Source: Vulcanisaeta sp. JCM 16159
GTDB lineage: Archaea; Thermoproteota; Thermoprotei; Thermoproteales; Thermocladiaceae
Length of the DNA stretch: 64,000 nt
Assembly (NCBI RefSeq): GCF_001316265.1
Contig: NZ_BBDN01000004.1
Location: 1-64,000, forward strand
Direction of reading: 5' to 3'
Position 1 is the first letter of the stretch. Each line of letters starts with the position of its first letter. Both the position numbers and the translations under genes were made by a program. The notes under the pieces were generated by a model. The model made no database searches, was not told the origin of the DNA, and worked only from the letters and a program-made list of their open reading frames with translations. Positions 1 through 64,000 of the stretch are shown here, one piece after another.

Positions 1-184
1 TTTTCTTCAACTCGAGTATTGCCGGCTCTGGACAATACATCCAGCAGATCCTACAGCGAATGCACGCGTCCTGGTCAATAACAGGCCTCTCAGTCCTCCA
101 AGAACCGGTTAGGTTCCTACGTGCATTACCTGGCTCAACAATGGCGCCGCCTATTGGTAAATCCTTCCAGGTTAATTGCCTCAT
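1..184 (-). CDS. porD: Pyruvate:ferredoxin oxidoreductase delta subunit (partial)
   Basis: This is the N-terminal 61 residues of the small ferredoxin-like subunit that carries electrons out of pyruvate (or 2-oxoacid):ferredoxin oxidoreductase. Reading the minus strand from ATG at 184 gives an open frame to the window edge. It contains a CxxCxxCxxxCP 4Fe-4S motif at residues 41-52. A second cluster motif is expected beyond position 1, so the gene is cut by the window and not broken. Its ATG overlaps the TGA of porG (ATGA), so the two are co-transcribed and probably translationally coupled. The alpha and beta subunits should follow to the left. Confidence 0.9.
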   Translation of the reverse strand, partial: MRQLTWKDLPIGGAIVEPGNARRNLTGSWRTERPVIDQDACIRCRICWMYCPEPAILELKK

Positions 185-744
185 CATAGCACGATCACCT
201 CGGCCACTTTATAAGCCTCTTCCAGAGCCTCCACGTTTGATTTACCGAGTTTCTTGCCAAAGGTCTCCAGTACTAATTCCTTGACAGTGTCCATATCCAC
301 TAGGTCAAGAACCTTGAGCAACGCACCAAGCATTGTAGTATTCACTATCGGCTTTCCCAAGTATTTCGTGGATATTTCATACGCATTCACATAAACAACC
401 TTACCGCTGAACTTACCTATGGACTGCCTAACATCATCAATGCTTAATGCATTAATGACTATGTAATTCTTCGTTATCTGCGGTATATTGAAGACACTTA
501 GTAACCTAGTATCAAAGACCACAGATATGTCTGGCCTCTCAATGGGTTCCCTGGCCAGGACCGGTTCCCTGGACAACCTAACATATGCCCTAACTGGTGC
601 GCCCCTACGCTCAGCGCCGTACTCAGGGAATGAATTAGCAAATAAGCCACGCCTAATGGCCGCCTGAGCAATAATCTGCGCTGCGGTCACAGCACCTTGC
701 CCACCCCTACCAAAGAACGTGATCTCCACCATCGAACCACTCAT
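184..744 (-). CDS. porG: Pyruvate:ferredoxin oxidoreductase gamma subunit
   Basis: A 186-residue protein of the 2-oxoacid:acceptor oxidoreductase gamma family, which helps convert pyruvate and CoA to acetyl-CoA and CO2 with reduction of ferredoxin in the cytoplasm. The N-terminus shows the family motif GRGGQG (residues 12-17), followed by a segment rich in AE-RRG (SFPEYGAERRGAP). Length fits the family. ATG 744 lies a few nucleotides after the expected start point of a TATA box at 772-780, so it is preferred over the internal ATG at 732. It is the first gene of a por operon, and porD overlaps its stop codon. The frame is intact. Confidence 0.93.
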   Translation of the reverse strand: MSGSMVEITFFGRGGQGAVTAAQIIAQAAIRRGLFANSFPEYGAERRGAPVRAYVRLSREPVLAREPIERPDISVVFDTRLLSVFNIPQITKNYIVINALSIDDVRQSIGKFSGKVVYVNAYEISTKYLGKPIVNTTMLGALLKVLDLVDMDTVKELVLETFGKKLGKSNVEALEEAYKVAEVIVL

Positions 745-771
745 TCTTGGTCAATGACCCGTTATAGAGCT

Positions 772-780
772 CCTTTATAA
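772..780 (-). promoter_or_regulatory. TATA box of the por operon
   Basis: On the minus strand TTTATAAAG lies at 780-772. About 26 nt downstream is position 750, only a few bases before the porG ATG at 744. This is the usual spacing for near-leaderless archaeal transcription. No further operator is evident here. Confidence 0.6.
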
Positions 781-840
781 ACCCTTTATTCTATATTCTC
801 ATAAATAAGGCATTGAGAACAATTGCTTAAAAATAGGATT

Positions 841-936
841 TGCCCCCTGCATGCACCCACACCACTGGGTCCCAGCGGCCCGGTTTCGCGGGTCGTTGGG
901 TGGCCCAATGGCGTGAATGCAAGGCAGGTATGGGCT
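841..936. ncRNA. Candidate structured non-coding RNA
   Basis: This GC-rich segment sits in a 328-base gene-free stretch (745-1072) that is otherwise AT-rich. Bases 871-882 (CCCAGCGGCCCG) pair with 889-900 (CGGGTCGTTGGG) over 12 bp with two G-U wobbles, closing a GTTTCG loop. Flanking arms also pair: CCACTGGG (862-869) with CCCAATGG (904-911), and TGCATGCAC (848-856) with GTGAATGCA (913-921), each with one mismatch. GCCC (842-845) may pair with GGGC (932-935). A TATA-like CTTAAAAATA (826-835) precedes it and a T-rich stretch follows. I see no tRNA, 5S, SRP or known RNase P signatures and no C/D boxes, so the family and strand are not assigned. Confidence 0.4.
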
Positions 937-1072
937 CTATTATTGTCTTTAACTGTTTTATTAAAATAGATTTTTGTAAAGTAGCTCTTGAGTATTATTA
1001 GACTTTATGAACTTTTTTATGTGGTTTTAATTATAAATTTAATAAAAAGGCGCTTTAACACGTGGTCGCGAC

Positions 1073-1461
1073 ATGAATCCGGTAATATGTACTGCGATTG
1101 ATGAGGATTTATCCTTTAATATTTTCTCTAGGGCTAAGTACCTTGTTTTAATTAAGAATGGTGAGATCATTCATAGAGAGGCTAATCCTGCCTGAATTCC
1201 ATAAGTAAGAGGCCGACTGTTGCGAGGAGGTGTGTGGAGCTTGGCGCTGATGTTGTTATTGCATCGCATGGTTCATTATGTTATCCATCATATCAAATAC
1301 TGAGGAGAGCCGGTGTTGAGATTTACGTTGTTGATGCTGGTAAAAGGATCGATAGTGATCTCATAAAGGTAATTAAACCCGTAAATCTGGGTGAGGTTAT
1401 CTATTCGAGCCTTCTGGCAGTAAGGGAGAGAATCATGGAGGTGTTTTCCCATGGGCAGTGA
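1073..1461 (+). CDS. NifX/NafY-like FeMo-cofactor-binding domain protein (frameshifted)
   Basis: A small protein of about 129 residues resembling the dinitrogenase iron-molybdenum cofactor family (NifX/NafY/NifB C-terminal fold). Archaea without nitrogenase use such stand-alone domains in unknown roles. The start ATG 1073 reads MNPVICTAIDEDLSFNIFSR. The typical core GADVVIASHGSLCYPSYQIL follows, then AGVEIYVVDAG. The frame breaks at about 1190, where one extra C in GCC restores ANPALNSISKRP. The next gene begins 11 bases before this one ends, so the two form an operon with the agmatinase-family gene. No nitrogenase genes are present, so a metal-cofactor role would be only a guess. Confidence 0.7.
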
Positions 1462-2362
1462 TATTGACTTCTACGTTAGTTCCCAATACACATTATTTGG
1501 AGTACCGAAGTGCGGTTCTGGCATTCCAATACTTGGTGTGCCGATTGAGGACACTGTCAGCTTTAGGCCTGGCACACGGTTTGCACCAGGGATCATTCGC
1601 TACTGGAGTCAGTACTTCGAGTTTACACCAACAGAGGACTTGGGCATTGATGTACTTAGTAAGGCGTGCGACTTAGGTGACTTAACATTACTTCAGGGTG
1701 TTGTGGACGTAAATGTGGATAGAATTAGGTCCGTCATTAAGGAGACCATTGATAAGTGGGGTAGGGTAATTAGTATTGGTGGTGAGCACACAATGAGTCT
1801 TGGCACTGCTAAGGCCGTGAGCGAGTCCCAGGGTTCATATGGTGTTTACGTTCACGTTGATGCGCACCTGGATTCGAGGGAGGAGTGGCCGGTGGGACAG
1901 TCCCTATCACATGCCACATTTGTCAGGCACTTAGTAAGGCATGTTAAGCCCCAGTTAGTTATTTTCCTTGGTTTTAGATCGTATGATAGGGAGGAGATTA
2001 GCTTTGCGAGGGGCCTTGAGAACTCCATATTACTATCAACCAGGGATATCAAGTTAATGAATAACCATGAACTTAGGCTTCTCATTAGGGGTGCTATTGA
2101 CAGTTACACAGGACCAATCCACCTTAGCATCGATGTTGATGTTCTGGATCCATCAATAATGCCGGGTGTTGGTAATCCTGAAGGCTTCGGACTCAGTTAT
2201 GGCGAGCTCTTGAGAATCGTTAAGGCAATCCTCGACTACGGTGGTTCCAGGGTTAAGGCTGTGGATATTGTTGAGTATTCGCCACCCAATGATCCAGGAT
2301 TAATGTCGTTACCTACAATTATTAAGTTGATTCTTGATGTGCTTAATTACATACATACTTAA
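1451..2362 (+). CDS. speB: Agmatinase/arginase family ureohydrolase
   Basis: A 303-residue ureohydrolase that would hydrolyse agmatine, arginine or a related guanidino compound with two manganese ions in the cytoplasm. The metal-ligand motifs are all present: GGEH (110-113), HVDAHLD (135-141), SHA (153-155) and SIDVDVLDP (226-234). GGEH replaces the common GGDH. The start overlaps the end of the preceding NifX-like gene by 11 bases. Crenarchaea make putrescine from arginine through agmatine, which makes agmatinase the likely activity, but substrate cannot be read from the sequence alone. The frame is intact over its whole length, which is unusual in this window. Confidence 0.88.
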   Translation: MGSDIDFYVSSQYTLFGVPKCGSGIPILGVPIEDTVSFRPGTRFAPGIIRYWSQYFEFTPTEDLGIDVLSKACDLGDLTLLQGVVDVNVDRIRSVIKETIDKWGRVISIGGEHTMSLGTAKAVSESQGSYGVYVHVDAHLDSREEWPVGQSLSHATFVRHLVRHVKPQLVIFLGFRSYDREEISFARGLENSILLSTRDIKLMNNHELRLLIRGAIDSYTGPIHLSIDVDVLDPSIMPGVGNPEGFGLSYGELLRIVKAILDYGGSRVKAVDIVEYSPPNDPGLMSLPTIIKLILDVLNYIHT

Positions 2363-2384
2363 GACTCGGCCTTCCAGGTAGAGG

Positions 2385-2398
2385 TGCACCTTCGTGCA
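2385..2398 (+). terminator. Possible weak hairpin terminator after the ureohydrolase gene
   Basis: TGCAC (2385-2389) and GTGCA (2394-2398) can form a five-base-pair stem with a CTTC loop, followed by an AT-rich run containing TTATTTTTC. It lies 23 bases after the ureohydrolase stop. Archaeal termination depends mainly on T-runs, so the hairpin itself may be incidental. Confidence 0.3.
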
Positions 2399-2572
2399 TT
2401 ATTATGATTATTTTTCAGTTTCCAGCCTGGTCATTCCAGTTGCCAATATTGGCGAAGGAATACTACCCTATATAACAAGATGTAGATTTGGCGGAACGCT
2501 TGGTTTAGGATCATAAGGAAAAGTAGAAGTAAAATACTACCACGTTGGTCAACGATTCAATTACCTACTAAA

Positions 2573-2609
2573 AGATGAGAGGATATCATCTGTGAAAATT
2601 ATTTAAATA
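2573..2609 (+). promoter_or_regulatory. glyS promoter with an upstream inverted repeat
   Basis: ATTTAAATA (2601-2609) is a TATA box centred about 27 bases before the glyS ATG at 2632, which fits a leaderless transcript. Just upstream, AGATGA (2573-2578) and TCATCT (2586-2591) form a perfect 6-7-6 inverted repeat. It may be an operator or chance; only one copy was seen. Confidence 0.5.
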
Positions 2610-2631
2610 TGCCTAGTAATTATCGCGACGA

Positions 2632-4405
2632 ATGGATCTCGAGAAATTCCTGGAGTTAATGAGTGAGAGCGGATTCTTCTACCCAAGCTTTGAGATTTAT
2701 AGGAGTAAGGCAGAGGTTGGTGGTTTCTATGATTATGGACCACTCGGTGTCGAGTTAAAGAGGAATATTATTGAGAAGTGGCGCAGGGTCTTTATTTACC
2801 CATACCAGGACTTCATAGTTGAGGTGGAGACACCGGTAATAATGCCGAAGATAGTCTTTGAGGCCAGCGGTCACCTTGAGCACTTTACGGACGCGATCGT
2901 CGAGTGCACTAAGTGTGGTCGTAAGTTTAGGGCTGATCACCTAGTAGAGGAGGAGCTAGGTAAGAGGGGTATTTCCGTAAAGACTGAGGGCTTAAGTCTT
3001 AAGGAGCTTGACGGATTAATTAGGAAATACAACATTAAGTGTCCGGTTTGTGGCGGCGAGTTAGGTAGTGTTAAACCTTTAACTTGTTATTCCAAACCAC
3101 AATAGGGCCCTACAGCGACAACATTGGTTATCTAAGGCCTGAGACTGCCCAGGGAATGTTCGTATCATTCCCAAAGGTATTCAACCTAATGGTAGGAAGT
3201 TACCACTCGGTATTGCCCAGGTTGGTAAGGTTGGTAGGAACGAGATATCGCCTAGGCAGGGCTTAATTAGGCTTAGGGAATTCACCCAGATGGAGATTGA
3301 GTTCTTCTTCGACCCAGAAAATGCCAAGTGCCCATACCTTGACGAACTTGATGTTAAGTTGAGGATAATACCGGAGAAGGACGTCGCCGCAGGCGTTAAG
3401 GAACCCAGGGAGTTCAGGCCCAGGGAGGCTGTTGAGAATGGTATTGTGCCAAATGAATGGATGGTATTCTTCATGGGCTTGGCCACGATTTACATGAATG
3501 AACTCGGCATACCACTTGATCACCAGTACTTCCTTGCCAAATTGCCCGAGGAGAGGGCTCATTACTCAGCGGCTAGCTTTGACCAGATGGTTTATAGTGA
3601 GAGGTTTGGCTGGGTCGAGGTTAGTGGTCATGCGTATAGGACGGACTATGACCTTAGTAGGCACGCTAAGTATAGTGGTTATGACTTAACGGTTGAGAGA
3701 AGATTAACCACACCCAAGGAGGTTGTTGAGGTTAGGGTTTACCCAAATCCACAGAGGGTTAGGGAGGCCTTTGGTAATGAAATGCCCAGGGTTATGCAGG
3801 TCATTAGTAGGGCTGATCCTAAATGGTTAATTAATGAACTCAATAGTAGGGGTAAGGTAATCATTGATGGATTTACCATAACGAGCGATATGGTTTTTAT
3901 TAAGGAGGAGAGGAGGAAGGTTCATGTCGAGAGGTTTATACCGCATGATATTGAACCGTCATTTGGCGTTGATAGGATAGTTTACGTAACCCTGGAACAC
4001 GCCTACACTGAGGTTAATGGAAAACCACTGCTTAAGTTGCCACCAGACATTGCGCCTATAAAGGCCGTGGTTTTACCCATAATCAGGAAACAAGAGTACG
4101 TGAGTATTGGTAAGAGAATATTTAGGGAGTTATCATCAGTGGGTATCAAGGCTATTTATGATGATGACGGGGCAATAGGCAGTAGGTATGCTAAGTATGA
4201 CTCGGTTGGTGTACCGTTTGCAATAACGATAGATGATAAGACGCCGATTGATGGCACGGTAACGATTAGGGATAGGGACACGAAGGCACAGATTAGAGTT
4301 AAGGTAAATGATGCTATTAGGATCATTGCGGATGCCATTTCAAGGAAGCTATCAATAATGGATATTGCTAGGTCAATGGGTCTTCAATTAATCATCAGGG
4401 AATAA
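2632..4405 (+). CDS. glyS: Glycyl-tRNA synthetase (two frameshifts)
   Basis: An archaeal/eukaryal-type class II glycyl-tRNA synthetase of about 591 residues, charging tRNA-Gly. The N-terminus shows [21 protein letters not shown] zinc-type insertion CTKCGRKF...CPVCGGE follows, then [23 protein letters not shown] and the C-terminal anticodon-binding domain ([12 protein letters not shown] onward). The frame breaks twice. Near 3087, CCTTTAAC should be CCTTTTAAC, giving [12 protein letters not shown]. Near 3215, GCCCAGG should be GCCCCAGG, giving [17 protein letters not shown]. Both are one-base losses in homopolymers of an essential gene, so sequencing error is far more likely than decay. A TATA box 27 bases upstream supports the start. 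Confidence 0.95.
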
Positions 4406-4446
4406 ATAGATAAGCTTAATAAGCCAAGCCTCAGCCTGCATTATCA

Positions 4447-4881
4447 ATGGCGAAGAGGGGTGGTGCGCGTCAGGTAGGTGTTAGCTGGAGATTCCATAAG
4501 ACACCCGGCATATTCATGAATAGCCTAGTCCCTGTTGCGGATAATAGCGGCGCCAAGCTTGTTAGGGTCATAGGCATTGTTGGGCATATTGCCAAGCCCG
4601 TTCATAGGGAAGTACCTGGAGCCTCCGTGGGTGACATGGTCGTCGTGAGCGTTGTTGAGGGCAAGCCTGAGGTTAGGAAGCAGATACTTAGGGCTATCGT
4701 AATTAGGCAGAGAAGGCCGTATAGGAGACCTGACGGTACCTGGATCGCCTTTGAGGATAATGCCGTGGTTATCACGGACGAGAATGGCGCGCCAAAGGGT
4801 AGTGAGATACACGGTCCAGTGGCCATGGAAGCAGCCCTTAGGTGGCCTGGTATCTCAAACCTAGCAACAATAATAATATGA
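4447..4881 (+). CDS. rpl14: Ribosomal protein uL14
   Basis: A 144-residue large-subunit ribosomal protein of the uL14 (L14p/L23e) family. Diagnostic segments are [19 protein letters not shown] in the first third, the basic [12 protein letters not shown] and the C-terminal [15 protein letters not shown]. It binds 23S rRNA at the subunit interface. It lies alone between glyS and an oppositely oriented gene, not in the usual S17-L14-L24 ribosomal cluster, as expected for a crenarchaeon with split ribosomal operons. A TATA-like GCTTAATAAGC around 4413-4423 sits about 27 bases before the ATG. The frame is intact. Confidence 0.95.
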
Positions 4882-4913
4882 GATTAAATCAAAACCTTAA
4901 GTTATTTAACTCA

Positions 4914-5587
4914 TTAGACCTTCTTCTGTAATACGACCCTGAGCACGTTGGCCCTTGCTTCCTCTGAGGTAACTTCATAGTCGTACTGAGTGACGAAGCC
5001 TCTAATAAAGGCCAGGAGCGCCTTATTACCAATGTCGGTGGTGCCGCTAGGCCTATAGCCATTAACTCAATGGAATTAGGACCTAGCTTCTTAATCTCAA
5101 CGTGCCTAACGGCCAGTAATCGACTAATCCTTGATATAGCCTCAAGAAGTCCCTCAAGATCTTCAAACTCCATCTTGACTAATGCACCAACTTGGTGACC
5201 ATATTTCTCATAGATACTCCATAGCTCGTTCACGGCCTTACCCACCTCTCCCCTTATCTCGCTTGGCACCTTGTCATCATTGGAAAGGTTAATTAATGTA
5301 GATATTATGTGGGTGCAAACCTCCTCAATTAACTTCATGGGCATTGGTATCACATCCATTGAACTAAGGATTTTATACAATCTCCAGAAGTAAATTAGGT
5401 CTGACGGTTCAAAACCATCCTTAATGAGTTCGGTTGTTAATTTCAATCCCTCGCCAGCCACGTGGAATAACGTCCTCCCCCTCGTCTTGGCCACACGAGA
5501 GAGCTCTGACGCTATGGTTTTTGGCACCATAATGGTGGTTCTCGAGTACGTCTCCTCGGAACCTTGTTCCTGGTTTTCCTTAGCCAT
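4914..5587 (-). CDS. Uncharacterised protein with an RHH-like N-terminus (frameshifted)
   Basis: About 225 residues and not a recognised family. Residues 17-50 (around TTIMVPKTIASELSRVAKTR) look like a ribbon-helix-helix or similar small DNA-binding unit. The rest is predicted helical with no catalytic signature. The frame is lost near 5043: restoring one G gives IGLGGTTDIGNKALLAF and a continuous frame to TAA at 4914-4916. It follows the ABC permease gene in the same direction with about 80 bases between. It could be a local regulator of that transporter, but this rests on position only. Confidence 0.6.
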
Positions 5588-5667
5588 AGCACTTCTATTT
5601 ACATGTATGCATTAGAATACTTATAAGCCTTATTGCACGCAATTAATGATGATTAACGTGAAATAAC

Positions 5668-7337
5668 TCAAAGCGTTATTGCGCCCTCAAGCCTATACCT
5701 CTCCCTGGCCAACTTGAATAATTTCCTCCAGAGGAATATGCTAAGCAGGATTACGTTTATGGCAAGTATTAGGCTCATGGCCTCAAGACCGACTATATTA
5801 CCTATCGCCGTGTAGTAATCCATTAGGGCAGTGTATCCATGGACCATGTACACCTGCCCATTAAGTCCCTGAATATACTCGGCAACCTCAAGGCCTCCCC
5901 ATGTCGAGCCAACAGTACTTGCTAAACCCGTTATTGTTGCCGGCATCGCACCTGGAATCGCCAACCTTCTAAGTTTCTGCCAGGTACTTAATTTGAGGTT
6001 CTCGGCTACATCCCAAAGGCTCCTGGGTATGGTTTTCATGCCCACGTACATGTTGTAGATCACGTACCAAGCAGTGCTTAAGTAAGCTACTAGGAATACT
6101 AATAATTCAAGGGATGCGTAAAGCCCTAAGATGATGGTTAAGTACGTTATAAATGGAATGGCAATTAGTGGTAAGTAGGCTGACACTGGTATTGATGCCA
6201 AGTCCTCAAGTATCGGCAGCAACACCGCCTCAATTTTCCTGTGAGTAATCATTAAGTAGTTAATGGGTATTGCGGTGATTATCGATGCAACGGTCACCAT
6301 GGCGATTCTTAACCAATCAAGCCCAAGATAATAAAGATAAAGTAAGCCATATTCATATAAATTAACCATTATTGGAACCCAAGTCGTTTGCCAAGTCTCA
6401 TAAATTGAATACGTCATTAAGCCAATGATTATTGCTGCCGCGGCTATTCCTACGTACTTCTCAGTTCTCGTTATTATATTCCTAGGCCTTGGTCTTACCA
6501 GTAATCTATGCCTAACGGCATAGCCTGAGGCCCTAACGAATATGGGCATTATTGCATCCTCAACAGCCGCAACCCTCCTTAGATACCTCATATTCCTAGC
6601 CGCCAAGGACTTAACACGGCTCGTTATCACCGGCCTCCTAATTCTAGTCCTGGTAACCTCTATGAATGGGTCATAACTATACTTAACAGCCCAGTTAACA
6701 AATGGCCTAAGTACGCCAAACAATGCGGCAGTCACCATAATTACCAATATACTGAGCCCTACAAATGCGGCAGTCCACTCACCTCTACTTGTCCATGACG
6801 CTATTAATGCCCCTATGCCGAAGACGGAGTACTGCGTTGTACCCAGCGTAATCACCTCACTAACCACTATGTAGAACAGGGCATCGGCAAAACTGACAAG
6901 GACATTACCGGCTACCCTGGGCATCGTGACCGGTATGTATAGGTACCTAAACCTACCCCAGAAACTGAGGTTAAACATCTCAGCGGCATCCTCAAGCGAC
7001 TGGGGCGCGGTTTTTATAGCCTCATACTCGCCGACCCATATGTTCCAGACAACGGCTGTGAATACTAGGAAGTCCACGGCTAGTTCCGTACCTATGTAAC
7101 CACCTATTGACTTAACGAAGAATACCAGGACTATTGGGAAGAACGTAATTACGGGCACAGCCTCAAGTGTTTGGGTGATTGATAGGAATACCCTCTCAAA
7201 GAGTCCACTCTTGGCCGCGGCATAACCAAGGAACCAACCAAGCACTATACCCAGGACTATCGTTAATGCAACCCTACCGAACGTGGCGAGTGTCGCTAAA
7301 AACGCTATAAGGCTATGGACCAAATGTCCATAACCAT
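5668..7337 (-). CDS. Two-domain ABC transporter permease, NitT/TauT type
   Basis: About 556 residues carrying two complete permease units, each with about six membrane helices. Each has an EAA loop for docking the ATPase: YEAIKTAPQSLEDAAEMF in the first half and YVGMKTIPRSLWDVAENL in the second. Proteins of this type import nitrate, sulfonates, taurine or similar anions. The ATPase gene lies just upstream (stop at 7341). The best start is ATG 7337, which needs one extra T near 7325 (MVMDILVHSLIAF); otherwise translation must start at TTG 7323. No substrate-binding protein gene is next to it, so the substrate is unknown. Confidence 0.85.
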
Positions 7338-7340
7338 CGC

Positions 7341-8134
7341 CTAAACCTTAAGGCTTATTGAAAGTAATGAGTATAGCCTGTCTAGGTAGTCCTGAAACTC
7401 AATATCCCTTGTATTCCTGGGCCTAGGCAACTTAACCTCAACCTCAGCAATGATACTCGCCGGCCTTCCGCCAAGTATTATCACCCTATCACTCAGCTCC
7501 ACGACCTCCTCAAGGTTATGGCTAACCATAATTATTGCCTTCACCGTGGACTCCTCATTAAATACCATGTTATAGATCTCAGCCCTCAAACCCTCGGCTG
7601 TTATGGCATCGAGATTCGCGAAGGGTTCGTCCATCAACAAAACCACTGGCTGTGCCGCCAATGCCCTTGCAATGGCGACCCTCTGCTTCATACCACCACT
7701 CAACTCCCTTGGGTAGTAATCCTCAAATCCACCGAGACCAACAAGCTCTAGATATTTCCTGGCGATTTCCTTTTTAACCTCTTTACTAAGGTCCTTCCTA
7801 TGAAGTAACGCCAACTCCACATTCTCGAGAGCCGTAAGCCACGGGTAAAGGGCAAAGTCCTGAAATATCATGGCGAGCTTAGGCGTTGGTCCCCTAACCT
7901 CCTCACCCATAAGCAATACCTTACCGCTGTCGGGCCTTCTCAAGCCAGCTATTATCCTAAGTAATGTGGTCTTCCCAGTGCCCGTTGGCGCAACTATGGA
8001 TACGAACTCATGAGAATAAACCTTAAAGTTAATGCCCTTAAGGACCGGTATAGGACCCTTCTCAGTCCTGTAGCTATAGCTAACATCAATAACCTCAAGG
8101 ATCGGTTCCTTTACCGTTGCAATTGTCCCACCAT
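7341..8134 (-). CDS. ABC transporter ATPase, NitT/TauT type (frameshift near start)
   Basis: An ATPase of about 265 residues that would power the permease encoded immediately downstream. Visible motifs are Walker A in the unusual form APTGTGKTT, the Q-loop FQDFALYPW, the signature LSGGMKQRVAIARAL, Walker B VVLLMDEPF and the H-loop MVSHNLEE. ATG 8134 (MVGTIATVKEPILEV) is joined to the main frame by adding one G at about 8127 (GTGGGACA to GTGGGGACA). A TATA box (CTTTTTAAG, about 8155-8164) lies 26 bases before this ATG, which supports both the start and the correction. It is the first gene of a two-gene transporter operon. Confidence 0.88.
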
Positions 8135-8205
8135 GATGGCAGATAAGAAAATCACTTAAAAAGCTTATTCCGTGAAAATCTGCCTAATGATAGTTTAATA
8201 TATAG

Positions 8206-8916
8206 TTATACAGAATTTTCAATACTTATATTTTCAATGTTAAACTCTCTATATGATTCCTTGAAATAAGTTCTAGGCATATCACCCAGTTCAGCCCTGC
8301 CAAGCAACTTAACCTCTATTAACCGTATTAGGTGCACTAACCTAAACTTACCAAACATCAAAGTCTCATTAGCAATATCAATTATACGCCTTAGGTCCTC
8401 CACCGTTACTATTAGCCTGCCATTAATAACTATGGGGACCTCAAAACGGTCCTCACCCTGAACCTCAACCACAACACCATCATGAGTCACCGAGTAAATA
8501 CCACTATGCTTAAACCCGGCCTCCCTCGCAATCCTTAAGATCTTTAATGCACCATTTAGATCCCTAGCCACGAAGTGCATTATCGGCGCTCTAACGAGTA
8601 ACCATGCATCACCATCACTAATTCCATTAATGACGCTGATAATCTCACCGTAAGTGACAGGCCTATGCCACTTAGCGATGAAATTAAAGAGCCCCGAACC
8701 CTTTGAGTAACTAAGCCGTGAGGCCTTGGCCAGGGCAATACGGCCACTACAACTGCTTGTTGTGTAGTAATCATTTAAGGACTTGTTAAAGGCTAGTAGG
8801 AAGTCGTAAATGTCAAAATCAACCCTATGCTGGCTTCCCTCCTCAATCAATCTCTTAACGAATACCGACTTACGCGCATCAAAGTTTGTTCTCACCATTT
8901 CGCGCAATACCTCCAT
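8206..8916 (-). CDS. taw3: tRNA wybutosine-synthesis methyltransferase Taw3/TYW3
   Basis: A 236-residue TYW3-family protein that N-methylates a wyosine intermediate at position 37 of tRNA-Phe. The signature TTSSCSGR is at residues 52-59. HFVARDLNGALKIL and further TYW3-like blocks follow. A TATA box on the minus strand (about 8934-8927) places transcription start near 8905, so translation may begin at the second methionine (8898, MVRTNFDARKSVF), which matches the usual short N-terminus, instead of ATG 8916. No other wybutosine gene is adjacent. The frame is intact. Confidence 0.88.
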   Translation of the reverse strand: MEVLREMVRTNFDARKSVFVKRLIEEGSQHRVDFDIYDFLLAFNKSLNDYYTTSSCSGRIALAKASRLSYSKGSGLFNFIAKWHRPVTYGEIISVINGISDGDAWLLVRAPIMHFVARDLNGALKILRIAREAGFKHSGIYSVTHDGVVVEVQGEDRFEVPIVINGRLIVTVEDLRRIIDIANETLMFGKFRLVHLIRLIEVKLLGRAELGDMPRTYFKESYREFNIENISIENSV

Positions 8917-8995
8917 GCATAAATTAATTTAAAATACTTTATTACGATTAATAATCGGCTTGCTATCTTAAAATAGGCGCATAGGGGTTCATAAC

Positions 8996-10108
8996 GTGAT
9001 GAGGGCGGGCATATTAATGTCGGTAATAATATCGTTAATAATAGGGTTGTTAATAGGGTATTCAATACCGTCAATTCAACACGCCCAGCAGGTAACTAAA
9101 TCAACAACTCCGCAAACCCTAAGCATTATAACTGCCTCACTATATGCACAATTATTTAGGGAGGCGGGTAAGGAGTTGGGTATTAACGTTGTCGTGACGG
9201 GCATGGGCTCCGTACAGGCAGCCAGGCAAGTCATTCTAAACCCCAGTGGTTACTCGATCTACGCGAGTATAGACCCGTACATACTAACGTCACTTTTATA
9301 CCCAAGTAACATAACGAGTTGGTACATAGCCATTGCCAAAGACCAAATGGTCATTGCCTACTCACCAAATATGCCCAAGCCCCTATTGAACGTAGTTAAT
9401 AATTTAACGGAGACCGAGAAGAGGGCATTAAGTGAGGGTAATTATACCGAGGCCATGGTAATAACTAGGGAGTTCCTTAACCTCATATTCTCCAACGCGA
9501 CGTTCAACCTAGCCCATGAGTATGGCGCCTACGCGGTGGGCACGTCAAATCCAAATACGGACCCCGAGGGTTATAGGGCATTAATGGTACTTCAATTAAC
9601 GGGTATTTACTGGGGTTTGGGGAGGAATTACTACACCGACCTATTTAACTATGCAAATAGTACGGGTAACGTATATGAGGTACTCGCCGGAAGCGAGTTA
9701 TTTGGCCCCTTGGAGACGGGTAAGGTCTGGTTCGACATTGCGATTTACAAATCCTCAGCCGAAAGCGCCGGGTTACCCTACTTCCCATTGCCGCCTCAGG
9801 TTAACCTAGGTGATCCCGCGTATTCGAATTACTATAGTGAGGCTTACGTAACCATAGTGGTTAATGGGCAGAGTCTAGTAGTCAGGGGCGCGCCAATTCA
9901 GTTAGCCCTTACAATACCTGACCAGGCGCCCAATAAGGTGCTGGCTGAGGAATTAATAATATACTTAATCACACCGAGCGGTCAGGAATTAATGAGGAGT
10001 CTTGGAATTACGCCGTTAACGCCGGCGATATTTTATGGAAATGTTAGTGGGGCTCCACCACTCATCAGGATACTCGTTAACTCACCACTGCTTAAGTACG
10101 GCGGTTAG
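8996..10108 (+). CDS. wtpA: Tungstate/molybdate-binding protein WtpA
   Basis: A 370-residue extracytoplasmic binding protein for tungstate or molybdate. The first about 25 residues form a signal or anchor helix (LMSVIISLIIGLLIGYSI), followed by a Thr-rich stretch. The periplasmic-binding fold shows the WtpA/ModA-like stretches GMGSVQAARQVI, DQMVIAYSPN and YAVGTSNPNTDPEGYR. GTG 8996 and ATG 8999 are adjacent in-frame starts; a TATA box at about 8967-8975 fits either as leaderless. The permease gene follows directly, its GTG overlapping the TAG stop. Tungsten is needed by aldehyde:ferredoxin oxidoreductases in such archaea. Confidence 0.85.
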   Translation: MMRAGILMSVIISLIIGLLIGYSIPSIQHAQQVTKSTTPQTLSIITASLYAQLFREAGKELGINVVVTGMGSVQAARQVILNPSGYSIYASIDPYILTSLLYPSNITSWYIAIAKDQMVIAYSPNMPKPLLNVVNNLTETEKRALSEGNYTEAMVITREFLNLIFSNATFNLAHEYGAYAVGTSNPNTDPEGYRALMVLQLTGIYWGLGRNYYTDLFNYANSTGNVYEVLAGSELFGPLETGKVWFDIAIYKSSAESAGLPYFPLPPQVNLGDPAYSNYYSEAYVTIVVNGQSLVVRGAPIQLALTIPDQAPNKVLAEELIIYLITPSGQELMRSLGITPLTPAIFYGNVSGAPPLIRILVNSPLLKYGG

Positions 10109-10922
10109 TGGTGGTGGACTTGGATAATTCGAGGCATGTGTTTGCACCGTTTATAGTGCTTATTTCATTAATACTGTTGCTGCCGATAGCCGCATTACTA
10201 TATGAGGGCTCTAACTATTTATTAAGTGCGTTCACGAGTACGTTATTCATCTATGGCACCTTGGTAACATTACTTGGTGCTTCGATTGCGGCGGCGTTGA
10301 CGTTAATCCTCGGGCTGCCGACGGCCTACGCCATATCCCGTGGATTAATACCTAAGCCCCTTGATAGTGTTATTGGTGGTCTCCTAACAAGCCCACTAAC
10401 GATACCCCACACAATAGTTGGCTTATCGCTCTTAATACTTGTATCACCAATATCGCCTATACCATAATACGTAAGTTACCACTCGTGGACACGATATGGG
10501 GTTTAATTGCTGCCTATTTCATAGTATCGGCACCAATCACCATTGGGGCCATTAGGCAGGTATTTGATAATCTTGACCCTGTCTATGAGTATGTGGGCCT
10601 AACCCTAGGGCTTAGTCAGTGGGGTGTCTTTATGAGGGTTGTTATTCCAATGACACGTAGGGAGTTGGTGTCCTCATTCCTACTTGCGTGGGGCAGGTCA
10701 ATCAGTGAGTTTGGCTCAATAGTTATACTAGCTTACTACATAGTCAACCCACCACTATTTAACTACGTGTACCCACTGCCAACACTGATTTGGTACTCAT
10801 ACGAGGTCTACGGCCTACCCCTAGCCCTTGGTTACGCATCGGCTTCATTGATTATTTCCATAATAATTATAGTACTTATTGAATTAATAAGTGGTGGAGC
10901 CGCCAGGTTTAAACTCTGGTGA
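10108..10922 (+). CDS. wtpB: Tungstate/molybdate ABC permease WtpB (frameshifted)
   Basis: A membrane permease of about 271 residues and six helices that pairs with WtpA. The conserved cytoplasmic EAA loop is seen around YEYVGLTLGLSQWGVFMRVV. The frame breaks near 10459, where one extra C (TCGCCTAT to TCGCCCTAT) gives SPISPYTIIRKLPLVDTIWG. The start codon is GTG, overlapping the wtpA stop. The gene ends at 10922, one base before the stop codon of the convergent downstream gene. No WtpC ATPase follows, so the pump must borrow an ATPase encoded elsewhere. Confidence 0.87.
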
Positions 10923-12909
10923 TCACTCACCTGTGAACCTTGGCTTCCTCTTCTCTAGGAAGGCCTTGACACCCTCCTGTGCATCCTTAGTCGATATTGC
11001 CACGCCGAATAATGAGGCTCATTGCTTAGTGCGCTCCATATTGGGGCTTCATAACCGTAATTAATCGCGTATTTGGCTAGCATGAGCGTTAGTGGTGGCT
11101 TTGAGGCTAGTTCCTTAACCCACCTCATTACCTCATACTCAAGGGCGTGCTTCGGTACGACCCTGTTAACAATGCCGTACTCAAGAGCCGCCTTGGCGCT
11201 TACTTGCTTACCCGTGAGTATTAACTCCTTACTAATGCCCAGGTTCGTCAGCCTGGTCAGTCTCTGCGTTCCTCCTGCGCCCGGTATTATGCCCAGGTTT
11301 ATCTCAGGCTGACTAAGCAATGCATCCTCACTCGCCACCCTAATGTCACAGGCCATTGCAATCTCCAAACCGCCACCAAGGCATAGCCGTTTATCGCGGC
11401 AATCACAGGCTTCGTGTAGTACTCAATCTCAAGAGTCATCGTGTGGTAGTGCCTCATTGCCTTGAACATCTGCATTGGTGTTGCGTTCTGGAATTGATTA
11501 ATATCCGCGCCTGCGCAGAACGCCCTACCACTGCCCGTGATAACCACAACCCTAATCCTTGGATCATCCTCAACACTCCTTAGTGCATTAACAATCTCGT
11601 CAGCCATCCTCGGAGTTAGCACGTTTAACTTATCGGGCTTGTTCAGGATTATCCAGGCGCTCGGTGGGTCGATCCTGAGCATTATCTCGTCGTACTTCCT
11701 AAACTCAACCTCGGGGTATTCCCTGAAACCCCTACCACTCTTCCTGCCCAACCTACCCTCCTTAACATAACTAATCAGTAATGGGTCAGGTTCATACTCC
11801 TCCCAACCACTGGCATTCCTAAGCTGTGTTAAGGCATTGACGATATTGTCGATACCAGTCTCATCGGCGAATTCCGACAATCCCCACGGGTAATTAAGTC
11901 CTAGCTTCACGCTCTTATCAATGTCATCCACGGTAGCCACGCCCTCCCTAACGAGCCATGCTAGTTCATTGATTGCGGGCGCCATTAACTTAACTGGGTC
12001 AAGCTCAAGTCCCTGCTCGGGCAGTATCCTGGGCTTCACGTGCTGCCCAGGCCCTGGATACTTATAGAAGCCTTCACCGGACTTAACACCAAGCTTACCC
12101 TTACTCACCAAATCCTCGAGTAATGGGCAGGGATGGGCCTTGAACCCTCTCTCAGTCATTGCCTTGACAATGAAGAGGCTTGTGTCGAGACCTATGTAAT
12201 CAAGTAGTTCAAATGGCCCCATTGGTAGGCCGAGAACGTTCCTCGCCATGGCGTCTAAGTCAATTATCTTAATGCCCTCCTGCGTTACTTCGCGGCATGC
12301 CTCAAGCATCACTCTAAACAATACCCTGTTAACTATGAATCCTGGTACGTCCTTATTAACGACGACAGGCTCCTTATTGAGTATCCTAGTTAACTGGACC
12401 GTTATATTAACCGTCTCATCACTTGTGTACTTACCCCTGGTTATCTCCACGAGTTTCATGAGTGGTGGCGGATTCATGAAGTGCATGCCTATGAATCTCT
12501 CCTTACGTGACGTGGCCTCGGAAAGCTCGGTTATTGGTATGGTGCTCGTATTAGATGCGAATATTGCATGGGGTGGTGCGTATTGATCAGCCTCCCTGAA
12601 TACGGTCTTCTTTGAATCAACGTTTTCAGACACGGCCTCAACTAGGAAGTCAATGTCCTTAACGGCCTCGGAAAGCTTGGTGATCGTGTGTATCCTAGAC
12701 ATTATTGAATCAACACTCTCCCTCAACTCACCCCTCCTGCTGAGTCTCTCGAGACTATCCCGAATCCTGTTGAGGGCATTTCTTAGTATATCATCGGATA
12801 TGTCCACGAGATTCACCTCAAAACCAGCCATTGCGAAGACCTCAGCTATGCCATGACCCATTAAGCCGGCACCCAACACAGCGACCCGTTTGATACCTAG
12901 GCTCGACAT
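10923..12909 (-). CDS. Fused 3-hydroxyacyl-CoA dehydrogenase / enoyl-CoA hydratase (two frameshifts)
   Basis: A bifunctional protein of about 660 residues. The N-terminal half is an NAD-dependent 3-hydroxyacyl-CoA dehydrogenase (GAGLMGHGIAEVFAMAG near residue 13; HFMNPPPLMKLVEI). The C-terminal third is a crotonase-fold hydratase (GSGRAFCAGADINQF; GIIPGAGGTQRLTRL). In Thermoproteales and Sulfolobales this fusion is the crotonyl-CoA hydratase/3-hydroxybutyryl-CoA dehydrogenase of the 4-hydroxybutyrate autotrophic cycles; that role is inferred here. Frameshifts: near 11385 (GGG read as GG; corrected to GYALGGGLEIAMAC) and near 11019 (GG read as G; corrected to NEASLFGVAIST). The true stop is at 10923-10925. 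A TATA-like GTTTAAATC precedes the ATG. Confidence 0.9.
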
Positions 12910-12971
12910 ATTAAGTATGTGATTTAAACTAAGGGGGTTTATTTAGTATTACCATGCCTCACGTGGCCTCA

Positions 12972-13916
12972 TTACTCCTTAAGCCTTAGCTTTCCGGCGA
13001 ATTCCTTACTTACTCTCTCATCCAGATCCTTATCCCAATTCTCATAATCCCAGTAATGAATTACCTCATATTGTTCCTGCCTACTTATCATCCTACCGAG
13101 CAGGTCCTTCTGGGTGCCCTTCTCCTTAAGCTCGATCAGCGCATCCCTAACGGCCTTCATGGCGACCCTAAAGGTCGTCACGGGGAATATCACTATCTTA
13201 TAACCCATCTCCTCAAACTCCTTAGCCGTTATGTAAGGCGTCTTCCCAAACTCAGTCATGTTGGCAAGCAATGGAGCCTTAACCTCCCTGGCAAATCTGG
13301 TAAACTCCTCCTTACTCTCTAGGGCCTCAGGGAATATTACGTCCGCCCCAGCCTCAACATATGCCTGAGCCCTCCAAATCGCCTCATCAAGGCCGTAAAC
13401 ACCGCGGGCATCCGTCCTAGCAATAATTAAGAAGTTCTCATCCCTCCTCGCCTCAACTGCAGCCTTAATCTTCTTAATCATCTCATCAGCAGAAACCACG
13501 TGCTTACCACTTAGGTGTCCGCACTTCTTGGGTAGCTCCTGATCCTCGATTTGAATTGCCGAGGCACCTATCGACTCGAACTCCCTCACGGTCCTAACGA
13601 CGTTAAGCGTCTCACCAAAGCCCGTGTCTGTATCGACAATGACGGGTATGTCAACGGCATCCGTAATGTACTTAGTAAACCTGACCAATTCATCAAGGGT
13701 GAATATGCCAAGGTCGGGTAAACCCAGGGAACTGCTGAAGGCCGCGCCAGAGACGTAGAGGGCCTCAAAGCCCAGTTGCTGAATCATTAGGGCAACAAAG
13801 GCATCGAAAGCCCCTGGCGCAATGACAATGCCGGGCTTTGACAGTCTCTCCATAAACCAAGCCCTAACCTCCCTGGGATCCCTCTTATTCCTTCTTAATA
13901 ATACAGCATCCATCAT
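12972..13916 (-). CDS. Isocitrate lyase/PEP mutase family enzyme, methylisocitrate-lyase-like
   Basis: A 314-residue TIM-barrel lyase. Key residues are visible: metal-binding VDTDTGFGE (94-102), IEDQ (123-126) and the catalytic KKCGH (130-134) typical of methylisocitrate or isocitrate lyases. The length of about 300 matches methylisocitrate lyase (PrpB-like) better than the longer isocitrate lyase. It would split 2-methylisocitrate into pyruvate and succinate. It lies just upstream, in the same direction, of the acyl-CoA dehydrogenase/hydratase fusion, so both may belong to short-chain acyl-CoA or dicarboxylate metabolism. The frame is intact. Exact substrate is uncertain. Confidence 0.82.
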   Translation of the reverse strand: MMDAVLLRRNKRDPREVRAWFMERLSKPGIVIAPGAFDAFVALMIQQLGFEALYVSGAAFSSSLGLPDLGIFTLDELVRFTKYITDAVDIPVIVDTDTGFGETLNVVRTVREFESIGASAIQIEDQELPKKCGHLSGKHVVSADEMIKKIKAAVEARRDENFLIIARTDARGVYGLDEAIWRAQAYVEAGADVIFPEALESKEEFTRFAREVKAPLLANMTEFGKTPYITAKEFEEMGYKIVIFPVTTFRVAMKAVRDALIELKEKGTQKDLLGRMISRQEQYEVIHYWDYENWDKDLDERVSKEFAGKLRLKE

Positions 13917-14006
13917 TGCGCTTAATCAATAATCCCTTAATAAGTAATTCCATGAACAGTTAAAACTCAGCTTTATTACCCACCCAACCATTATAATGAT
14001 GCCGTA

Positions 14007-14787
14007 ATGCGTAGCGTTAGGTCAATATTCAGCAGGAGGGGCATACGTAGGTTACCGCCTGATCGGGCTAAGGATAGGCTTGAATTGATCATAGACCTAT
14101 CACGCGCCATAATGAGGAGGGGTGATGTGCGTATTACCAATGAGTATTTAATCATTAATAACTGGTCATTATTCACTCGCTACCTTATTAATTGCGTCAA
14201 TGATGATTGTACATTAATGGCTATCAGGGTGATGAGGGGCAGGGAAGCACATTGCTGAGCTTCTTGGCCAGGGTTAATAATAGGCTTGAGTCTGAGGGCG
14301 TGGGTAGAGTCGTTATTGTTTGTGGCTTTGCCGCTGAATTATATAGTGGCGATATTTACAGGACTGGGCATGTCGATGTAATTATTGATTCCAGGGATTC
14401 GGAGAGGGCCATGGGCATTCTTTATGATGAGTTGGGCCGTATAAACGCAAGGAGGGAGGGTAGGGTGTGGGTTAGTGACTACTTCGGGGTTTTGGCCTTG
14501 GACGTGGTTGGGGTGACCTACGTGGGTAGGGTTAAGGTGTTGAGGGTGGGTGATGGGCATGTTTATGTCGAGTCACCTGAGGATAATGTGGTTATGAGCC
14601 TAAACGCCTGTGTTTACTGGTCTTCAGACGCAGATTGTGAGAGGGCTGCGGCGGTTCTGGCTACTCAATGGGTGGTGTGGATTGGAATTACTTAATCGAT
14701 AGGGCGAGGCGTGAGGGTGTTCTTGACAAATTGAATGAAATAAGGAGAACAATAGAGGAGAGATTCGGAAGGTATCAGGAAAAGTGA
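14007..14787 (+). CDS. Nucleotidyltransferase-like protein (two frameshifts)
   Basis: Reconstructed as one gene of about 260 residues. The middle part (VVIVCGFAAELYSGDIYRTG followed by HVDVIID) resembles stand-alone nucleotidyltransferase-fold domains of the kind called DUF6036 or minimal NTases; catalytic acidic residues would be the D-V-I-I-D group. Two one-base losses split it. Near 14245, CATTGCTG should be CATTTGCTG, joining REAH to LLSFLARVNNRLES. Near 14669, GGG should be GGGG, giving ATQWGGVDWNYLIDRARREG. The corrected stop TGA (14785-14787) overlaps the GTG start of the following SDR. The function is not known. Confidence 0.6.
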
Positions 14788-15590
14788 GAAAGAGGGGAAT
14801 GCTTTTACCGCAGGTAGTCAATAAGTCATTAATGGGTAAGCTCAGGGATAGGGTAATACTGGTTACGGGGGCTTCCAGGGGCATTGGTAGGGCCATAGCC
14901 AGGGCAGTCGCCGAGGAGGGGGCCAGGGTAATAATAAACTATAAGTCCTCAGCCAGGGAGGCCGAGGAATTAATGCTCGAACTAAGAAAGAACGGCCTTG
15001 ATGCAGCCATAGTTAGGGCTGACGTATCCAGGGAGGATGAGGTCAGGTCGATGTTTGAATTAATTAGGAGGGATTACGGAGCACTGCATGGAATAGTCAA
15101 CAATGCGGGCCATGGCTCCGCAACCATCTGGAATAGGGGATTCCATGAATTGACCTGGAACGATTTTGAGGAGGTAATTAACGTTGATTTGAAGGGCACA
15201 TTCCTATGCAGTAAATTTGGCATTGAGTTGATGGGGGATGGCGGTTCCATAGTCAATGTGGCCTCAATAACCGCGAGGACCGGCGATACCACGGGAATAC
15301 CCTACCTAATCGCTAAGTCAGGTATAATAGCCCTCACTAAGTCCATGGCCCTCTCACTGGCACCCAGAATCAGAGTGAATGCCGTAGTACTCGGTAGTAT
15401 CGAGACCGGCTGGGTCAATTGGTTAGGTAGTGATGAGGTTAGGAAATTGATTAGTTACATACCCATGGGCAGGCTTGGTAAGCCTGAGGAGGTGGCTAGG
15501 GCCGTAGTCTTTCTACTTAGTGATGATTCATCTTTCATAACTGGACATACGGTCGTAATCGATGGTGGTGAGTGCACGGCATGTGACTAA
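14784..15590 (+). CDS. Short-chain dehydrogenase/reductase
   Basis: A classical SDR of 268 residues with a Rossmann fold that binds NAD(P). It has TGASRGIG (28-35), NNAG (106-109) and catalytic Ser161, Tyr174 and Lys178 (YLIAK in place of YxASK). Relatives include 3-oxoacyl-ACP reductases and sugar dehydrogenases; archaea lack fatty-acid synthesis, so the substrate cannot be assigned. GTG 14784 overlaps the preceding stop, giving 16 extra N-terminal residues; ATG 14832 (MGKLRDRVILVTGAS) is an equally good start. The frame is intact. Confidence 0.88.
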   Translation: MRKRGMLLPQVVNKSLMGKLRDRVILVTGASRGIGRAIARAVAEEGARVIINYKSSAREAEELMLELRKNGLDAAIVRADVSREDEVRSMFELIRRDYGALHGIVNNAGHGSATIWNRGFHELTWNDFEEVINVDLKGTFLCSKFGIELMGDGGSIVNVASITARTGDTTGIPYLIAKSGIIALTKSMALSLAPRIRVNAVVLGSIETGWVNWLGSDEVRKLISYIPMGRLGKPEEVARAVVFLLSDDSSFITGHTVVIDGGECTACD

Positions 15591-15628
15591 GCACCCCTTT
15601 AATAAGTGATCCTGTAAGGTGATGATGA

Positions 15629-16803
15629 ATGCGTAGGGATATCGCATTGCTAATTGCGTCTAGGGCCATTAGGAGCCTGGCCTTTGGTTACTTAACATTT
15701 GTAATACCACTGTATCTGAAGTCCATTGGATTCTCGCAGCGCTCATTGGTCTCTACTTCCTCGTTGCATCAATATCCTCAGCAACCCTAGTGCTTATTTC
15801 TGGGTTTCTCGGTGACTTAATAGGTAGGAGGGATGCCCTCATCATAATGTCGAGCTTATTCATGATTTCCATGGCAATCTTCAGTGTGACGAATAATAAG
15901 GCCCTACTTTTCATAACGTCAGTGCTCGGTACAACCACGGGAAGTGCCGGCGGAGGGGGCGCCGGTGGCGGGCCTGTGGCTCCGTTGCAGACATCATTAC
16001 TTGCGGACAATACGGAGTCCATGGAGAGGACTAGGGTCTTTAGCCTTACCACGTCAATAGCGCTGTTCTCATCGTTAATGGGCTCCCTAATATCCTACAC
16101 AATACTGAGTGTGGGCCTTGGCGACTTGACCCTCTTTAGATTATCCCTCGCATTGAGCGTTATATCAACGGCATTGCTCGCCCTTGTCAGGAGGGATAAG
16201 CCTCGAATTAAGTATTTAGGTATCAATGAGGTCCTTCCCAGGAGGTCCTCAAGGCCAATAACGAGAATCGCCATTGCAGGATCGCTGGGGAGTCTTGGTC
16301 TTGGCATGGTGACCCCACTACTGCCGTTATGGTTCAGGTTATTTCTTCACGTAAGTGAAGTTGAGATTAACGAGGTATATACGGCGTCTTACGTAGTGTC
16401 GATAGTCCTCACGTTGTTGGCTAGGAGGGTCGAGGGCCTAATGGGCCGTGTAAGGGCCATATCACTACTCAGGTCTCTCTCGGTATCCCTATTCATCGTA
16501 ATGGCATTCATACCGATATTCATTATTGACGCCGTACTCTACGTAATTAGGGTAGCCCTTTACATGATAACCATACCCCTACGCCAATCACTATCGATGG
16601 AATTAATCGATGAGAGCGAGAGGGCACGGGGATTATCAATAACTGGACTCGCACGTAGGGTCCCGTATGGCCTGGGCAGTACTATAGCTGGGTTGCTCAT
16701 GGATTATGCGGAATTCTCGCTATCGATGGTGCTGGGAGGCACCATAGCGTTGCTCGACCCAATACTCTACTACGTGTTCTTTAGGCGTTATGATGGTGAG
16801 TAA
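15629..16803 (+). CDS. MFS-family transporter (frameshifted)
   Basis: A membrane transporter of about 391 residues and 12 predicted helices. The loop after helix 2 reads GFLGDLIGRRDALI, the major facilitator signature. A Gly-rich stretch (SAGGGGAGGGPVAPLQ) lies near helix 4. The frame breaks near 15737: one extra C gives GFSPALIGLYFLVASISSAT. ATG 15629 starts MRRDIALLIASRAIRS. It follows the SDR by about 40 bases in the same direction. The substrate is unknown; sugar or drug efflux relatives are equally possible. It ends 50 bases before the first operator of the cobalamin island. Confidence 0.85.
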
Positions 16804-16854
16804 GGTATTGTTTATTAATTTTGGGTGTGTATGTGTATTTGTAGTACTTATAAA

Positions 16855-16870
16855 TAGGATTATTATCCTA
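16855..16870 (+). promoter_or_regulatory. Cobalamin-island operator 1 (cbiG)
   Basis: Perfect inverted repeat TAGGAT-TATT-ATCCTA. It directly follows a TATA box (TTATAAATA, 16848-16856) and ends four bases before the GTG start of cbiG at 16875. Like the sites before cbiF, btuF and cbiZ, it fills the space between TATA box and leaderless start. A bound repressor here would block polymerase loading. Confidence 0.8.
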
Positions 16871-16874
16871 CATC

Positions 16875-17855
16875 GTGTCGGCTCTGGAGAGGTTATGGAG
16901 AGGTGTGCTTATTGTTTATGCTAGCAATGCCGGTACTGATACCGCCAATAGGCTATTTAAGTTGTTGAGGAGTGTTGGTGTACCGACGGTGGTGATTAAG
17001 TATGACGGTGATTTAAGCAGGTACTGGGGCTGTTTTGACGTCATAGTCCTCGTGATGGCTTTGAGCGGTGCCGTCAGGTTAATTTGTAAATACGCTAAGT
17101 CTAAGGTTGTGGATCCAGCCGTAGTTGCCATTGATGATGGGGGTAGGTACGTAATACCTATATTGGGCGCCATTGGGGTGCTAACGAGGCCGCTAAAGCA
17201 ATCGCTGAGTTAATGGGGGCTGAGGCCGTGATAACCACGGCAGCCGAGTACATGGGCATTACGGGCATTGAGGAACTAGCTAGGCTTCTTCATTGTGACA
17301 TTATCAATACCGAGGAATTACCAAGCTTCTACTCGGCGCTCCTCAGTGGTAAACCAGTATGTATCGTCGGCATAGATAAATTACCAAGTAGGGTCAAGGG
17401 TAACTACATGGTTGGGCTTAATACGGAGTGTGAATACGCCATGGTCGTGGGTGATCCTCAACAATCATTAAGGGGTATCAAGGTGCTGCGGTGCATGCCG
17501 TATAAGGTGATCATTGGGGTTGGGCTTATGAATGAGGCTGGTGTTGATGAGGTAACTAAGGCCATAAGGCTGCGTTGGATAGGCTCGGCATTGAAGCCAA
17601 TAGGGTCTTGGCCGTTGTCTCGATAAAGTCAAGGGTCGGCGAAGCAGCCAAGCATTGGGCTTACCCTTTAGGTTAATAGATGTTGATGAATTGCGGAGAA
17701 TCGATTATGGATGCGCCACGCCGCCAAATGATGAGTTAAGAAGGCTAGGCATTAGGGGTGTTGCTGAGCTTGCGGCATTAGCCGCGGGAGGAACATCACT
17801 GTTACTTAGGAAGATCGTTGTTGGGAGAGTCACGGTGGCCGTGGCGAGGGTCTAA
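16875..17855 (+). CDS. cbiG: Cobalt-precorrin-5A hydrolase CbiG (three frameshifts)
   Basis: CbiG opens the delta-lactone ring of cobalt-precorrin-5A during oxygen-independent corrin synthesis and releases acetaldehyde. About 327 residues after repair. Landmarks are the N-terminal VVIKYDGDLS...DVIVLVMALSGAVRLI, the corrected GAHWGANEAAKAIAELMGAE, the central GVGLMNEAGVDEVTKAI and the C-terminal ALAAGGTSLLLRKIV. Frameshifts, each a single lost base: about 17171 (GCC for GCCC), about 17572 (CTG for CTTG) and about 17651 (AAGC for AAGGC). Translation starts at a leaderless GTG just after the operator. It is the first gene of the cobalamin island. Confidence 0.88.
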
Positions 17856-17857
17856 CG

Positions 17858-17866
17858 CTTATAAGC
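17858..17866 (+). promoter_or_regulatory. TATA box of cbiE without an operator
   Basis: GCTTATAAG (17858-17866) is centred 26-27 bases before the cbiE ATG at 17889, a normal leaderless promoter. The bases between TATA box and start (CTGGGCATTAAGTCACGCC) contain no TAGGAT or ATCCTA half. cbiE could therefore be transcribed independently of the repressor proposed for the island. Confidence 0.55.
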
Positions 17867-17888
17867 TGGGCATTAAGTCACGCCTTAA

Positions 17889-18559
17889 ATGCTGTACATA
17901 ATCGGTGTGGGTCCTGGCGATCCAGGGTTAATAACCGTTAAGGGCCTTAACGTACTACGCTCAGTCAATGTGGTGGCTGGTTGGGGTAGTGTGCTTGATA
18001 GGTTCAGTGAATATCTCGTTGGTAAGAGGATCATTAGGTTTAGTTATAGGAATGAGGCGGAGGGCCTTAAGGAACTAATGACCAGCGCCGTCAATGGTGA
18101 TGCGGCACTGCTAATACATGGGGATCCCTCGGTATCGGAATCACAATTAATATCCAAGATAACGCAGCTATGCAGAGAGTACGGGGTTAATTACGAGGTA
18201 ATACCAGGCGTCTCCTCGGTAAATGCGGTATTGGGATTACTAGGTATTGACTTGGACTCCTCCGTATTTATATCCCTGCATGTGAGGGGGTCTTTAGATG
18301 ATAGGCTGGAGGAGCTTAAAACAGTATTAAAGGTACTGAGGAGGTATATCGTTGTATTACCACCTCCATACCCACATGGACCACGCTAATCGCCAAGACG
18401 CTTCTGGATTTGGGTTGTGACCCTGAGGTCATAATAATTGAAAGAGCCACGTATAACGACCAAAGAATTATGAGGACCAAGGCCTCAAGCATCATAAACT
18501 TAAGTAATGAATTTAGTGATTTAACAATGATGATAGTACCACCATGTGGTCGTGGTTAG
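17889..18559 (+). CDS. cbiE: Cobalt-precorrin-7 C5-methyltransferase CbiE (frameshifted)
   Basis: A tetrapyrrole methylase of about 224 residues, assigned to CbiE (SAM-dependent C5 methylation of cobalt-precorrin-7). It opens with YIIGVGPGDPGLITVKG, the family SAM-site motif, then VVAGWGSVLDRF, typical of CbiE. IHGDPSVSESQL and EVIPGVSSVNAVLGLL follow. CbiT is encoded separately downstream at 21314; in many bacteria the two are fused. The frame is lost near 18374, where CCC should be CCCC, giving PPPYPTWTTLIAKTLLDLGC. The stop TAG is at 18557-18559. Its own TATA box lacks the island operator. Confidence 0.82.
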
Positions 18560-18572
18560 TAATTCTTTTAAA

Positions 18573-18588
18573 TAGGATGTATGTCCGT
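18573..18588 (+). promoter_or_regulatory. Degenerate operator 2a (cbiX-cbiC)
   Basis: TAGGAT-GTAT-GTCCGT follows a TATA box (TTTTAAATA, about 18566-18574) in the same position as the other operators. The left half is perfect and the right half keeps only TCC. Its centre is about 26 bp from the perfect operator 2b, so two dimers could bind at nearly a 2.5-turn spacing. Confidence 0.5.
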
Positions 18589-18597
18589 TTTTTTTAA

Positions 18598-18615
18598 GTA
18601 GGATATGAATCCTAC
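18598..18615 (+). promoter_or_regulatory. Operator 2b overlapping the cbiX-cbiC start codon
   Basis: GTAGGAT (18598-18604), ATGA, ATCCTAC (18609-18615): a perfect 7-4-7 inverted repeat, the longest in the set. The spacer holds the ATG start codon (18605-18607) of the cbiX-cbiC fusion, so the site spans the beginning of the coding sequence. It lies downstream of the expected transcription start near 18592. Confidence 0.78.
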
Positions 18616-19641
18616 ATCGGTACTCGTAATAACCCATGGGTCCCGTAGATCCGAATTCCTAGATTGGTTTAATGATTTGGAACGTTACATTAAGGGCAGG
18701 TTGGGTGGCTTGGGTTTAATAGTTCATGTTAGTATTGCCCATAATGAGTATTCAAGCCCTAACTGGAGAGATTCACTAAAGGAGCTTCTTGCTCTGGTAC
18801 CAAGCGCGTTGTGATTGCCCTAGCGTTTCTAGGCCCTGGTAATCACGTGATTAGGGACATAATGGGGTCCCTGGGTGTTCAGGAATTTAATAGGTGGGTT
18901 AGGGCATCGTGGAGCGATTACGAGTTTGAGGTTTACGTTACAAGGCCGCTAATTGACTCGGCGCTTGTTAAGGAGGCGTTGCTTATGAGGATAGTCAACG
19001 CCCTGAACACATCCGTGAACGTGGGTAGGTACATCATGGATCCCGAGGAGATTGAAAGAAATAGTCTCGATAAGGTGGTTGAGTTGGTCCGTAGAGAGCT
19101 TGGTACTAACAATGAATCAATTATTAGGCTTGTGGCCAAGGCCGTGTTTGCCACCGGTAATCCCGCCCTTATTAAGTACATGCATGTGGATCCCGAGGTA
19201 TTTAATGTATTTAGTGAATTAATTAATGGTAACGCCACGGTGATTGCTGATGTTAAGATGGTGGCAGTTGGCGTGAGGTGGGGTAACACCGTGACCCTAA
19301 TAGACGATGCGGATGCCACGAAGTTAGCGATGGAACTCGGCATCACGAGGGCCGCAGCATCAATGAGGATGGGGTTGAGCAGGTTCAAGCCCGCAATTCC
19401 AATTATCGGTAATTCACCCACGGCCCTCATCGAGGTGATTAAGATGATTAGGGAGGGCTTGGAGATCCCCATGGTAATCGCGACGCCGCCGGGCTTCACC
19501 AATGCTGTGGACGCAAAGGAGGAGTTAATCAGGATGGGGATACCTAGCGTGGTCGTGAGGGGTACGTATGGAGGTAGTAACGTGGCTGTGGCCGTATTCA
19601 ATGAATTACTAAACATTGTAAGGGAGGGGCATGGCAGGTAA
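18605..19641 (+). CDS. cbiXC: Fused sirohydrochlorin cobaltochelatase CbiX and cobalt-precorrin-8 methylmutase CbiC (frameshifted)
   Basis: About 345 residues. The N-terminal part is a short CbiX (VLVITHGSR with its chelating His, and a second His in GPGNHVIRDI), which inserts Co2+ into sirohydrochlorin. The rest, from about NTSVNVGRYIMDPEEIERNS, is CbiC, which moves a methyl group to make cobyrinate; its motifs are VADVKMVAVG-like (IADVKMVAVGVRWGN) and TPPGFTNAVDAKE. A lost G near 18797 (CTGGTACC for CTGGGTACC) splits the frame inside CbiX. The first and next-to-last intermediates of the cobalt-containing path are thus handled by one polypeptide. The ATG sits inside operator 2b. Confidence 0.87.
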
Positions 19642-20362
19642 ACTCTACATAGTTGGTGTTGGACCCGGAAGCCCTGGGTTAAGGACGGTAGCCGCGATCG
19701 AGGCCATTAGGGATAGCGATGTCGTTATTGGGTATAACACGTACATAGACTTAATCAGCGACTTAGTCAATGGTAAGGAAGTGGTTAAGTCGAGGATGCA
19801 TGAGGAGGTCATGAGGGCTAAGCTTGCCATTGAGAAGGCACTTAACGGCCACGTAGTCTCACTGGTGAGCGGTGGCGACCCTCAGATCTATGGATTGGCA
19901 AGCCTTGTCCTTGAATTAATAAGTAAGGAGGAACTTGACCTGAGGCCTACCATAATACCTGGAGTCACCGCGGCCTTCGCGGCGGCCACCAGGTTGGGCG
20001 CGCCCCTTAACATGGACTTCGCGGTCGTAAACCTGAGCAACCTATTGGTTAGTGATGAGGAGATCATGATGAGGATTAGGGCGGCGGCAAGTGGTGACTT
20101 CGTGATAGCACTGTACAACCCAATAAATAAGGACGTACTTATCAAAGCCATGAATTTAATATCCATGTTTAGAAACGCCTCAACGCCAGTGGGTATAGTT
20201 AGGAATGCCTATAGAAATGGTGAACTTGTGATAATAACAAACCTAAGTAATTGGATGAGGTACTTGGAAGTAATTAATATGAATACTACATTGATAATAG
20301 GTAATTCAAGAACCTACGTTTATAGGGGGTTCATGATAACGCCAAGGGGTTATAGGTTATGA
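19631..20362 (+). CDS. cbiH: Cobalt-precorrin-3 C17-methyltransferase CbiH
   Basis: An intact 243-residue tetrapyrrole methylase that methylates C17 and contracts the ring in corrin synthesis. It begins KLYIVGVGPGSPGLRTV (SAM site). Further blocks are DVVIGYNTYIDLI, SLVSGGDPQIYGLASLV, TIIPGVTAAFAAATRLGAPL and VIALYNPINK, the last typical of CbiH/CobJ. It overlaps the end of cbiX-cbiC by 11 bases, and cbiD starts within its last codons (overlap 20359-20362), so the set is tightly coupled in one operon. Confidence 0.92.
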   Translation: MAGKLYIVGVGPGSPGLRTVAAIEAIRDSDVVIGYNTYIDLISDLVNGKEVVKSRMHEEVMRAKLAIEKALNGHVVSLVSGGDPQIYGLASLVLELISKEELDLRPTIIPGVTAAFAAATRLGAPLNMDFAVVNLSNLLVSDEEIMMRIRAAASGDFVIALYNPINKDVLIKAMNLISMFRNASTPVGIVRNAYRNGELVIITNLSNWMRYLEVINMNTTLIIGNSRTYVYRGFMITPRGYRL

Positions 20363-21317
20363 GCGTAATTGATTACTTCAAACGCTTCGGCATAACCACG
20401 GGGGCCGCGGCCGCAGCTGCGGCTAAGGCAGCAACTATTGCATTAATTAGGGGTGTTACGCCCAGCAGCGTCACAATACCAACGCCTGTTGGCCTTAGGC
20501 TTGAGGTCTTCATTGATAGGGTCTTTACGATTGACAATTATGTATGCGCCGATGTGCGTAAAATCGCCGGTGATAACCCTGACAGCCTAAATAACGCGGT
20601 GATTAGGGCCTGCGTCTGTTCAATAAATGAACAGGTAATAAAAATCAGAGGCGGACATGGCGTGGGTAAGGTCGTGAGACCAGGTTTAAGTATCCCCATG
20701 GGTGAACCGGCCATTAGCCCCACGGCTAAGCTCATGATTGAAAGTGCCGTTAGGGAAGTCGTTAATGCCGGTGTTGAGGTCATAATAGAGGTACCCAATG
20801 GCGAGGAGTTGGCCAAGGCAACGATGAATGAGGACGTCGGTATAGTCGGCGGTATATCCATACTTGGGACGACTGGGATCGAATGGCCGGTCAGCAATGA
20901 GCCTTCATTCAGCATATTAAGGCTCAATTAACGGCATTAAGGGGTAAGTACGATGGTGTAGTGATTGCCTCAGGGAATAGGGCTGTTAGTTACGCTAAGG
21001 CGATTTACGAGATGCCCGTGGTTAAAGTAGGCGACCTAATAGGCATCTCTGTTAAAGAGGCCATTGGGCTAGGCTTCCATAGAATAGTCATTGCGTTACT
21101 GCCCGGCAAGGCTGTTAAGTTGGCGGCCGGCTTAATGAATACGCACAGTTCAATTGGAGATGCGCGTATTGAGGCGATTACCTGGGCAGCAGTAATGGCG
21201 GAGATTAATGGAGAATTATTACGGAGTATCGCGGCCTCAAAGACTGTTGGTGAGGCGTTGCATTACCTCGGTGATGCGGCGGGTAGGGTTATGAGGGTAA
21301 TACCGAGAGGGCGTTGA
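20359..21317 (+). CDS. cbiD: Cobalt-precorrin-5B C1-methyltransferase CbiD (frameshifted)
   Basis: About 320 residues. CbiD methylates C1 of cobalt-precorrin-5B. The N-terminus GITTGAAAAAAAKAA is the conserved CbiD signature, followed by ADVRKIAGDNPD, GGHGVGKVVRPGLSIP and GEPAISPTAK. The frame is lost near 20899: GAGCC should be GAGGCC, giving VSNEAFIQHIKAQLTALRGK, after which the C-terminal half continues normally (GLMNTHSSIGDARIEAITW). It overlaps cbiH and is overlapped by the TTG-initiated form of cbiT. Confidence 0.92.
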
Positions 21318-22060
21318 GCAGGTTAAGGAGACTTGGCAGTGCCTCTCTTGAGGTCGTGATATTCAGTGAGGATGGGGAAGTACTCGCGAGGCTAATAGCC
21401 ATGACTAGCCCTGCCTGGCCCTACATAACTCCCGGAATACCTGATGAGTTGTTCGAGCGTGTTGAGGGCATACCAATGACTAAGGAGGAGGTTAGGGCGT
21501 TGGTGATTTCTAAGCTTAGGCTGAGGGAGGACTCGAGGGTTCTGGATATCGGTTCAGGGACTGGCTCAGTTACTGTGGAGGCCGCCCTAATAGCCAGGAG
21601 GGGCCTCGTATATGCCATTGATAGGGATGAAAGAGCAGTTGAGTTGACCCGCAGGAATGCCATGAGGTTTGGCGTGGGTGATAGGGTCATTGTGATACAT
21701 GGCGAGGCACCAGAGGCCCTGGATAAAGTACCCAATGAGGTTGATGCAGCATTCATAGGTGGTAGTGGCGGTAGGTTGAGGGACATAATCGCTGGTACAT
21801 GTAGTAAATTAGCCGTGGGCGGCCATTTAGTGATTGACGCAATAACCCTAGAGAATGTATCACTCACTTTAACTACCATGGCTGAGTTGGGCTTCGTAAA
21901 TGTGGAGGTTACTGAAGTCGTGATAGCCAAGGGCTTTAAAACAAGCCTAGGCACTGTGATGCTCTCGAGAAACCCAATATTCATAATAGTCGGTGAAAGA
22001 GGCAGATGTCGGCCAATGCATTTAATGGCAAGTATCAAGGACGCCATTAAACGGTGGTGA
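21314..22060 (+). CDS. cbiT: Cobalt-precorrin-6B C15-methyltransferase (decarboxylating) CbiT
   Basis: A Rossmann-fold SAM methyltransferase that methylates C15 and removes the C12 acetate carboxyl. The CbiT hallmarks are TPGIPDELF, MTKEEVRALVISKLRL and VLDIGSGTGSVTVEAAL. The long form starts at TTG 21314 inside the cbiD stop region and carries about 29 unusual N-terminal residues. ATG 21401 (MTSPAWPYITPGIPDE) gives the length normal for CbiT and is also plausible, but would leave an 84-base gap in an otherwise overlapping operon. The frame is intact. Confidence 0.9.
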   Translation: MSRLRRLGSASLEVVIFSEDGEVLARLIAMTSPAWPYITPGIPDELFERVEGIPMTKEEVRALVISKLRLREDSRVLDIGSGTGSVTVEAALIARRGLVYAIDRDERAVELTRRNAMRFGVGDRVIVIHGEAPEALDKVPNEVDAAFIGGSGGRLRDIIAGTCSKLAVGGHLVIDAITLENVSLTLTTMAELGFVNVEVTEVVIAKGFKTSLGTVMLSRNPIFIIVGERGRCRPMHLMASIKDAIKRW

Positions 22061-22062
22061 TC

Positions 22063-22763
22063 ATGACGCATGAAAAAGGCGGCAATGGGGTACCTAGCTA
22101 TACGTCATTGGGCTGGGGCCGGGCGATCCAGGGTTAATCACGGTTATGGGTGCCGAGGTCCTCCGTCAGGTCAAGCTGGTTTTCATACCCCATTCCACCG
22201 GTAGCAATAGGAGCTTGGCGTATACAATAGTTAGTAGGTACGTGAGTCCCGACGCCCAGATAGTCTTCTTGGGGTTTCCTATGGTTAAGGAACCAAGTGC
22301 CGAGACTTTAATGGCTAATGCGAGGGTGATATGCGATGGATTACGTAGGTACGGTAGTGCGGCGTTTGTGGTTCTTGGAGACCCATCACTATATAGCACC
22401 TTCTACCGGGTTAAGCCATTCATTAATTGTGACTATGAACATAATCATTCCCGGGGTCTCCTCAATAACGGCCTGCGCCGCCAAGGCTGGTGTTAACCTG
22501 GCCATAGGTGGTGAGTCTATAGTCATACTTGTGGTGATGATACCGAGAGGTTAACGAGGGCCATGGACTTCGCCGACACGATAATAGTACTTAAGGGCAG
22601 CACTGACATGAGCAGCATCGCTGCATTACTTAGGGATCATGGGTATTCCGTGACCTACGCCAGGAGGTGCTACATGGATGGCGAGTTAATAATTAAGGAA
22701 TCAAGTGGTGAGTTACCCAGAGACTATTTCTCGCTTATCATTGCTAGAAGAATTTATAAATAG
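22063..22763 (+). CDS. cbiL: Cobalt-factor II / precorrin-2 C20-methyltransferase CbiL (at least three frameshifts)
   Basis: The C20 methylase that commits the tetrapyrrole to corrin synthesis. After repair it reads about 233 residues: PKLYVIGLGPGDPGLITV, FIPHSTGSNRSLAYTIV, VVLGDPSLYSTFYRV, IIPGVSSITACAAKAG and a C-terminal AMDFADTIIVLKGS. Frameshifts: about 22096 (TAG for TAAG), about 22430 (a net shift of the other sign, by two losses or one gain) and about 22532 (CTTGTGG for CTTGTTGG). ATG 22063 begins two bases after the cbiT stop. It ends three bases into the operator of the next transcription unit. Confidence 0.85.
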
Positions 22764-22776
22764 GATTTACATCCTA
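22761..22776 (+). promoter_or_regulatory. Cobalamin-island operator 3 (cbiF)
   Basis: Perfect inverted repeat TAGGAT-TTAC-ATCCTA after the TATA box TTATAAA (22754-22760), ending six bases before the cbiF ATG at 22782. The left arm overlaps the last codon and stop of cbiL, so this is an internal promoter placed in the end of an upstream gene. That makes chance conservation of the repeat less likely. Confidence 0.8.
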
Positions 22777-22781
22777 CATCG

Positions 22782-23581
22782 ATGGTTGGGAAGGTAATCT
22801 TCGTGGGCGCAGGGCCCGGCGACCCTGAACTAATTACTGTGAAGGGCATGAAGTACCTCCAACAGGCCGATGTAATAATCTATGCGGGCTCCCTGGTAAA
22901 CCCGGAAGTACTGAGGTGGGCTAAGCCAAATGCGGAGATTCATAATAGCGCATCAATGACACTTGAGGAGATCGCGAATATAATGATTAGTAGGGCTAGG
23001 GAGGGCAAGTTAGTGGTTAGGCTTAAGTCAGGCGATGCAAGTATATATGGCGCGCTGCTTGAAGAGGTCGTCGCCCTTAGAGAGGCCGGCATACCGTATG
23101 AGGTGGTGCCTGGAGTAACGGCAGCGTTGGCCGCAGCTGCAGTCCTAGGTATTGAGTTAACCCTACCCAAGATGGCCCAGACGGTTATCATAACCAGGGC
23201 ATCGGCCAGGGTGCCGATGCAGGGCTCGATAAAGGACTTCGCTAAGGCGTTACTCATAGGCGCCACAATGGCCATATACACAGGTGTCCACCTAATCGAT
23301 AAGGTTGTTAAGGAGTTAAGGGAGGCCGGCGTACCCGATGATATGCCGGTTACGGTGGTTTACAAGGCGACGTGGCCCGACCAATTAATAATCAGGGCAC
23401 GCTGGCCGACATTGCCGAGAAAGTCAAGAGGGCTAGGATAACCAAGGACTCCGTGATAATAGTGGGTAAGGCCGCGGACCCCTCCATCCTAGACCTGCCA
23501 TTAAGATCGAGCGTCTACGACCCAAGGCACACCCACAGCTTTAGGCCGAAGCCTAAGATCGGCAGTACAGATGTTGAGTAA
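22782..23581 (+). CDS. cbiF: Cobalt-precorrin-4 C11-methyltransferase CbiF (frameshifted)
   Basis: About 267 residues of a tetrapyrrole methylase for C11 of cobalt-precorrin-4. Landmarks are KVIFVGAGPGDPELITVKG, DVIIYAGSLVNPEVL (typical of CbiF/CobM), VRLKSGDASIYGAL, EVVPGVTAALAAAAVLGIEL and TVIITRASARVPM. The frame is lost near 23397, where AGGGCACG should be AGGGGCACG, giving IIRGTLADIAEKVKRARI. It begins a separate transcription unit with its own operator. No cbiJ, cbiA, cbiB or cbiP is seen in the window. Confidence 0.9.
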
Positions 23582-23623
23582 AACGATTAGTTAGAGCATG
23601 AAAAGCTTAATACATTGGCTTCA

Positions 23624-23984
23624 GTGAATAAGAATGTGGGTATAGCATTCGCGGAAGCTGAGATAAACGGAGTTAAGTTCAGGGCTATCGTGGACACTGG
23701 CTTTAATGGGGATGTATTAATTAGGCGTGAGATCGCTAAGAACCTGGGGGCTTCAGGTAATTGGCAGGACTAAGTGGAGAATTGTGGATAACAGGATCGT
23801 GGAGCTCGACGTATCGTACGCCAGGTTAAGACTGTATGGTGAGGAGGGTTACGTGATTGTAGAGATAATCGATGACTCGCCGGTCGACGTGTTAATAGGC
23901 GTTAGGGCCCTTGAGGCCCTAGGCTTCATAATTGACCCAGTAACAGAGGCATTACAGAAGGTAGGCCTAATAATTCCAACATAA
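23624..23984 (+). CDS. Retropepsin-like aspartic protease (frameshifted)
   Basis: About 120 residues of a clan AA aspartic protease of the small, single-lobe kind that works as a dimer. The catalytic motif is VDTGFNGDVLI near residue 23, and the flap and second-strand region shows DSPVDVLIGVRALEALGF. Starts GTG 23624, TTG 23615 and GTG 23636 are all in frame; ATG 23634 is not. The frame shifts near 23745 at a GGGGG run, one G too many; the corrected protein reads LGLQVIGRTKW. It lies between cbiF and btuF in the same direction. A role in the B12 pathway is unproven. Confidence 0.75.
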
Positions 23985-24147
23985 ATCAAACTATTTTGAA
24001 CATTGATTACCCACTCAATCCATAAATACCTAGTAGTGCCCATGCAATTAAAACCCTGGTCTCAACTACCGTAAATGACCGTGTTAATTGAAAAGGTGAA
24101 TTTATCGTAATAATCGATGTGATTTCGTGAGTGGAAAAACTTTTAAA

Positions 24148-24163
24148 TAGGATGCTTATCCTA
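24148..24163 (+). promoter_or_regulatory. Cobalamin-island operator 4 (btuF)
   Basis: Perfect inverted repeat TAGGAT-GCTT-ATCCTA. The TATA box TTTTAAAT (24141-24148) touches its left end, and the btuF ATG at 24171 follows seven bases after the right end. It extends the motif from biosynthesis genes to an uptake operon. Confidence 0.8.
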
Positions 24164-24170
24164 CCACGTA

Positions 24171-25289
24171 ATGTCGAGCAGTAGGTTGAAAAATGGTAAG
24201 GTCACTTCTGCGTTAATCACGATAATAGTGATAGCAATAGCCCTAGTAATAACGATAATACTGTATGAGTGGGGGTTGCATAAGTCCGTGGTTAGAACCC
24301 TCTCTTACGCTCATTATTCATCGCCTAATTTTGAAATTGTTAGTTATAATGGTACTTCCGTTATTGTCGAGAACTATGGATCTAACGTGACCATAGGTAT
24401 ACCCGTTAAGAGGATTGTGGCTGATAATACGGTTGCCATGCAGGTACTGATTGACATAGGGGCTGCGAACACGATAGTTGGGATTGAGGGCTACGCCGCA
24501 GAGCTCCCTTGGCTTTTTGGAAATCTAACGGCGTTACCGACTGTGAGTCAGGGGATGTGGTCGTGGAATTATGAGGAGATGGTAAATTTAAAGCCTGGCT
24601 TAGTGATAGAGTGGAGTTACGGTGTCCAGACAGCGAGGAGTAAGCTTGCTCCATTTGGAATTCCAGTGATTGGTTATGGATCTCAGGACAACTTAACATC
24701 ATTCATATACTTCCTCGGCCTAATCACGAACCGCACTGGCAATGCCGTGAAGCTCATAAACTTCATCAATAATGTGCGTCACGTATTGGACGAGGGCTTG
24801 AGCAAGGTCTCCACTGGGTATAAGGCTTACGTAATCTTTGATTACGAGTATAGCCTATGGTTCACATCAGGTCCCTCTGGAGATCCGTATTGGGCTGCCG
24901 TGAATGCCGGCCTACAGCCCTGCTTTAACAAGTCTATGCAGGTTGAGCCCGGCGCAGTGCTTCAGTGTAACCCAGACGTCATTATCGTGGTTACGTGGAA
25001 TTTAAACCCTCACTCACCAAATGCCACGGCCTACTGTGAATCAATAATCGAGACCATTAAGAACAACCCAATACTCAATGCGACAAAAGCCGTTAGGTAC
25101 AACAGAGTCATCATCATACCCGGCTACCTAACCGAGGGGCCTCCGCAGGTGATAGTCTCGCTATACATAGCGAGCCAGGTATATCCGAGCGCCTTCAGTG
25201 GCGTTAACGCCACGCAGTACCTCGATCAGTACTTTGAGGAATTCCTAAGAACCGCCGAACCAGGTGGTGTCTGGTGGTGCAGTGGATGA
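24171..25289 (+). CDS. btuF: Corrinoid/cobalamin-binding protein of an ABC importer, BtuF-like
   Basis: A 372-residue class III periplasmic-binding protein. An N-terminal signal anchor (ALITIIVIAIALVITIILYE) holds it to the membrane. Typical features are PVKRIVADNTVAMQVLIDIG, IVGIEGYAAELPWL and MVNLKPGLVIEWSYG. BtuF and iron-siderophore binders (FhuD) share this fold. Its place in the B12 island with operator 4, and the following permease and ATPase, favour cobalamin or cobinamide as substrate. Several cysteines (CFNK, LQCNPD, YCES, WWCSG) could form disulfides in the mature protein. The frame is intact. Confidence 0.82.
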   Translation: MSSSRLKNGKVTSALITIIVIAIALVITIILYEWGLHKSVVRTLSYAHYSSPNFEIVSYNGTSVIVENYGSNVTIGIPVKRIVADNTVAMQVLIDIGAANTIVGIEGYAAELPWLFGNLTALPTVSQGMWSWNYEEMVNLKPGLVIEWSYGVQTARSKLAPFGIPVIGYGSQDNLTSFIYFLGLITNRTGNAVKLINFINNVRHVLDEGLSKVSTGYKAYVIFDYEYSLWFTSGPSGDPYWAAVNAGLQPCFNKSMQVEPGAVLQCNPDVIIVVTWNLNPHSPNATAYCESIIETIKNNPILNATKAVRYNRVIIIPGYLTEGPPQVIVSLYIASQVYPSAFSGVNATQYLDQYFEEFLRTAEPGGVWWCSG

Positions 25290-26322
25290 GGTGGGGATTA
25301 ATGGCGGTTAGTGGCTTGGCACTCCTCCCGTTATTCGTCCTGGACATCATGGTTGGAGCCTATGGAATTGGGCCAGTGACTGTCTTAAAGGCCGTCATTG
25401 ATGGCATGGACCAATATTCCATGTGCCACACGACGCATACCTAGTGATTTGGCAGATAAGGCTCCCAGAGGCCCTGGCATCGTTAATACTCGGCGCATCA
25501 CTTGCGTCAGCAGGCGCCGTGCTACAGGGCATACTGAGAAATCCGCTGGCGTCGACCTACACGCTCGGCGTCTCCGCCGCAGCGGGCTTTGGAGCTGCCA
25601 TAGCCATACTCCTAGGCGCCGGTTATGTTATTAAGTACTACCTGCCCGTGATAACAGAGCCGTACTTAGTGATCATTGGTGCATTCATAGCGGCCTCACT
25701 CGCGGCATTGCTCGTTTACTTCCTATCCTTCATTAAGGGTGCGTCGCCAGTCACGATAATACTGGCGGGTGTGGCAGTGATGTTCGTGTTTAGCACGGGG
25801 ACCTCGCTCATCCAGTACTTCTCTGGCAATCCTGATGTGAGCCACGCCATCGTCATGTGGATGTTGGGTAGCGTAACCAACGTGACCCTCAACTACATAC
25901 CATACATGGCCCTATCCCTACTTGCAATACCATACTACATCTTGATATCTTGGAGATTAAATGCGCTTAACCTTGGCGATGATGTTGCCCATAGCCTCGG
26001 AATTAATGTTAGGAATACGAGACTGGCTGCAATGCTTGTGGCGGCATTCCAGGCTGCGGTCACGATAAGCTTCGTTGGTCTAGTGGGCTTTGTCGACTTG
26101 GTGATACCGAATATAGCGAGGGTCTTAGTGGGCAGTGACAATAGGTACTTGATACCGGCATCGGCGTTGATGGGCGCCGACATCACGGTGCTCGCTGACG
26201 TGGTTTCAAAGACCTTAATACCGCTATACGTGATACCCATAGGTGTTGTGCTCTCAATGATTGGCGCCCCATACCTACTTGCAATAATAATATCGAGGGG
26301 GGCTAGGTATGGTTATGAGTAA
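25286..26322 (+). CDS. btuC: Corrinoid ABC importer permease, BtuC-like (frameshifted)
   Basis: A FecCD/BtuC-family permease of about 346 residues and ten helices. Signature stretches are RLPEALASLILGASLASAGAV, RNPLASTYTLGVSAAAGFGA and the C-terminal GFVDLVIPNIARVLVGSDNR. The ATG overlaps the btuF stop (ATGA). The frame is lost near 25416: TCC should be TCCC, giving DQYSHVPHDAYLVIWQIRLP. BtuC and siderophore permeases cannot be told apart by sequence alone, but the neighbours point to corrinoids. Confidence 0.88.
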
Positions 26323-27073
26323 GGCTGTACTCGAGGTTAGGGGCCTCGAATGCGGCTATGATAGGCCAGTGATTAAGGACGTCAACATTAACGTTGGTAA
26401 TGGGGAGTTGGTGGTGCTAATGGGGCCTAACGGTGCTGGCAAATCCACACTGATTAAATGTATCCTAGGCATGGCGAGGGTTTTCGGCGGCTCCATTAGG
26501 GTTAATGGTGAGGATGCGTTAAGGATGGGAAGGCGTGAGATTGCTAGGCTCGTCTCCTACGTGCCGCAGAATCACGCAGTCGCATACCCAGTTAGGGTTT
26601 TTGACACGGTTTTGCTGGGTAGGTTACCGCACATGGGTTTTAGGCCGAGTAAGCTGGATATTGACACGGCCCTCAATGCCATGAGGAGGCTCGGCATTGA
26701 GTACCTAGCTAATAAATTGGTCACTAGATTGAGCGGCGGTGAGGCGCAGCTCGTCCATATCGCTAGGGCAATTGCGCAGGGAGGAGTCCTAATGCTCCTT
26801 GACGAGCCTACGAGCAACCTGGACCTAAAGCACCAGGTGGCGGTCATGGAGACCTTGATTAGGATTGCACGTGAAGACGGAATTGCGGTGTTGGCAACGA
26901 TGCATGACATAAACCTAGCCCTTAAGTATGCAGATAGAATTTACGTAATGCGCGAGGGTAGGATAGTCGCTGAACTAAGCCCAGGCGATATTAGCCCGAG
27001 TATTATTGAGGAGGTGTATGGCGTTAAAACCACGGTGATCGAGCACAATGGGAGGCCTGTGGTGATCGTATGA
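26309..27073 (+). CDS. btuD: Corrinoid ABC importer ATPase, BtuD-like
   Basis: An intact 254-residue ATPase that drives the BtuC-type permease. Walker A GPNGAGKST (39-47), Q-loop VPQNHAV, signature LSGGEAQLVHIARAIAQ, Walker B LMLLDEPTSNLD and switch His in TMHDINLALKYADR are all present. It overlaps the end of btuC by 14 bases and its own TGA overlaps the start of the chelatase gene, so btuFCD and the chelatase genes are one long operon. Confidence 0.9.
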   Translation: MVMSKAVLEVRGLECGYDRPVIKDVNINVGNGELVVLMGPNGAGKSTLIKCILGMARVFGGSIRVNGEDALRMGRREIARLVSYVPQNHAVAYPVRVFDTVLLGRLPHMGFRPSKLDIDTALNAMRRLGIEYLANKLVTRLSGGEAQLVHIARAIAQGGVLMLLDEPTSNLDLKHQVAVMETLIRIAREDGIAVLATMHDINLALKYADRIYVMREGRIVAELSPGDISPSIIEEVYGVKTTVIEHNGRPVVIV

Positions 27074-29012
27074 GCCGCCGTGTCGTTTTCCCATTCCCAG
27101 CCATTGTCGGTATGGAGAAGGCTAAGTTGGCCCTCCTAGCCGTGGCCGTGAACCCATCAATCGGTGGTGTCCTGCTCAGGGGTGATAAGGGTACTGGGAA
27201 GACGACGCTTGTTAGGTCCTTCGCGGATGTATTGCCTGAGATCGAGGTCGTGGCCGACTGCCCATTTAACTGTGACCCACACGACCCGCAGCTCATGTGC
27301 GATTCGTGCTATGCAAGGTACCAGCGTGGCGAGAAGTTGCCGATGGCTGTTAGGAAGATGAGGGTTGTTGACCTGCCACTCTCGATAACCGTTGATAGGC
27401 TCATCGGTACACTGGACATTAAGAGGGCCATAACGGAGGGCGTGAGGGCATTACAGCCAGGTCTCCTTGCTGAGGCGAATAGGAATATTCTATACATCGA
27501 TGAGGTTAACCTACTCGATGACTACATAGTTGATGTAATCCTAGACGCGGCGCCTACGGCTGGAATATCGTGGAGAGGGAGGGCGTGTCCGTAAGGCACC
27601 CCGCCAAGTTCATACTAATAGCCTCCATGAACCGGAGGAGGGTGAGCTTAGGCCGCAGCTCCTCGATAGGTTCGGCCTAATGGTGGATGTGGAGGCTCCT
27701 CAGGACCCAGGGGTTAGGGCTGAGATTGTTAGGAGGGTTGAGGAGTTCAATAGGGACCAGAGGGATTCTACAGGAGGTGGGAGCCGAGATTGAGAGGATT
27801 AGGGAGGGGATCAAGAGGGCTAAGGAGTTGGTTAGGGATGTTGAGGTGCCGGAGGACCTACTTAAGCTCTTGGCCGAGACCGTGGTTAAGCTGGGCATTA
27901 GGACAAGCCGCGCGGAGATAGTCACCACCAGGACTGCGAAGGCGTTGGCTGCCTTGGATGGTAGGGCTAGGGTGACGATGGAGGACTTGCAGAAGGCCAT
28001 GGAGCTGGCACTACCCCATAGGCTTAAGGCTAGGCCCTTCGAGAGGCCCAGGATGCCGATACCCCCACAGCCAATGCCCAACGAAGGTAATGCCCAGGGT
28101 AGGCGGCAAATGCCTAATTCAATGCATAACCAACAGGGCAGTGCAGTGCGAGGTGGTGAGGGTAATGAGCAGGGTGGACTTAATGGCGGGAGTAGTGTAG
28201 GTGATGAGGCTAATGCTGATGGTGATACCAGGAGGTATGGAGTATCCGGCGTGGATATTCCTGTGGAGTTTAGGAGGGGGCTGATACGTACTGGGGGACC
28301 GCGGCCTTAGGTCGAGGTCCTCCCTCAGGAGGGTTGTTGGTCAGCCCCACGGTATCCCGTACATGTACCTACCGCCGAGGGATGGGGATTTAAGAGACAT
28401 AGACCTCACCGCATCTATCGTTTACGCATCGCTCAGGGGCTCAGGCCTACCCATTAGGGTTGGTTTGGAAGACCTAGTGGTCAGGGTTAGGAGGTCTAGG
28501 ACCCCTAGGGTCTCGCTCATAATACTTGACGCCAGCGGTAGTATGAATTTCATGAGGAGGATTGAGGTTGCGAAGGGGCTCGTGAGAAGGATAACCGAGG
28601 AGTCCTACGTGAGGAGGAGCTATGTGGGGCTAATAAGCTTCAGGGGCCGTGGCGTTGACGTGGTAATAGAGCCACGAGGAATTATTGGCAAGTCCTAGAC
28701 ACCTTAGATGAGTTGCTGAGCGGTGGGGCAACACCAATGCCCGCGGCACTGGCCTATGCAGTTAATTTAATCAAGAGATTAAACCTTAAGCTAAAGGGTG
28801 ATTATTGGGCTTACTTAATAACTGATGGTAAGGCAAACGTGCCTCTCACGGGCGATGTTGGGGAGGAGGTTGAGAGGTTCATGGGCGAGTTGAGTAGGTT
28901 GGCTAGGGTCGTCGTCTACGATACAAGGCCGCAGTTGATCTATGACCCATCAATAGGCCACATGGACATACTAAGCAGGTACGCAATTGACGTTGTTAGG
29001 GTTGGTGAGTAA
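27070..29012 (+). CDS. Fused ChlI/ChlD-type chelatase AAA+ ATPase with VWA domain (about six frameshifts)
   Basis: Motor subunits of a CobN-type metal chelatase joined in one protein of about 648 residues. The N-terminal AAA+ domain has Walker [10 protein letters not shown] (38-46), a cysteine-rich insertion ([10 protein letters not shown]...CDSC), Walker [11 protein letters not shown] and [19 protein letters not shown] Pro- and Gly-rich hydrophilic linker (about 28050-28250) leads to the VWA domain with MIDAS motif LDASGSMN and [10 protein letters not shown]. Frameshifts: about 27553, 27629, 27757 and 27783 (single losses), 28295 (one extra G in GGGGG) and 28684 (AA for AAA). It overlaps btuD and is followed at once by cobN. 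Confidence 0.87.
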
Positions 29013-29013
29013 C

Positions 29014-32000
29014 ATGCCTAAATGCCGCATACTACTAATCACAAGATCCTTACTTACCGAGGGGTTCTACGAGGCATTAAACGAGGCATTGGGAGGCATT
29101 AATGATGTGGAATTCGAAACCATATATCTGGAGAGTTATGAGGTCAACGAGGTCTCTAGGCAATTAAGCACAGTGAAGAGGCCGGACACCGCCCTACTAA
29201 GCCTAATGGGAGACTACCCAGAATTACTAAATTACCTAAGGGATTGGCTGCGTGGAACATCCATTATTTTTACATTAAGTACGGGCCTAGAAACTATAAT
29301 GCTTACGAGAGTTCATAATTACGAGTTGGGAGAATTGTTGGCAGGCACGTTATCCACGCGCAATAACTCCTCCGAATCTGCGAATTATTTCGATCCGAAG
29401 ACGTTCTCCCGCATGCTTCATGAAATATCTAAATCCCTTACCGACCCTGTATCGCATCACCTTGAGAATTGGGCGTTATTAATTGATTACTGGAGGAATT
29501 GGCGTAGGGAGAATATAATTAATATGGTACGGTTAGTACTCAGGGAGTACTGCAATATTGAAGCGCCAGCGCCGAGGCCGCCCATCGAGTTAGGGGATTA
29601 CTGGATTGAGGATGATAAGGGCAACGTGTACCACGGAATTAATGAATTCATGATGCGTAGGAGGTTAAAGGCACCGTTCATAGTATTGCTGGCTTACTCG
29701 GGACAGTCGTACGATAAGGCTAAGAAGATAATTACCCACATAGTGAGGAGTAGGGCCGACGCAGTCCCTCTCCTCTCCAATTACGGCTACACATTGAGGG
29801 GTCTAAAGGAACTGCTTAGCGATGTGAGTGTTGGGGCTATACTCGACCTACAATGGTTTAGGTTGGTTAGGAACCGTGAGGATGCCGACGTACTGCCTAA
29901 GTTTAATGTCCCCGTCATGAACCCTGTGGTCATGTATGGTAGGGACATTGATGCGTGGATTAGGGACAACGGGGCTCAGCCCAATTGAGGTCATATATGC
30001 CGTGGCCATGCCCGAGGTCGACGGCGCCATAGAGCCCATACCAATAGCGGGCCTCGTTGATAAAAATGGCGTGAAGGCTATGGAGGTAATTCAGGATAGG
30101 GTTGATAGGGTCCTCAATAGGGTTGATAAGTGGTTGGCCCTTAGGCAGAAGCCTAACGCGAGTAAGAGGATTGCCATTGTGATGTATAATTACCCACCCG
30201 GTGAGGAGAATATCGGTAAGGCCGCGTCCCTCGACACGCTTAAGTCAGTCGAAGTACTGTTAAGGAGGTTGAGGGAGGAGGGCTATGGTGTTAAGGCCAT
30301 TACCGCTGAGGTTATTAAGGAGTTCTTCGTGAGGAACCCAAACTCCGGTAGGTGGTCGGCCGGCACCGACTACGTGTTGGTTGATCAAATGACGTATATG
30401 GATTTATTTAATAAGTTAAGGCCGGAGCTTAGGGATAAAGTCATTAAGCAGTGGGGTGAGCCTCCTGGCAATATAATGGTTAAAAACGGATACCTTGCGC
30501 TGTCCGTGCTTGATCTAGGCAATGCGATTATCGTATTGCAACCAAGTAGGGGCTGGCATGAGGACCCTAACAAGATTTACCATGACTCGGAATTATACCC
30601 ACACCATCAATATGTCGCACTTTATAGGTGGCTTGAGGAGGTTTGGCGCGCCGATGCTGTTATTCACGTGGGGACTCACGGCACGCTTGAGTTCCTCCCA
30701 GGTAAGCAGGTCGGCCTGTCCTCCAATTGCCCTCCGGATGTGCTCCTCGGCAATTTACCGAACATCTATATCTACCACGTGGTCGTCGTCGGTGAAGGTA
30801 CAATTGCTAAGAGGAGGTCATACGCCGTGTTGATTAGCCACCTCTCACCCAGGATGACTGAGGCAGGCCTCAGTGATGATCTCAAGAGGTTGCGTGATTT
30901 AATCGATGAGTACAGGGAGGCAAGCGTTGTTGATTCGCTTAGGGCAAGCGCTGTGCTCAAGACCATAGAGGACATTGCAGGTAAGTATGGGCTAGAGGTT
31001 AAGGACCTCGATGAGCTTTACGACGAGCTTATGAGGATGGAACACTCGGCAATGCCGTATGGGTTGAGGGTACTCGGCATGGAATTAAGTGATGATGAGA
31101 TCGTTGATTACTTAACGCTGGCGTTAAGGCGTGATAGGGGTGTCGTTAAGTCGCTGCATAGGCTTATGGCTGAGGCAATGGGGTATGACTATGACATTTT
31201 ACTCGAGCACCCAGGTAAGTACGTGAATATCCTAAGGTTAATAGACGAGGGGGTTAAAGGGATTGTCAGGGCGTTAATCGCAAACGGCATTGACTCGGCA
31301 ATTAAGGTGGCTGAGGAATACGGGATTAAGAGAGATGATGCCGAGACCGTGCTGAATTACGCACGTGATATAGCGGAGAGATTAAGGTTATCGCCTAAAC
31401 TTGAGCTTGAGAACGTAATTAGGGCTTTGAATGGGGAGTACGTACCAGCTGGCGTTGGTGGTGATTACGTAATGGACCCCGATGTCTTACCTGCGGGGAG
31501 GAACTTCTACGCGCTGGACCCACTTAAGATACCCAGTGATTCGGCATTGGAGTTGGGGACTAGGATCGCGGAGGATAGTATTAGGAAGTACTTGGAGCAG
31601 TATGGTAGGTACCCCGAGACCGTGGGTGTCGTCGTTTGGGGTGGCCAGGAGTCAAGGACGAGGGGTGTCACTATTGGGCAGATGCTGCGGTACCTCGGCG
31701 TTAAGCTTATTCATAGGCCGGGTAGTTGGGACCCAAGACTTGAGGTAATACCGCTTAAGGACCTCAGTAGGCCTAGGATAGATGTTGTTGTTACGATGAG
31801 TGGGGTGTTTAGGGACATGTTCCCGCACTTAATATCATTGATTAATAAGGCCGTCAAGCTCGTTGCCGAGTTGGATGAACCGTTAGATATGAATTACGTT
31901 CGTAAGCACTACCTTGAATTGAGGAGTAGGTATGGTGAGACTTCCTTAATAAGGACGTTCAGTGAGAGGCCCGGTGACTATGGGAATAAGGTTAATCACT

Positions 32001-32674
32001 TGATAGAGACGTCGAGGTGGAGGACGGATATGGACATCGCTAGTGTTTATGCCATGTACATGGGCTATGGCTATGATGGAGACATGCGTGGGATAAACTC
32101 AAGCGAGCTTAAGGACTTATTCAAGGCATTGCTCAGCAAGGTGGACATTACAAGCCAGGTCCAGTCGAGTGTTGACTACTCAATAATCGACATAGATGAT
32201 TACTACGCATACCTGGGCGGCCTATCAAAGGCCGTTGAGGTATACTCAGGCAGGAAGCCCCTTATCCTATACACGGACCTAACGCAGGACAGGCCTAGGA
32301 TGATGACCGCGAAGGATGCCGTTGGGTTCTACGTGAGGACTAGATTACTCAATCCTAAGTGGATCGAAGGCATGAGAAAGCACGGTTACATGGGTGCCCA
32401 GAACATTTCGAAGCGCGTTGAGTATGTTCTCGGGGTTGCCGCGACTATGAATGCCGTGGATGACTGGGTTTGGGACAGGATTGCGGAGACGTACGTGCTT
32501 AATGAGGAGATGAGGAGGTGGTTTACCGAAGTTAATCCCTACGCATTAGAACAAATCATTAAGAGACTATATGAGGCGCATGAAAGGGGCTTATGGCATG
32601 CCTCAGAGGACATCATACGTAAATTAAGGGAGATATACACCGAGTTAGAAAATGCGCTGGAGGGAGTTGGTTAA
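29014..32674 (+). CDS. cobN: CobN-family cobaltochelatase large subunit (one frameshift)
   Basis: About 1220 residues, related to CobN and magnesium chelatase ChlH, which bind the porphyrin or corrin and insert the metal with the help of the AAA+ motor. Diagnostic regions are MYNYPPGEENIGKAASLDT, HVGTHGTLEFLPGKQVGLS, VVVWGGQESRTRGVTIGQML and RPGSWDPRLEVIPLKDLSRP. One frameshift near 29968 (GGGG for GGG) corrects to RDNGLSPIEVIYAVAMPE. It starts two bases after the ChlI/ChlD stop. The organism also encodes CbiX, so the metal or tetrapyrrole handled here may not be the early cobalt step. Confidence 0.92.
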
Positions 32675-33600
32675 TGGGGCAGATAACTAACTTAGTTATT
32701 TACGAGCTTCACTACCTAGCGTTCACCACGCTGGGCATAGTATTGGGTATCCTTACGATGTACTACGTAATGAGTAGAGAAGCGGTAATAAGGCCCATAG
32801 GCAGGCTGGGGCGGTGGATAACAGCGTTGTCTGGGTTACCCGGCTATTGCTCCTTACCCTTCGTGGTTTCTCTCGTTAGCCCATTAACCGCATCCTCAAT
32901 GCTCATAGCCATGTATAAAGACGGTAAATTGACGCATAGAGAACTATACATAGCATCGCTCATTAATTCCTTCCCAGCCCTACTCTCGCATTTAAGGACC
33001 CTCATGCCGGTGCTGCTGAGTACCATGGGGGTCTACGGTTTACTATACCTCCTAATCCTCATTACCATTGGCTTAATGCAAATGGCCATATTCGTAACCC
33101 TCGGGAGAAGAAGTTCAAGTGAGGGTAGAGGCTGGGGCGATACTGCCGAATTTACAGAACATGCCGTGAGTAGTTCACTTAATTTAAGAAGGGCCTTGAA
33201 ATTAATTGTAAGGATAGTACTGGTTACGTCAATAACGAGTATTACGTTCACGGTTATCGAGCTTTTCGGACTCAATAACTACCTCAGTGATTACCTATCG
33301 CGCATGTTCGGTACCCTAAGTCCATACGCAGTAAGCTTAATGGTGGCTTATGTAATTAGCGATAACGTGGCCTTCGCAGCTGCGGGCACGCTCATTAACG
33401 AGGGGCTCAATGGCATTTTAGTAATTAAGTGGATGCTGATTGGCTACGTGGCCTCTTCATTAATACGAGGAATTAGGCACAACGCGCCCTACTACCTCGG
33501 TATTTACGGGCCTAAAGATGGCGTTACCATAATGCTCATCTCCATACTAACTAGGGCTTTCCTGGCATTACTAATTCTGGGGATTCTCTACCTCATTTAA
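32674..33600 (+). CDS. Nucleoside-recognition (GATE) domain membrane protein, possible cobalt or corrinoid transporter
   Basis: An intact 308-residue protein with about eight predicted membrane helices. It resembles the GATE/nucleoside-recognition domain group (SGLPGYCSLPFVVSLVSPLT; SDNVAFAAAGTLINEGL). The long loop 140-175 is hydrophilic (RRSSSEGRGWGDTAEFTEH). Its ATG overlaps the cobN stop, and its end is 22 bases before operator 5. Such proteins are seen beside cobalt chelatase genes in other archaea, as far as I recall. Cobalt or corrinoid transport is an inference from position, not from a visible metal site. Confidence 0.65.
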   Translation: MGQITNLVIYELHYLAFTTLGIVLGILTMYYVMSREAVIRPIGRLGRWITALSGLPGYCSLPFVVSLVSPLTASSMLIAMYKDGKLTHRELYIASLINSFPALLSHLRTLMPVLLSTMGVYGLLYLLILITIGLMQMAIFVTLGRRSSSEGRGWGDTAEFTEHAVSSSLNLRRALKLIVRIVLVTSITSITFTVIELFGLNNYLSDYLSRMFGTLSPYAVSLMVAYVISDNVAFAAAGTLINEGLNGILVIKWMLIGYVASSLIRGIRHNAPYYLGIYGPKDGVTIMLISILTRAFLALLILGILYLI

Positions 33601-33622
33601 CTCGGGTAGCAATGCTTATTAA

Positions 33623-33638
33623 TAGGATTTGCATCCTA
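33623..33638 (+). promoter_or_regulatory. Cobalamin-island operator 5 (cbiZ)
   Basis: Perfect inverted repeat TAGGAT-TTGC-ATCCTA, following the TATA-like CTTATTAATA (33615-33624) and ending seven bases before the cbiZ ATG at 33646. The spacing to the start codon equals that at btuF. It links salvage to the same control. Confidence 0.8.
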
Positions 33639-33645
33639 CTACGTA

Positions 33646-34399
33646 ATGAACATCGTGTTTCGCGAGGTCTGGTCCCGCGATGGTGCAGCTGCTCGAATAT
33701 ACTATCAAAGCTATGGCGGTATTAACGTTAAGACACTCCTCATAGACCTGGCACAGAGGAGGCGAGTGCTTAGTACGATGCATGGCATGGTTAATGTACG
33801 TTTTGTATGCAATAACTACGCGCCGCCAGACCTATGGTGCGCACTACATAGCCAGGGCTTCCGTGAGAAGTACCTGGGCACGTTAATGGCCCAACTTGGG
33901 GTACCCCCTCATGACTATGCATGCCTAAGCACAGGCGTTGACATGAATGACTTGGCGGTGGTAAGTGATGAGTATAGGGATGTGTGGGTGACGGCATTTA
34001 CCACCGCGGGTGTTTAGACGAATGCATTGAGGACGGGCATAGACAGGGCATCTACGTACGAGGTTAATGGCGTGTTTGAGAGGGTGGGTACGATAAATAT
34101 TATATTGATAACTAACGCCTCATTAACTGAGGCTGCCATGGTAGGCCCTAATTACGATAACCGAGGCCAAGTGCGCGGCGCTTCAGGACTTAGGCGTGGA
34201 GAGCAGTTATTCATCGGGTTTAATAGCCACGGGTACGGGCACGGATAATGTAATCGTAGTCTCCGGCAATGGGATATGCATAACGTACACCGGCGGTCAC
34301 TCCAAGGCCGGCGAGCTAATTGGGAGAGTAGTTTACGAATCTGTTAAGGAGGCTGTGACCAGGCATAGGGCCAATGCTGGGCCCAAGACTATCCAGTAG
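33646..34399 (+). CDS. cbiZ: Adenosylcobinamide amidohydrolase CbiZ (in-frame stop and one frameshift)
   Basis: About 251 residues. CbiZ removes the aminopropanol chain from adenosylcobinamide so that imported corrinoids can re-enter the pathway as cobyric acid. Landmarks are CLSTGVDMNDLAVVS, TAGV..TNALRTGIDRAST, GTINIILITNASLTEAAMV, ITEAKCAALQDLGVESSY, LIATGTGTDNVIVVSGNG and YTGGHSKAGELIGRVVY. A TAG codon at 34015-34017 interrupts the frame without shifting it; GAG would give GVETNALRTG. Near 34147 one extra C (GGCCC for GGCC) shifts the frame; removing it restores GLITITEAK. Read as sequencing errors. Operator 5 precedes it. Confidence 0.85.
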
Positions 34400-34423
34400 G
34401 TCTTATCATTATTACTAAACTAA

Positions 34424-35230
34424 TTAGTACATGTGGACTGAGCCCTCCCTGAGTATTCTCGTGAAGGCGTAATTAGATAGGGCAATGCCAATCACTATGT
34501 ATGCCAGGGCTAGGATAACCAATGGCCATAGGTAGTTAAGTAGTTGTGGTATGCCGTAGCCACTGAGCATGGCGCCTCTAAGCCCCGATAACGCCCAGGT
34601 CAGGGATAGTGAATAACTTATGTACTTAAGCCATGTTGGCAGTACCGAGGTGGGAAACACAACACCACCCAATAGGTTTGAGGCAACCGAGGTGAATAGG
34701 GCTATGGGATTGCCCTGCTTAACGATTAGTACAACGGCACCAGCGATTAAGTTTAGGCCGATTATTGATGCCAGGTAAAGTATTAGGAATGTGATTGTGG
34801 CGAGCGCATTTACTTTATATGATATTCCGAGACCGAGACCAATCAATAGGACCGTGACCGCGCTTATCGAGTTTATCACTAATCCCCACACGGTGTTATA
34901 CATCATCAGCGCCATGGGCCTCAGCGGCGCTGCCATTAGGTATTCCAGGGTCCCGATCAACTCCTCATTCCTAATACGACCGGCCAGCGTCGTCACTGAT
35001 GCAGAGAAGTATCCCTGGAATGCCGTGCCTATGACCATGAACGCCGTGTAGTCTCTAACTGCACTTAACCTCCCAAACCCTAGGGTAACGCCAATGAAGA
35101 AGTATATGAATACTGGGATGACCCAGTTAATCATTGTAAGCACAACCTGGGTCTTATACGAAACCCACATCTTCCAACCCCTAATCACGACAAAGCCGTA
35201 CAGCCTATCGATGACGCCCATCACGATCAC
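34424..35230 (-). CDS. ABC-2 type transporter permease
   Basis: An intact 268-residue membrane protein with six predicted helices of the ABC-2 family, which exports drugs, polysaccharides or peptides. Typical stretches are GTLEYLMAAPLRPMALMMYN and the C-terminal GGVVFPTSVLPTWLKYISYSL. It follows its ATPase partner with a 4-base overlap (35227-35230). The gene converges on cbiZ and ends 25 bases from it. The substrate is unknown. Confidence 0.85.
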   Translation of the reverse strand: MIVMGVIDRLYGFVVIRGWKMWVSYKTQVVLTMINWVIPVFIYFFIGVTLGFGRLSAVRDYTAFMVIGTAFQGYFSASVTTLAGRIRNEELIGTLEYLMAAPLRPMALMMYNTVWGLVINSISAVTVLLIGLGLGISYKVNALATITFLILYLASIIGLNLIAGAVVLIVKQGNPIALFTSVASNLLGGVVFPTSVLPTWLKYISYSLSLTWALSGLRGAMLSGYGIPQLLNYLWPLVILALAYIVIGIALSNYAFTRILREGSVHMY

Positions 35231-36104
35231 CCCTCCCTCCTCATAATCCTCTCCATTCTCCTGGCATTACCCTCAGCCACCGCAACTTCAACATCTATGT
35301 CCATGACCCTAACCCCACCATCATACATGGCTAACTTACTCATCAACTCATTAAATCTATCAATTGTTGTTATTATGACGTACTCATCACCACCAATACT
35401 CTCCACATTAAACCCGCTGAGCCCATCCACGGGGCCCTTAACAAGTACCTTAACAATCTTAAGAGCGGGCGCCTCATTTAGGATCCTCCTATTTACATAC
35501 ACGACCATATCGGCTAACTCGATCTCCTGAGGATCGTGGGATGCGAGGATTACGGTCTTCCTACCCCTAAGACCCCTAATGAAATTGAGTATGCTGTGCT
35601 TCGCATCAATGTCTATGCCGCTCGTCGGCTCATCAAGCAGCAGCACATCCGGATCATGCATCAACGCCCTGGCGATCTCGAGCTCCTCATCATGCCCGTG
35701 CTATACGTGGCAACCCAATCATTAGCCCTTCCACCAAGTCCCAATTCCTCGAGTAATTCCTTAGCCCTTTCCCTAGCCTCCCTGAGCGATAGGCCGTATA
35801 ATGTACCGAAGAAGACCAGGTTATCCATCGCCGTCAATCTCCAGTAAACACCGCGGTCCATGGGCGTCATAAACCCAACCCTCCTCTTAGCCCTGACGCT
35901 CATTGCATCATAACCATAAACAAGGACCCTACCACCATCAGGAACAAGTATGCCAGCCGCAAGCCTGAGCATTGTCGTCTTACCAGCACCATTAGGACCC
36001 ACGAGCGCCACAATCCTACCCTCGGGAATCTCGAGGTAAACATCCTCAACGGCCACAATACGCCCAAACCTCTTAGTAACGTGGTCGTAAAGAACCACAG
36101 ACAC
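35227..36104 (-). CDS. ABC-2 type transporter ATPase (frameshifted)
   Basis: About 293 residues, the ATPase of the exporter encoded downstream. Walker A is GPNGAGKTTMLRL, the Q-loop region FMTPMDRGVYWRL, Walker B VLLLDEPTSGIDIDA and the H-loop LASHDPQEIELA. The signature region is interrupted near 35692: one extra G gives YSTGMMRELEIARALMHDP. The open frame runs further upstream across the tRNA-Leu gene, but GTG 36104 (VSVVLYDHVTKRFG) matches the usual start of this family and lies 26-28 bases after a TATA-like TTATTAATG at about 36136-36128. Confidence 0.85.
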
Positions 36105-36215
36105 GAAGCCGTTATCGAAAACAACATTAATAACACTTTCTCCCCATAACAAAACACCATGATGAAGAAAAACCACAGAAAAACACTTAAAGCCAAAACC
36201 GCAAGATGATAATCG

Positions 36216-36303
36216 GCGGGGGTGCCCGAGCCAGGTCAAAGGGGACGGGTTGAGGTCCCGTTGGCGAAGGCCTGCGTGGGTTCAAATCCCACCCCCCGCA
36301 CCA
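36216..36303 (+). tRNA. tRNA-Leu (anticodon GAG)
   Basis: Class II tRNA with a long variable arm. Acceptor stem GCGGGGG (36216-36222) pairs with CCCCCGC (36293-36299). The D stem is CCC/GGG (36225-36227 and 36241-36243). The anticodon stem ACGGG/CCCGT encloses TTGAGGT, anticodon GAG at 36252-36254. The T arm is GTGGG-TTCAAAT-CCCAC. The discriminator is A36300 and CCA (36301-36303) is encoded in the gene. There is no intron. A TATA-like CTTAAAG begins 29 bases upstream. The variable arm (about 36262-36275) fits leucine. Confidence 0.95.
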
Positions 36304-36559
36304 GTAATTGATGAGGTTTAAAGTGCCGTGAGGTTGACTACTTAAAGTTAATATTATATGCCAGGAACATGTATACTAAGTATGTCGGTCAGAAATGGCG
36401 ATAATAGATCAAGTTACTTGGAATACTAATGTGGTTGGATTGCTGCTCTTATCTACGTATTTCATTAATAGCATTAATCGTTTATTTTTGGTAATAGATC
36501 AATCCTATTCTGGAGTCTCATGTATATTCTCACCCAATCTATCTTAAATATTATGAAGG

Positions 36560-37084
36560 CTAATGCGTGAATATTACTGCCATGGTAATTTGGAAAATAG
36601 GCAAACCTATGCCTGGTTTTAGTAATTTATACAGTGATGAGAAGAGTATGATTTCTATTGGTATTTCTACGGAGCTCTTTATTAACTTACCAATGAATAC
36701 ATATGTGTTAAGCATAAGTGGGTTTATCGATGCAGCCCCAGTACCTATGTATAGGTAGTCATCAAGGGGTAATCCAGGCAATGCGGCTAATATTATTAGC
36801 AATATCCATAGTGGCGACTTGTCGGCTAAGAGCATTATTAATTTCACGGCGCTGGTCTTCCTTAGGGTCTTCTTTAATGCGTAGCCTAGGGCATAGGATA
36901 CGTTCTTGGAAATTGAGGCACCCAATGCCGTTATAATTATTACCAAGACCGTGTACTGTATTGGTGGTCTAATGCTCAGTAACGTTAATGATGCATATAC
37001 CGTATAGGCTTCACCGAAGAATGGTAATGCATTGCCTATGAAGCTTATGAGGAAGTCCATTATCAGTAACGGGACTATGTTCAT
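36560..37084 (-). CDS. Small multi-pass membrane protein, VTT/DedA-like
   Basis: 174 residues, mostly hydrophobic, with about five helices. The segment FIGNALPFFGEAYTVYASLT and the later LPGLPLDDYLYIGTGAASI recall the SNARE-associated/VTT (DedA) membrane family, but the match is loose. Members act in lipid or ion handling. It is in the same direction as the Lon-like protease gene, with only four bases between them, so the two are probably co-transcribed. The frame is intact. The 256 bases between the tRNA and this gene show nothing recognisable. Confidence 0.55.
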   Translation of the reverse strand: MNIVPLLIMDFLISFIGNALPFFGEAYTVYASLTLLSIRPPIQYTVLVIIITALGASISKNVSYALGYALKKTLRKTSAVKLIMLLADKSPLWILLIILAALPGLPLDDYLYIGTGAASINPLMLNTYVFIGKLIKSSVEIPIEIILFSSLYKLLKPGIGLPIFQITMAVIFTH

Positions 37085-37088
37085 CTAA

Positions 37089-39017
37089 TCAGGGCTTAAG
37101 TGGGGTTATTTTTAGGCTTTTTATCGAGAATATGGCTATGCCCACGGCAAGTACTATTAACGTGATGCCCACTGCTAGGGGTACCACACTATAGCCTACT
37201 GATTGATTAAGTGATAGATTCAATGATGTATTGGCGGTATTATTCATTATTTCTATTGGCATTATGCTTGATATCGTGAATGAGGCATTACATGAATTTG
37301 TTGATGAGGCGAGTTCATAAAGGGCTTGTGAGTATGAGGCTGCTAGTTCATAGAGTTGAAGTGTGGCTTCTAAATCGTATATATTACCGGTTGAGTTGTA
37401 CCTTGTTAGGTAGTAATTACCGAAGTCTATGTATGAAATTGCGAGCATTGGGAATAGGTTACAAGTATTCTCTGCCTCATACGTATTAAATATTGCCAAC
37501 TCCTTCACATAATTCGTGACATTGATTAGATAGCCAGCGCTCATCTCCCCATTCATCACTGGGGTAAATAATAGGTGTAGTATGGCGTCATTGCTCGATA
37601 TAACATCGAGACTCTGCGCAAGCGTTAATGGATAAAGGCCATCTTGGTAATTATTCTGGGCCTCCTGAACCTCCTGCGTTATTGAATTCATGTTCTGAAG
37701 AATGCCCGATGCGCCTATGGCATTTGAAAGTGAGAGCGTGTATTCAGTTATTGATTGGGCATATACTAAGTACATGTTTGTTAATTCCTCAAGGTAGTCC
37801 CTCGATATTGGTGCTCCACCTTTTACCGCATTCAATACCGCCAACCAATCACTAAGGGTCTCTATCCTAGCCTTTGCATAGGCGAGGTTAGTTATTGCGT
37901 CGCCGATGTCATTGCTCATCAGGTCTTGCGACGCAGCATTTAATGACTGTTGGGCGTCAAAGACCCTGTCATAAATGCCAATTATTAGGTCTATGTTTGC
38001 GGTTGTCACATTGTATTGCTGCAGCGTGTTTTCGTAGTTTTGCAGTTCATTATTTAATTGATTGAGTAAGTTCTCTAATTGCGGGGCTGTGTAGTTCTGC
38101 ATCTCGTCCTGGTAATAATTAATTAGTCCCTGGAATCCAAGGCTTGCGGCTGTGTAGTACATGCCCTGGTTTGCATAATTAATAGCTCTCTTAATGTAGC
38201 TACTAACGTTAGGGTCTGTGGAGTTTATGGCGCCTGTGCTTATTATCCTATCGTATATCCTCATCCATAGGAATTTCGTGACGTTGATGTATGCCGTGGT
38301 CTTTAGCGCCTGAGCCTGTATTAATGGTATTGACATATTCACACCCGTGAAGTAATAAATGGCTTGCCTGACATCCATCACAGGTATAACGTTAACTCCG
38401 AGACTCCTTCCATAGCTTATTAAGTTAATTACCTGTCCGCTACTGGTCTGATATATTTGTTGCCCGTATGGTATTAACACGACTTCATAACCTTCCTGAG
38501 CAGCTGCCTTAATCTTAGCAGGTAAGCCACCCACAGGTCCTATTAAGCCATCCGGTAGTATCATCCCGGTCATTACCACGTCAGGGTTTAAGGTATGGTT
38601 TGTTATTAGCGCCCACATTGCGACGGTCATGTAACCGCTTGCTGATGGACCACCGATCTCTAGGGTTGTCGGTTCAACATTTACTAGGAAATTATACTCA
38701 TTAAATGGTTGGTTTGCTAGGTATGTGGCAACCAATGCGGCTATCTGTGATGATGATGGGAATGTACCACTTTCAACCGTTGGTAATGGACTTGACGCAA
38801 TGTATACATAGCCCGAGCCCGGCTTTATTGCCGTTACCGTTATGTTAATGACGGCGCCACTGTCGTTTGATGAAACGGCTAACGCATGTATTGTAATGGA
38901 CCTAACATATATAATAACTTGTTGCCACTCATTAGCTAAGGCAAGTATTAATGTGCCTAATACTAAGATTAAGGTAAACAAAACTACAGCGCCTAATAGT
39001 TTATTGGGTCTCACCAT
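37089..39017 (-). CDS. Membrane-anchored Lon-like (S16) serine protease without ATPase domain
   Basis: About 642 residues. Helix 1 (KLLGAVVLFTLILVLGTLIL) at the N-terminus and a C-terminal helix (SVVPLAVGITLIVLAVGIAI) bracket a long extracytoplasmic region. It carries a Lon protease fold with the Ser-Lys dyad: GGPSASGYM (Ser near residue 125) and GLIGPVGGLPAKIKAA (Lys near 168). No AAA+ domain is present. The rest is helical with repeated Asn- and Gln-rich segments. ATG 39017 lies 26-33 bases after a TATA-like TTTTATTAAT, so it is preferred over the upstream in-frame start at 39083. Probably acts on surface or misfolded membrane proteins. Confidence 0.8.
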   Translation of the reverse strand: MVRPNKLLGAVVLFTLILVLGTLILALANEWQQVIIYVRSITIHALAVSSNDSGAVINITVTAIKPGSGYVYIASSPLPTVESGTFPSSSQIAALVATYLANQPFNEYNFLVNVEPTTLEIGGPSASGYMTVAMWALITNHTLNPDVVMTGMILPDGLIGPVGGLPAKIKAAAQEGYEVVLIPYGQQIYQTSSGQVINLISYGRSLGVNVIPVMDVRQAIYYFTGVNMSIPLIQAQALKTTAYINVTKFLWMRIYDRIISTGAINSTDPNVSSYIKRAINYANQGMYYTAASLGFQGLINYYQDEMQNYTAPQLENLLNQLNNELQNYENTLQQYNVTTANIDLIIGIYDRVFDAQQSLNAASQDLMSNDIGDAITNLAYAKARIETLSDWLAVLNAVKGGAPISRDYLEELTNMYLVYAQSITEYTLSLSNAIGASGILQNMNSITQEVQEAQNNYQDGLYPLTLAQSLDVISSNDAILHLLFTPVMNGEMSAGYLINVTNYVKELAIFNTYEAENTCNLFPMLAISYIDFGNYYLTRYNSTGNIYDLEATLQLYELAASYSQALYELASSTNSCNASFTISSIMPIEIMNNTANTSLNLSLNQSVGYSVVPLAVGITLIVLAVGIAIFSIKSLKITPLKP

Positions 39018-39101
39018 ACAAGGCGTTGTTAATCCCTTGAAATTAATAAAACTTACACACTTTAATGGTTTGATTTGGATCAATTATTGATAATAAGTTC
39101 C

Positions 39102-40042
39102 TCATGCTAATAACGCCACTAATACGGCCTTAGCCGTATGCAATCTATTCTCCGCCTGATCCCAAACAATGCTTTGTGGACCATCAATTACATCATCAGT
39201 AACCTCCTCATCCCTGTGAGCAGGTAGGCAGTGCATGAACACTGCCTGAGGACCAGCCTTTCTCATTAATTCAGCATTAACTTGGTATGGCCTAAATACC
39301 TTCTTCCTCTCCTCGGCCTCGGCCTCCATGCCCATGCTAACCCAGACATCGGTATACACGGCATCAACGCCCCTGACATCCTCGGTACTGTCACTAATTA
39401 CTATGTTAGCGCCCGTCCTCCTTACATCCTCGTTCAATGACTCGGCGAATTTGGTCGGCCAATACCTCCTTGGCGAAATTATCCTAACCTCCCAACCAAG
39501 CTTGGCTCCGATTATCATTAAGGAATGTGCGATGTTATTATCACCATCACCGACAAAGGCCACCCTTAACCCCTCGAGTTTACCCTTAACCTCCCATAAG
39601 GTTAATGCATCAGCCAACGCCTGCAGTGGGTGTTCTTTATCGCTTAGGGCATTTATTACGGGTGCCACTGCTACTTAGCCATCTCTATTAACGACTCGTG
39701 CTTATACACCCTAGCCGCTATGGCGTCCACGAACCTATCAACGACTCTTGCCGTGTCGGCTATGGTCTCTCCACGACCAAGCTGAAGCTCCTGTGGGTTT
39801 GAGTAGATTACGTGCATCCCTAGCTGGGTCGCAGCCACGTCGAGGCTTACCCTAGTCCTTGTACTCGGCTTCTCAAAGATCATGAGTAGCGTCCTGCCTC
39901 TCAGTACGTCGTTATACCGCTCCCCCTGGTAGTACCGGAATTTAAGGTCCCGGGACAGGCTCAGTAAGTACTTTATCTCGTCTGTTGTGTAATCCATGAG
40001 TGTTATGAAGTCCCTACCTCTGAGTGCCCTTATGTTGGTCAC
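39102..40042 (-). CDS. argF: Ornithine carbamoyltransferase (frameshifted)
   Basis: About 314 residues. It makes citrulline from ornithine and carbamoyl phosphate in arginine synthesis. The carbamoyl-phosphate motif is FEKPSTRTRVS near residue 57; others are VRFADAIAAR-like (VDRFVDAIAARVYKH), DKEHPLQALADALT, FVGDGDNNIAHSL and MHCLPAHRDEEV near the C-terminus. The frame is lost near 39673: one extra G gives EMAKVAVAPVINALSDKEHP. It is convergent with neither neighbour and stands alone, between the protease and top6A. Confidence 0.93.
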
Positions 40043-40121
40043 GTGATTAATTACGGATTAGGGTATTAAAGCGTGACCTCACGGCGCTAAGTTTTTAATA
40101 GCGAGTGCTTTGTCATTGATC

Positions 40122-41230
40122 GTGGCTAGGAGTAGAAATGAGGTACTTAAGGTTCTTGAGGATTGGGGCAATTCGGTAACAAATACGGTACTTAATAATG
40201 AGGAGCCAATTCTCGAAATACCATCAAGAACGTTAAGCAACACTATTTGGGACCCAAAGAGGAAGATGCTGATCCTTGGGCCTGAAAAGCTGAGGAGGAG
40301 GTTTCTTGACCTTAAGGAGTCCAAGAGGTTCATGCAGACAATGCTCATGCTTAAGTTAATTGTTCAGGCCATAAGGGAGGGTGTTTACCCAACAATAAGG
40401 GACCTTTACTACAATGGTAAACACACCATGGAGTTCAAGGCAGACATTGTAAACAAGGTCATTAGGGAAAACACATGGGACGAGCAGTCGGAGTCCAACG
40501 CGGTCATTGAGGATATTGAGGTGGCCACCGGAATCCTCAGGGAGGAGATGGGGCTCTCGGCTGATGTTAAGGGTAAGGTCGTGGGGCCGATAATCGTTAG
40601 GTCAAAGGCTTCGAGATAGACGCCACAAAGCTAGGCGATACCGCGCTGAGTTTACCGCCAAACCCCGATGATCTCGATATTGTCAAGGTCGAGGCTAATT
40701 ACGTGCTCGTTATTGAGAAGGACGCAATATTTCAAAGGCTCAACAGGGAGGGCTTCTGGAATAAGGAGAGTTGTCTACTAATTACGGCTAAGGGTATGCC
40801 GGACAGAGCCACGAGAAGGTTTGTTAGGAGACTTAACGAGGAGTATAAATTACCAGTCTTCGTATTAACTGACGGTGATCCATATGGGTGGTACATATAC
40901 AGTGTTTACAAGAGTGGCTCAATAAAGCTTAGTTACGAAAGCGATAGATTAGCAACCCCCGAGGCTAAGTTTGTGGGTGTTACAGCGACGGACATTCGTA
41001 CTTACAAAATCAGTGATGAGTACGTCATAAAGGCTACGGATAGGGACCTAAAGAGGGCCCAGGAACTTATTAGGTATCCCTGGTTCCAAAGTGATCACTG
41101 GAAGAAGGAGATTGAGCTCTTCCTTAGGACGAAGAAGAAGGTTGAGATTGAGGCCTTATCAACCCACGGCCTTAAGTTCCTCCATGATTACCTCACCGAC
41201 AAGATTCATGGTAATAAATTCATTGATTAA
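40122..41230 (+). CDS. top6A: DNA topoisomerase VI subunit A (frameshifted)
   Basis: About 370 residues. The Spo11-like subunit that makes the double-strand break in type IIB topoisomerase, acting as a heterotetramer with subunit B. The catalytic tyrosine lies in TIRDLYYNGKHT. The Toprim metal site shows VIEKDAIFQRL and VLTDGDPYGWYIY. GTG 40122 (VARSRNEVLKVLEDW) lies 26 bases after the TATA box GTTTTTAATA and is preferred over TTG 40110. The frame is lost near 40607: AAAGGCT should be AAAGGGCT, giving RSKGFEIDATKLG. Subunit B is not in the window. Confidence 0.93.
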
Positions 41231-41292
41231 GATTAAGCATAATTAATGCAGGAATAATGATTTTAAATGCGCAATTAGGCTATGTCATCATA

Positions 41293-42264
41293 ATGCTAAT
41301 TGATAATTATGGGAGGCCCTGGTTAAAGCTTAGGATCGTGGTCAACAGCGTATGTAATTACAGATGCATCTTTTGTCACTTTGAGGGGCAGGGCAAGTTT
41401 TTAAGTAGGGAGTTAAGTGCCGAGGACATTGGTTTTGTGGCCTCTGTGGCTAAGGAATTGGGTGTTGATGATTTTAAGATAACAGGCGGTGAACCATTGT
41501 TACGTAGGGATATTGTCAAGGTTGTGGATGAAATAAATAAGGTTGATCCTAAGGACCTCTCATTAACAACTAATGGTTATTTACTTGATGTTTATGCTAA
41601 GGAATTACTTAATCATGGGTTACGTAGATTAAACATATCTCTTCATTCATTAGATCGTAGGAAGTATAGGTTCATAACTGGAGTTGATGCCTTAGATAAG
41701 GTTCTTGAGAACATTGACTACGTGAGTGGGCTGGGTTTTAAGCAAATAAAGCTGAACGTGGTTGTGCTAAGGGGGCTTAACACGGATGAGATACCAATGA
41801 TGATAAGGTTCGCCGCTAAGTACGGCTTCGTTCTTCAGCTAATAGAGTTAATGCCCATGGGTGATGGCTTCCCCGTATTTGCCAGGTACTACGATGACCT
41901 GAGCGACATAGTTAATTGGTTAAATAAGCACGGTAAGTTACTGGGGACGAGGAAGGATCTCCATAATAGGCCCATTTATGAGGTCGATGGAGTTAAGGTT
42001 GAGATAGTTAAGAATTATAATAACCCGACATTCTGTGCGGGATGTACGACAATGAGGTTAACAAGTGATGGTAGGTTAAAGACCTGCCTATACAAGGAGC
42101 CCGTTGTTGACCTATGGCCGTACATAAAGGAGAGGGATAGGGATGGCTTGATGAAGGCTATGATGTATGCAAACTCATTAAGAAAGCCTAATTTCGTAGA
42201 GGGCGCATCTGGTGATTTGAGTAGGATAAGGATTAGGGTTCGTGTTGGGAGCCTTGTTTACTGA
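41293..42264 (+). CDS. moaA: GTP 3',8-cyclase MoaA (molybdopterin/tungstopterin synthesis)
   Basis: An intact radical SAM enzyme that starts synthesis of the pterin cofactor from GTP. The radical SAM cluster is CNYRCIFCH, with KITGGEPLLRRD following. The C-terminal cluster is CAGCTTMRLTSDGRLKTCLY, and the typical GDLSRIRIRVRVG tail closes the protein. ATG 41293 (MLIDNYGRPWLKLR) lies about 27 bases after the TATA box TTTTAAATG (41261-41269); an upstream in-frame start at 41257 would precede it and is rejected. The gene converges on queF-L with a 32-base overlap. The cofactor suits the tungsten uptake genes wtpAB. Confidence 0.93.
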   Translation: MLIDNYGRPWLKLRIVVNSVCNYRCIFCHFEGQGKFLSRELSAEDIGFVASVAKELGVDDFKITGGEPLLRRDIVKVVDEINKVDPKDLSLTTNGYLLDVYAKELLNHGLRRLNISLHSLDRRKYRFITGVDALDKVLENIDYVSGLGFKQIKLNVVVLRGLNTDEIPMMIRFAAKYGFVLQLIELMPMGDGFPVFARYYDDLSDIVNWLNKHGKLLGTRKDLHNRPIYEVDGVKVEIVKNYNNPTFCAGCTTMRLTSDGRLKTCLYKEPVVDLWPYIKERDRDGLMKAMMYANSLRKPNFVEGASGDLSRIRIRVRVGSLVY

Positions 42265-42586
42265 TATTACGTCTTATTACATATTTAATGCCTTTATAAT
42301 TACTTGTGAGGGTCACCGTTATTTCAATTGGATTTAGGGTCCTTACGATCTCATTTACTAACTCGTTAATTAGGTCCTCGTGATAAATGACCCTGTCCTT
42401 AAATCCATCTAAATACTCCCTGAGGCTGTTCAATTCTATATAGACACAACCACCATCATTGCATGCTGGCTTATACTCCACCTCAATGACGTAATTATCA
42501 ACACTACTATCCACTGGGCATATTGCTGAAAAGGATGTCTCAAGATGTACATAATCAACAAGTCCCGCCTTTATTGTCCTTATCAT
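42233..42586 (-). CDS. QueF-like archaeosine synthase (QueF-L)
   Basis: 117 residues, matching the short crenarchaeal QueF-L family. The enzyme converts preQ0 already inserted in tRNA (position 15) to archaeosine with ammonia, replacing ArcS. The nucleophile Cys23 sits in SAICPVDSS. EVEYKPACNDGGCVYIEL and YHEDLINELVNEIVRTLNP are typical of the QueF (T-fold) superfamily. Canonical QueF is an NADPH-dependent nitrile reductase, and QueF-L lacks that domain. Its ATG overlaps the TGA of the upstream membrane protein. Confidence 0.85.
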   Translation of the reverse strand: MIRTIKAGLVDYVHLETSFSAICPVDSSVDNYVIEVEYKPACNDGGCVYIELNSLREYLDGFKDRVIYHEDLINELVNEIVRTLNPIEITVTLTSNYKGIKYVIRRNISKQGSQHEP

Positions 42587-43101
42587 TAAATGGACATGGC
42601 ACTTTCAATGTTTATACATATTAACCTCTCATTACACAACCTCCTAATTACCGCCCTTAATTTATCTAATTCACTCTCACTAATCCACACCTTAACAATT
42701 TCCCTATCACCGGAGATGAAGGTTACAGACCAGGTGTTGAGTCTCGGTATTGAGGATATCGGTATTAGCCTCATGTTTATGACCCTTACGGTGTTAATCA
42801 CAGGCCTTACCCTAATCCTGGTTATCTCGTATATTGGTAATTCAATTCTCTCAGAACCTCTTAATGCAATAAATTTATCAGGATACATGATAACCTCATT
42901 CCTCTTAATAACCCTCTTAGCGACAATCATTATTAGCGCTATAAATATTGGCGGTAGTGATGTGAGCGCCGCGTCAATAATTGATTGTGTTAATACGTAA
43001 ATCACTACGGCGCCTATGAGCATAAGCGTTATCACAATGCCCGCGTATAAATTAATGATGTACGCCGGATCCTCAACAACATGCCATAAGGGTTTACTCA
43101 T
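42586..43101 (-). CDS. Uncharacterised membrane protein with PH-like domain
   Basis: 171 residues. Two membrane helices (LYAGIVITLMLIGAVVIYVL and SLPPIFIALIMIVA) are followed by a soluble domain resembling bacterial PH-like (bPH) modules (DKFIALRGSERIELPIYEITRIRV, and later SVTFISGDREIVKVWISE). Function is unknown. The gene shares a start/stop overlap with queF-L, so the two are co-transcribed. Its link to tRNA modification is probably only transcriptional. Confidence 0.55.
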   Translation of the reverse strand: MSKPLWHVVEDPAYIINLYAGIVITLMLIGAVVIYVLTQSIIDAALTSLPPIFIALIMIVAKRVIKRNEVIMYPDKFIALRGSERIELPIYEITRIRVRPVINTVRVINMRLIPISSIPRLNTWSVTFISGDREIVKVWISESELDKLRAVIRRLCNERLICINIESAMSI

Positions 43102-43134
43102 TTTTAAGTAATGATTGACCAGAATTATTAAGGC

Positions 43135-44003
43135 TTATTCCATGAACTCGTTTACCCCAGTCTTATTCACGGGCATCCTCCAGTCAATCCCCAAGGTCCT
43201 CATGGAAATCCTAGGCACTATTGGCGACCTCCTCTTGTGCTCGGTATTCAATACCCTACGCCACACGGTCTGCACAAGCTCAATGGGCTTACCCGTGGCC
43301 TCAGCCGCTTGCTCAACGCTCATCCTATAATCAACGAGCGCGTGTAGAATCACATCAACATCCTCATACTTAACGCCGAGCTCACCCTCGGCTGTTTGAC
43401 CCTCCCAGAGCCTTGGGCTTGACGGCTTAAAGGCTATGTTATCGGGTAAACCGAGGTACCTACCCAGGTACCTGACTTGGGTCTTGTAGAGGTCGCCTAT
43501 TGGTAGTATGTCAACGCCGCCATCGCCATACTTGGTGAAGTACCCAATCAATAACTCACTCTTATCCCAGTGCCTGCCACAACCTTATTGAATCTATTGG
43601 CGAAGTAATAAAGGAGTGTCATCCTAATCCTTGGGAGGAGATTGCCAACGGCTATCTTATCGCCCTCATCAAACTCAGGTATTGACTCGGCAAAGGCGTT
43701 TCTAATCCTGCCAATATCTATGTAGTAGTACTTAATACCAAGGGTCTCTGCGACATACTTAGCATCCCTAATGTCCTCAGGTGGCGTGGTCTTATACGGC
43801 AGTATCAAACCAATGACGCTATCCCTACCCAAGGCTCTAACGAGTAGGTATGCCGTAACGCTGGAGTCAACACCACCGCTAAGCCCAATGACTGCGCCTG
43901 TTGCCCCTGCATCCTTAATATACGACCTAATGAAGTCTATGATCCTCTGAGCCACGTATTCATAGTCAATACGTATTAGGTTCTCGAGGGTTATCTTAGG
44001 CAC
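43135..44003 (-). CDS. nadE: NAD+ synthase (frameshifted)
   Basis: About 290 residues. It amidates nicotinic acid adenine dinucleotide to NAD+ with ATP and ammonia. The ATP-pyrophosphatase P-loop GLSGGVDSSVTAYLL lies near residue 41. LPYKTTPPEDIRDA, GNLLPRIRMTLLYYFAN and SSPRLWEGQTAEGELG follow. The frame is lost near 43564: one extra A gives [21 protein letters not shown]. It lacks a glutaminase domain, as in ammonia-dependent enzymes. A nitrilase-family gene is divergent from it, 88 bases away, and may supply ammonia. Confidence 0.93.
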
Positions 44004-44091
44004 ATGTAACTGATAATCATGGACTTTTATTGCTTACCCAATTTGCAAAATGGGGTTTGTATTTTTAATTCCCCACATGCGCCATTAATTA

Positions 44092-44990
44092 ATGCTTAGA
44101 ATACACCTGCTACAGTACAGTAGTAAACTTGGCGATGTGGAATTCAACCTAGATAGGCTGATTAAGGCGATGGACGCGCTCTGCGTGGGTGATGGAGCCG
44201 ACCTAGTAGTAACCCCCGAGCTTTACCTACCAGGCTATATGTCTAAGGACTTATTCTTTCAAATTGCTGAGCCAATAGGTGGTAGGCTATTACGAGGCTC
44301 GTAATGGAAGCCAGGAAGAGGAATTGCCACGTTATAGTTGGATTTGCGGAGAGGAATGAGGATACTCACGTACTCTATAACACGGCGGTTGCCGTGGGGC
44401 CTGATGGGGTATTAGCCGTTTATAGGAAGAGACACTTACCGTCATATGGCGTGTTTGATGAGTATAGGTACTTCGGTATTGGTAAGGGCGATATACCGGT
44501 AATTAATGTTAACGGTCATAAGGTAGGCATTGCAATATGCTATGATGCATTCTATCCAGAGGTTTCGAGGACGATGATGCTGAAGGGTGCCGAGGTGCAC
44601 GTATACATAAGCGCCGCACCGGATATGTCCAGGCTCCACTTCGAGACATTCATGGTGGCAAGGGCCCTTGAAAACGTGGCATACACCGTTTATGTAAATA
44701 CCGTGGGGCAATATGACGGGCTTGGGTTCTTCGGGGGCAGCCACGTGGTTAACCCACTGGGTAACGTGCTCATTAAGGCTAGGTATTATGAGGAGGATGT
44801 TAAGACCGTGGAGATCAACCCAAGCGACATTATTAATTATAGGAGCCATAGACCAATACTTAAGGACCTCGACCCAAGCGATGTTGACCTAGTGGTTAAG
44901 GCACTCAATGAGTACGTAAATCCGAAGCCACCAATCATTAAACCTAGGGAGAAGGAAACGCAGCAATTGGCGATTACTGATAATCAGTAA
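44092..44990 (+). CDS. Carbon-nitrogen hydrolase (nitrilase superfamily, frameshifted)
   Basis: About 300 residues with the Glu-Lys-Cys triad of the nitrilase superfamily: VVTPELYLPGYM, YRKRHLPSYGVFDE and GIAICYDAFYPEV. Members are amidases, ureidopropionases or glutaminase domains. The frame is lost near 44293: one extra A gives GRLLTRLVMEARKRN. It is divergent from nadE, and in bacterial glutamine-dependent NadE a nitrilase domain supplies the ammonia. That suggests a split arrangement here, but the link is inferred. The protein has a charged C-terminal tail (KPREKETQQ). Confidence 0.82.
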
Positions 44991-45048
44991 TTTTAAAGTT
45001 AGAACTAATGATGAATTGAGTTTTAATTAAATCACGACATTGCGTTTA

Positions 45049-46294
45049 TTATTTCAATTGATCAATTATTTCTATCAACGCATCACCAAACTCCTTAGTA
45101 CCCAATGGCTGAACACCCATAAACCTGGCCAAGTCCTGCGTGACCTTCTTCTGGTTAATGGCCTCTGTTATCGCCCTATCAATCAAGTCCGCAGCCTCCC
45201 TCCAACCCATGAACCTAAGCATCAACTCACCACCCCTGATTATACCCGTTGGGTTAGCCACGTTCTTACCGGCGTACTTAGGCGCTGTGCCGTGTACGGC
45301 CTCGAACATGCCGCCAGTATCGCCGACGTTCGCGCCGCCAAGCACTCCAATATCGCCTATGAGGCTCCGGCAGCATCGCTTATGTAGTCACCGTTTAGGT
45401 TTGGTGCAAGTATTACGTCATAGTTCTCGGGCCTCGTGATTATTTGTTGGAACATGTTATCGGCTATCCTATCATTAACGAGCAATTTGCCTGGCGGTAC
45501 CTTACCACCATAGAGCTTATTCACCTCCTCCTCGGTAACTATGTAGTCCCTGAACTCCTTAAGTGCTACCTCATAGGCCCACTCCCTGAAGGCGCCCTCC
45601 GTGTACTTCATTATGTTGCCCTTGTGCATTATTGTTACGGACCTCCTCTTATTCTCAATGGCAAACCTGAGCGCGAACCTTGTTATTCTCTGGGTCTTAT
45701 ACTTACTAATTGGCTTGATGCCTATCCCAGTGTCATCCTCAAGCTCTATTTTCAACTCATCCTTAAGGAACTTCCTCAACTTAGCGGCCTCCGGACTGTC
45801 CCAACTCCACTCAATGCCTCTGTATAGGTCATCGGTGTTCTCCCTAATGATTACCATATCAACCTCTCAGGGTGCTTGAGTGGTGATTCGAGACCAGGCA
45901 TGTACTTAACAGGCCTGACATTGGCATATGCATCCAGGATCATCCTAATGGCAACATTTATTGACCTCCAACCACCACCAATCGGGGTCTCCAGTGGTCC
46001 CTTAAGGACAACCCTGTACTTCGTGATTAGGTTTATGGTTTCCTCAGGGAACCTATTGCCATATACCTTCTCAGCCTCCTCGCCTGCATAAACCTTAACC
46101 CACTTGATCTCCCTTGAACCTCCATAGGCCTTCTCAACAGCCTTATTGATTACCTTAATGGCCACATTCGTTATTTCAGGCCCTATTCCATCACCCTCGA
46201 TGTAGAGTATTATTGGTTTCTTAGGTACGTTCCAAATACCACCCTGAACAACGATTGGTTCTCCATCCTCTGGTATCTTAATTCTAGATGCCAT
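45049..46294 (-). CDS. icd: Isocitrate dehydrogenase (two frameshifts)
   Basis: About 416 residues, a NAD(P)-dependent isocitrate dehydrogenase of the archaeal/bacterial type. Landmarks are YIEGDGIGPEITNVAIKVI, the corrected VDMVIIRENTDDLYRGIEW, IMHKGNIMKYTEGAFREW and GGMFEAVHGTAPKYAGKNVA. Frameshifts: near 45866 (HPER joined to VDMVII by one base in the G/T region) and near 45362 (GCCTC should be GCCCTC, giving AAGALIGDIGVLGGANVGD). It lies back to back with dphB. Cofactor specificity cannot be decided by eye. Confidence 0.94.
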
Positions 46295-46363
46295 CTATAT
46301 TTACATAACTACTACGCTTTTAAATTTTTTCAATAATCGAAGGAATAATGAGGGGGTAAGAAA

Positions 46364-47189
46364 ATGCCGACGCTGTACATCGTAGGTCTTGGTCTAAGCC
46401 CTGGTAATATTACGACAGAGGCCTTAGGTATTATGCGGACTGCCGATTCAGTATTTCTAGAGGTCTATACGTCAAAGGGACCTGCTGAGTTTATTAATTA
46501 CCTAAGGGGAATTAGGAGTGATTTTGTTCTTGTTTCAAGGGAAGACTTGGAAGATAGAAATGGCGAGGTATTAATGAGAGAATTGGAGAAGGGACGTGAT
46601 GCAGCCCTCTTAGTTATTGGTGATCCCATGATAGCTACAACACATGCGGCCATTGCTGTCATTGCCAAAAAAACGAGGCTTCAAGGTTAAGGTTATTAAT
46701 TCCGTGAGCATAGTTTGCGCATTAATTAGTCAACTTGGTCTATCGCCATATAAACTAGGTCCCTTGGCAACCATAACGTATCCAAGAATGGGAGTGTTGA
46801 GTATGAGGGCTTATGAGGTACTTAATGAGAATCTCAGTCGTGGGCTTCACACAATATTACTACTTGATATTAAGGATGGTGGTGACTTCATGAATGTTCA
46901 AGAAGCCGTGGAACTCCTTAAGAAGATGGAGAATATTGGTAAGTTGGGTATTGTGAGCAATGATTTGATGGTGATCTATGCTGCCAGGATTGGTTGGGAT
47001 AACCAAGGTATTAAGATATCAACGGTAAATGACGTACCCGATATGGGTGACACGCCGCATACAATAGTTATTCCTGGCCTACTTAACCCAGTGGAGCAGG
47101 ATTACCTCGTTAATATTCTAGGTGCCAATGAGGAATTGGTACGTAGACATACGGCATTTATCAGTAGATTTATTAATAAGTCTCCCTAG
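46364..47189 (+). CDS. dphB: Diphthine synthase DphB/Dph5 (frameshifted at A7)
   Basis: About 275 residues. It methylates the modified histidine of elongation factor 2 on the way to diphthamide. It is related to tetrapyrrole methylases but begins TLYIVGLGLSPGNITTEALG, and shows LVIGDPMIATTHAAI and SIVCALISQLGLSPYKLG, all typical of Dph5. The frame is lost in a run of seven A at 46666-46672; six A give AVIAKKRGFKVKVINSVS. A single overlong homopolymer is the simplest reason. It is followed on the other strand by a short DUF504 gene. Confidence 0.92.
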
Positions 47190-47196
47190 TCACGGT

Positions 47197-47451
47197 CTAG
47201 TGCGGCACATTTCTACGGAATATCACTGTACCATTCTTATGTCTAATCTCCACAACCCTGTGGTAGGGTATGTACGTTTCCCTACCACTATTACTGATGT
47301 ATGTAAACCCATCTCTGCTTATTGAAATGATCCTTGATAGGTCTATAATCTCTTCATTATTTGGTGAACCCCTTGATACAAAAATAACGACGTAATTATC
47401 GATTTGATTAGTCCACTTGAGTTTATTCAGGATTTCCCTGATGGTTACCAT
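47197..47451 (-). CDS. DUF504 (UPF0248) family protein
   Basis: 84 residues and intact. The pattern REILNKLKWT, VVIFVSRGSPNNE and YIPYHRVVEIRHKNGTVIFRR is that of DUF504, a small archaeal family of unknown function. It has no signal, membrane helix or catalytic motif. It converges on dphB with a 7-base gap. Confidence 0.8.
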   Translation of the reverse strand: MVTIREILNKLKWTNQIDNYVVIFVSRGSPNNEEIIDLSRIISISRDGFTYISNSGRETYIPYHRVVEIRHKNGTVIFRRNVPH

Positions 47452-47509
47452 TTAATTCGGGAGAATTAGTCGCAAGCCATTATTTAATACTAACTATAAT
47501 TATGACACC

Positions 47510-48576
47510 GTGAAACCGAAAATATTAATTAATAAGCTGCATTACCGCATCGCAATGGTTGGGCCCTGTATTTTCATAAGTCGGAGTAACTTACCCTCCA
47601 TAATATACTCAGAGCTCAATAAATTGCCTGTGGAGATCAGGATGTGGAAGGAGACAGGACCCATGTGGAGTAGCAAGCATCGCCGCCGAGGGAGGTTTGT
47701 TGATGTGTTTAAAAACTGTGTGGGCGCTATCGTGACCCTGGGAGATCCCATTGACAGATCACTCATTAATGAGGCTGATAAATTATTCATAATTAGTACA
47801 TACAGTGTCGGCGTTGACCACATTGACGTAAAGGCAGCCACCGAGAAGGGGATTTATGTAACGCATACGCCTGAGGTCCTTGTTGAGGCCGTGGCTGACC
47901 TAGCCATGGGCCTATTAATAGCCCTTGCCCGTAAGATAGTGCTCGGCGATAAACTCATTAGGGCGGGCGGTATATATGATAGGTGGGGTTGGTTGCTTGG
48001 TAGTGAGGTCTATGGCGCTACCTTGGGTATAATAGGCTAGGTAATATAGGCACTGCACTGGCCAGGAGGGCAAAGGCGTTTGATATGAAGGTGATTTATT
48101 GGTCGAGGACCAGGAAACCTCACATAGAGTTTGCCCTGGGCATTGAGTATAGGCCGTTGGAGTCCGTACTCACCGAGTCTGACTTTGTCGTAATAACTGT
48201 AGCCGCAACCCCCGAGACTAGGCACCTAATTAATGAGGAGCGGTTAAGGCTTATGAAGAAGACGGCTTACTTAGTAAATGTGGCTAGGGGCGATATAGTG
48301 GATACCAACGCACTCGTGAAGGCACTTAGGGAGGGCTGGATAGCAGGTGCTGCGCTGGACGTGTTTGAGGAGGAACCGTTACCCAATACTCACGAGTTAA
48401 CAAGGTTTGATAATGTCGTGTTAACCCCACACATAGGTTCTGCGACATACGAGACTAGGGAGAGGATGGCAGAGGTCGCGGTTAGGAACCTAATAAACAT
48501 ATTGATGGGCAAGAGACCACTTTATCTGGCTAACCCTGAGGTTCTCTCGATTAGGCCACTTCAAGCCTTAATATGA
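47510..48576 (+). CDS. D-2-hydroxyacid dehydrogenase, glyoxylate/hydroxypyruvate reductase-like (frameshifted)
   Basis: About 355 residues of the NAD(P)-dependent 2-hydroxyacid dehydrogenase family. Landmarks are STYSVGVDHIDVKAATEKGI, PEVLVEAVADLAMGLLIALAR, the corrected LGIIGLGNIGTALARRAKAF (nucleotide-binding), VNVARGDIVDTNALVKAL and the catalytic His in LTPHIGSATYETRE. The frame is lost near 48037 (GGCTAGG should be GGCCTAGG). The region FKNCVGAI is preceded by an oddly basic KHRRRGRF, possibly a second unseen indel. Two starts are possible: GTG 47510 and ATG 47552, each about 26 bases after an AT-rich TATA-like element. Confidence 0.86.
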
Positions 48577-48633
48577 TCTATGGTGAATAGTGTTTATTAG
48601 TTGGGTATAAGTAGTTGGAGGTATAATATTATT

Positions 48634-49226
48634 ATGAGGTCATATAATGTGACAAAATTAAGGAGGGTCGTAAAGAGTAATACGCCAACACCGGATAATG
48701 AGCATTTGTGGGCTGCGGTTGCGGTTATTTACAACCCGTGCCTAGACGCATTCCTTATTGGTAAGAGGACCGAGAATCCTAACGATCCCTGGAGTGGCGA
48801 CGCGGCATTTCCTGGTGGTAGGTTTAATCCAACTAAGGATAAGGACTTGGTTGAAACAGCGATTAGGGAGACCAGGGAGGAGGTGGGGCTTGACCTTACT
48901 AATGATGCTATAATACTTGGTGTTTTGGATCCGTTTTCGCCAAGTAACGCACCCAATATTAATGTTGTCCCTGTTATCTTCTTACTAAGGGACTGCAATC
49001 CTAAATTAACGATAAATAAGGCAGAGCTATCAAAGGTTTTTTTTGGCTGGGTATTAGTGATGTTACGAAGTATGTTAAGTTAAATGTTAATATAAAGGGT
49101 CTTTCAAGACCTGCAATAGTAATGGGTGATGTAACAATATGGGGTATGACATATAGGATACTACGTAAGTTATTAAGAGAAGCCTTCGGTATAGACCTAC
49201 CAAAGGACCCAAGAGATCCTGACTAA
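48634..49226 (+). CDS. NUDIX hydrolase, CoA-pyrophosphatase-like (frameshifted)
   Basis: About 198 residues. The NUDIX box reads FPGGRFNPTKDKD then LVETAIRETREEVGLDL, with a three-residue insertion typical of the CoA pyrophosphatase (NudL-like) branch. HLWAAVAVIYNP and FLIGKRTENPNDPWSG precede it. The frame is lost near 49040 in a run of eight T; nine T give KVFFWLGISDVTKYVKLN and carry the frame to TAA at 49224-49226. ATG 48634 lies 26 bases after GTATAAGTA. Natural substrate unknown. Confidence 0.82.
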
Positions 49227-49237
49227 GTTGTTATCGC

Positions 49238-50011
49238 CTATCTAGGCTCGCATAGCATTGCTAGTCGTAATGGCGAACCCTCTGCGCCCCTAATCTTGAG
49301 TGGCATGAATATAAATAGGCCCTCGCCATTCTTACAGGTGCTTAATGCGATATCTAGGTTAGTGACGCCCTCGATCACGTACACACCACTTGACAATAGT
49401 TTATAATGAACATAGGCAACATCATCTTTAGGAACTCTGGGTGGGTATGGGTAGCCCTCCTTACCCGGCCAACCGGCTATGCTGAGTGCCTCAATACCCA
49501 CAGCCCTAATTCCCTTAGTGGCTAGGTAATCCGCCCCTGACCTGTCCAGGTACGGCCAATTATAGAGGAATTCCTCCGTGCCCCAGGCCTTTGAGAAGCC
49601 TGTGTATAGCATCACTGCATAGTCACGTTGTATCTTATCATCAAACCTCTTTAAATCATCCGCGGTGATGGTCTCACCATGCCTTTTATAACTCAGGTCG
49701 AGTATTACGCCATACGCCATGAAGTCAGTTAATGATAACGATTCTGCCGTTAAGCCATTTGGTACAAAGTGTCGTGGTAAATCTATGTGCGTGCCACTAT
49801 GTAATCCAGCGGATATCTTAGATAGTGTAGATTCACCATAGTTCTTTCCGACCTTCACATACTCATGCGTAAAAGGTGGGTCACCAGGGTAAGTGGGCAT
49901 TCCATTATAAAGTTCATGTGTTAGGTCTATTACTACGATTCTCCTGGTCATTAGTTGATTAGTTAACTCCTTTAATATCTGTGACATACCATGTTTATTA
50001 TATGTTTGCAT
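49238..50011 (-). CDS. Cyclase-family (kynurenine formamidase-like) hydrolase
   Basis: An intact metal-dependent hydrolase of about 250 residues. The family motif HSGTHIDLPRHF binds zinc or manganese, preceded by DLTHELYNGMPTYPGDPP. KynB-like formamidases, isatin hydrolases and cyclases share it, so the substrate is open. The minus-strand TATA-like TATTAAATG (about 50020-50012) suggests transcription starts near 49990, making ATG 49987 (MSQILKELTNQLM) more likely than ATG 50011. It ends 11 bases from the convergent NUDIX gene. Confidence 0.85.
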   Translation of the reverse strand: MQTYNKHGMSQILKELTNQLMTRRIVVIDLTHELYNGMPTYPGDPPFTHEYVKVGKNYGESTLSKISAGLHSGTHIDLPRHFVPNGLTAESLSLTDFMAYGVILDLSYKRHGETITADDLKRFDDKIQRDYAVMLYTGFSKAWGTEEFLYNWPYLDRSGADYLATKGIRAVGIEALSIAGWPGKEGYPYPPRVPKDDVAYVHYKLLSSGVYVIEGVTNLDIALSTCKNGEGLFIFMPLKIRGAEGSPLRLAMLCEPR

Positions 50012-50155
50012 TTAATACGCCTTTCCTTTAATGGGTAAATAACATATATAGTTGTTAAACCCCTTAAAACGCTTAAACATGATCTAATGAATATTAATGA
50101 ATTGAAAACGCTACACATATCTGGTTTATTAAGGGGAGTATCTCCATGAACCTTG

Positions 50156-51209
50156 ATGAAGGCTGTTACGGTAATCCCATTGGTGAAGGACTCATTGGCA
50201 TTAAGAGATATGCCAAAGCCATCACCTAAGCGCGGCCAGGTTTTACTAAGTCCAATCGAGGTTGGTGTTTGCGGTACTGATAAGGACATTATTGAGGGTA
50301 AGTACGGAGCACCACCACCCGGTGAGGAGTACCTGGTCCTTGGTCATGAGGCGGTTGCCGAGGTTGTGGAGCTTGGTGATGGCGTGGATAATGTGGGTGT
50401 CGGTGACATAGTCGTACCAACAGTGAGGAGACCCACAACATGCACCCTACCAATAAACGAACTAGACTACTGCCCAAGGGGTACATATGCGGAGCACGGC
50501 ATATGGTACCTACATGCTTCGCCGCCGAATTCGCAGTAACCGACTCCCAATACCTGGTTAGGGTTCCTAAGGAGGCGGTGGACGTCGCTGTACTCACGGA
50601 GCCCCTGAGCATTGTTGAGAAGGGTGTTGACTTGGCGTTAAGGCTTGGTAAGGCTAGGTTTGAGTCCTGGAGCCAAGGAGGGTTCTAATAATGGGTGCGG
50701 GGCCCATCGGCATGCTGGCATTAATGGTCATGAGGCTTAGGGGCTTCACTGACGTAACCGTAACAGCCACGAGACCTTACGACAGCCTAAAGGCGAAACT
50801 CGTTAGGGAGATAGGCGCGACCTATGTTAATACAAATGTTGACCAGGTAAGTGAGGACTTCGACATAGTGATTGAGGCCACGGGATCAACGAGCGCCGCG
50901 TATGAGGCGCTAAGGCATTTGGGGGCTAATGGCGTGGCGGTGTTACTGGGGATATACCTGGATAGTAGGAATGTTAACATTGGGCCGTTACTTGATGACT
51001 GGAGGAGGAATAAGCTGATAATTGGTGCAACGAACGCCAGTATAAGGGCCTTTGAGATGGGTGTCTCAGACCTGGTTAAGGCTAGGTTTGAGTTCGGTGA
51101 TTGGATTAGGAAATTAATAACGAAGGAAGTAACTCTTGATGAGTATGAATATGCGTATAATTGGGGCCACGAGGATATAAAGTCTGTAATTCAAATAAGG
51201 AGTTTATGA
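50156..51209 (+). CDS. gdh: Glucose 1-dehydrogenase, zinc MDR type (two frameshifts)
   Basis: About 352 residues of the archaeal glucose dehydrogenase family that starts the non-phosphorylative or semi-phosphorylative Entner-Doudoroff pathway. Landmarks are VGVCGTDKDIIEGKYGAPP, LVLGHEAVAEVVELG (zinc ligands Cys and His-Glu) and VLIMGAGPIGMLALMVMR (NAD(P) site). Frameshifts: near 50517 (CATGCTTC should be CATGGCTTC, giving YLHGFAAEFAVTD) and near 50667 (TCCTGG should be TCCCTGG, giving ESLEPRRVLIMGAG). ATG 50156 fits a TATA-like TTTATTAAG about 28 bases upstream. It overlaps the convergent ndk by six bases. Confidence 0.88.
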
Positions 51210-51758
51210 GTAATCTACGAATTCGTCCTCACGGAAGAAGAACCTGATCTCCCTCTCAGCCTCCTTAGGGCTATCGCTGGCATGGACCAAGTTGAATAAC
51301 GCCCTCTTCTCTATGTTCGCCAAGTCTGGGCTATCCACCGAGTAGTCCCCCCTAATCGTGCCTGGTGGCGATGAATACGGTGTAGTCGATCCTATTATCT
51401 TCCTAACAACCTCAACAGCCCTGTTGCCCTCGAGAACCATTACCACTATTGGGCCCATTGACAAGTAATCGGCCAGCCAACCCCTAATTATCTTCCCAAT
51501 CTCCACTGGATCATCAGTGCCTAGGTCGACCTTTGGGTCCTTCCCAATCTCAGAATAAGACTTCAAGGTCTTACTACCAACTGATCTTAACCAATTCTCA
51601 TCACTCGGGTAGAACCTGGCAGCCTCCTCCTTACTAAGCCTGGTCATTTTCATGGCAATAATCCTCAGGCCAGCCCTCTCGAACCTACTTATGATCTCCC
51701 CAATCAACCCCCTTTTAACCGCGTCGGGCTTAATTATTACCAGGGTCCTCTCAATCAT
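51204..51758 (-). CDS. ndk: Nucleoside diphosphate kinase
   Basis: An intact 184-residue NDP kinase, which balances nucleoside triphosphate pools. It begins RTLVIIKPDAVKRGLIGEI. The catalytic histidine lies in LVHASDSPKEAEREI. TTPYSSPPGTIRGDYSVDSP is the conserved loop before it. A longer internal loop (SDENWLRSVGSKTLKSYSEI) distinguishes archaeal enzymes from the 140-residue bacterial form. Its 3' end overlaps glucose dehydrogenase by six bases. Confidence 0.95.
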   Translation of the reverse strand: MIERTLVIIKPDAVKRGLIGEIISRFERAGLRIIAMKMTRLSKEEAARFYPSDENWLRSVGSKTLKSYSEIGKDPKVDLGTDDPVEIGKIIRGWLADYLSMGPIVVMVLEGNRAVEVVRKIIGSTTPYSSPPGTIRGDYSVDSPDLANIEKRALFNLVHASDSPKEAEREIRFFFREDEFVDYS

Positions 51759-51795
51759 ATTGCGGATTGACGGCGCTCACGCCCTTTAAAGTTTT

Positions 51796-53121
51796 ATGAC
51801 TATGAAGATAAAGCTTAATGATATAGCCACTTTTAAAGCCTTGATGAGCGAGTCCAGTAAGTTGTATGAGGAGGCGCAGAGAGTCCTTGTTGGTGGTGTT
51901 AATAGCCCGGTCAGGGCGGCAATTAGACCATACCCATTCTTCGTAAGGGAAGGCAGAGGTCCATACCTATTCACGGTGGATGGCCAGCGATTAATAGATT
52001 ACGTACTTGGCTATGGACCATTGATCCTTGGTCACGCCCCAGAGCAGGTTATTAAGCGTATTATTGAATACATATATCGAGGCTGGCTTTATGGAGCACC
52101 AACCGAGGTTGAGGTTGCCCTGGCCAAGAAGATAGTGGGTCACTTCCCAAGTATTAGGAAGGTTAGGTTCGTTAATAGTGGTGGTGAGGCTGTGGCCACC
52201 GCGATTAGGCTTGCCCGTGGCTACACTAAGCGTAGGAAGATATTGAAGTTTGAGGGTTGCTACCACGGCGCTGTTGACTATGTATTAGTCAAGGCAGGTA
52301 GTGCGGCGGCGCACTTTGGCGCGCATCATCTGCCGGCGTTCCTGAGGATGTGGCTAAGTTAACGCTTGTGGCTAAGTACAATGACCTTGATAGTGTGGAG
52401 AGGATTATGAGGAGTGAGGGTAATGACGTTGCGGCGATAATAGTTGAACCCGTAATGGCTAATTACGGAGTAATACCGCTAGGGATGGCTTTCTGAAGGG
52501 GCTTAGGGAGATTGCGGATAGGTACGGTGCCTTGCTCATACTTGATGAGGTGGTTACGGGATATAGGCTTGGCTTGGTGGTGCCCAGAGGTATTACGGCG
52601 TCAGTGCGGACATAACCACGCTGGGGAAGATAATTGGTGGCGGATTTCCAGTGGGCGCTGTGGGTGCCCGTGATGAGATAATGGACCTACTATCACCGAG
52701 GGGTTCCGTCTTCAATGCTGGTACGTTTAATGGACACCCAATATCCATGATAGCTGGGTTAGCCACTATAGAGGTTCTTGAGACCACGAACGCGTATGAC
52801 ATAGCCATAAGCGCATCGCGTAGGTTAGCGGAGGGGCTTAACGATATACTTAGCAGGTTAGGCATTGACCACGTCATTAATTGGGCACCAACAATGCTCC
52901 AGGTATTCTTCACAAAGGGTGAGGTCATTGATCACGAAACAGCCAGTAAATCAGACGCTAAGTTATACTTAAGGCTCCATGAGGAGTTACTAAGACGCGG
53001 AGTCTTCATAGCCCCCAGTCAATTTGAGGCTGTGTTCACGAGTTCAAGCCATACAAGCGACATTATAGAGGAGACGCTTAGGCAGGTTGAGGACTCTGCT
53101 AAGGCCCTAAGGCAGATTTAA
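51796..53121 (+). CDS. hemL: Glutamate-1-semialdehyde 2,1-aminomutase HemL (three frameshifts)
   Basis: About 440 residues. A PLP enzyme that makes 5-aminolevulinate for heme, siroheme and B12. It shows [34 protein letters not shown] and the PLP lysine in [20 protein letters not shown]. Frameshifts: about 52325 (GCGCATC for GCGCCATC), about 52480 (CGCTAGG for CGCCTAGG) and about 52575 (TTGGTGG for TTGGGTGG). ATG 51796 gives 16 extra residues; ATG 51844 ([14 protein letters not shown]) matches the usual N-terminus and is preferred in a TATA-based reading (TTTAAAG about 51784). It converges on hemA, and the two supply the tetrapyrrole precursor used by the B12 island. Confidence 0.93.
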
Positions 53122-54299
53122 TTCTCGTTGTTTCCCAGGATCCCCATCAAATAACTCTTCAACTTCCTTACAGCATCCTCATTACCTGCCTCCGCAAGCC
53201 TCCTCATGTTCTCCAGGTAGTTATGCATAATCTTCTTAATTAACGACCTACTCATGGCATCAATCACGGTCTCCACATCCTCACCACTCCTTAATGCATT
53301 CACGGCCTCCCTAATCTCCTCCTCCCTGATCTCCTCAATAAACCTCATGACATCCTTAATGGCCTCATCAGCATCACTACGCATGATAAGCCTCATTATC
53401 CTCTCGGCCTCGTAATCAATTTCTGACAACTCACCCATTACCTTGCTCTTACCATTAACGTAATTCAGGTATGGCTCCCTCAAATCCTCAAGTTTAATAA
53501 CCTTCACATGCCCATTACCCTGGACATTAACGATACTCGGCGTTGAAACATCAATTATTAACTTTGGTAATGAATTATTTATGAAACCATCGAGGTTAAT
53601 TAATGGTGACTGAACCGATATTGCGGCGATTAGGGCATTGTATTTACCGCTTGTCAATTCACTCATTAATGAATCAAGCCTAATAGCCTTATTGAATTAC
53701 CAAATTCATACCTAAGCTTATCCGTTGTCCTATTTATTACCGTTATATTCCTATAACCATTCCGGAGAAGCTCCCTAACCACGCCCCTCGCAACCTCACC
53801 ACCACCAACAATAAGTACATTGCTATTCCTATCAATACTTCCCATTATATAATTAGATAGGAACTTAACGAAAGATATTTCGTCAAGATCGTGCCTACGC
53901 CTAAAGCCCTCTCCAAACCTAATTGCTGACTCAAACAATATTCTCAGTCTCGGTGATGGCTTACCCATGGCGTAAGCCTCTTGACCTGGGACAAGACCTC
54001 CCTCTCTCCCAGAAACATTGAGTCCAGGCCTGCCGTAACAAGTAATAGGTGCTTAATCGTGTCTATGTCATAAAGTAACCTAGCTTAATCCCAGCTTTCT
54101 TATAAATTAACTCAATCAGCTCTTTCTCATCTTCATTACCATCCAGGTAAAACTCAATCCTATTGCAAGTCTCCAATGCAATGATTGAATCATACGATTT
54201 ATACAGCCTTGTTAATTCCTCATTTGTGAAATAAGCCTTAGCTAATGTGTTTAGGTCATAATCCCGGTACGTCATAACCAATGACTTAATCCTGCCCAT
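53118..54299 (-). CDS. hemA: Glutamyl-tRNA reductase HemA (four frameshifts)
   Basis: About 395 residues. It reduces glutamyl-tRNA to glutamate semialdehyde, the first committed step of tetrapyrrole synthesis. The catalytic cysteine lies in IIALETCNRIEFYLDG, and the NADPH site in VLIVGGGEVARGVVRELLRN. Frameshifts: about 54067 (TTT for TTTT, giving YFYDIDTIKHLLLVTAGLDS), about 53978 (AAGAGG for AAGGAGG, giving KEAYAMGKPSPRL), about 53690 (TTC for TTTC) and a linked shift near 53666 joining to LMSELTSGKYNALIAA. It overlaps the 3' end of hemL by four bases; the convergent pair likely shares control. Confidence 0.9.
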
Positions 54300-54426
54300 T
54301 CAATAATCATTAAGTATCGATTACAGACGCATTTTAAGCATTGTTCCAGGTAGTAATGTAAAATAACTACGCTATGGGTTAACCGGCATAAAATTAAATA
54401 ATAATATAGTGATAGACGTATTACCT

Positions 54427-55662
54427 ATGAGACCAAACATGGATATAAATGATATAATTAAGTATGTAGATGGGCAAAGAGATTTCGTAATTGATTTATA
54501 CAGGGGCTTCATACCAATAAAGGCCTGGCCCCCGAAAACGGCGGCGACGGGGAGTGGGATAGGGCTAATTACCTATTGGGCATCGTTAAGAGGTACTTCG
54601 ATGAGGTTAGGGTGATAGAGGCCCCAGATAATAGGGTTAGTAGGGGTTCAAGGCCGAACATAGTAGCCTGATAAAGGGACTTGACAAATCAAGGACCTAC
54701 TGGGTCATCGCCCATATGGACACCGTACCCGAGGGTGATAGGTCGTTGTGGAGTTATGAGCCTTTTAATGCCACGGTAATCGGTGACGTCATCTATGGTA
54801 GGGGTGTTGAGGATAATGGGCAGGGTATCGTCATGGGAATAACGGTGGGTAAGGTGTTGAGGGAGCTCGGCATAACCCCACCGGTTAATTACGGCGTAAT
54901 ACTGGCTAGTGATGAGGAAGTCGGTAGTAAGTACGGTATTCAATACGTAATTAATAAAGAGCCAAACTTAATAAGCAGTAAGGATCTCGTGCTGGTCCCC
55001 GACGCAGGTAATGCCGAGGCTCGATGATAGAGATTGCCGAGAAGGGGATACTCTGGGTTAAGGTTACTGTTTACGGGAAGCAGTCGCACGCGTCATTACC
55101 TGAACTAGGCCTTAATGCTTACAGGCTTGGTAGTGAGTTAACCCTTGAGATAGATAGAAAGTTACATGAGGTGTTTAACTATGAGGACCCGTTGTTCATT
55201 CCTCCCAGGTCAACCTTCGAACCAACGAAGGTAGAGCCAAACGTTGGTAATGTGAATACGATACCTGGTAAGCACGTATTCTACATAGACTGTAGAATAC
55301 TACCTAAGTACAGCATCGATGAGGTTCTCAGGGTAATTAAGGATACAGCGAATAATTACTGCAATGTCCACGGTTGTAGGGTTGATGTTGAGATTGTTAG
55401 TAGGGAGGATTCAGTACAACCAACAAGTGCGGATAGTGAAATCGTTAGGAGATTGGCTAAGGCAATAAGGATTGTGAAGGGCCTAGAGCCTAAGTTACTA
55501 GGTATTGGTGGTGGCACATACGCCCGCTACCTGAGGGCTAGGGGCATACCCGTGGCTGTTTGGATGACGTCCAAGGAAACGGCCCATGCACCTGATGAAC
55601 ACGTATTCCTCAGCGACATCATTAGTGATATAAAGACGGTAGTTGCATCATTACTTACGTAG
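54427..55662 (+). CDS. M20-family dipeptidase/deacylase (three frameshifts)
   Basis: About 412 residues, a zinc peptidase of the ArgE/DapE/CPG2 family. Metal ligands are in WVIAHMDTVPEGDRSLW, GRGVEDNGQG and ILASDEEVGSKYG; the dimerisation domain carries GKQSHASLPELGLNAYRL. Near the C-terminus GGGTYARYLRARGIP and APDEHVFLSD are typical. Frameshifts: about 54524 (CCTGG for CCTTGG, giving IKALAPENGGDGEWDRAN), about 54671 (GCCTG for GCCCTG) and about 55019 (GAGGCTCG for GAGGGCTCG, giving AEGSMIEIAEKG). ATG 54427 follows a TATA-like AAATTAAAT by a few more than 26 bases; GTG 54409 and ATG 54439 are alternatives. Confidence 0.85.
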
Positions 55663-55717
55663 CAATAATGACTTATGCCTTTTAAATACATAAGTTCTCA
55701 TGCAATCATTAGGTAAA

Positions 55718-56269
55718 ATGAGGGTTTTAGTAACGTTTGAGCCATATGCAAGGAGTATGAGCCCGTATGACTTATTATCCAGGATTAACTGCGGCCAAGT
55801 CGTTGAGTGGGGCCGTAACAAATGCGTAATTGACCTAGGCAATTGCAGTTCAAATGCTCTGGCGGTTCTTAGGGATATTAATTATGTGGCGCATGTATCA
55901 ATAATTGATCAAGTGATCAACAGGGACTTAGACACGTTATTTACGGTGGCCAGAGAGGTGCTCTTAAACCTTATTAGTAGTAGGGATGGTACGTTTAAGG
56001 TCATTGTTAAGAGGATGGATAAGAAGTACCCAATGACTAGTGTTGAGCTTGCTAAGAAGCTTGGTGAGCACCTATCTCAATTCGCCAGGGCTGACCTGGA
56101 GGATCCCGATTACGTAATATACGTTGAGGTTAGGGAGGACTCCTTCATTGTGGCTCACTCGACGAGGGACTTATTCCGTAAGAGGAGGGAGGCGATACCA
56201 ATGGACTGGGTGGATAGAGTGATTGGTATTGTTGAGGGCCTAGGGAGGTTTATGAGGCCATGGACTTGA
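55718..56269 (+). CDS. THUMP-domain RNA-binding protein, Tan1-like
   Basis: About 183 residues and intact. The C-terminal half shows the THUMP pattern KVIVKRMDKKYPMTSVELAK, LGEHLSQFARADLEDPDYVI and YVEVREDSFIVAHS, which binds the tRNA acceptor stem. Yeast Tan1 is the adaptor for tRNA N4-acetylcytidine. ATG 55718 (MRVLVTFEPYARSM) follows the TATA box TTTTAAATA (55680-55688) with a short leader and is favoured over ATG 55700. It opens a block of RNA and ribosome genes that runs to 59152. Confidence 0.8.
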   Translation: MRVLVTFEPYARSMSPYDLLSRINCGQVVEWGRNKCVIDLGNCSSNALAVLRDINYVAHVSIIDQVINRDLDTLFTVAREVLLNLISSRDGTFKVIVKRMDKKYPMTSVELAKKLGEHLSQFARADLEDPDYVIYVEVREDSFIVAHSTRDLFRKRREAIPMDWVDRVIGIVEGLGRFMRPWT

Positions 56270-56682
56270 TACAGCTTAGTCATGCCCTTGGAATTGAGGT
56301 CAGGTTGATAACTAGCCCATTGCTTATTGACAGGGCGTTGAGGGCTTTAAGGCTTAATTCCCTGCCTAGGGTTAGGGTTGTGGGTATTGAGGAGGCGTTG
56401 AATGACGTTGACATACCCATCGTGTTATCAATGCATGCCAACTACAATGAGAGGAAGTTGATTGAGGTGAGTAGGGAGGCGTTTAGTAGGGGGTTGAGGA
56501 TTGGCTTGATACTTGGTAATGAGTATGATGATGTTAGCTTAGGCTTGAGGAACAGGGCTATGTATGAGGTTAGGCTTGGCCCTATGATTGGTCATCCTAT
56601 GAGGACCACCATAGCGTTGGCCTATGCCATTAGTGTTATATACACAACGTGGCTAATGAGTAGTGATGCTTCCAGAGGTTAG
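56260..56682 (+). CDS. Uncharacterised protein in a translation/RNA-processing block
   Basis: 140 residues, intact. I do not recognise the family. It is a mixed alpha/beta protein with basic and acidic stretches (DRALRALRLNSLPRVRVVGIEE; LGLRNRAMYEVRLGPM), ending GHPMRTTIALAYAISVIYT. That tail is faintly like knotted SPOUT methyltransferases, but I see no clear SAM loop. It overlaps the THUMP gene by 10 bases and the next gene by 20 bases, so all are co-transcribed. Confidence 0.55.
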   Translation: MDLIQLSHALGIEVRLITSPLLIDRALRALRLNSLPRVRVVGIEEALNDVDIPIVLSMHANYNERKLIEVSREAFSRGLRIGLILGNEYDDVSLGLRNRAMYEVRLGPMIGHPMRTTIALAYAISVIYTTWLMSSDASRG

Positions 56683-57195
56683 TATTGGTCGTGGAAGATT
56701 TAAGGCGCTACCCAATAAGTATGCATTACTATTTATGATTTGGTATTCGAAGGGCTCATCAATGGGTCTCTACAGGTTATTGCTCATAACTTACCTAGCG
56801 TCACATATCGTTAGGTACGTATTCGAGAATCCACCCATCATTAGTAAGTCTGTCCTGGAGGACTTAGGTGAATTAATTAATGGGGGTTTAATTGAGTTAA
56901 GGACTTTAATGGTAGGTCGATTATTGGGGTCACGGATAGGGGTAGAAGGTTAATCGGTGAGTTGTTTGGTTTAGGGAATGAGTATGTACTGGTTGGTGAC
57001 TACTTAGTAGTTAGGTTGAGGGATTTATTCAATGAGTTGGCCAGGCTCGTTAACGCGTACCAGGACATGGATACTGCCGTGCTCCTCTCAATAGCGCTTA
57101 AGGAGGCATCACTCAGGGAAGGTGGTGTCGAGAGTAATGTATTGAGGGACTTGGCCTTTGACTTGAGGAGACCGTGCGAGAACGCGCTTGGTTAG
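56666..57195 (+). CDS. Uncharacterised protein in the same block (frameshifted)
   Basis: About 176 residues after repair. Not a recognised family. It is helical, with ALLFMIWYSKGSSMGLYRLL and SKSVLEDLGELINGGLIELR, reminiscent of winged-helix or adaptor folds. The frame is lost near 56927: TTGGGGTCACGG should have one more G, giving LLGVTDRGRRLIGELFGLG. ATG 56666 is preferred to GTG 56663. It overlaps the upstream unknown gene and ends 37 bases before eL15. Confidence 0.55.
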
Positions 57196-57202
57196 CATAA
57201 TG

Positions 57203-57210
57203 TTTTTAAT
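57203..57210 (+). promoter_or_regulatory. TATA box of the eL15 operon
   Basis: TTTTTAAT is centred 26-27 bases before the eL15 ATG at 57233, the usual leaderless spacing. It marks an internal promoter that lets eL15 and the genes after it be transcribed apart from the unknown genes upstream. Confidence 0.6.
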
Positions 57211-57232
57211 ACCCACCCGCAACCTGGTCTTG

Positions 57233-57803
57233 ATGGCGAAGGGACTTTACCACTATTTAGCCGAGACGTGGGCTGGGGCTAAGGACGGCTGGATTTGGGA
57301 TGTGGTAATGAAGCAGAGGTTGATGGAGTGGCGTAGGGAACCATCCATCGTTAGGGTTGAGAAGCCAACTAGGATTAACAAGGCTAGGCAGTATGGTTAT
57401 AAGGCTAAGCAGGATAATAGTCGTTAGGGTCAGGCTCAGGAGAGGCCCATTTAACAGGAGAAGACCTAATAGTGGGAGGAGGCCGAAGAGGATGGGTGTC
57501 TATGGAATAACAACCAGCAAGAGCCTTCAGTTGATTGCTGAGGAGAGGGCTGCCAGGAAGTACCCAAACATGGAGGTTCTTGGTTCGTATTGGGTTGGTG
57601 AGGATGGAACATACGTGTGGTTCGAGGTAATACTCGTGGACCCAAGCCACCCAGCCATTAGGAGTGACCCTGACTTTGCCTGGCTTGTTGGTAAGGAGGA
57701 TAGGGAGGGACGTAGGAGAAGAAGGTTGAGGGAGAGGCAGAGGAGGTTGATTGAGAGATTAAGGAAGAGAGCTGAGCAATCTCAGAAATCTCAATCTCAG
57801 TAA
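57233..57803 (+). CDS. rpl15e: Ribosomal protein eL15 (frameshifted)
   Basis: About 190 residues, a large-subunit ribosomal protein found in archaea and eukaryotes. It begins [20 protein letters not shown], then [36 protein letters not shown] and [20 protein letters not shown], with an Arg-rich C-terminus. The frame breaks near 57411: two G are missing (AGGATAAT should read like AGGGGATAAT) so that KQG is followed by [14 protein letters not shown] 57233 (MAKGLYHY) is preferred to the track start at 57188. It heads a unit with the exosome-type and RNase P protein genes. Confidence 0.95.
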
Positions 57804-57821
57804 TAATGGGTCCTCACTTCT

Positions 57822-58229
57822 ATGGCGATTACCCAACTAGACCTTGAGGTTAATATACACGCTACCGAGGATCTGGACAGGATCATTAATTACCTAGTTA
57901 GGTTATTAACGGATAAGGCACCGATAGTGGTTGAGGTACTTTATGGGCATTATGGCAACCCAATATATAGGGTTAAATCATCCATTAGGGATAAGGACTT
58001 GGCTATGAGTGTTACCAAGTCCATATGTTCATCATTGGTGGATAGGGATTATCTATTAAGGACTATTGGAAATAGAATTGATAGTTCCGGGAATATCTTC
58101 CTTAGGTTTGATAAGCAAGAGTTTGTGGGAGGTCGTATTATACTTAGTGATGCGGATGATGTTATTAGGGTTAGGCTTAGGATTACAGGCGTTGATGTTG
58201 TACAGTTTATTAATGAGGTTTGTAAGTGA
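57822..58229 (+). CDS. Exosome-associated RNA-binding protein, COG1325 family
   Basis: 135 residues, intact. It matches archaeal COG1325, a double-stranded RNA-binding-fold protein predicted to belong to the exosome neighbourhood. The patterns IHATEDLDRI, YGHYGNPIYRVKSSI, IGNRIDSSGNIFLRFDKQEF and DDVIRVRLRITG are typical. The gene sits 18 bases after eL15 and 9 bases before the RNase P protein gene, the order known from archaeal exosome superoperons. No exosome core subunit is in the window. Confidence 0.85.
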   Translation: MAITQLDLEVNIHATEDLDRIINYLVRLLTDKAPIVVEVLYGHYGNPIYRVKSSIRDKDLAMSVTKSICSSLVDRDYLLRTIGNRIDSSGNIFLRFDKQEFVGGRIILSDADDVIRVRLRITGVDVVQFINEVCK

Positions 58230-58238
58230 GAACCTATA

Positions 58239-58832
58239 ATGTTCGTGGAACTGCACCTTAGCTCTACGGATAGGAAGCTGATTAGGCTTCTCAAGGCACT
58301 TGGTTATGGCATAGCGGCGCTGGTGGTTGGTGGTAATGACGTTGAGGAAATACCCACCTTTAGAAAGCTCGTAATTACGCAGAGGAGTGCCTGGAAGATA
58401 AGGATGTTTAAGGACTTCGACCTGGTGTCAGTGGTCCCATGGAGTAGGTTCGTACTTAACAAGTTAATAAATGACGACAGGATTGACGTAATAACGATTA
58501 ATGAGGTTAATAGGAAGGTCTTGCCATCTAAGGACCAGGCTAGGGTTATGGCTAGGGAGGGTAAGGCATTGGAGATTGTTATAAATCCAATAGTGAGTAT
58601 TGGCGAGAGTGGGCTTGCGTTTCTGAGGGATTTTATTAATGAGTATTCAACAATCGATGGCCTTAGGATGGTAGTGTCGCAGGGCATAGGCAAGGTATCT
58701 GATGTTAAAAACCCCAGGGACGTTGTGAAATTAGTGGAGGTATTAACCAACATCAATGCTAAGCCACTAGTTAGTGAAAACCCGTATGAAGTGATTGCCG
58801 ATGCTTTGTATAGAAGAGGTGTTTGTTTATGA
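58239..58832 (+). CDS. rnp3: RNase P protein component 3 (Rpp30)
   Basis: 197 residues, intact. It is a TIM-barrel PHP-related protein of archaeal RNase P, related to human Rpp30, needed for 5' maturation of tRNA. It shows VEEIPTFRKLVITQR, DVITINEVNRKVLPSKDQAR, ALEIVINPIVSIGESGLAF and VVSQGIGKVSDVKNPRDVV. It is followed by pop5 with a 4-base overlap (58829-58832), as in other archaea. The RNA component is not in this window. Confidence 0.87.
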   Translation: MFVELHLSSTDRKLIRLLKALGYGIAALVVGGNDVEEIPTFRKLVITQRSAWKIRMFKDFDLVSVVPWSRFVLNKLINDDRIDVITINEVNRKVLPSKDQARVMAREGKALEIVINPIVSIGESGLAFLRDFINEYSTIDGLRMVVSQGIGKVSDVKNPRDVVKLVEVLTNINAKPLVSENPYEVIADALYRRGVCL

Positions 58833-59152
58833 GGTATGTGGTGATTGATGTTTATCCGAGAGAATCCATTGATAGGATAATCCCTGAGTTAAATAGCTGG
58901 TTTAGATACTTTGCGGGTAGGGACGCCATCGGCGTTGAACTAAAGATTGTTGCGAAGTATGATAGTAAGGGTAGGTTAATTATTCAGGTACCTAATAACT
59001 TACTTAAGCATTTGAGATCGGCAATCATCATGACAGGTAGGGAAAGCGATGCGGCTGTCATTACAGTTAAGGTGGCAGGTACTATGAGGAAGGCCCTGGC
59101 AATAGCATCCTCAGTACCCTACATATTTAATGAGTTTCTTAAGCATGATTGA
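58829..59152 (+). CDS. rnp2: RNase P protein component 2 (Pop5)
   Basis: 107 residues, intact. Pop5 binds Rpp30 and the catalytic domain of RNase P RNA. It starts RYVVIDVYPRESIDRII and shows EAA-like IIMTGRESDAAVITVKVAGT. ATG 58829 overlaps the stop of rnp3 (ATGA); the track start GTG 58823 is less likely. It ends the block; no proteasome gene follows, which differs from the usual archaeal order. Confidence 0.84.
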   Translation: MRYVVIDVYPRESIDRIIPELNSWFRYFAGRDAIGVELKIVAKYDSKGRLIIQVPNNLLKHLRSAIIMTGRESDAAVITVKVAGTMRKALAIASSVPYIFNEFLKHD

Positions 59153-59161
59153 TCAGCTCGT

Positions 59162-59176
59162 CGTGAGGTCCTCACG
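59162..59176 (+). terminator. Inverted repeat between convergent genes
   Basis: CGTGAGG-T-CCTCACG is a perfect 7-1-7 inverted repeat nine bases after the pop5 stop, followed by GGCTCAGTTTTG. The convergent flavin reductase gene ends at 59243. Its position suits a terminator or a binding site; a one-base loop would need the inner pairs to open. Confidence 0.35.
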
Positions 59177-59242
59177 GCTCAGTTTTGATACCCATCATCA
59201 CCATGATAAACTACCCACTTGCTTAATTTACCTTACTAATCA

Positions 59243-59737
59243 TTATAATGATATTGTCTGCTTAATGCTGTAATAACCCCTGTTGTAGTATATTAACGGT
59301 AACTTATTATTCATTACCTGCGCATCTATAACCTCGCCAATGAATATCGTGTGATCGCCACCTGGGTATTTCGCAGCTACTTTACAGTCAAGGTATGCTA
59401 TTGCGCCTTCAATTATTGGCGAACCAGTCTTTGCGGTTTTAATTTTTAATCCCCTAAACCTCTCCTCCCTTGGTGCTGTGGCGAATCTGATGGCTAAGTC
59501 CTTCATGTCATCAGGCAGTATATTAACAGCATACACGTTTGACTTGTTAATGGCTTCGTGACTAGTTAATTTCTTGTCAATGGCTATAAGCACTAGTGGT
59601 GGGTCGAGTGATAATGATGTGAAGGAATTAACGGTTAACCCGTAATACTCATTATCGTAAACCGTAGTCACTATAGCGACGCCAGTCGGGTAATTCCTCA
59701 TTATAGCCTTAAACAATTCACTTGATATAGTCATCAT
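59243..59737 (-). CDS. Flavin reductase-like FMN-binding protein
   Basis: About 164 residues, intact, of the HpaC/flavin reductase family, which supplies reduced flavin to monooxygenases or other acceptors. It has YPTGVAIVTTVYDNEYYGLT, SLSLDPPLVLIAIDK, NVYAVNILPDDMKDLAIRFA and the C-terminal GDHTIFIGEVIDAQV. ATG 59737 lies about 26 bases after TTTTAAC (centre 59762) and is favoured over the in-frame TTG 59755. The partner enzyme is not visible. Confidence 0.85.
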   Translation of the reverse strand: MMTISSELFKAIMRNYPTGVAIVTTVYDNEYYGLTVNSFTSLSLDPPLVLIAIDKKLTSHEAINKSNVYAVNILPDDMKDLAIRFATAPREERFRGLKIKTAKTGSPIIEGAIAYLDCKVAAKYPGGDHTIFIGEVIDAQVMNNKLPLIYYNRGYYSIKQTISL

Positions 59738-59774
59738 GGTATTATAAACACGCAAATGTTAAAACCTTTTTGTT

Positions 59775-60799
59775 TTAATTGACTATTTTTTTAACATATA
59801 GCCAGCACTTAACGAACACGCCGGGTCTAGTCTCAACAACTGGTGGCTCCTGCTTCTTGCAAATATCCATTGCAAACGGACACCTTGGGTGGAATCTGCA
59901 ACCACTTGGTGGATTAGCTAGGTTAGGTGGTTCGCCAGGAGCTACCTTCCTCTCCCTCAGCCTATTACTTGGGTCTGGGTCTGGTATTGCCTCAATAAGT
60001 GATTGAGCATAGGGATGAAGCGGATTCTTAACCACATCCCTGAATGGGCCATACTCAGCGAATTGACCTGCATACATTATTAGTATGTAATCACTGAAGT
60101 ACTTCGCGGTTGATATGTCGTGAGTTATGTACATGAACGCCATCTTGTGCCTCTGCTGGATATCCTTAAGTATTGTCAGTATCTCAACCCTTATTGAAGC
60201 ATCGAGCATTGATACGGCTCATCAGCAACTATGAAGTCTGGGTTCGTTATTATGGCCCTGGCAATCGCAATCCTCTGTCTCTGTCCACCACTGAGCATGT
60301 GTGGGTACTTATTGATAAAGTCCTCGGGTGGCGTTAATTTGACCTCCTCGAGAGCCCTGTATATTCTTTCTTCCCTCTCCTCCCTGGATACTCCCTGTAC
60401 CATGAGTGGCTCCTCGAGTATGAAGTGAATGCTGTGGAATGGATTGAGGCTTGAGTATGGGTCTTGAAACACCATGCTAACTCTCCTTCTGAATCCTATC
60501 TTCTTCAACTCCTCCTCCTTCATGTGCGTTATATCCTTACCATCAAAGTAAATCTCGCCAGATATGGGTTCAAGGAGTCTAATGAGTGTCCTACCCAGCG
60601 TAGTCTTTCCACTACCTGATTCACCCACTATAGCCAGTGTGATGCCCCTATCAATGCTTAGGCTAATATCATCCACGGCCTTAACATACCTCGGCTTTGC
60701 GAATAGGCCGGGCTTTATTGTATAGTACGTCCTTAATCTATGGGCAACGACAAGACTATCCTTCCTAACCCACGGCGCATCTTCAAATACCTCAGGCAT
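59775..60799 (-). CDS. dppF: Dipeptide/oligopeptide ABC transporter ATPase DppF (frameshifted)
   Basis: About 341 residues. The second ATPase of an Opp/Dpp-type importer. Walker A is GESGSGKTTLGRTLIR, the signature LSGGQRQRIAIARAI, Walker B IVADEPVSMLDASIR (restored), and the C-terminal oligopeptide-transporter zinc or FeS-like region is PPSGCRFHPRCPFAMDICKKQ. The frame is lost near 60212: one extra C gives DEPVSMLDASIR. It follows dppD by 76 bases and ends the operon. Confidence 0.92.
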
Positions 60800-60874
60800 A
60801 TAGTGATTATGCCCTTTCAGGAAATGTTTAAAAATCTAACCTATATTTGCATTTATAATTTATTTGCATATAAA

Positions 60875-61863
60875 TTATTTATATAACCAACAGGCCACGA
60901 GATGCTTCCTACTAGCCTTACCCTTGATTTCCACTATTGGCGGCTCCTTGGCGTCACAAAGACCCTTTAGGTAATCCCTATCCCTATAGAATGGGCATCT
61001 TGGGTGAAACCTACAACCGCTTGGTGGATTAACCAGGCTTGGTACCTCACCGGGTATGAACGATAATGTCTTGTCGATTCTTAACGTGGGTACGCTAGAT
61101 ATTAAGCCCTGGGTGTATGGGTGGCTTGGGTTTCCGTAAATATCCTCAGCGCCACCTATTTCCACCATTTTCCCTGCATACATTATGGCGACAGAGTCCG
61201 CGAGCTCACTTGCCAGTGCTAGATCATGAGTTATGAACATGTATGACAGTTTGTACTCCCACTTAAGCTTCTTAAGTAGGTTCATTATGTTCGCCTGCGT
61301 TATCACGTCAAGGGCTGATGTTGGTTCATCGAGAATAACCACCTTGGGATGGGCCATTATGGCCATGGCTATTATGACCCTCTGCTTCATGCCGCCACTG
61401 AGTTGGTGTGGGTACCTATATACAATGTCTCTGGGTAGCCAACGGACTCTAAGGCATCCATGGCCATCTTCAAAGCCTCATCCTTATTGGTTCCCTGCAA
61501 CAGCAATGGTTCGATCATTTGATCGCCAATCCTTATCACAGGGTTTAGGGCATTCATTGATGCTTGAGGTACCATGGCGATCTTCTTCCACCTAATCTCC
61601 CTCCTAAACTCCTCCTCAGATATGTGGAGGACCTCCTTACCATCAAGGTAAACCTCACCATCAACAAGCGACACATTCCTCTCCCAAACCCTAACAAGCA
61701 ACTTAGCTAATGTCGACTTACCACTGCCAGACTCACCCACGACGGCTAAGGTCTCCCCCTCGTTTAACTCGAAGGATACATCATCAATAGCTTTAACAAT
61801 GCCCTTAGTGGTTGCGTAATAAAGCCTTGCATTTTTAACCTCAAGCAATGCCATGCTCATCAC
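60875..61863 (-). CDS. dppD: Dipeptide/oligopeptide ABC transporter ATPase DppD (frameshifted)
   Basis: About 329 residues. It shows Walker A GESGSGKSTLAKLLVR, the Q-loop VPQASMNALNPV, signature SGGMKQRVIIAMAIM, Walker B VVILDEPTSALDV and the C-terminal PSGCRFHPRCPFYRD. The frame is lost near 61432: one extra C gives VGYPRDIVYRYPHQLSGGMK. It overlaps the preceding dppC by four bases. In such transporters DppD and DppF form the ATPase pair. Confidence 0.92.
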
Positions 61864-63285
61864 CCATACCTAAGCCTTGGATTGACCACGGGTTCCGAGG
61901 CCATTGCAGTTAATATAAATACTACTGCCACGAAGGCAACGAGCAGCCCTGGTGGTATGACCCACCACCAGTAACCAGATGTTAATGCGCCGAATACATC
62001 GGCGTAGTACAGAAGCATGCCCCACGTTGGGTACTCAGAGCCAGCCAGGCCAAGGAAGTTTATGGACGCCAGAGTCAGTATTGCACCGGGCACGTTAGTA
62101 ACGAGTAAGTATAGTATGTACGGAATTATCTGGGGTAGAATGTGATTCCTCAATATCCACATCCTACTTGCGCCTGCAATCACTGCTGATTCTATGTATT
62201 GAGCACTCCTTATCTGCATGATCATTGCCCTAATGATCCTAGCCGATGCGCCCCAGGACACGATTGCTAAGAACACCACAGCGTCCCAAATACTCCAGCC
62301 AAACAGGACCGAGAAGACGATTAGCAATGGGAAGGCTGGCAGTAATATCACGAAGTCCGTAAGCCTCATTAATGACTCATCAACAAACCCACCGTAGAAT
62401 CCAGCCATAATACCAATTATTACCGCTATAACCACTATTATCAATGCAGAGAGGAGGCCAATGGCGAGGTCTATTGGGAAGCCTGCCAAAAGCCCGAGCC
62501 ATAAGTCATGGCCCTCATTATCAGTGCCCATCAAACCATATACCTGCCCCTGAAATACAATCTTTAGGTCATTCCTATTAATAACGGTAGAATTCTGCGA
62601 AAAAAACATAAAATACCAGGACGAATTGATACGGTCCCTTCAATGGTACTAATTTACTGTCATCAACCGTGTAAAATATGTATGGAGTTGCAGATGACCC
62701 AGTAGGCACTATACTACTCATGTGATACTCATCATTATAGAATAAGTTAACCTGACTTACGACCTCTGAGGTAACCCCAAGAGCGGTTACCCTACTATTA
62801 ATGGGTAATGGACCGAGCATGATTTTACTTCCATCGGGTCTATAAACTGTTATTGACAACACCGGAGGTTGGGACATACTATATATGACTGGGTTGTTAA
62901 CTACGATGAATATTTCACTCCATGGTTTATCATACTCATAATTAACGCTAAATGTCACTGTAATATAAGTAATACCGTTCTGCCGTTGCACATTGAATGC
63001 GTAATTATTTACATAGATCTGCTGCGAATACACAGGACCTATTATTGAATCAATCCAAGCAGGTGGTGCATATTGCGGATTCAGTTCCCAATATTTCGGA
63101 TTATTCCAAACACTTGCGAAGTTTGGTGGTAAGACTATGAGTGCATATATTGATACCACAACTAGGACTATGAATAATGCAGCAGCCACCTTACCTACGC
63201 TTGATGAGAAGAACTCCTTAACGATTTCACTGGGCGTCATTCCAAGAATCCTAAACTCACGCTTCTTCTTGGCCACATCCATCAC
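61860..63285 (-). CDS. dppC: Dipeptide ABC transporter permease DppC with large external loop (frameshifted)
   Basis: About 475 residues, longer than the usual 280-300 of DppC. Helix 1 (VAAALFIVLVVVSIYALIVL) is followed by an external segment of roughly 180 residues with a beta-rich look (ITYITVTFSVNYEYDKPW; SITVYRPDGSKIMLGPLP), then the standard six-helix permease with GTDNEGHDLWLGLLAG and the EAA loop AGASRMWILRNHILPQIIP. The frame is lost near 62600 within T runs; GPYQFVLVFYV joins to FFSQNSTVINRNDLK. It overlaps dppD. Confidence 0.87.
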
Positions 63286-63286
63286 C

Positions 63287-64000
63287 TCACTCCCTGAGCC
63301 TTGGGTCGAGTATTATATATACTATTTCCATTATAAATATTATCACAATATAAAGCAATGTTGATGCATACGTTAATGCAACAACCACGGGTAAATCAGG
63401 CGTCGGCGATTCAACAATAGCTATATTATACACATAACCAAGACCCCACCATTGAAACACCATCTCCGTGACCAGGAAACCACCGAATATTATGAATGGT
63501 ATTGTTATGAAGATACTCGTCAATATAGATGGAGCGGCTGGCCTTAGTATGTACCTATTCACAACATGGCTCTCGGGTAACCCCTTAATTTTTGCGAAGG
63601 TCACGAAATCCTCCTGGGAAATGTTAAGTACAACAGTCCTTGCGAAGTATGCCCAACTACCAATATTAATTATTAGCACTGTTATTAAGGGTAGTGTAAG
63701 GTGCCATAGCAGGTCAAGGACCGCCTGTGGTATTGTGAATACCTTGGCTGGGTCTGTTAGCCACAGCTCATAGTACTTAGGGCTTACTATACCACCTGGT
63801 GGGAAGTAGATTGGCGAGTGAATCTGTGCCAGGTAGAATGAGAATACTATTAGCATGACAATGCCAAGCCACCACTGAGGTATACCATTAGCTAATGCCG
63901 CATAATACATAACGGCTTTATCTGACTTAGAACCGTACTTAAGGGCCGACCTGAGCCCTATTTCAATTCCTATAAAGGCACTTAGCAATATCCCTAATGT
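63287..64000 (-). CDS. dppB: Dipeptide ABC transporter permease DppB (partial)
   Basis: The C-terminal part of a permease (about 237 residues visible) cut by the right end of the window. The frame is open to position 64000. Typical DppB stretches are YYAALANGIPQWWLGIVMLIVF, LPESHVVNRYILRPAAPSI (EAA loop) and IIFGGFLVTEMVFQWWGLGY. It ends two bases before dppC, which is the next gene of the operon. The binding protein probably lies to the right. Confidence 0.88.
   Translation of the reverse strand, partial: TLGILLSAFIGIEIGLRSALKYGSKSDKAVMYYAALANGIPQWWLGIVMLIVFSFYLAQIHSPIYFPPGGIVSPKYYELWLTDPAKVFTIPQAVLDLLWHLTLPLITVLIINIGSWAYFARTVVLNISQEDFVTFAKIKGLPESHVVNRYILRPAAPSILTSIFITIPFIIFGGFLVTEMVFQWWGLGYVYNIAIVESPTPDLPVVVALTYASTLLYIVIIFIMEIVYIILDPRLRE

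Follow-up and report, generated by a model that had tools for sequence, protein, structure and literature searches.

RNA-A, a probable conserved RNA gene in an AT-rich gap

The locus lies in a window of 64,000 nt from Vulcanisaeta sp. JCM 16159 (contig NZ_BBDN01000004.1; genome G000), within an AT-rich gap bounded by a minus-strand gene of the POR family (PF01558) and a small plus-strand open frame. The initial annotation had described a GC-rich island at 841-936 with a stable fold, no open reading frame and no assigned identity, and these features were borne out. The GC content is 0.53 at 801-900 and 0.59 at 851-950, compared with 0.19-0.43 around it (0.43 at 701-800, 0.35 at 751-850, 0.34 at 901-1000 and 0.19 at 951-1050). 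The fold energy is -63.1 kcal/mol on the plus strand (z -5.53) and -63.7 kcal/mol on the minus strand (z -7.06), and was equalled by 0 of 200 dinucleotide shuffles on either strand. None of the 22 open reading frames of at least 60 aa listed for window positions 1-6000 overlaps the element. The island itself was confirmed, but the conserved element was found to span 834-936; it is very probably an RNA gene on the minus strand, here named RNA-A. It has the shape of a long hairpin with its 5' end near 936, and its features are as follows:

834-936, minus strand: very probable RNA-A gene, about 103 nt with predicted ends, supported by covariance-model copies, fold z and alignment A1
957-970, minus strand: TATA-like box tctattttaataaa, at -34 to -21 from the RNA-A start
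904-936, minus strand: 5' arm, partner of the 3' arm via G-U pairs and small loops
929-931, minus strand: 5'-arm ANA bulge, N being any base
871-900, minus strand: apical hairpin
843-864, minus strand: 3' arm TGGTGTGGGTGCATGCAGGGGG, complementary to the first ~21 nt of RNA-B (see below)
838-847, minus strand: conserved 3' tail GGGGGCAAAT

No tRNA was found at RNA-A when the window was searched with ARAGORN and Rfam, and the only Rfam match at gathering score in the whole window was a tRNA at 36216-36300. A relaxed Rfam scan of 700-1250 returned five matches at E ≤ 10, all far under gathering score. Six loci carrying RNA-A or its partner RNA-B from three genera gave no match at gathering score, and three further loci searched at E ≤ 1 gave one match, which was under gathering score. 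Our literature search found no description of RNA-A; we therefore call it undescribed with respect to the literature searched and Rfam 15.

Distribution and copy number

A covariance model (R1) was built from the 20 copies of alignment A1, which match it by construction, and detected 26 sense-strand copies of RNA-A in 18 of the 25 family genomes; one additional weak match (E 0.72) was set aside. RNA-A was found with this model in all nine family genomes that are at least 90% complete. A DNA search of 61 genomes gave matches in 13, some of them short. The carriers fall into three genera, Vulcanisaeta (g1), Caldivirga (g2) and a third genus, g4. GTDB unites these genera in one family, which we take to be Thermocladiaceae, whereas NCBI places Vulcanisaeta and Thermocladium in Thermoproteaceae. 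A broader model (R3) was run on 45 genomes from the order and on 81 from the class, each set containing the 25 family genomes and runs above 40 genomes using stricter filters; it detected no RNA-A in the 56 class genomes outside the family. A pattern scan of named genomes returned 52 stretches, 16 from Vulcanisaeta or Caldivirga and 36 from bacteria, the latter being taken for chance matches of a degenerate pattern. The one exact match in a search of viral_contigs was also taken for chance: it lies within a 27.8-kb contig in which no A-like element was seen and whose ORFs, in our estimation, resemble genes of tailed viruses of bacteria.

Within Vulcanisaeta, seven of 12 genomes carry at least two near-identical copies of RNA-A (two or three; three in G008), four carry a single copy, including G011 (99% complete), and G006 has none. 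Caldivirga and g4 genomes have one copy each. Two of the copies in each of the seven multi-copy genomes lie upstream of a POR gene and a phosphoribosyltransferase gene, the latter assigned by PF00156 for L002 and judged from the flanks in the remaining genomes. Copies within a genome are on average 0.97 identical (9 pairs), versus 0.86 for the same locus in different genomes, and the 60 bases upstream of within-genome copies are just 0.60-0.65 identical, as if gene conversion were confined to the transcribed part. Each of the two sets of loci (L002, L018, L020 and L022 versus L001, L008 and L010) retains its own upstream sequence, whereas the RNA bodies have been homogenised.

Conservation of the RNA-A fold

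Across the 20 copies of alignment A1, 98.1% of 520 cells pair; sliding the partners lowers this to 52.3% or less. The count covers the 26 pairs of the outer stem alone, with zero from the 871-900 hairpin. The covariation score of the outer stem, 0.225, was reached by 0 of 500 shuffles. Five of the 26 pairs have changed on both sides, a number equalled by 14 of 500 shuffles, and pair types are no more numerous than in shuffles (331 of 500 reach the count). The initial annotation had pointed to the 871-900 stem as the place to look for compensatory changes. Such changes were found, but in the outer stem; folding of 10 main Vulcanisaeta copies showed that the 871-900 stem carries mostly one-sided changes, located near the loop, with a few replaced pairs lower down. 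In the main Vulcanisaeta copies the top of this apical hairpin is well conserved and the segment below it varies in length and sequence.

A further alignment, A3, comprises 18 of the 26 RNA-A copies and spans the three genera. Invariant in it are a GCC, both A columns of the ANA bulge, the CC after the bulge and a GGGGG; the middle of both arms is not invariant. Separately, lengthened G or C runs in some draft genomes (L009, L005 and L071; for example 7-8 G versus 5) resemble homopolymer errors, and these extra letters shift the alignments at the GGGGG end.

The apical hairpin is shorter in Caldivirga and g4, where six of seven copies contain a UUGAAA/AAGUAAA internal loop (L014 1443-1531, L015 1500-1586, L016 1445-1531, L068 1395-1491, L070 1501-1594 and L071 1501-1597) that we take to resemble the loop-E (bulged-G) motif. 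This loop is absent from Vulcanisaeta RNA-A. In g4 interruptions divide the internal arm helix into short segments.

Strand and promoter-like signals

Upstream of the minus-strand start, the A+T fraction averaged over 26 copies is 0.92-1.00 at -31 to -27, the longest such run within 60 bases, with isolated A+T-high positions elsewhere in the same stretch; on the opposite side of RNA-A it is at most 0.88 at all 45 positions examined. In the pair table of alignment A1 (20 copies), whose structure had been predicted on the minus strand, the minus reading gives 66 G-U pairs and 0 A-C among 520 cells, and the same 66 cells become A-C mismatches when read on the plus strand. By eye, most copies have A-rich apical loops. 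MFE does not favour the minus strand (means of -64.7 on minus and -69.0 on plus for 15 copies). The initial annotation had in effect read the element on the plus strand, with a TATA-like element before it. The upstream A+T box and the G-U pairs speak against that reading, and since RNA-A is very probably on the minus strand, the left-hand sequence lies on the wrong side to be its promoter.

Comparison with known RNA families

The initial annotation had hinted at a reduced RNase P RNA. This was excluded because all five genomes tested have their gene for RNase P RNA type T (RF02357), scoring over cut-off, at another place (for example G000:C3:73657-73858). Its statement that the element is neither tRNA nor SRP RNA held: neither matched there, and an archaeal SRP RNA gene (RF01857) was located elsewhere in 5 of 5 genomes (for example G000:C16:9697-10018), with three of the five matches over cut-off and that of G011 covering only part of the model.

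Pyrobac-1 (RF01722) from Pyrobaculum is comparable: it too is a small RNA with no assigned role, belongs to the same order and often occurs twice per genome. However, none of the matches listed at E ≤ 1 for 45 genomes (stricter filters) falls at an RNA-A or RNA-B locus, the matches over cut-off come from nine genomes that all belong to family f2, and the four Pyrobac-1 copies inspected differ from RNA-A in sequence and fold. A coding function was also rejected, as no listed ORF reaches 60 aa at the element and the length differences between aligned copies are not divisible by three.

H/ACA guides are defined (PMC4652768) by a 7-9 bp lower stem, a spacing of 14-16 nt between box and upper stem, an internal guide loop separating the two stems, an ACA/ANA box directly 3' of the lower stem and a K-turn or K-loop in the upper stem. 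By contrast, about 30 nt of the RNA-A 3' strand lie between the basal stem's end and the upper stem in Caldivirga and g4 (by eye), and the copies share no common box, their tails reading CAAAT in many Vulcanisaeta copies and TCAAT or TTAAT in Caldivirga. Vulcanisaeta RNA-A has just the 3-nt bulge and small loops; the internal loop of Caldivirga and g4 is about 4-6 nt per side, conserved in sequence and missing in Vulcanisaeta. No K-turn or K-loop was seen by eye in the RNA-A folds. On stem length and the missing shared box, identity as an H/ACA guide is disfavoured.

A separately encoded partner, RNA-B

The main fact about this locus was missed by the initial annotation: RNA-A has a separately encoded partner, RNA-B, whose 5' end covaries with the RNA-A 3' arm. 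When Vulcanisaeta genomes were searched for a 17-nt pattern with up to two mismatches, one extra copy of the 3'-arm complement was found elsewhere in nine of the 11 genomes that carry RNA-A; in G011 the complement has diverged, and none was found in G005. Exact matches to the pattern in 12 Vulcanisaeta genomes are confined to the RNA-A and RNA-B loci, and the sequences of two-mismatch matches were inspected at five loci. The copy in the genome of the window lies outside the window itself:

G000:C12:52471-52531 (L003 1501-1561), plus strand: putative RNA-B gene

RNA-B is a second conserved element, consisting of a TATA-like box, a C-rich CCCC-leader of ~21 nt and a GC hairpin, with a predicted length of about 60 nt. 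Upstream of it, the A+T fraction averaged over 18 copies is 0.94-1.00 between -31 and -26. Vulcanisaeta RNA-B shows no U-run after the hairpin. In G000 it is flanked by an unassigned gene on one side and a metallophosphoesterase gene on the other, and the remaining Vulcanisaeta copies have similar surroundings. The RNA-B locus of Vulcanisaeta is separate from RNA-A; in the complete genome G007, for example, RNA-B is at 86 kb and RNA-A at 591 kb and 1,824 kb. In Caldivirga and g4, RNA-B starts 146-176 bp upstream of RNA-A on the same strand in all seven genomes that carry RNA-A. No gene neighbour shared across genera suggests a target.

Genes for both RNAs are present in 17 genomes. Among the incomplete genomes, G005 has RNA-A with no RNA-B found, G006 has RNA-B with no RNA-A and G023 has neither. 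The family's five g3 genomes, which are 69-88% complete, yielded neither RNA. A gap pattern targeting the upper portion of RNA-A recovered the known copies in G012, G014 and G017 and gave 0 matches in the five g3 genomes, G023, G006 and G026.

Complementarity between RNA-A and RNA-B

Over 21 positions in 12 genomes, the RNA-A 3' arm and RNA-B form 242 Watson-Crick pairs, nine G-U pairs and one mismatch (252 cells). Double changes occur at four positions, and 1 of 20,000 permutations of the partners does as well. Own partners give a mean duplex energy of -52.4 kcal/mol versus -41.7 kcal/mol for permuted ones, with 0 of 20,000 permutations as low. Permutations ignore descent, so that these P values are indicative only; in the main Vulcanisaeta group, the partners of close relatives are interchangeable in the duplex-energy table. 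Support independent of the permutations comes from lineages in which the paired sequence has been rewritten: the RNA-B leaders of G011, G014, G017, G020 and G021 diverge, some almost throughout, and each fits its own RNA-A, the arm being largely another sequence in G011 and in G017 and G020. RNA-B of G010 has one mismatch and is two letters out of place at its 3' end.

The helix between the two RNAs is uninterrupted for 16-26 bp (mean 21.5) in 16 of 16 genomes, with 0-2 G-U pairs, and 3,200 letter shuffles of RNA-B gave a longest helix of at most 13 bp. The internal arm helix of RNA-A runs uninterrupted for 7-20 bp with up to five G-U pairs in the same number of genomes. G002 was counted in the 12-genome complementarity set and left out of the 16-genome sets used for duplexes, helices and cofolding.

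Cofolding at 37 °C favoured the complex over the separate RNAs in 16 of 16 genomes, by -5.1 to -24.4 kcal/mol, and at 85 °C the complex was favoured in six of six tested. In all 16 complexes, at most two of the first 24 nt of RNA-A remain paired with the 3' arm and an upper hairpin of at least five pairs survives; 8 to 23 of these 24 nt are unpaired, and six complexes are drawn with 4-16 nt of the RNA-A 5' arm paired with the body of RNA-B. In two genomes the intermolecular duplex is slightly weaker than the internal arm helix (-48.7 versus -49.3 in G000 and -48.8 versus -50.7 in G007), which speaks against simple displacement.

Proposed role of the RNA pair

Pairing between RNA-A and RNA-B is strongly supported by the sequence comparisons: extended complementarity, kept by compensatory change, was found between two separately encoded RNAs. 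Because the 5' arm largely lets go of the 3' arm in the cofolds and the upper hairpin stays, our reading of the pair is one of antisense strand exchange. Conservation, strand preference, promoter-like spacing, the partner, trans covariation and the predicted energy preference are results of the computation. On balance, RNA-B would be a trans-encoded antisense or strand-exchange regulator that opens RNA-A, with regulation as the output. Both RNAs would be transcribed, and the exchange of strands would take place in the cell. The leader of RNA-B would pair along its full length with the RNA-A 3' arm, which could alternatively pair with its own 5' arm via G-U wobbles, small loops and the ANA bulge. 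RNA-B would invade RNA-A, a continuous duplex replacing the weaker internal helix and freeing the 5' arm. The weak points of the hairpin, its bulge and wobbles, may be kept to admit the partner.

Pairs of trans-encoded antisense or sponge sRNAs are known in bacteria. The pair described here resembles them: its two small RNAs are encoded separately and share a long complementary stretch, and one of them ends in a terminator-like hairpin. It differs in being archaeal, in that the arm bound by the partner also forms part of the target's own hairpin, in that the paired sequence has been rewritten in lineages with complementarity kept, and in the ratio of one to three RNA-A genes to one RNA-B gene. 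A guide RNA directed at rRNA or mRNA is disfavoured, since the arm middles change in G011, G017 and G020 and complementarity to RNA-B is kept.

The alternative that survives best, though we consider it unlikely, is that the two RNAs are halves of one obligate two-piece structural RNA, the core of a ribonucleoprotein, joined by the helix between the RNA-A 3' end and the RNA-B 5' end; the tandem arrangement of RNA-B and RNA-A would be older and split in Vulcanisaeta, and the RNA-A hairpin would be a storage or precursor form. Such an RNA would account for the presence of both genes in 9 of 9 high-quality family genomes, for the tandem order in Caldivirga and g4 and for an intermolecular helix that is better kept than the internal one. 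Splitting of tRNAs occurs in these archaea, and split, trans-spliced tRNA genes exist in Caldivirga and relatives; they are alike in that pieces from separate loci are joined by complementary extensions. Unlike them, RNA-A gave no tRNA by ARAGORN or Rfam in the window, nor by Rfam at six related loci, and no splice motif was identified by eye. Against a two-piece RNA, even in tandem genomes each gene has a TATA-like box of its own and RNA-B has a terminator-like hairpin, so that each seems to be a transcript in its own right; seven Vulcanisaeta genomes have unequal copy numbers (two or three RNA-A, one RNA-B found), and the internal helix between the RNA-A arms is conserved too.

It is less probable still that RNA-B is a sponge or decoy titrating an RNA-A that functions by itself, for example as a protein-binding hairpin, the freed 5' arm having no conformational role. 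The complementarity and the separate promoter-like boxes would fit this equally, and the drifting arm middles suggest that complementarity alone matters, with no outside target, but a sponge leaves the retained bulge and the G-U wobbles of the 5' arm unexplained.

We give little credence to RNA-A as a cis-regulatory leader of the downstream minus-strand gene (a POR subunit or a phosphoribosyltransferase). The distance from the element to the POR gene in the window is indeed 90 bp, and that to the phosphoribosyltransferase gene at the other common Vulcanisaeta locus roughly 80-160 bp (by eye), with element and gene on the same strand in both cases; however, the downstream genes seem, by eye, to be preceded by a TATA-like box of their own, placed after the element and ahead of the start codon, and the Caldivirga element at L016 sits beside unrelated genes, a TIM-barrel gene (PF01261) and an H+-pyrophosphatase gene (PF03030). 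Least credible of all is a mobile or palindromic, MITE-like repeat spread in Vulcanisaeta with RNA-B as a decayed partial copy, as might be imagined from the long near-perfect inverted repeat and the two to three near-identical copies per genome in seven genomes, for there are just one to three copies, two of which occupy the same two places in those seven genomes (judged from flanks), promoter-like spacing is kept, and RNA-B follows RNA-A through large sequence change with its own box at a fixed distance.

A more far-reaching reading, which we regard as possible but doubtful, is that RNA-A toggles between the closed hairpin and the complex with RNA-B and that both states are selected, as a three-strand switch or a two-piece ribonucleoprotein RNA with a housekeeping role in a single archaeal family. 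U4/U6 and crRNA/tracrRNA are strand-exchanging RNA pairs; if the toggle were true, RNA-A and RNA-B would in principle be an archaeal counterpart of such pairs, unrelated by descent. Trans covariation across genera despite rewritten sequences is direct evolutionary evidence for an RNA-RNA interaction. A 2018 review (PMC5867862) describes the targets of intergenic archaeal sRNAs as hard to find, with a regulatory role reported for very few of them. For RNA-A, the partner is supplied by the sequence itself. The pair is also an example of concerted evolution in a small-RNA gene.

Other features of the window

To the right of RNA-A, the small gene at 1073-1461 looks broken: near 1193 it meets an in-frame stop, and another open part covers 1234-1461; in the relative L006, the corresponding stretch seems open past the position of the stop (by eye). 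The gene at 2632-4405, presumably for glycyl-tRNA synthetase, is split into two open frames at 2632-3105 and 3290-4405, which is possibly a frameshift or an assembly error in a genome (G000) rated 63% complete.
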